Positions 1-33,653 are shown, counted from the stretch's first letter. The stretch is DNA of 33,653 nt from Gammaproteobacteria bacterium (GCA_024277575.1 JAJRUX010000111.1:1-33653), one strand, 5' to 3'. Made by a program: numbers and translations. Notes: a model not told the origin generated them from the letters alone.

Positions 1-404
1 CCGATGCCGATGGAGATACCTTGAGCGTCAGCGGGGCGGATGCCCGGTCAGCCCAGGGTGGCACAGTGGTCAATAACGGCAACGGGACCTTCACCTACAC
101 ACCACCGGCCGGGTTCGACGGCAGTGACAGCTTCAGCTACACGGTGAGCGATGGTAACGGCGGGGAGGATCAGGGCAGCGTCCGGATCACCGTCAACGCG
201 GTCAACCATCCTCCTGTTGCTGTGGATGACAGCGTGACCACCGATGAGGATACCGCGGTGACCACCGGCAACGTGCTCGCCAACGACACCGATGCCGATG
301 GAGATACCTTGAGCGTCAGCGGGGCGGATGCCCGGTCAGCCCAGGGTGGCACAGTGGTCAATAACGGCAACGGGACCTTCACCTACACACCACCGGCCGG
401 GTTC
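1..404 (+). repeat. Perfect direct nucleotide repeat: 1-116 identical to 289-404 (288-bp period = 96 codons)
   Basis: Both copies read ccgatgccgatggagataccttgagc...ccaccggccgggttc by direct comparison. Confidence 0.93.
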
Positions 405-1478
405 AGTGGGAATGACAGTTTCCGCTATACAGTAAGTGACGGAAATGGAGGAGAGACCCGGGGTACGGTGCAGATTGCTGTTAATACTGTCAATAAAGCT
501 CCAATGGCGATGGCTGATAGTGCCAGTACTACGGAGGGAAGTTCGGTAACCACCGGTAACGTACTTGCCAATGATACCGATCCTGACGGAGATACCCTGA
601 GTGTTACCGGAGCGGACAGCCAGTCAGCAGAGGGTGGCAGTGTTGTTAATAATGGTGATGGTACCTTCACCTACACACCGCCGGCTGGTTTCAGCGGGGC
701 CGACAGCTTCAGCTACACGGTAAGTGATGGTAATGGTGCGGAAGCACAAGGGAAAGTGAACATTACTGTTACTAAGGTTGTTCCCGTCAACAATCCACCT
801 GTAGCAATGGAGGACTCGGTTACCACTCAGCAGGATACTCCTGTAACCACGGGTGATGTGCTGGCTAACGATAGTGACCCGGATGGTGATTCAGTTGCCG
901 TTAGTGGTGTAGACAGTCAGTCAGCGCAGGGAGGAATGGTTGTCGATAACGGCGATGGAACCTTTACCTATACTCCTGCAACTGGTTACGTTGGGAGCGA
1001 CACGTTCAACTACATGATTAGTGACGGCAAGGGGGGCCAGGCTCAGGGTACGGTGAACATCACTGTGGAGCAGGCTACCTCGACCAATGCTGATCCTGTG
1101 GCCGCTGATGATAGTGCCGAGACGGAGGTGGATACGGCCGTGACCATAGCCAATGTGCTTGCTAATGACAGTGATGCTGATGGAGATGCTCTAAGCATAG
1201 TCAACGCAGATGCGCAGTCTGAGCAAGGAGGTTCAGTAGACAACCATGGCGATGGCAGTTTCACATATACACCACCTGCTGGTTTCAGTGGCGAAGACCG
1301 TTTCCACTATACCATCAGTGATGGTAACGGCGGAGAAGACCAGGGAACTGTGACCATTACTGTTAACAAACAGAATGATGGTGACGGGTTCTGGCTGGGT
1401 GCCTTCGACCTGTGGATGCTGTTGCTGCTGTTATTCCCTCTGGGATATCGGCGGTATCAACAAAGCCGCAGGTGCTAG
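3..1478 (+). CDS. 3' part of a large surface/secreted protein with tandem ~96-aa Ig/cadherin-like (VCBS/Big-type) repeats and a C-terminal hydrophobic anchor; 5' end outside window
   Basis: Reading frame is open to the window edge. About 5 tandem repeats of the form PPVAxDDSxxT..D.AVTTGNVLANDTDxDGDxLSV...GGxVVNNGDGTFTYTPPAGFxGxDSFxYTVSDGNGGxxQGxVxITV. Tail is DGDGFWLGAFDLWMLLLLLFPLGYRRYQQSRRC. Confidence 0.9.
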   Translation, partial: DADGDTLSVSGADARSAQGGTVVNNGNGTFTYTPPAGFDGSDSFSYTVSDGNGGEDQGSVRITVNAVNHPPVAVDDSVTTDEDTAVTTGNVLANDTDADGDTLSVSGADARSAQGGTVVNNGNGTFTYTPPAGFSGNDSFRYTVSDGNGGETRGTVQIAVNTVNKAPMAMADSASTTEGSSVTTGNVLANDTDPDGDTLSVTGADSQSAEGGSVVNNGDGTFTYTPPAGFSGADSFSYTVSDGNGAEAQGKVNITVTKVVPVNNPPVAMEDSVTTQQDTPVTTGDVLANDSDPDGDSVAVSGVDSQSAQGGMVVDNGDGTFTYTPATGYVGSDTFNYMISDGKGGQAQGTVNITVEQATSTNADPVAADDSAETEVDTAVTIANVLANDSDADGDALSIVNADAQSEQGGSVDNHGDGSFTYTPPAGFSGEDRFHYTISDGNGGEDQGTVTITVNKQNDGDGFWLGAFDLWMLLLLLFPLGYRRYQQSRRC

Positions 1479-1529
1479 CCGCCGATAGAGGAGAGATGTA
1501 GAGAGGTATTTTCTTCTCTTTATAAAAAT

Positions 1530-1565
1530 AAAAAAAGCGGCGTCATTATTTGGCGCCGTTTTTTT
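1530..1565 (+). terminator. Rho-independent terminator after the repeat protein
   Basis: aaaaaag-cggcg-tcattatttgg-cgccg-ttttttt; stem plus T-run, with an A-run upstream so possibly bidirectional. Confidence 0.75.
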
Positions 1566-1585
1566 GTACTATGGTTTGTGATTAA

Positions 1586-1759
1586 GCTATAACCCGAATC
1601 CGTGGGTCCGGGGCTGATGCAGATCGCAACATATTGATTTCACAATGGAATCAAAAAATCTTAGCTTCACCCTTAGGTTAAGCGGACATTTTTTGAACCA
1701 CTGTGGAATCAAGAGCTTGTGCTATGCGCCGTCATGAACCCACGGATTCAGGTATAAGA
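1586..1759. repeat. MITE-like/palindromic element candidate with imperfect terminal inverted repeats
   Basis: Left gctataacccgaatccgtgggt (1586-1607) against right acccacggattcaggtataaga (1738-1759). The 12-nt core gaatccgtgggt/acccacggattc is perfect and the rest imperfect. Confidence 0.5.
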
Positions 1760-1805
1760 CAGGAGGTGCTGTTGATGTTGCGCCAATGGCTTCGCGGCCC
1801 GGTTC

Positions 1806-2180
1806 TCACTCTGTATTAAAAGGCATGGTTTCTGTCGGTTTATCTTTTTGGGTAATTTCTTTTTTTATCAATTTTCCATCGTTATTGTAAAAATAATGTT
1901 CAGTCCGGATGACTTTTCCCCGTTTGTAGGCTCGGAATATTGAAGGGCGTCTCTGTTCATCATAGATTGTTTCAAAGTATTCATAGTTCTTGAATACCTC
2001 TTCATAATTTTTCTCTTCACCCAGTTCGGAAACACCATCCTTAACGGTGAAATCATCAGCATAATAGGACAGGTTCGGCTTGATGTTTTCTGGTCTGGCC
2101 TGTGTATCGATGGTAAAGCTTGTCATAAAAAACAACAAAAATGATGAGTGCAGTATCGTACTTCTTCTCACGGGCGCCAT
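1806..2180 (-). CDS. Small secreted hypothetical protein
   Basis: 124-aa ORF with an N-terminal hydrophobic stretch (STILHSSFLLFFMTSFTIDTQA). No family recognised. Confidence 0.6.
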   Translation of the reverse strand: MAPVRRSTILHSSFLLFFMTSFTIDTQARPENIKPNLSYYADDFTVKDGVSELGEEKNYEEVFKNYEYFETIYDEQRRPSIFRAYKRGKVIRTEHYFYNNDGKLIKKEITQKDKPTETMPFNTE

Positions 2181-2390
2181 TTTTCCGTTTCTCCCCTTCA
2201 GCGGCTTAAAGTAAAGATTACTACTGATGATAACCTATAGTAACTAGCTGCCCTATAACACCGACTCAGGTGTTTAGCGGAGAATACCTGCAACCGGTCT
2301 CTTGGTTGGCGGCAGATAATTGCCGGTTATCAGACATTTCAAATGCAATTCATATCACTAACCATCTGATTGTTATGAAAGGCGATGTTG

Positions 2391-2406
2391 TGGCATGAGC
2401 ATTGCA
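2391..2406 (+). promoter_or_regulatory. Sigma-54 (RpoN) -24/-12 promoter upstream of flgI
   Basis: tggcatg-agca-ttgca matches TGGCAYG-RNNN-TTGCW with correct GG/GC spacing, 34 nt before the flgI ATG. Confidence 0.8.
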
Positions 2407-2439
2407 AATGCTGTTCAACAATCTTAGTGCGGGTGAATC

Positions 2440-3549
2440 ATGACGGCTCATAACTTTTTACGAATGTTTGTTTGTGCTGCGGTGCTGTTGAGCACCCCGG
2501 TCTGTGCTGAACGGGTCAAGGATATTGCCTCGGTGGCCGGGGTGCGCAGCAATCAGTTGATCGGTTACGGACTGGTAGTTGGCTTGAGCGGAACGGGTGA
2601 CCAGACCAGCCAGGCGCCTTTTACCGCGCAGAGTCTGAAATCCATGATGTCCCAGTTTGGCATTACCCTTCCGTCCAACCAGACTTTGCAGTTGAAGAAT
2701 GTGGCGGCAGTCAGTGTGCATGCGGATCTTCCGCCATTTGCCAAACCCGGACAGACCATTGATGTGACGGTGTCGTCTATTGGCAATGCCAAAAGCCTGC
2801 GGGGCGGCACGCTGTTGATGACGCCTCTAAGGGGGGCGGACGGTAATATTTATGCCATTGCACAAGGAAATATGGTGGTTGGCGGACTGGGAGCGGACGG
2901 GCAGGATGGCTCGCGGATCATGATCAATATTCCCAGTGCCGGCAGGATTCCCAACGGGGCATCGGTAGAGCGTGAAGTGCCGACGGCGTTTGCCCGTGGC
3001 AACAGCCTGATTTTCAATCTGAATCGCCCGGATTTTACTACTGCACACCGCCTGGCCAAGGCGATCAATGAAACCATGGGTGTGGGTACCGCTACAGCAC
3101 AGGATGCTACTTCTGTGATTGTGAGCGCGCCGCTTGATGCCGGGCAACGGGTCTCCTATCTGTCAATGCTGGAGAACATCCAGGTTGTTCCGGATGAAGC
3201 GGCAGCAAAGGTAATTATCAACTCTCGAACCGGAACGGTGGTTATTGGCAAGAATGTTCGTTTGACACCGGCGGCAATCTCACATGGCAATCTGATTGTG
3301 ACCATTCGGGAGAACCCACAGGTCAGCCAGCCGGGCGCCCTGTCCGGTGGCAGGACGGCGGTGACGCCTGCTTCTGAAGTGGAGATTACCCAGGAAGGGA
3401 AGCGCATGTTCCTGTTTGACCCCGGGGTTTCACTGGATTCCCTGGTGCAGGCGGTGAACAGGGTTGGAGCCGCGCCGGGTGATCTGGTGGCGATTCTGGA
3501 AGGTTTGCGCAGCGCCGGGGCGTTGCGTGCCGAACTGGTGATTATCTAG
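2440..3549 (+). CDS. flgI: Flagellar P-ring protein FlgI
   Basis: Signal peptide then [32 protein letters not shown]...; ends [23 protein letters not shown], characteristic of FlgI. Confidence 0.98.
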
Positions 3550-4511
3550 TGATCTCGACACCGCCTGATGTTTATACCGATCTGCAGGGGTTGTCCAGAC
3601 TGCGCAGTCTGACGCGGCGGGATTCCGGCAAGGCGCTGGATATTGTTGCCCAGCAGTTTGAAGCGCTTTTTTTGCAGATGATGTTGAAAAGTGTACAGGA
3701 GAGCAGCTTTGGTGATCCGCTGTTCGGCAGCCAGCAGATGGATTTTTATCGTGATATGCATGACAAACAGCTCTCTGTCGATCTGGCTCACAAAGGGGGA
3801 ATAGGGATTGCCGATATGCTGGTACAGCAGCTGGGCAAGCAGTTGCCGCAGAAAAAAGAGGCTATCTCCGATGGCAACCATTCCGTGCCGGATCGGCTTT
3901 CACTGCGGGCCGTTTTTCCTGTGGTCACTGAACCGGTAACCGGGATTCAGCAGCCGCGGCAACCACTGAAATTTGAATCACCAGCCGAATTTGTAAAGCA
4001 TCTATGGCCTGGTGCCAGCCGTGCGGCGGCCGAGCTCGGGGTCAGCCCGGAGGTTCTGCTGGCCCAGGCCGCACTGGAGACTGGATGGGGGAAAAAAATC
4101 ATCCGGCAGGAGCCGGATGTCAGCAGTCACAATCTGTTCAACATCAAGGCCGATCAGCGCTGGAAAGGGGAAAAAACAAGTATCAATACCCTGGAATATA
4201 TCAACGGTGCCATGGTTAAACAGCGTGCGGCATTTCGTGCCTATGGTAGTTATGCCGAGAGTTTTTCAGACTATGTCAATTTTTTGCGAACCAATCCCCG
4301 CTATGGAGAAGCGTTGCAACAAAGGGGCAATGATGCAGCCTTTGTAACTGCGTTGCACAAGGCCGGTTATGCAACAGATCCTGACTATGCAGCCAAGATT
4401 CAGCGAATCTTGAATGGCCGGATCATGACGAGTGCCGTGGATGCAGTAAAGTTTTCCGCTTCCGATCCGATATTGTCTTATGAAGTTGCGCTTGCGGGAG
4501 ACAATAAATGA
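3549..4511 (+). CDS. flgJ: Flagellar rod assembly protein/muramidase FlgJ
   Basis: N-terminal rod-binding domain (AQQFEALFLQMMLKSVQ...) fused to a C-terminal glucosaminidase domain (LAQAALETGWGKKI...SHNLFNIKA). Confidence 0.97.
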   Translation: MISTPPDVYTDLQGLSRLRSLTRRDSGKALDIVAQQFEALFLQMMLKSVQESSFGDPLFGSQQMDFYRDMHDKQLSVDLAHKGGIGIADMLVQQLGKQLPQKKEAISDGNHSVPDRLSLRAVFPVVTEPVTGIQQPRQPLKFESPAEFVKHLWPGASRAAAELGVSPEVLLAQAALETGWGKKIIRQEPDVSSHNLFNIKADQRWKGEKTSINTLEYINGAMVKQRAAFRAYGSYAESFSDYVNFLRTNPRYGEALQQRGNDAAFVTALHKAGYATDPDYAAKIQRILNGRIMTSAVDAVKFSASDPILSYEVALAGDNK

Positions 4512-6472
4512 GTGATCCGTTAAATATAGGTATTTCCGGTCTGCTGACAGCGCAGCGCTCCCTGACGGTTACCAGTAACAATGTCAGCAATGCCAATACT
4601 GAGGGATACTCCCGCCAGCGTACCGATATCAGCAGCCGGGTGCCTGTTTACTCTGCCGGAGGGTATCTTGGCGCGGGTTCCAGCGTCACCAATATCAGCC
4701 GTGTGTATGACTCGTTTCTCAATGGGCAGGTGGTGTCCAATACCACGCTGAGTAATCAGCTGGAGGTCTCATACAATTATGCCTCACAGATGGACAATCT
4801 GCTTGCCGATCCCCAGGCTGGTCTGACCCCGGCCCTGCAGGATTTTTTTGCGGCGAGCCAAGGTGTGGCAAACGATCCTGCTTCCATTCCGGCACGGCAG
4901 GTTATGTTGACATCGGCGGAGAGTCTGGCCAACCGTTTTGATGTGATGTCGCGGCGTATGAATGACCTGCGTGACAGTGTCAATATCGAGGTCAGCAATA
5001 TCGTTCCCGAGATAAACAGTCTGGCGCAGCAGATCGCCTCGCTCAACACGGCGATCTCCCGTTCGCCCGGTATCCATAACGGTCGCATGCCCAATGACTT
5101 GATGGACAAGCGTGACCAGCTGGTGCTGCAGCTCTCCCAGTTTGTCAATGTGCAGACGGTGGAGCAGAGTAACTTTACCGTTAATGTCTATATCGGTAAC
5201 GGTCAAAGCCTGGTAACGGATACCGAGAGCCAGGAGCTGAGTGTAATTCCCAATTCATATGACTCCAGTCAGATGGATATCGGCTATGCCAACGGAACCT
5301 CAACGGTAAATATCACCTCACTGCTGACGGGGGGGAGGTTGGGCGGTCTGATTGATCAGCGAAACGATATTATTGCTCCAAGTGAAAATTCACTGGGCCG
5401 GATTGCTGTTGCCCTGAGTGATACATTTAACAAACAACACCGTCTTGGTATGGATCTTAACTCTTCCCTGGGGGGGGATTTTTTTGCGGTGGGTGCGCCG
5501 CAAGTTCTGGCAAGTACCAACAACAGTTCTACGGCAAGCATCAACGCGACAATTACCGATCCCAATCTGCTCAGTAACAGTGATTACAAACTGACATTTG
5601 ATGGAGCAAATTATACCCTGACCCGGATGTCTGACGGTCAGGGAGAGGGGCCGATTGCCGGGTTGCCGTTTACCTCAGCTGACGGTTTCAGTATTGATAT
5701 TGGTGCTGGTACCCCTGCGGCAGGCGACTCTTTTCTTGTTCGTCCGACCCGGGGAATGGCGCGTTCCCTTGAGGTGCTGATCACCGATACGGCAAAAATT
5801 GCGGCGGCGGGACCGGTGCGGGTGGAGTCTGATCTGGCGAACATCGGGAGTGGTCAGGCTGCATTGAGCAAACTCTCCGACACGTCAGGTGCTGAATTCA
5901 CTACCACTCCTGGCACATTGACGCCACCGCTGCTGGTCGAGTTTGATGCGGCAACCCCGAATCAGTACAGCGTTTACGATAACACGCTGCCGGGGCCTCC
6001 GGTGCTGCTCTCCGGGCCGAATGTCTATGACCCGGCAACCGGCATGGACGTGGTGGCGGACAATGGGCTGGGTTATGGATATGAACTGCACATCAAGGGA
6101 GAACCCGGTCTGGGGGACAGATTCAGCGTCGAATACAATGCCCAGGGGGTGAGTGACAACAGCAACATGCTTGCCCTTGCCGAGTTGCAGACCAAAAACA
6201 GTATGCTGGAAGGTGCCGCCAGTTTTCTGGATGCCTACGCCGGCATTATTACTGATGTGGGTACCAAAACCCATCAGGCCGATATCGCCAACCAGGCGCA
6301 ACAGACACTGTTGCGTCAGGCAGTGAATGCGCGGGAATCCGTTTCCGGCGTAAATCTGGATGAGGAGGCGGCCAACATGATGCGTTTTCAGCAGGCCTAT
6401 CAGGCTTCGGCGCAGGTTATCAGTACGGCTCAAAGCATGTTTGATTCACTGCTTGGGGCGGTGAGGAGGTAA
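4508..6472 (+). CDS. flgK: Flagellar hook-associated protein 1 FlgK
   Basis: N-term DPLNIGISGLLTAQRSLTVTSNNVSNANTEGYSRQRTD; C-term GVNLDEEAANMMRFQQAYQASAQVISTAQSMFDSLLGA. Confidence 0.98.
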   Translation: MSDPLNIGISGLLTAQRSLTVTSNNVSNANTEGYSRQRTDISSRVPVYSAGGYLGAGSSVTNISRVYDSFLNGQVVSNTTLSNQLEVSYNYASQMDNLLADPQAGLTPALQDFFAASQGVANDPASIPARQVMLTSAESLANRFDVMSRRMNDLRDSVNIEVSNIVPEINSLAQQIASLNTAISRSPGIHNGRMPNDLMDKRDQLVLQLSQFVNVQTVEQSNFTVNVYIGNGQSLVTDTESQELSVIPNSYDSSQMDIGYANGTSTVNITSLLTGGRLGGLIDQRNDIIAPSENSLGRIAVALSDTFNKQHRLGMDLNSSLGGDFFAVGAPQVLASTNNSSTASINATITDPNLLSNSDYKLTFDGANYTLTRMSDGQGEGPIAGLPFTSADGFSIDIGAGTPAAGDSFLVRPTRGMARSLEVLITDTAKIAAAGPVRVESDLANIGSGQAALSKLSDTSGAEFTTTPGTLTPPLLVEFDAATPNQYSVYDNTLPGPPVLLSGPNVYDPATGMDVVADNGLGYGYELHIKGEPGLGDRFSVEYNAQGVSDNSNMLALAELQTKNSMLEGAASFLDAYAGIITDVGTKTHQADIANQAQQTLLRQAVNARESVSGVNLDEEAANMMRFQQAYQASAQVISTAQSMFDSLLGAVRR

Positions 6473-6475
6473 GTT

Positions 6476-7684
6476 ATGCGAGTATCCACCCGTCAACTTC
6501 AGCAAACTGCAATTTCAGGCATTCTTGATCGTCAGAATGCATTGGGCAAGACACAGGAACAGATGGCCACCGGCAAGCGGATTCTGTCTCCGGCTGATGA
6601 CCCGGTGGCGGCCACCCGCATCCACTCCTTCAAGGAGTCGATTGATATACTCCAGCAATACCAGTCAAACGCCGACCAGGTAAAGAATCGCCTAGGCTCG
6701 GAAGAGAGTATTCTGAAAGGGGTGGTGGACAGCATTCAGCGGGTACGTGAACTGGCCGTGGCGGGTGCCAATGGCGCGTTGTCTGATGTCGGCCGCCAAT
6801 CGATAGCAAAAGAGGTGTATACCCGCCTGGAGTCGTTGCTGGGCATGGCCAACACGATGGATGCAAATGGGGAATATATCTTCGGTGGCAACCGGGGCAC
6901 CACCCCGCCATTTACAGAGTCAGGGGGGGCGGTCGTTTATAATGGTGATGATGGTCAGCGCCGTTTGCAGATTGGTCCCGATTTTTTTATTGCCAATGGT
7001 GATGCAGGTTCCGATGTGTTCATGCGCATCAAGAATGGCAACAAGATTTTTGCCACGGAATACAATCCCGTCAATACCGGAACCGGGACTATCAACCAGG
7101 GGCGGGTTGATGACATCACAGCCTACACCCGCCACGATTACACCATCTCCTTTCCGGCTGCCGGTCAGGTGCTGGTAACCAATGATACTCTGGGAACCCC
7201 GGTGACCGGTTTTCCGCAGGCTTATACCCCCGGGCAAGAAATTATTTTTGATGGAGCGGCTGTCACGATTAGTGGTGATCCAGCGGTGGGTATTGACACT
7301 TTCTCAGTAAAACCGTCCAGCAGCCAGGATGTGTTTACCACGGTCAAGCGGCTTGCGGACGCCTTGAACCAGCCATCGGGTCTGGCCTCGGACGAGAGCA
7401 AGGCGAAGATGGATATCACCCGATCCATCAGCGAGCTGGATAATGTATTGGAACACTTTCTCAATGTGTCCGCCAGTATCGGCAGCCGGTTGAACAGCGT
7501 GGACGGGCAAGTGTTTATGAACGAAGATACAGTACTCAACCTGCAGGAGGTCATGTCCAGCCTGGAAGATCTGGATTATGCCGAGGCGGTTGGAAAACTC
7601 AATCTGCAAATGGTCGGAATGCAGGCCGCGCAGCAGGTTTATCTGAAAGCGCAGGGGTTATCCCTGTTTGAGTTTATGAGATAA
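6476..7684 (+). CDS. flgL: Flagellar hook-associated protein 3 FlgL
   Basis: MRVSTRQLQQTAISGILDRQNALGKTQEQMATGKRILSPADDPVAATRI...; directly downstream of flgK. Confidence 0.97.
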   Translation: MRVSTRQLQQTAISGILDRQNALGKTQEQMATGKRILSPADDPVAATRIHSFKESIDILQQYQSNADQVKNRLGSEESILKGVVDSIQRVRELAVAGANGALSDVGRQSIAKEVYTRLESLLGMANTMDANGEYIFGGNRGTTPPFTESGGAVVYNGDDGQRRLQIGPDFFIANGDAGSDVFMRIKNGNKIFATEYNPVNTGTGTINQGRVDDITAYTRHDYTISFPAAGQVLVTNDTLGTPVTGFPQAYTPGQEIIFDGAAVTISGDPAVGIDTFSVKPSSSQDVFTTVKRLADALNQPSGLASDESKAKMDITRSISELDNVLEHFLNVSASIGSRLNSVDGQVFMNEDTVLNLQEVMSSLEDLDYAEAVGKLNLQMVGMQAAQQVYLKAQGLSLFEFMR

Positions 7685-7687
7685 GCG

Positions 7688-8314
7688 TTACACGTAGGGA
7701 TTTGTCCTCTGCTCTTCACCAAACGTGGATAGCGGTCCGTGGCCGGGGATGAACTGTACGTCATCGCCCAGCGGCCACAGCTTTTCACGTATGGAACGGA
7801 TCAGGGTTTCATGATCGCCGCGCGGAAAATCGGTGCGCCCGATTGAGCCCTTGAAGAGTACATCCCCCACCAGCGCCAGCTTTTCCCCTCCATGAAAATA
7901 GACCACATGCCCGGGAGTATGACCGGGGCAGTGCAGAACTTCGAGCTGTTGATTACCAAAAGTTACCTGGTCACCCTGTTCCAGCCATCGATCGGGAATG
8001 AACGACTTCGCCGGTGGGAAATCATAGATTTTGCACTGCTGTGGCAGGGATTCAATCAGAAACTGATCATCCCGGTGTGGACCTTCAACCGGAATGGAGA
8101 GCCGCCCGGCCAGCTCATCCACTCCGCCGATATGGTCGAAGTGTCCATGAGTGATCAGGATCTTCTCTATCTCCACATTTTTGCTCTGTGCCGTGCTGAT
8201 AATGCGTTCAATCTCCCCACCGGGGTCGACCACGGCGGCACGGCGGGTCTGTTCGCAACAGAGCAGTGTGCAGTTTTGCGCCAGCGGGGTGACAGGGATG
8301 ATTAAAAATTGCAC
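7688..8314 (-). CDS. MBL-fold metallo-hydrolase (glyoxalase II-like, YcbL type)
   Basis: THGHFDHIGG zinc motif, HCPGHTPGHVVYF, FIPGHGPLSTFGEEQRTNPYV. Confidence 0.92.
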   Translation of the reverse strand: MQFLIIPVTPLAQNCTLLCCEQTRRAAVVDPGGEIERIISTAQSKNVEIEKILITHGHFDHIGGVDELAGRLSIPVEGPHRDDQFLIESLPQQCKIYDFPPAKSFIPDRWLEQGDQVTFGNQQLEVLHCPGHTPGHVVYFHGGEKLALVGDVLFKGSIGRTDFPRGDHETLIRSIREKLWPLGDDVQFIPGHGPLSTFGEEQRTNPYV

Positions 8315-8410
8315 GATGTTTACCGGAAGTCAGCGGGTGTTTGGCGAGGTAACCGGACAGTATCCGGATCAGGTGGTAAGATGCGCTTGTATGAGTTCAG
8401 CCAGTTCGCG

Positions 8411-8758
8411 TTACAGCAGATATTCGTCACCCAGATTGAGCGCAATCAGTTTACGCAGGTGGGTAGCGCTCTGCACATCGATCTGTTCAAAACGGAGACC
8501 GAACATCTGTTCATCCGCATGGGCTATCTGGCCGTTGACACAGATTGAGGGGCCTCCACGCTCCAGTGATATTTCCACGCGGCATTTGCTGTTGATGATA
8601 CCATTCCAGTTCTCTGGCCGTGACATCAACAGGCCACGCAGGGAGATATCCATCAAGTCACCATGCCAGATCCCGGTGTTGTTGGAAAGAATGACTCTGG
8701 CAGCAAAAGGTATGCGCGTGAAGCGTCTTCGCTCGGGGTTGTCATTGCTGGAGTTCAT
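8411..8758 (-). CDS. PilZ domain protein (putative c-di-GMP binding)
   Basis: ERRRFTRIPFAARV (RxxxR) and DISLRGLLM ([D/N]xSxxG) motifs. Confidence 0.88.
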   Translation of the reverse strand: MNSSNDNPERRRFTRIPFAARVILSNNTGIWHGDLMDISLRGLLMSRPENWNGIINSKCRVEISLERGGPSICVNGQIAHADEQMFGLRFEQIDVQSATHLRKLIALNLGDEYLL

Positions 8759-8845
8759 GAAATACCAGGCTCCTGTTGGTTTTGAATTGTCATCTTGATG
8801 GAGTACTGTAATGTTAGCACGTCCTCATTAGTATCGGAAACCGCC

Positions 8846-9946
8846 ATGCATAGTGTTGATCGGCAGTTTATGCAGCAGGCCTTGCGGCTTGCGGAGAAGG
8901 GGCTTTACTCCACCGATCCGAATCCGCGAGTTGGCTGCGTTGTGGTCAAGGGGGGGAGCGTTGTCGGTGAGGGATGGCACCATCGGGCGGGTGAGCCTCA
9001 TGCCGAGATCAATGCGCTGCATCAGGCTGGCGGCCATGCGCGGGGAGCGACGGTGTATGTCACGCTGGAACCCTGCTGTCACTACGGCAGAACCCCTCCC
9101 TGCAGCAAGACACTTGTGGAGGCCGGGGTGGAGCGGGTGGTCGTGGCGATGACAGATCCCAACCCCAGGGTGGCCGGGCAGGGGCTACGGGAGTTGCGCA
9201 GTGCCGGTATTCTGGTTGAGTCCGGCGTACTGCAGGAACAGGCTGAGCGGTTGAATCCGGGGTTTGTCAGCCGCATGTCCCGCAACCGTCCCTGGGTACG
9301 CTGCAAGCTGGCCATGAGTCTCGACGGGCGGACGGCAATGGCATCGGGGGAGAGTAAATGGATCACCTCCGGCGAGGCGCGTGCGGATGTGCACAGGCTG
9401 CGCGCCCGCAGTTCCGCCATTGTTACCGGCATCGGTACCGTGATGGCCGATGATCCTTCACTCAATGTGCGGCTGCCGGAGCCGGGTGACAGCCCGCGCC
9501 AGCCGCTGCGGGTGGTGCTGGATCGGGCGTTGAGAATCTCACCGGCGGCGCGTCTGTTCTCCCTGCCGGGGGATGTTGTCATTTTTACCGCGGAGGTGCC
9601 ACAACAGCGCATTGATGTTATTACCGATCTCGGTGCCGAGGTTATCCCGGTGCCGTTGGGTGATAATGGACTCGACCTGATGGCAGTGATGCGGCAGCTT
9701 GCGCAACGGGAGGTAAACGAGGTGATGCTGGAGGCTGGCGCAACATTGAGTGGCACCATGCTGCAGGCCGGGCTGATTGATGAACTGGTAATCTATCTTG
9801 CTCCCCACCTGATGGGTGATGCGGCCAGGGGATTGTTCCATCTGCCGGGGCTGGAGAGGATGGAGCAGCGCATCGAGCTGGATATTCAGGAGATATGTGC
9901 TGTGGGCAAGGATTGGCGTATCGGCGCGAGGGTTCTGGGCAATTAA
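8846..9946 (+). CDS. ribD: Bifunctional diaminohydroxyphosphoribosylaminopyrimidine deaminase/5-amino-6-(5-phosphoribosylamino)uracil reductase
   Basis: MQQALRLAEKGLYSTDPNPRVGCVVV, HAEINAL, PCCHYGRTPPCSKTLVEAG. ATG at 8846 preferred over the ORF-track start at 8795. Confidence 0.96.
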   Translation: MHSVDRQFMQQALRLAEKGLYSTDPNPRVGCVVVKGGSVVGEGWHHRAGEPHAEINALHQAGGHARGATVYVTLEPCCHYGRTPPCSKTLVEAGVERVVVAMTDPNPRVAGQGLRELRSAGILVESGVLQEQAERLNPGFVSRMSRNRPWVRCKLAMSLDGRTAMASGESKWITSGEARADVHRLRARSSAIVTGIGTVMADDPSLNVRLPEPGDSPRQPLRVVLDRALRISPAARLFSLPGDVVIFTAEVPQQRIDVITDLGAEVIPVPLGDNGLDLMAVMRQLAQREVNEVMLEAGATLSGTMLQAGLIDELVIYLAPHLMGDAARGLFHLPGLERMEQRIELDIQEICAVGKDWRIGARVLGN

Positions 9947-9973
9947 ACAAGTTTAACTTTGGTTTATAACATT

Positions 9974-10642
9974 ATGTTTTCAGGTATTATTGAGGCGGTT
10001 GGCAGTGTGGTTTCGCGAGAGTCCAAAGGGGCTGATGTCCGCCTTCGCGTTGATACCGCCGGGCTGGATCTTGCGGATGTAGTGCCAGGTGACAGTATCG
10101 CGGTCAATGGTGTCTGTCTTACGGTCACTACATTGTTGAGTGATGGTTTCTGGGCGGATGTGTCCGGTGAGACACTGGCGCGCACCGTGCTGGGGGAGAC
10201 CCGGGTTGGTTCTGCGCTCAACCTGGAAAAGGCGCTTACTCTCTCAACGCGTCTGGGGGGCCATCTTGTGACCGGTCATGTGGACGGTGTGGGGGAAGTG
10301 GTGCAGCGAACGGAACAGGGCCGCTCGGTGAAGTTTCGTATTCGGGCACCGGAAGGGTTGGCGAAATATATCGCGGAGAAAGGCTCTGTTTGTGTTGATG
10401 GTGTCAGTTTGACAGTCAACGGCGTACAGGGAGCGGAGTTCGAGCTGAACATCGTTCCACACACCTTGCAGCAGACCACAATGAATGGGTACCGGCCGGG
10501 GTGGCGGGTCAACCTGGAGGTTGATATAATCGCCCGTTATCTTGAACGGCTGCTGTTGGGTGAGAGGGCCGCTCAACCGGAAAACGGGGGGTTGACCGTG
10601 GGGGCGTTACTGGCAGCCGGCATGGGCAAGAGCGACCTTTAA
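9974..10642 (+). CDS. ribE: Riboflavin synthase alpha chain
   Basis: MFSGIIEAVGSV..., two lumazine-binding repeats (SIAVNGVCLTV / SVCVDGVSLTVNGV). Start at 9974 preferred. Confidence 0.95.
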   Translation: MFSGIIEAVGSVVSRESKGADVRLRVDTAGLDLADVVPGDSIAVNGVCLTVTTLLSDGFWADVSGETLARTVLGETRVGSALNLEKALTLSTRLGGHLVTGHVDGVGEVVQRTEQGRSVKFRIRAPEGLAKYIAEKGSVCVDGVSLTVNGVQGAEFELNIVPHTLQQTTMNGYRPGWRVNLEVDIIARYLERLLLGERAAQPENGGLTVGALLAAGMGKSDL

Positions 10643-10649
10643 AAAACAG

Positions 10650-11774
10650 ATGCAACTGAATAGCACAGAAGAGATTATTGAAGATATTCGTCAGGGGCGG
10701 ATGGTCATCATCATGGATGATGAGGCGCGTGAAAACGAGGGCGATCTGCTCATGGCGGCGACCTGGGCCAGGCCGGAGGATATCAACTTCATGGCCCGTT
10801 ACGGGCGTGGGCTGATCTGCCTGACACTCACACCCGCACGTTGCAAGCAGCTGGATCTGCCATTGATGGTGCGCGACAACAATGAAAAACATGGCACGAA
10901 TTTCACCCTGTCAATCGAAGCGGCACAAGGGGTGACAACCGGAATCTCCGCGGCCGATCGCGCAATGACCGTACGCGTAGCCGTGGCCCCCGACGCAAGG
11001 CCGGAGGATCTGGTGCGTCCCGGCCATATCTTCCCACTGATGGCACAGCCGGGAGGAGTATTGACCCGCGCTGGCCACACCGAGGCGGGGTGTGATCTCG
11101 CACGTCTGGCAGGCTTTGAGCCCGCCGCTGTAATCGTGGAGGTTCTCAATGAAGATGGCAGTATGGCGCGCCGTCCGGATCTGGAAAAATTTGCTGCCGA
11201 GCACCAGCTCAAGATCGGTACCATCGCTGATCTGATTAAATACCGCCTGGAAAACGAAAACTCCATCAACCGGGTTGCCGAATGTAGAATGCCGACCGCA
11301 TACGGTGATTTCAACCTGAAGGTGTACCAGGACGAGATCGATGACCGCCTGCATGTAGCGCTGGTCAAGGGTGATATTGACAGTGACAAACCCGTTCTGG
11401 TTCGTGTACATATGCAGGACAGTTTATGTGATGTATTTGAAAGCAAGCGCAGCACCAGCAGCTGGTCGCTGGGGGAGGCGTTGCGCTATATCGACAGGGA
11501 AGGGCGGGGCATTGTGGTTATTTTACGCCAGCCAGAGCCGGAAAGTGATATGTTACGGCGTATCAGAAATTACCAGCTGGAGGATGAGGGAGTGACCCTG
11601 CCCGGGAAGCCCACGGGTGGCGAGCTGCGCACCTACGGTATCGGAGCACAGATTCTTCTGAATCTCGGAGTGCGCAAGATGCGGGTAATGAGCGCGCCAA
11701 AACATCTGCACGCCTTGTCAGGTTTTGGTCTTGAGGTGGTGGAATATATACAGGATAGCGGGGAACAGGAATGA
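10650..11774 (+). CDS. ribB: 3,4-dihydroxy-2-butanone-4-phosphate synthase with degenerate GTP cyclohydrolase II-like C-terminal domain
   Basis: Intact DHBPS motifs ([37 protein letters not shown]). C-terminal RibA-like region lacks the zinc Cys cluster. Confidence 0.94.
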
Positions 11775-12241
11775 GCATAAATACAGTGGAAGGGGATCTG
11801 GTCGTCGATGATGCCCGTTTTGGTCTGGTGGTGAGCCGTTTCAACAGCTTCATTGTGGACAGCCTGCAAAGCGGCGCCATCGATTGTCTGTTGCGCCACG
11901 GCGCCAGAGAGAGTGATATCGAGGTGGTGAAGGTGCCGGGAGCCCATGAGATACCGCTGCTCGTTCAGCGAATGGCTGCCAGCGAAAAGTACGATGCCAT
12001 CATTGCCCTGGGGGCGGTGATTCGTGGCGCCACGCCGCATTTTGACTATGTGGCTGGCGAGTGCGCCAAGGGGTTGGCCGCCGTCAGCCAGCAGTACAGC
12101 CTGCCGGTGGCGTTCGGCGTGCTTACCGTGGATACCATCGAACAGGCAGTTGAGCGCGCCGGAACCAAGGCTGGTAACAAGGGAGGTGACGCTGCCCTGT
12201 CTGCCATCGAGATGGTCAATCTGTTGAGACAACTGGATTAG
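11771..12241 (+). CDS. ribH: 6,7-dimethyl-8-ribityllumazine synthase
   Basis: [22 protein letters not shown]...[12 protein letters not shown]...[17 protein letters not shown]; overlaps the previous stop by ATGA. Confidence 0.96.
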
Positions 12242-12269
12242 ACATAATTGAGCTGAATGGTGCGAACAG

Positions 12270-12701
12270 ATGAGTAGCAAACGAAGCAGGGCTCGCAGTC
12301 GTGCCGTTCAGGCCATCTATCAGTGGCAGATGACCGGTCAGGATATTGGCGATATAAGTAATCATTTCGTTGCTGAACACCCCATGATGCGCGTGGACGT
12401 GACCTATTTCCAGGAGCTGGTTCACGGGGTTGTGGATAAGGTCTATGCGCTGGATGACGAGATTGTTCCCTTCCTGGATCGGGAGCTGCAGGCGGTAGAT
12501 CCCGTTGAGCGCGCTATTCTACGTCTCGGTACCTACGAACTGGCGCAGCGTCTTGATATTCCCTATCGAGTGATAATCAACGAATCAGTGGAACTGGCCA
12601 AATCTTTTGGCGGTGAGGCCGGGCACAAGTATGTCAACAGCATCCTGGATAAGGTGGCGCTCAAACTGCGCAATACGGAAGTGGCGGCTGCACGGCGCTG
12701 A
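12270..12701 (+). CDS. nusB: Transcription antitermination factor NusB
   Basis: SSKRSRARSRAVQAIYQWQMTG...ERAILRLGTYEL...VIINESVELAKSFGGEAGHKYVNSILDKVA. Confidence 0.97.
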   Translation: MSSKRSRARSRAVQAIYQWQMTGQDIGDISNHFVAEHPMMRVDVTYFQELVHGVVDKVYALDDEIVPFLDRELQAVDPVERAILRLGTYELAQRLDIPYRVIINESVELAKSFGGEAGHKYVNSILDKVALKLRNTEVAAARR

Positions 12702-12721
12702 TTTCGTTGTATTGGGAGCGC

Positions 12722-12781
12722 AGTGAAAGAGCGGTTTGAATAACCGTTCGTTTTGAAGCCAGTTACGTCCACTCTTTCACT
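12722..12781. repeat. Inverted repeat/hairpin between nusB and the convergent beta-helix gene
   Basis: agtgaaagag (12722-12731) and ctctttcact (12772-12781), a perfect 10-bp inverted repeat with an inner cggtt/aaccg. Confidence 0.55.
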
Positions 12782-12834
12782 ACGCCGAAGCCATCCTCCT
12801 CTCTTTGACCTGAACCCACGGATTCAGATTTGAG

Positions 12835-14865
12835 TTAACGTAACTCCTGTGCTCCTGGAATGCTTGTGACAGTGCGGGGTTTTCTGTCCAGATGCTGCAC
12901 ATACTGCTCCGTGACGGGATGGCTGCTGCCTACCGACTGCGGCAGAGGTTGCCCCTGGTTGCGGATGGTTGGAATATCTCTGGGGGCAAGTGTTTTGGTA
13001 TCCACAGGCGTTGGTGCACCAGATGTGTCAATCAGATTTCCGGCTCCATTGACGGTTGGCTGTTCGTTTATGTAGGGATAACACTCGGCCTGGGTCTCGG
13101 GGTTTTGCCAGCTGTCTGTAATCCAGTTGATGCCCAGGTTGATGGTGCCACTATCACGACCGAGGCAGAAATGACTGGGTTCAGCGCCAGGTGTTTCACT
13201 GCTGTGATAGATGATGTTGTTGAATACTTCGATAGTCTCCTCTGCCGGGGTGCCGGTGTTCTCGTCGTACAGGTACATATCGAACAGTCTGATCCGCCAA
13301 CTGTCATTCAGATCATTGAGAATGGAGATGGTGTTGTTGTAAAAGTAGAGTGTTCCCTTGCGCGCATATTCCGGATCATTGTCATAACCATAGTGGATCA
13401 GGTTTGATGCACTGGTTTTGCTACCGATATGCCTGATGAAGTTTCCATAAACATAGGTTTTACGGTACCTGGCTTCAGCCGCCTTTACTTTCTGCAGTCG
13501 ATCCGGGTTGATGGCTTCTCCATTTGCTGATGCCCAGTCCCGATAGGCCTGCTCGATATACCAGGGACCCGCATCTTCAACCTCAACCAGATCCAGTACG
13601 CGTGAGCTGCCACTATCAAACCAGTTGTAGCGGATCACCGATCCTGCCACCCGTTCCTTCAACGTTGCGCCATTGGCGCCGGGAGTGTTTGGTCCAAAGT
13701 GGTTGTACTGGTATGTTGCGCCGATTGCCTGGATATACATACTGTGTTCACGATAGCTGCCGGACTGCCCGTTGTCGTGCAGATAGTTTCCTTCGATAAG
13801 AATGTTCCGGGTCAGGCTGGCCTCGTTGTACTCCTGTGACATGGTAAAGATACCGTTTCCGCACTGTTCAATCTCGTTGTTTCTGATTACTACATTATCG
13901 GCAGCCTGTACCCGGATACAGGCTGCACCGTTACCATATGACAGATTGCTCCCCGCCGTATTGGTAAAGCGATATCCATTTCGTGCGCGTTGCAGATGTA
14001 GTCCCTCGATCACAATGTTGGAGGGCTTGAAATCATAATCATTGTCCCAAATGATAATCAGCCCATAAATCTGCATTTCGAGCCAACTGCCGAAAGTGGT
14101 TTTGAGATTTGCCGGGGTGGTGGCATTTTCACCGCTGATGATCGGGCGCTCCCCGTTCGTATTTGGCACGCCACAGATTCGGATCGGCTGCTGCTCCGAG
14201 CCACTTGTGCTGATCAGGATTTTTTCCCGGTAAGGTGTGTCGCGCCAGAAAATGCGAACGGTGTCTCCGGCTCCCAGCGATGGCCAGGGAACATCGGCAA
14301 GATTGGTATAGGGCTGGCCGGGCCCCACGGGATAGTCGTTTCCGGTACCGGCGTGAATACAGGCGCCATCTGAAGCAGCAAAAACATCATCATTCAGGAT
14401 AGAACCGAATGCTGTCGCCGTTTCCAGTGTTGCGTTAGCAGGGTTACTTAGCGTCAGCTTCAGGGTTTCATCACTTTCAACATTCGTGTCGCCCATAATG
14501 GCGACATCCACTGTGGTTGAGGTGCTGCCACTGGGGATATGTGCTGTGCCACGGGTGGTTTTGTAATCGCTTCCTGCCGATGCGGTACTGTCCTCGGTAG
14601 CAAAATCAACGCTGATGTCACGACTGGAGGAGGAGTTCAGGCTGATGGTAAAGGTGAGTTTTTTTGTTCCGTTATCACCCTCACTGATGGATGTTGCGGA
14701 AACGGTGATTGTGGCCAGTGCGATATTATCCTCCTTGACGGTAGTGTCACTGTCTCCATCGTTCAAGTCTTCGATAGAGCTGGAAGTGCTGGTTTGGCAT
14801 GCTGTCAGCGTAGACACCAGAAGAACGGCGGGAATCATCCGAAACAAGAGCAATTTTACATCCAT
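12835..14865 (-). CDS. Predicted lipoprotein: Calx-beta domain plus right-handed parallel beta-helix (pectate-lyase-fold-like) domain
   Basis: Internal start MDVKLLLFRMIPAVLLVSTLTAC with lipobox LTAC (start coordinate approximate). Calx-beta motif (ISEGDNGTKKLTFTISLNSSSSRDISVDFATEDSTASAGSDY...VESDETLKLTLSNPANATL). Beta-helix turns (NVVIRNNEIEQCGNGIFTMSQEYNEASLTRNILIEGNYLHDNG). Confidence 0.82.
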   Translation of the reverse strand: MDVKLLLFRMIPAVLLVSTLTACQTSTSSSIEDLNDGDSDTTVKEDNIALATITVSATSISEGDNGTKKLTFTISLNSSSSRDISVDFATEDSTASAGSDYKTTRGTAHIPSGSTSTTVDVAIMGDTNVESDETLKLTLSNPANATLETATAFGSILNDDVFAASDGACIHAGTGNDYPVGPGQPYTNLADVPWPSLGAGDTVRIFWRDTPYREKILISTSGSEQQPIRICGVPNTNGERPIISGENATTPANLKTTFGSWLEMQIYGLIIIWDNDYDFKPSNIVIEGLHLQRARNGYRFTNTAGSNLSYGNGAACIRVQAADNVVIRNNEIEQCGNGIFTMSQEYNEASLTRNILIEGNYLHDNGQSGSYREHSMYIQAIGATYQYNHFGPNTPGANGATLKERVAGSVIRYNWFDSGSSRVLDLVEVEDAGPWYIEQAYRDWASANGEAINPDRLQKVKAAEARYRKTYVYGNFIRHIGSKTSASNLIHYGYDNDPEYARKGTLYFYNNTISILNDLNDSWRIRLFDMYLYDENTGTPAEETIEVFNNIIYHSSETPGAEPSHFCLGRDSGTINLGINWITDSWQNPETQAECYPYINEQPTVNGAGNLIDTSGAPTPVDTKTLAPRDIPTIRNQGQPLPQSVGSSHPVTEQYVQHLDRKPRTVTSIPGAQELR

Positions 14866-15112
14866 GTTATTCACCTGAGAAGAAATTAACAGAAACTGAT
14901 TTTTAAGTGGCGACTGTACAGGCAGCAGCAGCATCTATTCCGTGAAGGAGTTCTCAATACTGGAATTAAGTGCTTTGACAGAAGGGGGTTAAGGAATATC
15001 AACTTGTTGAAACAACGTGTTTTTTGCTCGGATTTGTTCTTCTGTGTGGCCTTGTGATACCAGAACCATCTGAAATGGAACAGCGGGATGATACAGAAAA
15101 TGACTGCTCAGA

Positions 15113-15138
15113 AGAAAAAAGGTGGGGCAGGCCCACCT
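15113..15138 (-). terminator. Rho-independent terminator downstream of the second beta-helix gene
   Basis: Minus strand aggtgggcctgccccaccttttttc: GC-rich stem followed by a T-run. Confidence 0.75.
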
Positions 15139-15181
15139 GTTTGCATGCCGCCGATATTACCCCAATCAGCCGTTGGTTACG

Positions 15182-17155
15182 TCAGGGCAACTCTACGGCA
15201 CCAAGATTATTCGTTGATGGACGGAGTTCCGGCGTTTGATGTCGTACATACTGATATTTTACCGGATGGCTGTTGTTGACCGCCCCTGGCAGGGGCTGGC
15301 TGTGATTGCGAATGGTCGGGATATCATTGGGGGCGAGCGTCTTGATATCGATAGGCGCGGCTGCCTTTGCGGTGTCGACCAGATTTTGTGCTCCGTTAAA
15401 GACAGGCTTGGTATCATAAGGGTAACATTCGGAGAAGGTATCTGCGCTGTTCCAGCTGGATGTAATCCAGTTGACACCCAGGTTGATGGTGCCGCTCTCC
15501 CTGCCGATACAAAGATAACTGGGGGTTGCCTTTGGCGTTTCACTGACAAGATAGATGATGTTGTTGAACGCCTCGATTGTTTCCTCTCCCGGAGTGCCTT
15601 TGCTTTCGTTATAGAGAGAGACATCAAATATGCGAACTCGCCATTGGTCGTCCCGATCATGCCGTATCATCAGCGTATTGTTATAGGAGTAGAGTGTCCC
15701 TTTTCGCGCCAGCTCCGGGTCATTGTCATAACCATAGTGAATCAGGTTTGAGCCGGCTTCACTACCGATATTCAAAAATTGATTGCCATAAACGTAGGTC
15801 TTTCGGTAACGGGCCTCTGTAGCCCTAACATCTGCCAACCGGTCGGGATCAGGCGCCGAACCTTCCAGGCTGTTCAGATAGGCCTTTTCAACAAACCAGG
15901 GGGCGCTGTCTTCCACTTCGACCAAGTCGACTGTTCGGGAGCCGCCCTCGAACCAGTTGTAGCGGATGACGGTTCCGGCGCTACGGTCCTTGAGGTTTGT
16001 TCCAATCGACCCTGGAATATTGGGGCCAAAACGGTTGTACTGATAGACTGCTCCGATAGCCTGAATGTAGAGATTGTGCTGTCTGCCACTGCCGGACTGT
16101 CCGTTGTCATGCAGGTAGTTTCCTTCAATGAGAATATTGCGCGTCAGGCTGGCTTCATTATACTCCTGTGACATGGTGAAGATGCCGTTTCCGCACTGTT
16201 CAATCTCGTTATTCCTGATCACCACGTTATCGGCCGCCTGCAGGCGGATGCAGGCAGCACCGTCTCGGTAATTTCTTTTCTCACCACGGGTATTGGTGAA
16301 GCTGTACTCTTTGTGTGCACGTTTCAGATGCAATCCGTCGATGATGATGTTCGCAGGTTTCTCGTCATAGTTGCCGGAAAGAATTATCAGCCCCAAACCC
16401 TGAAAATTATCATGGTCATTGGAGAAATAGTTATCCAGATTTCCCAGCCGTGGCCGTGTCGTTGCATTTTGTCCACTTATTGTCGGACGTTTGCCGTTAC
16501 TACCGGCGACACCGCAGATCCGGATCGGTTGTTGTCTGGTTCCCCGAGTGCTAATCAGAATTTTTTCCCGATAAGGGGTATTTCTCCAGAAGATCCGTAC
16601 CGTGTCGCCTGGTTTGAGGGATGACCAGGGAATCTGGGACAAGCTGGAGTGTTTTTGTCCCGGCCCTACAGGATAGTAAGTCCCCTTGCCGGAGGGAATG
16701 CAGGGTTTGGGACTTCCGGGGGACGGGGTATCGTCATTGTGAATTGTGCCGGTAGCCCTGGCTGTCCCCAGCTTGGCGTTGACAGGATTGGTTAATGTCA
16801 GGTTGATGATTTCATCGCTTTCAACATCGGTATCGCCCGAGACGGCGATGCTTATCGTGGTTGATTTGCTGTTTGCCGGGATGGTTATTCTGTCGGTAAC
16901 GGGGCGATAGTCCTCATTTGCCTTGGCGGTTCCATCGGATGTGGTATCGTCAACATGGATCTCTTTACTGGAGGGGGGGGTTAAGTCAGCGGGAAAAACG
17001 AGGTTTGTTGTGCCGTCATTACCTTCTGTAACCATTGCGCTGGATACATTGATGATGGACAGGTCATTGCGCACAGAATGGTTTCCACAACCAGCCAGCA
17101 GCAGTAAAAATACAGAAATTATGACGATGCGGACAGGATGTGACTTGGCAAACAT
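15182..17155 (-). CDS. Predicted lipoprotein: Calx-beta plus parallel beta-helix, paralog of 12835-14865
   Basis: Start chosen at MFAKSHPVRIVIISVFLLLLAGC (lipobox LAGC). Shares long identical blocks with the upstream paralog, such as NNEIEQCGNGIFTMSQEYNEASLTRNILIEGNYLHDNGQSGS. Confidence 0.84.
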   Translation of the reverse strand: MFAKSHPVRIVIISVFLLLLAGCGNHSVRNDLSIINVSSAMVTEGNDGTTNLVFPADLTPPSSKEIHVDDTTSDGTAKANEDYRPVTDRITIPANSKSTTISIAVSGDTDVESDEIINLTLTNPVNAKLGTARATGTIHNDDTPSPGSPKPCIPSGKGTYYPVGPGQKHSSLSQIPWSSLKPGDTVRIFWRNTPYREKILISTRGTRQQPIRICGVAGSNGKRPTISGQNATTRPRLGNLDNYFSNDHDNFQGLGLIILSGNYDEKPANIIIDGLHLKRAHKEYSFTNTRGEKRNYRDGAACIRLQAADNVVIRNNEIEQCGNGIFTMSQEYNEASLTRNILIEGNYLHDNGQSGSGRQHNLYIQAIGAVYQYNRFGPNIPGSIGTNLKDRSAGTVIRYNWFEGGSRTVDLVEVEDSAPWFVEKAYLNSLEGSAPDPDRLADVRATEARYRKTYVYGNQFLNIGSEAGSNLIHYGYDNDPELARKGTLYSYNNTLMIRHDRDDQWRVRIFDVSLYNESKGTPGEETIEAFNNIIYLVSETPKATPSYLCIGRESGTINLGVNWITSSWNSADTFSECYPYDTKPVFNGAQNLVDTAKAAAPIDIKTLAPNDIPTIRNHSQPLPGAVNNSHPVKYQYVRHQTPELRPSTNNLGAVELP

Positions 17156-17174
17156 GACGTTTTCCTTCTGTCTT

Positions 17175-17461
17175 TTATTAACCCGGCAACAATATAGATC
17201 GTGTTCAGCCGGTGTGTGAGCGCCTGCGGCAAGGCGGCAGAACGCCGCTGTAGCACCCCCTACAGCAAGTTTTGCCAACGCAGTCCGCAGGCGCTCACAC
17301 ACCGGCCTATCCTTTTCTATCATAGAGTTAGGGGCTTCAGGTATGCGCTGGCCCGGCGTTGCAGTACTTGGCAAGGGAATAACCATTGTCTGCGTGTCGC
17401 GCCTTGTTCCGGCCCATGCCTGAAGCCCTGAATACGACATATATTGTTGTCGGGTTAATAA
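17175..17461. mobile_element. MITE-like non-autonomous element, copy 1 (full-length form)
   Basis: TIRs ttattaacccggcaacaatata (17175-17196) and tatattgttgtcgggttaataa (17440-17461), 21/22 matching. Internal perfect 21-bp inverted repeat ccggtgtgtgagcgcctgcgg (17209-17229)/ccgcaggcgctcacacaccgg (17285-17305). Second inverted repeat gggcttcaggtatg (17332-17345)/catgcctgaagccc (17415-17428). Confidence 0.72.
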
Positions 17462-17714
17462 CAACCGGGAACCGGGACAAGGTGGCTCCAGGGGATAGCG
17501 CAACCAGAAAATCAGAAATAATCGCGGATAATTATATAGTAAAGCAGGTGATGTTTCAGAAATGCTTTTCAACAGCCTGTTAAAGTAGTGTGCTCTGTTC
17601 CGAACATTTGCAGACAGCTGAATGTTGAGCTGTTGTTGCATGGGCGCTCCAAGAGCTCTCCTTGAAAGTAAGAAAAAAATGGGGTGTTCGACAAGTGGGT
17701 TTATCTCTACGGTT

Positions 17715-18884
17715 CTATCGTCGTTTCAGCATTTTTCGCGCTTTTTTGTCCAGCCCGGTTTTGACCAGTAGTCCGGAAACAGAAATGTACAATCTTGATA
17801 GAGCAAGCTGTGCCAACATGGCGAGATGCATTTTTGAATGGTTTCGTACCACTCCCGTGTTGTCGGCTTCATAGCTATAGTTGCCAAATATCTGCTTGTA
17901 GGTGTTTTCTCCATACCCGAAATCAAGTATTTCCGGTCGGTCTGAGTTGTGCAGATCTTCAATCATAAGATAGGTCAAGACAGTGCCTGGGCTCAGATGG
18001 CTCCATTCCTGATCATAGCCGATATATTCATAGTAGTAGCGCCCTTCGTACTGATAGCCGATGATATAGGCTGCCGGTTTTTCCGAGCAACTCAACAGAT
18101 AGCAGCGCAGCCAGCCCAGTTGGGCAACAGATTGATGATAGGCGATATTTTTCGGTGTGGCATGCCGGTGCGGGCCATAAGTATTTCTCTGCCAGCAGCG
18201 CTCATAGACATAATCGACAGCGATCATGAATGCTTCCACCTGGCCAGGGTGGGTGATTTTTTCCATGCGATAGTTTCCATCCACAGCATCGCTCAAAATT
18301 CGCACATTGCGATTGAGGTTATAGCGTTTTTTCTTGCGGAAGGTGGATAGATACTCGGAGAAACTGCTACTGGTATGAAGGCCGCGGACCACATTTCTTT
18401 TAGCACTGAAAGGGTAGATTTTATAGCCTGGAAGCGGGTTTTTCAGAGTATACAAGGGAGAGTTGTAGGCCAGGCTCTCCATGTAGATGAGGTCATATTC
18501 TTTTTGCCGTTCACGCAGTGCAGACGAAAGTGCATTCAGACATGCCAGCTGATCCGCCTGCCTGGAAAAAATCAGGCAGGTACCATAGAGTTTGTACTGG
18601 CGTATCGATAACTTCCAGAGGTTGATTATCCCAAGGCTCAGATTGAACTCACTCTGCATCAGGAAAAATGGAGCGATACAGCACAATACTCCATTTTTTC
18701 TAATCAAAAATATGCGTATTCGGGTTTCTGTATAAACATGCTTCAGAAGCAGATGAATATTGTCAGGGTTTTGGTGAAACTCGTGTGTTGGAACCTCACG
18801 CAGAAGATTTTTCCACTCGTCTCTGGTGGCAATCAGCTCTTCCTCCGATTTAACTAGATCGACGGTGTACATTCCATGCTCCAA
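17715..18884 (-). CDS. FemAB-like/GNAT-fold acyltransferase (Acetyltransf_6, BioF2-like)
   Basis: EYLSTFRKKKRYNLNRNVRIL...AFMIAVDYVYERCWQRN...PAAYIIGYQYEGRYYYEYIGYDQEWSHLSPGTVLTYLMIEDLHNSDRPEILDFGYGENTYKQIFGN. Confidence 0.85.
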   Translation of the reverse strand: MEHGMYTVDLVKSEEELIATRDEWKNLLREVPTHEFHQNPDNIHLLLKHVYTETRIRIFLIRKNGVLCCIAPFFLMQSEFNLSLGIINLWKLSIRQYKLYGTCLIFSRQADQLACLNALSSALRERQKEYDLIYMESLAYNSPLYTLKNPLPGYKIYPFSAKRNVVRGLHTSSSFSEYLSTFRKKKRYNLNRNVRILSDAVDGNYRMEKITHPGQVEAFMIAVDYVYERCWQRNTYGPHRHATPKNIAYHQSVAQLGWLRCYLLSCSEKPAAYIIGYQYEGRYYYEYIGYDQEWSHLSPGTVLTYLMIEDLHNSDRPEILDFGYGENTYKQIFGNYSYEADNTGVVRNHSKMHLAMLAQLALSRLYISVSGLLVKTGLDKKARKMLKRR

Positions 18885-18887
18885 GAT

Positions 18888-20261
18888 TCAACGCTGAGCC
18901 GGGGCGCAGGGGATCCCTGATATTTTTTTTGCATCCTGGTTGTTACAGGAGTAGCCGATTGCGCCAAGGGGTTGTCCGCTCTTGCTGTCTATCGCATCGG
19001 ATGTTTTTGTTAGTTGAAAGTTAAAACTGGCCAGCTCTGTAAAGCCTGGGTCTGAGCTCTCTATAGAGGTGCCATCATCATCAATCTTGCCGTTGAAGCT
19101 CCAGTGGCGTGAGGTAATCCAGGATGGTTTTAGCCAGTTGTGACTCATACGGACCCGGCCGGATCTGTCAATAAGTGCCAGTCGGTTTCCTCGGCCTGTG
19201 ACATAGAGAATGTTGTGATGAATATTTGCCTGTTCTTCATTTGTGGATAGCCGTAACAGGGTGGTGTTGCCGCTTCGTAATGAAACCAGTGTATTATTAT
19301 AAAAATGAAGTGTTCCCTTGCGGTACTGTGTTATAGCTCCGCTATCACCGCCGTAGTGGATCACCTGGTTATTTCCACCATCTCTTTTTATCAACACATT
19401 TCCATAAATAAAAGTTTCATCATACCGGGGGTGATTGACAATATTCAGGCTGTCTTCACCATCCACCAGATCCAGCAAGCGGTTACCCCCGTCGATCCAG
19501 TTGTAGCGAACCGTCAATCCTGCCGAGCGATCTTTCAGGTTATTGCCTCCCGCATTTTTACGGAGGGGGCCAAATCGGTTGTGCTGGTAGGTGATGTTGA
19601 TTGCTGCGCTGTAGGCGTTATGCTCATAAATACGCCCGGCGTTACCATTGCTGTGGATGTAGTTATTTTCGATGACTATGTTCTTTGTTCCACCATCATC
19701 AGCGGCGATGAAAAGGCCGTTTCCGGAATCATGCAGCTCGCAGTTCCGTATGATCAGATTGGCCGCCTTTTCCACGAATATACTTGCGGCATGGTTGGTA
19801 TAGGCTGTGCTACGGCCCCGTTCGTCAATAAATTGGTAAGGTGGACGGGCGGAGCGGATCTCCAGATTTTCAATAATCAGGTGAGAGGGAACATTATCCG
19901 GTCGTGTTTCGGTCCCACCTATTTTGACTAGTGCTCTTTCTCCATTCCAGGAGGTGGGTCGGGGTGCCGTGATAGCGTTACGCCCATCGATCACCGGGCG
20001 CTGACCATCCGGTCCCGGAACTCCGGAAACCGTAATTGGACTTTGTGCTGTACCGATGCCGTTTATAGTCCATTTTTCCCTGTATGGCTGTTTTCGCCAG
20101 TGAATGTAGATATGGTCACCAGCGGCCAGCCTCTCCCACGGAACCGCGCCAATGGTCTTGTGCTTCTGCTCCGGGCCGACATGATAGTCGGTTGCGGCAA
20201 CAGTAGCAGGGAGGGCGAAAAGCCATAGGAAAAGCATCGTTTCCCTGTGAGTCTGTTTCAC
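18888..20261 (-). CDS. Secreted parallel beta-helix protein, third paralog, without Calx-beta domain or lipobox
   Basis: Sec-type signal peptide (MLFLWLFALPATVAA). ATDYHVGPEQKHKTIGAVPWERLAAGDHIYIHWRKQPYREKWTI aligns with the YPVGPGQKHSSLSQIPWSSLKPGDTVRIFWRNTPYREKILI region of the other two. Confidence 0.85.
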   Translation of the reverse strand: MKQTHRETMLFLWLFALPATVAATDYHVGPEQKHKTIGAVPWERLAAGDHIYIHWRKQPYREKWTINGIGTAQSPITVSGVPGPDGQRPVIDGRNAITAPRPTSWNGERALVKIGGTETRPDNVPSHLIIENLEIRSARPPYQFIDERGRSTAYTNHAASIFVEKAANLIIRNCELHDSGNGLFIAADDGGTKNIVIENNYIHSNGNAGRIYEHNAYSAAINITYQHNRFGPLRKNAGGNNLKDRSAGLTVRYNWIDGGNRLLDLVDGEDSLNIVNHPRYDETFIYGNVLIKRDGGNNQVIHYGGDSGAITQYRKGTLHFYNNTLVSLRSGNTTLLRLSTNEEQANIHHNILYVTGRGNRLALIDRSGRVRMSHNWLKPSWITSRHWSFNGKIDDDGTSIESSDPGFTELASFNFQLTKTSDAIDSKSGQPLGAIGYSCNNQDAKKISGIPCAPAQR

Positions 20262-20633
20262 GTCGGGAATGATATCCCAAGGCCGGATTTTTATCCAGAC
20301 CGACTGGAGGCTACTTGAAGTGATTAATCCGGTTAGTGCTTACGGAAATTTTGTTATTGGTGGTTGCAATCCATAGTGCATCGGATTTATATTTAAGCCA
20401 AGATGTTCGCACCTGTGATATGGAATGGGTATAAATGGACTTGGAGATATCTTTTGACTTCTGATTGTTTTTTTCCCGCACACATTAGTTCCCCCTCCTG
20501 TTTGACTATTCCCCCTGGTTCCATTTAGGGTTCAGGCGCCTGGTGCACGCCGCAGAGAGTACCGGATGAAAACGGTGTTGTTCTATTATTTCCCTGTTCT
20601 GCAAGACCTGTTCTTGCCCGGGAGGGTTGCGCC

Positions 20634-21308
20634 ATGAGTTTCGTTCGTCAGGCAATCAGGGTTTCCTGCAGGGCGGTTGTTCCACGGCGTATGTTTTTAA
20701 CGGAGGGTCCTTCCTCAACCAGACAGGGTGGATCTCACCACCATGGCGCTGAGATTGCGTTAACTTTTGATGATGGTCCTGACCCTGAGACTACGCCGGG
20801 GCTTCTGGAACTGCTGGAAAAATGGCACATATCCGCAACCTTCTTTTTGATTGGTGAAAAGGCCGCACGTTATCGCGATATTGTTTATCAGATTGTTGCT
20901 GCGGGGCATGGCCTGGGTAATCACTCATATACTCATTCAGAACCAAACCAGACTTCAACAACCCGGTTCCTTGATGAGATTCGCAAGACGCGTGATCTGC
21001 TGGAGGAGATCAGCAATCAGCCCTGCACGCTGGTGCGTCCTCCCAAGGGAACATTGACTACCGGCAAGCAGCTTGGACTGTGGAAGCAGCGAATGACCAT
21101 TGCTCTGTGGAACACCGATCCGCGGGATTACCAGATGCGGTCGCAGCAGCAGGCGGCGGAGTGGGGTGCGGCATATCAGCCCTGTGGGGGAGATATCGTG
21201 CTATTGCATGACAATCACCCCTGGGCGAGCCATATTGTTCAGGCTCTTGCAACTAACAGCGACCAGGCAAGTCATGTCACTTATGTCCGGCTTTCGGAGT
21301 GGGTGTAA
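20634..21308 (+). CDS. NodB-type polysaccharide deacetylase
   Basis: IALTFDDGPDPETTPGLLELLEKWHISATFFLIGEKA; GLGNHSYTHS; VRPPKGTL; DIVLLHDNH. Confidence 0.93.
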   Translation: MSFVRQAIRVSCRAVVPRRMFLTEGPSSTRQGGSHHHGAEIALTFDDGPDPETTPGLLELLEKWHISATFFLIGEKAARYRDIVYQIVAAGHGLGNHSYTHSEPNQTSTTRFLDEIRKTRDLLEEISNQPCTLVRPPKGTLTTGKQLGLWKQRMTIALWNTDPRDYQMRSQQQAAEWGAAYQPCGGDIVLLHDNHPWASHIVQALATNSDQASHVTYVRLSEWV

Positions 21309-21310
21309 CG

Positions 21311-22738
21311 ATGTCGGTTGTTGACCACAAAACGGAAAAGGCCACCCGGCGGAGGGTGTTGTTCATCTGCTATCTTTTTCCGCCGGTTGGGGGCGCCGGT
21401 GTGCAGCGTCCGGCCAAGTTCGTCAAGTATCTTCAGCGGTTCGGTTGGGACGTTACGGTATTGACCGTTGAAAATCCATCGGTTCCCGTGTTTGATGAGA
21501 GCCTGCTTGGAGATATCCCGGATGCTACTGTGATTCACAGGGTGCGAACCCTTGAACCCGGTTATCAGTTCAAAGCCGGGCTGGCCAGGCCGGATGGCGT
21601 AGCGTACTCTTCGGAGCAGAGGAAAGAGAAGGCTGTATCTGTCCTGCAGGGAGCAAAGAGAGTATTGCGGAGCGTGGCCGGAACCATCCTTCAGCCTGAT
21701 CCACAAATCCTCTGGTTTCCCGCTGCGTACAGGAAGGCGATGGAGGTGTTGCGTACCACCCCGCACGACATTATTTTTGCTACTGCGCCCCCTTATTCCG
21801 GTTTTTTGCTGGGTAGTTGGCTCAAACGAAAGACCGGATTGCCGCTTGTACTTGACTATCGTGATGAGTGGGATCTCAGCAGTGCCTATCTGGAGAACAG
21901 CAAACGGGATCGGATCTCGCTTTTTATCCAGAAGAGGATGCAGTGCAATATTCTGCGTTCAGCAAATGGTTTGATTGCTACTACCAAAGCGAGCACCCGG
22001 CGAGTGGTTGAGCGCGCGAGCGAGTTTGGCGTGGATCTACCCGGGATCTGTATTTATAACGGTTTTGATGATGCTGATTTTAGCGCTATCCGAAATCACA
22101 GTACGGAAAAACAGCCAAATGGCAGGCTGCGAATCGTGTATACCGGGACATTGTGGAACCTGACCACCGTCGAGCCGCTGGTAAAGGCAATCATGCAACT
22201 TTCGAAGCACCAGCCGGAACTGATGAAGAAACTTCAACTGGTGTTTATTGGGCGAAAGATGTCGCATCAGCTGGCCCTGCTGGAGAAGCTCCAGGGCACA
22301 GGTTGTCAGCTGGATATTCGGGATTACTGCGAACACGAACAAGCACTTTCCCTGATGGATTCGGCAGATGTACTCTGTTTATTGTTGAGTGATGTTGATG
22401 GGGCGGAGCGGGTTGTCCCCGCCAAACTGTTCGAGTACCTTGCCATGCGCAAGGAGATCCTGGCGATAACCCCAAAAGGGGAAACTGCCGATATTGTTAC
22501 CCGCTATTTTTCGAACAACCACTTTAACGGTAATGACGTTTCCGGTATTGCCGCGTGGATACAGAAACGGCTTGACTCCCCGGAAAACAGTTTTGTTCGG
22601 GAACAGAAACGGATTGACTCCCGGATAGATATCTCGGAGTTTAGCCGGGAGTCTCAGGCGAGACAGTTGAGCAAATATTTTGCGCAATTCGTACCTGGAA
22701 CTGCTCATGTGGCCGGAAAGCGTTTCGGTTTTGGTTAA
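21311..22738 (+). CDS. Glycosyltransferase, GT4-like
   Basis: RVLFICYLFPPVGGAGVQRPAKFVKYLQRFGWDVTVLTV...RIVYTGTLWNLTTVEPLVKAI...RVVPAKLFEYLAMRKEILAI. Confidence 0.88.
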   Translation: MSVVDHKTEKATRRRVLFICYLFPPVGGAGVQRPAKFVKYLQRFGWDVTVLTVENPSVPVFDESLLGDIPDATVIHRVRTLEPGYQFKAGLARPDGVAYSSEQRKEKAVSVLQGAKRVLRSVAGTILQPDPQILWFPAAYRKAMEVLRTTPHDIIFATAPPYSGFLLGSWLKRKTGLPLVLDYRDEWDLSSAYLENSKRDRISLFIQKRMQCNILRSANGLIATTKASTRRVVERASEFGVDLPGICIYNGFDDADFSAIRNHSTEKQPNGRLRIVYTGTLWNLTTVEPLVKAIMQLSKHQPELMKKLQLVFIGRKMSHQLALLEKLQGTGCQLDIRDYCEHEQALSLMDSADVLCLLLSDVDGAERVVPAKLFEYLAMRKEILAITPKGETADIVTRYFSNNHFNGNDVSGIAAWIQKRLDSPENSFVREQKRIDSRIDISEFSRESQARQLSKYFAQFVPGTAHVAGKRFGFG

Positions 22739-22798
22739 TAGCAGAGAAACCTGGAGCGGAAAAATGACAATTTGTTCTTTGCATGGGAAAAATTCTGG

Positions 22799-23494
22799 AT
22801 GATCAGTGCACTGCAGAAAGGGGCTCAGCGTGGTTTTGAGGTGCTGGTTGAAAAGGGCCCTCGGCACACTATCAACTGGTTCCGTTATCATTTCTATGAA
22901 CGTTACCGTGAGTGGAGTCTAGGCATAGAAACAGCAGGCTATGGGGGATGGGGCAGGGCCAGTGAGGATTCACCGGATAACAATGTTTATGAACCGATTT
23001 GCTATGATTGCCTGGACAGGGCGCTTGCTTTATTAAAGATAGAGCCGGGGAAAGAGATTCTTCTGGATTATGGTTCAGGCAAGGGGCGAATTGTTACGGT
23101 TGCAGCGACCCATCCGTTTCGAGAGGTGATTGGAGTTGAGCTGTTACCTGAACTGGTCGAAATTGCACGGGATAATGTTCGGCGGGCGTATGGCAAGCTA
23201 AAGTGCAAAAAAATAAATATTATTGCAACTGATGTCACGACATTTTCGGTTCCTGCTGATGTTTCTGTTTTTTTCTTTTTCAACCCCTTTACCGGGGAGA
23301 TCATGAAGGCGGCTCAGCAGCATATTCGCCGTTCGTTGGAGCAGTATCCACGAAAGATCCGAATTGTTTACATGAATCCCCTTTCTGAACCGGATCCCTT
23401 TCAGGATTGCAGCTGGCTCGAAAAATCAGAAGAGATTTCCCCTGGCTGGTGGCAAGGGATGCGTTTTGTTATCTATAGTAACAATAACGACTAA
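22799..23494 (+). CDS. Class I SAM-dependent methyltransferase
   Basis: ILLDYGSGKGRIVTVAATHPFREVIGVELLPELVEIARDN (motif I/II). Confidence 0.82.
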   Translation: MISALQKGAQRGFEVLVEKGPRHTINWFRYHFYERYREWSLGIETAGYGGWGRASEDSPDNNVYEPICYDCLDRALALLKIEPGKEILLDYGSGKGRIVTVAATHPFREVIGVELLPELVEIARDNVRRAYGKLKCKKINIIATDVTTFSVPADVSVFFFFNPFTGEIMKAAQQHIRRSLEQYPRKIRIVYMNPLSEPDPFQDCSWLEKSEEISPGWWQGMRFVIYSNNND

Positions 23495-23509
23495 CACTGT
23501 TTATACAGT

Positions 23510-23532
23510 AGCTCTGTCGAGCTGAATTTTTT
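23510..23532. terminator. Possible terminator between convergent genes
   Basis: agctc-tgtc-gagct-gaattttttt; short stem with T-run. Confidence 0.4.
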
Positions 23533-23540
23533 TGCTTTCA

Positions 23541-24620
23541 TCAAGATGATAGTTTTGGGTTCAGTCTCTCCTTGTGCTGGTGGCTGTTCAAATCGACGAA
23601 GGTAGGGGGCGCTACCATTGACGAGAATATTCGAGGAAGAATGATACCGGCCTTATAAACAGATAGATTCTGTTCCGGGCCTACCCTCCTTATATCGAAA
23701 GGATCGGAGATGTTTTCGATATTGGAACCCGTATTAAACGAAAATCCCAAGTGATATCCCGCTTTTTTGGCATTTTTCTTTGTTCTTTCAGAGAAAGCGT
23801 GATATCCACCCACCGGGTAGGCGATGGATCTGATTTCACAAGAGAGTTTTTTTTGAAGAAATTTTCTGGAATCCTCCAACTCTTTCAGCTCTTCTTCGCC
23901 ATTGATGGTAGAGAGGACGCGATGGGAAACCGTATGTGAACCGATGCTAAGGTGCTCTGAACTTGCAATCTCTTTTATCTGATCCCAGCTCATCAACTCC
24001 TTCTCCTGAATGGACCGGGAAGGGAACTCCACGCCGCAAAGCCCCGATAACCGGCTCAATAGATTTTTTGATTCTTCATGTTTTGCTGATTTCATATAAG
24101 CCAGCAGGTGCTGCTTTGCCATCTCCCGATCACCCCGGGTATGCAGGAGAATGGGTTGTTCATTAAATGAAATCTGCTCTTTTTCAGTATGATTAATGAA
24201 ATAAGAGATAATGTCCCACCATCCCAGCATCGATTTTTCGATACTATCTGTGGGGATAAAGAAGATGGCGGGTATGTGGTATTTTTTTAGTATTGGAACT
24301 GCCAGCTGGTGGTTGTCTCGATAGCCGTCATCGAAAGTAACCAATGCGTTTCGTCCGGAAAACGATTTTCCTGTACGGGCCAGATGTGCGATATCTTGTT
24401 CGGATACCAGGTTAACATGCTTTCTCAGGAAGGACATCTGATGCTCAAATTCAGTTACCGACGGACCAAATACGTGGGCATCGAACTCCGTATCCAGCTT
24501 GTTTGCATAGATCCTGTGGTAGTTTATTATTGTCAATGAATTATCTGGAATGTTGCGGATAATATTGAGTAGACGGCTTTTTTCAAGAAATCCAGCCAGA
24601 ACTCTCTTTTTCCCCTTCAT
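23541..24620 (-). CDS. Polysaccharide deacetylase family protein
   Basis: LTIINYHRI, ALVTFDDGYRDNHQLAVPILKKYHIPAIFFIPTD, LSIGSHTVSHRVLS, SIAYPVGGY. Start chosen at MKGKKRVLAGFLEK because the longer ORF runs into a repeat element. Confidence 0.88.
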   Translation of the reverse strand: MKGKKRVLAGFLEKSRLLNIIRNIPDNSLTIINYHRIYANKLDTEFDAHVFGPSVTEFEHQMSFLRKHVNLVSEQDIAHLARTGKSFSGRNALVTFDDGYRDNHQLAVPILKKYHIPAIFFIPTDSIEKSMLGWWDIISYFINHTEKEQISFNEQPILLHTRGDREMAKQHLLAYMKSAKHEESKNLLSRLSGLCGVEFPSRSIQEKELMSWDQIKEIASSEHLSIGSHTVSHRVLSTINGEEELKELEDSRKFLQKKLSCEIRSIAYPVGGYHAFSERTKKNAKKAGYHLGFSFNTGSNIENISDPFDIRRVGPEQNLSVYKAGIILPRIFSSMVAPPTFVDLNSHQHKERLNPKLSS

Positions 24621-24770
24621 GTTCTCCCCCCGGGAACCGTTCATATATTCGTATGCAAATCCGATGGGTGAATGTGTACCATCCGGACCAAGCAATTGAT
24701 TTTGAATGCTGTTGAAAGTGTAATATACCCTGTCACGGCCGGAATTTGAAGAATGGTTGACACAATATTG

Positions 24771-24902
24771 ACCCGGCAACAATATAGATCGCATTCAGGG
24801 CTTCAGGCATGGGCTGGAACAAGGCGCAGCACGCAGGCAAGGGTTGTTCCCTTGCCGCAAACCGGCACACGATAGCTGATACGATCTATATTGTTGCCGG
24901 GT
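24771..24902. mobile_element. MITE-like element, copy 2 (inverted, internally deleted form)
   Basis: Perfect 21-bp TIRs acccggcaacaatatagatcg (24771-24791)/cgatctatattgttgccgggt (24882-24902). The interior cagggcttcaggcatgggctggaacaaggcgc is the reverse complement (1 mismatch) of the copy 1 right arm. Confidence 0.75.
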
Positions 24903-25165
24903 TAATAACTGATTTTATCTGAGTTGAAGTGCGATGGTTCCCCGGCTTTTCAGCCTCCGTCCGCCAGCCAGTTTATTGACCTGAATGGGGCCTTCCTGAG
25001 TGATGTTTTCTCAAATAATTGTTGGAAGAATGAGACGTTGCGGATACCCTTTCATATAAGTTCCTGCCTGACACGGACGCCTGATTTTTGTATTATGCTC
25101 TTACCTGTTCATTATTGCGCCCGACCAGAGATAATCACGCAGCCGATACACGGAGGATCGTACTG

Positions 25166-26149
25166 ATGCCAATCAGATGGTGGATGAAATGGGGGATAAG
25201 CTATAGCTTTTCACACCTGCCTTATGGAAGACCTCTCTACGAAAAAATGCTGCGCAGATTCGGCGAGCTGTCCCAGGTCCCTTCATCAACCCGTTTTGAG
25301 AATACTGAAGTGCTGCTGGAGATGGGGCGGCGTTGGTCTGGCGGAGTGGAGGGGCAACACGTGGTGGAACTGGGAACCGGATGGATAACTGCAGTACCAC
25401 TGGGATTCGGATTGGCTGGCGCCCGGGTGGATACGTTCGATATTTCCCGTCTGGCTGCGGACGACCTGTTCTATCAAACCCGAGATGTATATCGCAAACA
25501 TGGTGAACAACTGGCTCGCGCCTCGGGCACAGCGCCCGAGAAGATCCAGCAGCGACTGGAACGGATTGGGTCGGCACGCAGTTTTGCCGAGGCTTGCCAA
25601 CTGCTGGATGGAGCCTACCATGCTCCATTCGATACCACCGCCTTGCCATTCAAGGACGGGGAGGTTGACATGGTGGTCAGCAACCTGGTTCTGCAGTGTG
25701 TTCCGAAGGATGTTATTCCCCCGTTGCTCAAAGAGAGTTGGCGTATTTTGAAACCGGGAGGGATTGCCCTGCACCGGATCCGGATGTCTGACGAGTACTC
25801 ACCCCCCGGTTCAGGGAGAAATCACCTGGAGTACCTGAAATACAGTGAACAGTTCTGGAACCGCTGGTTCAATCACTCACTGAAACATATCAACCGCCTG
25901 CGTGCTCCCCAGTTTCTGGAATTGTTTCAGGAGCACGGATTCAGCTGCCTGGAGTGTGCCCGAAAAATTGATGAACAAAGTATCCCGTTTCTCCAACAAC
26001 TGACTCTAGCCCCACCTTTCCGGGAAATGAGTTGGGAGGATATTGCAACGGTAAGCATCAATGTGGTGTTAAAAAAGGTTGCCATTCCCGAGAAGGAGTA
26101 CTCAGTCACAGCAGGCACCGGGTTTGCGTCAGCGGCATCATCCCGTTAA
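25166..26149 (+). CDS. SAM-dependent methyltransferase
   Basis: HVVELGTGWITAVPLGFGLAGARVDTFDIS...LPFKDGEVDMVVSNLVLQCVPKDVIPPLLKESWRILKPGGIALHRI. ATG at 25166 with ggagg upstream. Confidence 0.87.
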   Translation: MPIRWWMKWGISYSFSHLPYGRPLYEKMLRRFGELSQVPSSTRFENTEVLLEMGRRWSGGVEGQHVVELGTGWITAVPLGFGLAGARVDTFDISRLAADDLFYQTRDVYRKHGEQLARASGTAPEKIQQRLERIGSARSFAEACQLLDGAYHAPFDTTALPFKDGEVDMVVSNLVLQCVPKDVIPPLLKESWRILKPGGIALHRIRMSDEYSPPGSGRNHLEYLKYSEQFWNRWFNHSLKHINRLRAPQFLELFQEHGFSCLECARKIDEQSIPFLQQLTLAPPFREMSWEDIATVSINVVLKKVAIPEKEYSVTAGTGFASAASSR

Positions 26150-26184
26150 TTCCGTTTGACATGTCCGCCGTGTTTTCTGAATAT

Positions 26185-27330
26185 CTATTTTGTTTTCCTG
26201 TTGGAGATTTTTGTGTTGCTATAAATATCCTTTAGCCTGCTTTCGATCCAGCTGCGTACACTTTTTTTCTGTAATCTTACCCACATCATTCGATAATGAT
26301 CGGTTGCCAGGCTTTTTTTGTACTGGGAGTTACCGGCAAGAAAATCGTAACTGTCATGACCAAGCCTTGCGTTCATCAATATTGCCAAATAGTGGGAAAT
26401 CAGGCCGGGTCGGGCATGATTGCTCTTTGCATAGTTGAATCCGCACTGATAGAACAGCACGTCATTGTCATACACGTAGTTGTAAAGATATCCAATTGTC
26501 GACTCAGATGTACGGATGTGGATTATCTGAATGATTCCGCTGGAGAAGTGATGTTGAATCAGTGTTTGATGAAAGTCCAGGAAATAGCCATTTGAGAAGG
26601 CGCCGGGTTCTCCTCTCTTGTTCCACTCCTTTTGATGCAGGGCGGCCAAGGCGTTCAGCATCTCCATTGCTTCGTTTTCGGTGTTTGCCTGTTTTAGCGT
26701 GATCTCTCCCTGCTTTTCATACTCTTTTATGGACCGCCTGATCTGCTGCCTTCTGTTTGGGCTGAGTAGGGCCAGGTAATCCAGCCCGGCTTCCCTGACC
26801 TTTTTCAGATCTACGTAGTGTGAGCGGTCATCTCTTTCTACAAAGATATTGTGGGTGTCTCTGTAATGCCCCATTATCTGTTCCAGATGGCTGGAGAGCT
26901 CATCTGACACTCCTGGCAGGTACAGCTCATCCCAACCGGTTGTTGCCTCGCATATTTCTTTAACGATATTTACTGTCAAACCGGGTGCAACGACAGCGCC
27001 GTTGCATTCGATAGAAATTTCATCCAGATGTTCATCGTTGGTTGAGTTGAGAGAGGCTGTTCTGTAGCGGAACATTTTATGCCGGGTAATATTCTGATTT
27101 CCAATAAAAAATGCCAGGACAGGTTCTTCATCCATATGGCCAACGAAGAGGTCAATTTTTGTATCTTTCGGCAGGGTTATCAACCAGGTCGATATCCACT
27201 CCCATGAGAGAAAGAAACTGGTAGGAAAGCTGGACAGCATCTGTTTCCATATCTCTTCAACTTCGTTCATGTTACGAAGTGCGTCTATTTTTTTATAGTC
27301 GATAACTCCCGTCTCTTCGCAACTGGACAT
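26185..27330 (-). CDS. GNAT/FemAB-like acyltransferase (Acetyltransf_6)
   Basis: FPTSFFLSWEWISTWLITLP...SPNRRQQIRRSIKEYEKQGEITLKQA...LHQKEWNKRGEPGAFSNGYFLDFHQTLI...YDFLAGNSQYKKSLA. Confidence 0.86.
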   Translation of the reverse strand: MSSCEETGVIDYKKIDALRNMNEVEEIWKQMLSSFPTSFFLSWEWISTWLITLPKDTKIDLFVGHMDEEPVLAFFIGNQNITRHKMFRYRTASLNSTNDEHLDEISIECNGAVVAPGLTVNIVKEICEATTGWDELYLPGVSDELSSHLEQIMGHYRDTHNIFVERDDRSHYVDLKKVREAGLDYLALLSPNRRQQIRRSIKEYEKQGEITLKQANTENEAMEMLNALAALHQKEWNKRGEPGAFSNGYFLDFHQTLIQHHFSSGIIQIIHIRTSESTIGYLYNYVYDNDVLFYQCGFNYAKSNHARPGLISHYLAILMNARLGHDSYDFLAGNSQYKKSLATDHYRMMWVRLQKKSVRSWIESRLKDIYSNTKISNRKTK

Positions 27331-27409
27331 GGTGATTGTGCTTCTCTCAAGGGTTTTTTGTTTATAATCGAATGACAGTGGTCAGTTGGCTTTCTGGATA
27401 GATATGCAG

Positions 27410-28420
27410 TCAGGAATGGTCTCTGAAATAGTCAAAGGTTTTACGCATTCCTTCTTCCGTGGAGACTACAGGCTGCCAACCGGTGCTCTTGAGCTTTGTA
27501 TTGTCAAACCGGTTACCCTTCCATAAGCTTGCAGTTTTGTATGGAGTAAATATTGCTGGAAGCTGGCCTTTTGAGTAGTGGTGATACCACTCTACCGTTC
27601 TGGATATAAGCTGCAGGGCAGCATAGGGGATGGGAATGGAGCGGATTTTTTTAACCTGCTGTTTGTAGGCTTTGAGGTAGTCGCGCGAACTGGGAAGGTC
27701 GTCATCGTGTACGTTAAAAATGGAAACACCTGCGGTTTTTTGTGCGGCGCAGACGACAATGGCCTCGGCGCAGTTATCCACATAGCTCAGTGGCAGGATG
27801 TTGCTTCCTCCCAAGTGGAGAAAGATCCCTCCCAGCTGTAATCCTACTCTGCCAGAGATAGCGCCTCCATGTGGCCCGTAGATGACCCCGGGCCTGAGAA
27901 TAACCAGCGGGAACCCGTGCTGTTGCTGGTAGTCCAGCAGCAGCCTGTCCTGGTGCCATTTGACAAATGCATATGGATCCCTTTTTTCGGGGTGTTTTTC
28001 CAGGGGTGTTTGTTCTGTAATGGTTGTTCCGGCTGCCAGGTCAGCTACGCCGTAGACCGAAAAAGAGCTGATGTGAACGATTTGCACGCCAGGATTCTCA
28101 TTAATCACCGCTTCCATCAGGTTTTTTGTGGTAACTACGGTATTGAGAAACATATCCGCAGGAGCGCCGCTTAGGGCCGCAGCCAGATGGTAGATGGTGT
28201 CAACGCCCTGTACCGCTTCGACAGGGTCGTCCCGGGATACCAGTGTTCCCACATAGTATTCGATGCCGGCATCGGGGTATCTCTTTCTAAGGGTTTCGAG
28301 TCGGCTTTTGTCACTTCCCTCGCGCACAAAACAGCGGATACCCTGTACCCCATGAATTGCCAGCCGCTCGACCAGGGAAGAGCCAAGAAAGCCGTTTGAT
28401 CCGGTTACAAGTACAGTCAT
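27410..28420 (-). CDS. NAD-dependent epimerase/dehydratase (extended SDR)
   Basis: MTVLVTGSNGFLGSSLVERL; DTIYHLAAALSG; Y/K catalytic pair in RDPYAFVKWHQDRLL. Confidence 0.92.
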   Translation of the reverse strand: MTVLVTGSNGFLGSSLVERLAIHGVQGIRCFVREGSDKSRLETLRKRYPDAGIEYYVGTLVSRDDPVEAVQGVDTIYHLAAALSGAPADMFLNTVVTTKNLMEAVINENPGVQIVHISSFSVYGVADLAAGTTITEQTPLEKHPEKRDPYAFVKWHQDRLLLDYQQQHGFPLVILRPGVIYGPHGGAISGRVGLQLGGIFLHLGGSNILPLSYVDNCAEAIVVCAAQKTAGVSIFNVHDDDLPSSRDYLKAYKQQVKKIRSIPIPYAALQLISRTVEWYHHYSKGQLPAIFTPYKTASLWKGNRFDNTKLKSTGWQPVVSTEEGMRKTFDYFRDHS

Positions 28421-29508
28421 GATTTTTTTAGTTGTTCATCAAGTTGGCGGAAAATTTCGTCCATCATCCAGCTGATACGCCGAATGTCCCGGTGAGAAAC
28501 AGGAGGTGGCGTATCATGGAGGATGCTGTCGTAGAAACGGGAGATAAGTGTGTGCATGCCGGCAAAAAAGTGAAAATCGGAGCGCATGAACCGGCCAACA
28601 TTTTTCCATCCTTCCCGTTTGTACTGTTTGCCCATGTTGAATGCCGGAAGCAGTCTGCCAATGGCGCTGGGCAGGGTTGGCTCCTGCTCAAGGGTCAGGG
28701 TGCGGGCTATAAAATCGGCATGGGCGATATTTTTGGTCCCGTACAGCCGCATGAAATGAGCTGTGGGTTTTATGTGGGAGGAGAAGGTGGCATAAGCGGA
28801 GGTCGAACTGCCCTGAATCATCACTCGCAGTTCATCCGGCATATCATCACGAATATCCCCCACTTGCGATGTTCTCTGAACTTTGCCGAACACCTTGATC
28901 AATGGCTGATCGTCATCGACAAATTCAATGATTTTATTGAGCAGGTGGTCGATATTGTTCTGGAACAGTTTTCCCGGCAGATCATGTACCCAGTGGGTAC
29001 TGTTGCTCATGATAGCCCTGCCAAACGGACCGGCGAGACTGTACCCGTAGAAACTTTCCACATGAACCGGATCGCCAATAGTGCCATCCTTGACTATCTC
29101 TCTCAGCGCAAGGGCTGGCGGATCGAAAAAGTAGATGTGTCCAATGGTCAGTTTCCGGCCCTTTGTTTCTGCATGCTCGATGAGTTTTACCGTTTCCTCG
29201 TGAGTGGGGGTAAACGGTTTTTCAACGTACACATGACACCCTGCGTCAATAGCTGTACTGGCCAGCGACAGATGCGCCTGGGGTGGGGTTGTGATATGTA
29301 CAACGTCCGGCTGCTCGCTCTCCAGCATTTCGGTAAACCGGTCGTAGTACCCCGGAACGCCGTAACGGGAAGCTGCTTGTTTGGCCATCAGGATTTCCAG
29401 ATCACAGACACCAACCACTTCAGCATTGTTCAGTTTCTGGATTTCACTGATGTGTCCGTCTGCAATCTGGCCGCATCCGACTATGGCTATTTTCAGTTTT
29501 CCGCTCAT
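28417..29508 (-). CDS. Gfo/Idh/MocA family oxidoreductase
   Basis: LKIAIVGCGQIADGHISEIQKLNNAEVVGVCDLE...VHITTPPQAHLSLASTAIDAGCHVYVEKPFTPTHEET. Confidence 0.94.
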   Translation of the reverse strand: MSGKLKIAIVGCGQIADGHISEIQKLNNAEVVGVCDLEILMAKQAASRYGVPGYYDRFTEMLESEQPDVVHITTPPQAHLSLASTAIDAGCHVYVEKPFTPTHEETVKLIEHAETKGRKLTIGHIYFFDPPALALREIVKDGTIGDPVHVESFYGYSLAGPFGRAIMSNSTHWVHDLPGKLFQNNIDHLLNKIIEFVDDDQPLIKVFGKVQRTSQVGDIRDDMPDELRVMIQGSSTSAYATFSSHIKPTAHFMRLYGTKNIAHADFIARTLTLEQEPTLPSAIGRLLPAFNMGKQYKREGWKNVGRFMRSDFHFFAGMHTLISRFYDSILHDTPPPVSHRDIRRISWMMDEIFRQLDEQLKKS

Positions 29509-29548
29509 GGTTTATAGATCATCATGTTTATATTGGTTGCAAGTGGTG

Positions 29549-30700
29549 TTAATGGAGCAGAGACAAGTATCCGCTTCGATAGGTGCAGGCAATTTTTTCT
29601 GCACTGTATTTTTCGACCACCAAGGAGTAACCATTGTTGCCGAGACGCGTGCGATGTTCTGAATTGGTAGCCAGTGCAGCCAGCACCTCGACCAGCCGTT
29701 CCTGATCTCCCGGGGGGAGCAACAGGCCGGTTTTATCTTCGGCAACCAGATCCGGCAGCCCGCCTACCGCTGTAACCACCACTGCTTTTCTGGCTGCCCA
29801 TGCCTCCAGCAGCGCCATAGGCATGCCCTCGGAGTCGCTGGTAAGCACAAAAATATCCAGCAGGGCGATATAGGGGAGTGGTTCAAGCTGGAAACCTGCG
29901 AAATGGACCAGATGACTGATCCCCATTGCTGCTGCAGCGTTTTCCAGTTCGTTGCGCTGCGGGCCTTCACCAATAAGCAGGAGGTGTACCTTTCTGCCCT
30001 GCCCGGCCAAGGTTGCAATCGCGCTCAGGAGTCGTTCCTGCCGTTTCACCCTGGCAAGTCTTCCTACGGTTCCGTAGATTATTGCCTGTTCATCAATTCC
30101 CAGTTTTTCCCTGGTTAGTGCAGATGACCGCAGCTGTTCCTCTGTAGGTATCGGGATGCCATTCACCTGTACGGTCAGCTGTTGCGCTGCAACCAAACGG
30201 TGCTTTACCAGATTGTTGGCGATGTCCTGTGACACGCAGTAGATTTTATCAGGGGTTCGAAACGCGATGGTTGCAAGCAGGCGTTGGCGCCAGCTTGAAT
30301 AGTCATGATTTCCGTGTTCGGTGTGGACAACAGCGGGTATGCGAAGGGTCCATGCGGTGGTGCCAACATAAAGAGTTGCTCCCATCTGGTGGCAATGAAT
30401 GACATCAGGTGAAATTCGTTTGAGAATCGTCCTCAGGTGTATTGCTTCCGGCAGACTCATCAGACCGGGCTTGCGGTGCAGGGATAGTACTTCGGCCCCG
30501 GTTTTGCGCACCTCATCGGCAAGCTCGCCTGGATGATCGAGACATAGCACGGTAACCTTGTCACCCACGGCTATACCCTGCATGCAGAGATGCAGCACCA
30601 GCCGTTCCAGACCCCCGCAATCGAGGGAAAGCACAGCGTGCACTACATTAAGATGGGTTGCTCCAGTCACAATGAGGTAATTACCTTTCCTTGTCTCCAC
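29549..30700 (-). CDS. Glycosyltransferase, GT4 family
   Basis: LDCGGLERLVLHLC...DVIHCHQMGATLY...VHTEHGNHD...GTVGRLARVKRQERLLSAIATL...DIFVLTSDSEGMPMALLEAWAARKAVVVTAVGGLPDLV. Exact start uncertain. Confidence 0.93.
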   Translation of the reverse strand: METRKGNYLIVTGATHLNVVHAVLSLDCGGLERLVLHLCMQGIAVGDKVTVLCLDHPGELADEVRKTGAEVLSLHRKPGLMSLPEAIHLRTILKRISPDVIHCHQMGATLYVGTTAWTLRIPAVVHTEHGNHDYSSWRQRLLATIAFRTPDKIYCVSQDIANNLVKHRLVAAQQLTVQVNGIPIPTEEQLRSSALTREKLGIDEQAIIYGTVGRLARVKRQERLLSAIATLAGQGRKVHLLLIGEGPQRNELENAAAAMGISHLVHFAGFQLEPLPYIALLDIFVLTSDSEGMPMALLEAWAARKAVVVTAVGGLPDLVAEDKTGLLLPPGDQERLVEVLAALATNSEHRTRLGNNGYSLVVEKYSAEKIACTYRSGYLSLLH

Positions 30701-31098
30701 ATGATGTGGCTATCCTGTCCCTGCCTCGGTTCGTTTGGCGCCGCGCATTATCTCATAACACGACATTGGTGTTCCAGTTGTGCCGCGGGGGATCTGAGGT
30801 AACCATATCAGGGAATGGATTTGTCCCTGTCCGGACGCCGTCAGATGCTACTGTCCGCGTTCCGGGTTATGGAATCCCTATGCCAGGGGTTGCCAAAAAA
30901 AGAGCCGTTTGGTTTGCACAAGCCGTCTGCATGAGATGTTATAATAAACTGCCCAGCTTGGGTCTGGACTAAAGGAATAGTGAAACTGTGTGGTGGAACT
31001 GGGGACTGAACGATATTTGGTTATCCTGTTGATATTATTTTATTTAGTAACTTATTCCCCTCGGCGGTTCGACAATAGACTATAAGGATTGCTAGCAA

Positions 31099-32964
31099 AT
31101 GTGTGGTATCTGTGGCGTTGTATCAAATACGCTGAGGCGTGAAGCTATTTATCCCCTGATAGACAAGATGAATGGTTCCCAGTTTCATAGAGGGCCGGAT
31201 GAAGGGGGGATCTATTGCGCTGATGGCGTAGGGCTGGGGCACCGGCGATTGAGTATTATTGATCTTGCCGGAGGCCACCAGCCGATGAAGAGCCGTGATG
31301 GAAAAGTCACCATTGTCTTCAATGGTGAGATTTATAACTACCAGCATTTGAGAGGTGATCTGGCAAAAAAAGGTTATCGTTTCTCTTCGCAGTCTGATAC
31401 CGAAGTAATACTCAACCAGTATCTCGAAGATGGGATTCAGTGTCTGGGCAAGCTTCGGGGGATGTTTTCTTTTGCTGTCTGGGATGAGCGGGGGGAGGGA
31501 AAATTTTTTCTTGCGCGAGACAGAATCGGGATCAAACCACTCTATTATGCAGAAACAGACAAAGGATTTGTTTTTGCATCCGAAATCAAGGCGATTCTGA
31601 AATCCGGTTTCGTAGATCCGGAAATCGAATTGAATGCGGTTGACAGTTTTTTGACGGTAGGGCTGGTTCCTTCACCGCAAACACTGTTTAAGGGTATCAA
31701 GAAACTACCACCCGGTTGCTATTCAACCATCAAGCGTTCCGGTGAGCTTTCCATACACCCGTATTGGGACATCGCCCAAATTCCTGTCAATGGTTCTTCT
31801 GACACGGCCCAAGCCTTTGGCAATGAGATCAGGAGTGCTATCGAAACGCATCTGGTAAGTGATGTTCCAATTGGCGTTTTTCTGAGTGGTGGATTGGATT
31901 CCAGTGCTATTGTTGCCTTGATGAGTGAGATCGAAGGGCAGAAAATAGAGACTTTTTCTGTTGGTTACAGGGATAGTGAAGACTCCTGCGAGCTGAGTTA
32001 TGCCAATCTTGTTGCCCAGCATTTCAACACACAACACCATGAGTATATACTGGAGCCGCTGGATTTTTTTGACTCAGTAGAACAGACGCTTCAATTCACT
32101 GATGAACCTATAAATCAGCCCTCTGCGATAGCTCTCTACCAGCTGTCGAAACATGCCAGTCAGCATGTGAAAGTGGTATTGTCCGGTGAGGGAATGGATG
32201 AGGTTCTTGGTGGGTATCCTATCTATTCGAAGATGGCAGCGATTGAAAAAAACAGCAAGATTTTTCGCGCTCTTGGTGGGACGTTATGGGCGAAATCTCT
32301 AAACAAGCTCGGTGCCGGGGAGAGGATGGTTAAATATCTGGATTGGCTTAGTCAACCATTCGAAGAGAGATATCAGTCCATAAACTGTTATCTGACCAAG
32401 ACTACCAAGGATACCATCTATAACCGGGAACTGCTCAATGAGTCCGCCAGGATTGATGGTTACTTTACCGACCTTATTGGCCGGCTGGAAGGCCGGACAA
32501 TGCTCCAGAAAATGAATATTGTCGATCTCTGCAGCTGGATTCCGGACAGCGTTCTGGTCAAGGCAGACAGAATGTCAATGGCGGCTTCCATCGAGCTTCG
32601 GGTACCTTTTCTGGATCACAAGTTTGTGGAGTTCTGCGTTGGTTTGCCTGATCAGGATAAGATCTCAAATGGTAGCAGGAAGCATTTGCTCAGAGAGTTT
32701 ATGAAAGACAAGCTTCCTGAAACGATTATTTCCCGGCCCAAAAAAGGTTTTCCCGTACCCATAAGTGAGTGGTTCAAGGGAGAGCTGTACGATCATCTTC
32801 ATGATGTCCTCACTGCAGAGAACGCGATTAGCCGTCAACTATTCAGAGATGGTTATTCGGTAGAAAAGCTGCAGGAACATCGCCGGGGGAAAGCTGATAA
32901 CAGCGTCCGACTGTTTCTCATTCTCATGATTGAGCTGTGGTACAAAAACTTTATCAGGTCATAG
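31099..32964 (+). CDS. asnB: Asparagine synthase (glutamine-hydrolysing)-type amidotransferase
   Basis: MCGICGVVSN with nucleophile Cys2, GRLSIIDLAGGHQPM-type GATase domain, SGGLDSSAIVALM PP-loop. Confidence 0.93.
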   Translation: MCGICGVVSNTLRREAIYPLIDKMNGSQFHRGPDEGGIYCADGVGLGHRRLSIIDLAGGHQPMKSRDGKVTIVFNGEIYNYQHLRGDLAKKGYRFSSQSDTEVILNQYLEDGIQCLGKLRGMFSFAVWDERGEGKFFLARDRIGIKPLYYAETDKGFVFASEIKAILKSGFVDPEIELNAVDSFLTVGLVPSPQTLFKGIKKLPPGCYSTIKRSGELSIHPYWDIAQIPVNGSSDTAQAFGNEIRSAIETHLVSDVPIGVFLSGGLDSSAIVALMSEIEGQKIETFSVGYRDSEDSCELSYANLVAQHFNTQHHEYILEPLDFFDSVEQTLQFTDEPINQPSAIALYQLSKHASQHVKVVLSGEGMDEVLGGYPIYSKMAAIEKNSKIFRALGGTLWAKSLNKLGAGERMVKYLDWLSQPFEERYQSINCYLTKTTKDTIYNRELLNESARIDGYFTDLIGRLEGRTMLQKMNIVDLCSWIPDSVLVKADRMSMAASIELRVPFLDHKFVEFCVGLPDQDKISNGSRKHLLREFMKDKLPETIISRPKKGFPVPISEWFKGELYDHLHDVLTAENAISRQLFRDGYSVEKLQEHRRGKADNSVRLFLILMIELWYKNFIRS

Positions 32965-33014
32965 ATTATTGTCGGGGCCGAAACAAGGGGAGCACTACAC
33001 AAGGAGGTGGTTAC

Positions 33015-33653
33015 ATGAAAACGCTTTCAGAATCGGGTTCGGAAAACAGCATGCATGGTTTGGCGGAAGGTGTCGGCACAAAAGACAATCCCGGTGGGAG
33101 GGACAAGGTGTCAAGATCCTTCGCCCCGCAACGGATCAACAAAGGTAGGGCTGCTTATACGATTCGGTTTGCGGATCCAGATGTAAAGTCTGACAGAGCT
33201 GAAATTGAACGGTTATGGCTTGATAATCTACCCTATATTAACGGGGCTATTCTTTCGGACCGTTTTGATTGGCTCTACAAGCATAATCCGGCCGGCCCGG
33301 CACTTACCTGGTTTGCTGTTGATGTTGAGAGTGACGGGATCGTCGGATGTGCATCGGTTTTGCCACGGCAGATGGTGGTTGATGGCAAGGTTGTCCAGGG
33401 TGGCATTGCGGTGGATTTTGCTATAGACCGGCCGTATCGCTCATTTGGTATTACTCTTCAGCTGCAGCGCGCTGTCTCTATGCAAGTATGGGAGCTGGGC
33501 ATCGAGCTGATATTCAGTTTTCCCAATCAGGAATCCCGCGGGGTTTTTCAGCGTATTGGTTACCAGAAGGTGGGCAACTCCTGGCGAGGTGCCCAGCTGC
33601 TCAGATCGTTTCCCAAACTGCGTCAGCAAAACTATCCGCTGCCCGTTGCCGCA
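33015..33653 (+). CDS. GNAT-family acetyltransferase-like protein, truncated by the window end
   Basis: Open frame from ATG 33015 with aggaggtgg RBS, absent from the ORF track. ...SDRFDWLYKHNPAGPALTWFAVDVESDGIVGCASVLPRQMVVDGKVVQGGIAVDFAIDRPYRSFGITLQLQRAV...FSFPNQESRGVFQRIGYQKVG. Confidence 0.8.
   Translation, partial: MKTLSESGSENSMHGLAEGVGTKDNPGGRDKVSRSFAPQRINKGRAAYTIRFADPDVKSDRAEIERLWLDNLPYINGAILSDRFDWLYKHNPAGPALTWFAVDVESDGIVGCASVLPRQMVVDGKVVQGGIAVDFAIDRPYRSFGITLQLQRAVSMQVWELGIELIFSFPNQESRGVFQRIGYQKVGNSWRGAQLLRSFPKLRQQNYPLPVAA

Follow-up and report, generated by a model that had tools for sequence, protein, structure and literature searches.

Fold-conserved, MITE-like elements inserted independently in a gammaproteobacterial surface-polysaccharide locus

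Introduction

What defines a MITE is its kinship to a transposon with the same terminal inverted repeats (TIRs). Integron attC sites are conserved in structure and variable in sequence, and the ITRs of the parvovirus AAV form a stem with two small arms in a Y or T shape; both features recur in the elements described here. Transposons of the IS630/Tc1-mariner family are not known to carry subterminal arms. REPs are 20–40 bp long, carry a GTAG/CGTC tag and make no target duplication (PMC2817692, PMC3116915).

We analysed a stretch of 33,653 nucleotides (the window), which is contig 69 of the 2.4-Mb draft genome of a gammaproteobacterium (GCA_024277575.1 JAJRUX010000111.1:1-33653). The original prediction, made from the sequence, had placed in it two oppositely oriented copies of a hairpin-rich, MITE-like element bracketing about 7.6 kb of a surface-polysaccharide locus, and had proposed that the pair could mark a mobilised cassette or permit inversion.

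Results

The two copies in the window

Both hairpin-rich repeats are real, as judged from an inverted-repeat search, a 19-mer count and fold z-scores. Copy 1 has 34-nt TIRs (17175–17208 and 17428–17461, 88% complementary) with two hairpins inside, and copy 2 has TIRs at 24766–24794 and 24879–24907 (93% complementary). The 19-mer CCCGGCAACAATATAGATC, the core of the TIR, matched the window four times at up to three mismatches against 0.02 matches expected, and the foldback strength was far above chance for copy 1 (z = -13.0) and copy 2 (z = -8.5). With the limits set by the TA on each side, copy 1 is a full-length element of 281 bp and copy 2 measures 138 bp. The features are as follows, minus denoting for copy 1 the strand with arm A first; the TA rule comes from the flanks of copies in a complete genome, G132.

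17176–17177, no strand: left TA target duplication of copy 1 (sequence and TA rule)
17178–17458, minus: copy 1, full-length 281-bp element
17178–17208, plus: left TIR of copy 1, terminating in the junction motif TTCAG (inverted-repeat search and fold)
17208–17306, plus: arm B of copy 1 (fold, covariation and model match at 17216–17298, plus)
17307–17331, no strand: inter-arm spacer of copy 1 (fold)
17332–17428, minus: arm A of copy 1 (model match at 17340–17420, minus, 75.8 bits; covariation)
17428–17458, minus: right TIR of copy 1 (inverted-repeat search)
17459–17460, no strand: right TA target duplication of copy 1 (sequence)
24766–24767, no strand: TA target duplication of copy 2, one side (sequence)
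24768–24905, minus: copy 2, 138-bp internal-deletion derivative of the C177/C130 subfamily (inverted repeats, fold and alignment)
24849–24856, minus: deletion joint of copy 2, GGCAAGGG (overlap between two aligned blocks)
24906–24907, no strand: TA target duplication of copy 2, other side (sequence)

Arm B of copy 1 consists, in order, of an outer stem, a CAAGGC/CAACGC internal loop, an inner stem, a GCCG/CAAG internal loop and the apical hairpin CTGTAG..CTACAG. Arm A follows the same plan in the opposite orientation, with an apical hairpin of the GGTTATTCCC type. Copy 2 folds as a single foldback without a three-way junction and matches the arm model weakly (24806–24883, 27.8 bits). It had been taken for an inverted copy of copy 1 that had lost the central hairpin. 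Copy 2 is closest to the full-length C177/C130 subfamily (98.9% identity over 91 nt) and shares just 88% with copy 1; it therefore belongs to another subfamily. What it lost was not simply the central hairpin: a deletion of about 130 nt between two GGCAAGG repeats removed half of each arm together with the spacer, so that the 5' half of arm B is fused to the 3' half of arm A.

Gene order around the insertions

The gene names assigned to the locus (GNAT, beta-helix, deacetylases, GT and methyltransferase) agree with Pfam. In the congener G003, the beta-helix, GNAT, deacetylase 1 and GT genes lie on C37, and methyltransferase 1, deacetylase 2, GNAT 2 and the epimerase lie on C31, in both cases in the order of the window. 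The same holds for the congener G006 (C36 and C147); order and orientation are kept apart from genes private to one genome. At both orthologous junctions in G003 and G006, the arm model found no match, and both sites are unoccupied in these congeners.

Because the gene order across both boundaries is ancestral in the congeners, the two elements are separate insertions, and because these boundaries exist without the copies, inversion or mobilisation of the segment as a unit is rejected. Copy 1 and copy 2 are independent insertions of different subfamilies. The suggestion that 17.2–24.9 kb is a cassette or an invertible segment drew on the spacing of 7.6 kb and the opposite orientation of the copies, and it could also appeal to comparable element pairs enclosing a gene at L122 and L123. 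Against the ancestral order in congeners devoid of the copies and the different subfamilies of the two copies, we regard it as extremely improbable. The pairs at L122 (832–2482) and L123 (270–1777), about 1.4 kb apart around single genes, could themselves represent composite carriage.

Some further features of the window may be recorded here. The minus-strand genes at 15182–17641 and 23541–24794 have spuriously lengthened frames with the elements sitting at their 5' ends; their likely starts are 17155 and about 24620. Three beta-helix paralogs occupy 12835–20261 (Pfam Beta_helix, with Calx-beta in the second), the third of which sits between GNAT and deacetylase 1 in the window and is absent from that position in G003 and G006. 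Positions 3–1478 encode cadherin-like tandem repeats (DADGDTLSVSGADARSAQGGTVVNNGNGTFTYTPPAGF...) with a terminal membrane anchor, adjoined by flagellar genes.

Further copies in the genome and the genus

Dozens more copies were found in the same genome. BLAST with copy 1 returned 118 pieces, including five further full-length copies at 80–89% identity, and the TIR pattern matched 62 times as opposed to 0 for the reversed control, with TIR pairs spaced 93–275 bp apart and clustering at 267–275 bp. All seven congeners (7/7) carry full-length or partial copies; in four representatives of other genera within the family, BLAST detected no copies. The MITE-like nature proposed in the original prediction is borne out by the many copies, the TIRs, the TA target duplication, the empty sites in relatives and the lack of coding capacity, and the occurrence of both further copies and empty sites favours mobility.

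Several copies are unusual in arrangement. One full-length copy (L008 1501–1786, on contig C71 of the same genome) has arm A flipped relative to all other copies, which indicates that the palindromic arms are able to invert. Another, on contig 119 (L002, about 1485–1809), is inserted into a terminator-like palindrome (GAAAAGCCACACCAGC...GGTTGGTGTGGCTTTTT), whose loop it occupies. At L066 (1462–1884), a CCCGG-type element sits within a shorter CTAGTACTCTTTCAAGG repeat, the TIR of which also serves, in another genome (L127), to close an element with a three-way junction.

Mobility and target duplication

The complete, single-contig genome G132 contains 22 TIR pairs of the CTAAGACAAACG family, always spaced 262–263 bp apart, and the copies compared are mostly 98–100% identical. 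TA...TA flanks were present at 17 of the 20 copies checked, and the three exceptions adjoin another repeat. Two copies are nested in the TIR of a sister element, which provides an empty-site comparison: the flanks of L185 joined with one TA (..catattTAgttgccggg) differ at a single position from the uninterrupted L177 (..catattTGgttgccggg). Since joining the flanks with a single TA restores the host length, the target duplication is 2 bp, TA. The elements are shown to be mobile, non-autonomous, TA-duplicating, gene-less and structurally conserved, and in at least one complete genome they have amplified recently.

By crude ORF calling, 20 recent insertions in G132 lie between tandem genes (7), between divergent genes (6), inside an ORF (5) or between convergent genes (2). 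The convergent context of only 2 of 20 argues against a role as terminator.

A three-way junction with two covarying arms

All full-length copies fold according to one plan, in which a TIR stem with TTCAG/CTGAA at its inner end closes a three-way junction with two arms. Each arm of about 97 nt comprises an outer stem of about 20 bp, a CAAGG(C)/(C)AACG loop, an inner stem of 7–8 bp, a GCMG/CAAG loop and an apical hairpin, which is GGCAAKGG..CCMTTGCC in arm A and GCTGTAG..CTACAGC in arm B. As the two arms are mutually inverted, CAAGGC...AACGC is read in the first arm whichever end of the element one starts from.

The unpaired motifs CAAGGC/AACGC and GCMG/CAAG are conserved, while the surrounding stem sequences vary with compensation. 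In the alignment of 27 arm A sequences, 89.7% of cells are paired, 171 cells are double-changed as compared with 51 after shuffling (0/500), and covariation scores 0.606, a value that drops to at most 0.142 with the partners slid. The 17 arm B sequences gave 0.456, against at most 0.104 slid. For 129 distinct arms from many genomes, with an alignment fitted to the structure, unlike those of the 27 and 17 sequences, 91.0% of cells were paired, double changes numbered 1121 where 286 were expected, and the score was 0.767, against at most 0.101 slid. Kinship weakens the shuffle control, whereas the slid control preserves it. Neutral palindrome correction would not be expected to leave conserved unpaired motifs amid stems that vary freely.

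Occurrence and diversity of the terminal repeats

The arm A covariance model (E <= 1e-5) matched 99 of 369 Gammaproteobacteria genomes, covering 78 of 271 genera, and 64 of 398 genomes of a phylum-wide sample. The positives in the latter include one non-gammaproteobacterial family with many genomes, several of which have at least eight matches. Matches with a named host come from one plasmid each of Azotobacter chroococcum and Pseudomonas aeruginosa, from a Halomonas replicon, and from MAGs assigned to Sedimenticola and other Gammaproteobacteria. The TIRs of different element families are unrelated, for example CTAGTGTCC, CTAGTACTC, CTAAGACAAACG and GGGAANNNCTGCACG, or TTAACCCGGCAACAATATAG, CTAGTGTCCCTTAACAG, CTAGTACTCTTTCAAGG, CTAGTGTACTGCGCC, CTAAGACAAACGATAAC and GGGAANNNCTGCACGA. 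Within one class, the architecture has been retained across no fewer than 78 genera, although almost all paired letters changed.

BLAST found no match to the elements in phages, and no close relatives of copy 1 or the G132 family in plasmids. Rfam 15 had no family in the window at the gathering score, and permissive scans of the elements gave chance-level microRNA models only. We found no earlier description in Rfam 15 or in the open-licence literature searched; subscription journals may contain one.

Matched terminal repeats and G.U pairs

In G278 and G371, two complete genomes of the same genus, the outer TIR is hypervariable among copies, and left and right match within each copy. Left equals right in 140 of the 150 outer cells that vary, where shuffling gives 112.6, and the triplet after GGGAA, which occurs in six variants, is the same on both sides in 12 of 15 copies; agreement is lower close to the junction (61/90). 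Independent mutation of the two TIRs would not produce such matching. We infer that the element passes through a folded intermediate that allows either TIR to be templated or corrected by its partner; few independent events lie behind the matches. Co-evolution with several transposases is an alternative.

With each arm read in its own orientation, G.U exceeded A.C by 170:33 (raw) in the outer and inner stems and by 64:36 (p=0.007) in the outer stem with related arms collapsed. Since the raw excess of about 5:1 fell so far upon collapsing kin, we use it as support only; moreover, the covariance model behind the arm set carries RNA priors, which weakens the G.U reading. The excess is present in both arms of the same element (63:12 and 51:12). 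This pattern misfits a single transcript and is suggestive of separate folding of each 5'-terminal strand, which it would fit.

Search for the mover

An autonomous version with the same TIRs, for which the original prediction had suggested a search, was found neither in the complete G132, where no TIR pair is spaced widely enough for a transposase gene, nor in the genome of the window, which has only a DDE_3 fragment. The element works like a MITE; a parent transposon, found in neither genome, may lie in others.

DDE_3 (IS630) is missing from 13 of 16 element-bearing genomes, including G278 and G371. IS630 copies were found in G132, G207 and G331, the TIR of the G132 copy being different from that of the elements. 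Over 369 genomes, elements and IS630 are independent (26 with both, 73 with elements only, 66 with IS630 only, 204 with neither; OR 1.10, p=0.79), which makes IS630 an unlikely partner. The corresponding counts for the Y1 transposase are 83, 16, 151 and 119 (OR 4.1, p=4e-7, uncorrected for phylogeny and genome size). Of 40 Y1 loci, almost all taken from element-positive genomes, two clearly had a full element nearby, and a bracketing of Y1 genes in the RAYT/REP style was not seen. G371 carries copies of the element and neither IS630 nor Y1. The pairs at L122 and L123 were also considered as an autonomous partner; the enclosed ORFs encode a membrane protein and a pentapeptide-repeat-like protein, which are not transposases.

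Discussion

The most probable explanation, to which we assign a probability of roughly 0.6, is a non-autonomous, TA-specific element that inserted independently at each site and is mobilised in trans by a mover that probably reads its fold. The machinery for this mobilisation would be encoded elsewhere, as suggested by the complete G132, in which none of the 22 near-identical copies is accompanied by an autonomous element sharing their TIRs. The conservation of the fold and the internal-loop motifs, but not of the TIR sequence, suggests that the fold is what the mover recognises. The mover or an accessory protein might bind the folded arms in the form of extruded or single-stranded DNA, with one arm per transposon end, and passage through a folded strand could allow one TIR to template or correct the other, giving the matched TIRs. 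Some observations weigh against this explanation. TA duplication and CTAG-like ends are products of IS630/Tc1-mariner, and such transposases could come from outside; template switching can homogenise palindromes neutrally; the G.U excess is modest after removal of kinship, and came from a covariance model with RNA priors; and some element-rich genomes such as G371 have neither IS630 nor Y1. A bolder form is possible and held only tentatively: the elements might constitute a new kind of mobile element, whose machinery reads the folded three-way-junction shape with its two motif-bearing arms instead of a fixed terminal sequence, so that TIRs and stems drift in compensated pairs, and one mover or mover lineage could act across Pseudomonadota.

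The elements might alternatively be ordinary IS630/Tc1-mariner MITEs, internal-deletion derivatives of IS630-type transposons that have been lost in part, whose palindromes are kept by neutral quasi-palindrome correction and whose fold is irrelevant to movement. The TA duplication, the CTAG-type targets, a size and copy number typical of MITEs, and the presence of IS630 in G132, G207 and G331 would all agree with this. We nevertheless consider it rather unlikely, because IS630 occurs independently of the elements and is lacking in the element-rich, complete G278 and G371, because the IS630 of G132 has another TIR and no autonomous copy accompanies it there, and because neutral correction would wipe out the unpaired stem motifs, which persist across families.

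A readthrough-transcribed RNA could instead be the selected molecule, its arms affecting termination, stability or processing in the manner of NEMIS/Correia or ERIC elements. Strong covariation and a G.U excess are typical of structured RNA, but the excess occurs in both arms, each on its own, opposite strand, which a single transcript cannot explain; with no Rfam family and few convergent contexts, the RNA explanation appears improbable. We judge similarly poor the prospects of a Y1 (HUH, RAYT/IS200-like) transposase as the mover, as proposed for TnpA-REP with REP/REPIN hairpins. Y1 enzymes read imperfect single-stranded hairpins, and Y1 co-occurs with the elements, but that association is uncorrected, a full element lies near just two of the 40 Y1 loci, and G371 has copies without Y1. 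Moreover, IS200/IS605 and REP movement involves no target duplication or need for TIRs, whereas the elements have a TA duplication and long TIRs.

If the fold is indeed what is read, a structure-reading recombinase would be indicated, and non-autonomous elements should be sought by structure and not by sequence. G132 offers a testable system, since its sequence is complete and its 22 copies are nearly identical, with no autonomous version among them.

Among known systems, the resemblance to AAV ITRs is one of shape only, as the elements have no replication protein or linear genome. Unlike attC sites, they showed no RYYYAAC/GTTRRRY core sites at the arm ends (arms read by eye) and form no cassette arrays. 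They share the TA target duplication with IS630/Tc1-mariner, and several element families also share a CTAG-like target, but no cognate transposase and no co-occurrence were found. REP/REPIN with RAYT (PMC2817692, PMC3116915) resemble them in the inverted pair of imperfect hairpins, the high copy number, a mover located elsewhere and the co-occurrence with Y1; the elements differ in their arms of about 97 nt inside long TIRs, the CAAGGC/AACGC motif, the TA duplication and the lack of a flanked Y1 gene. In organisation the elements resemble MITEs, for example QMITE1 and QMITE2 of Coxiella (PMC5896051), which are likewise non-coding, 100–400 bp long and foldback-forming, with TIRs, a short target duplication (TA in the present elements) and many intergenic copies. 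The TIR-sharing transposon by which MITEs are defined was not found here, and the fold and loop motifs are common to families without shared TIR or stem sequence. MITEs are usually recognised by sequence kinship to one transposon, and elements conserved in their fold depart from that.
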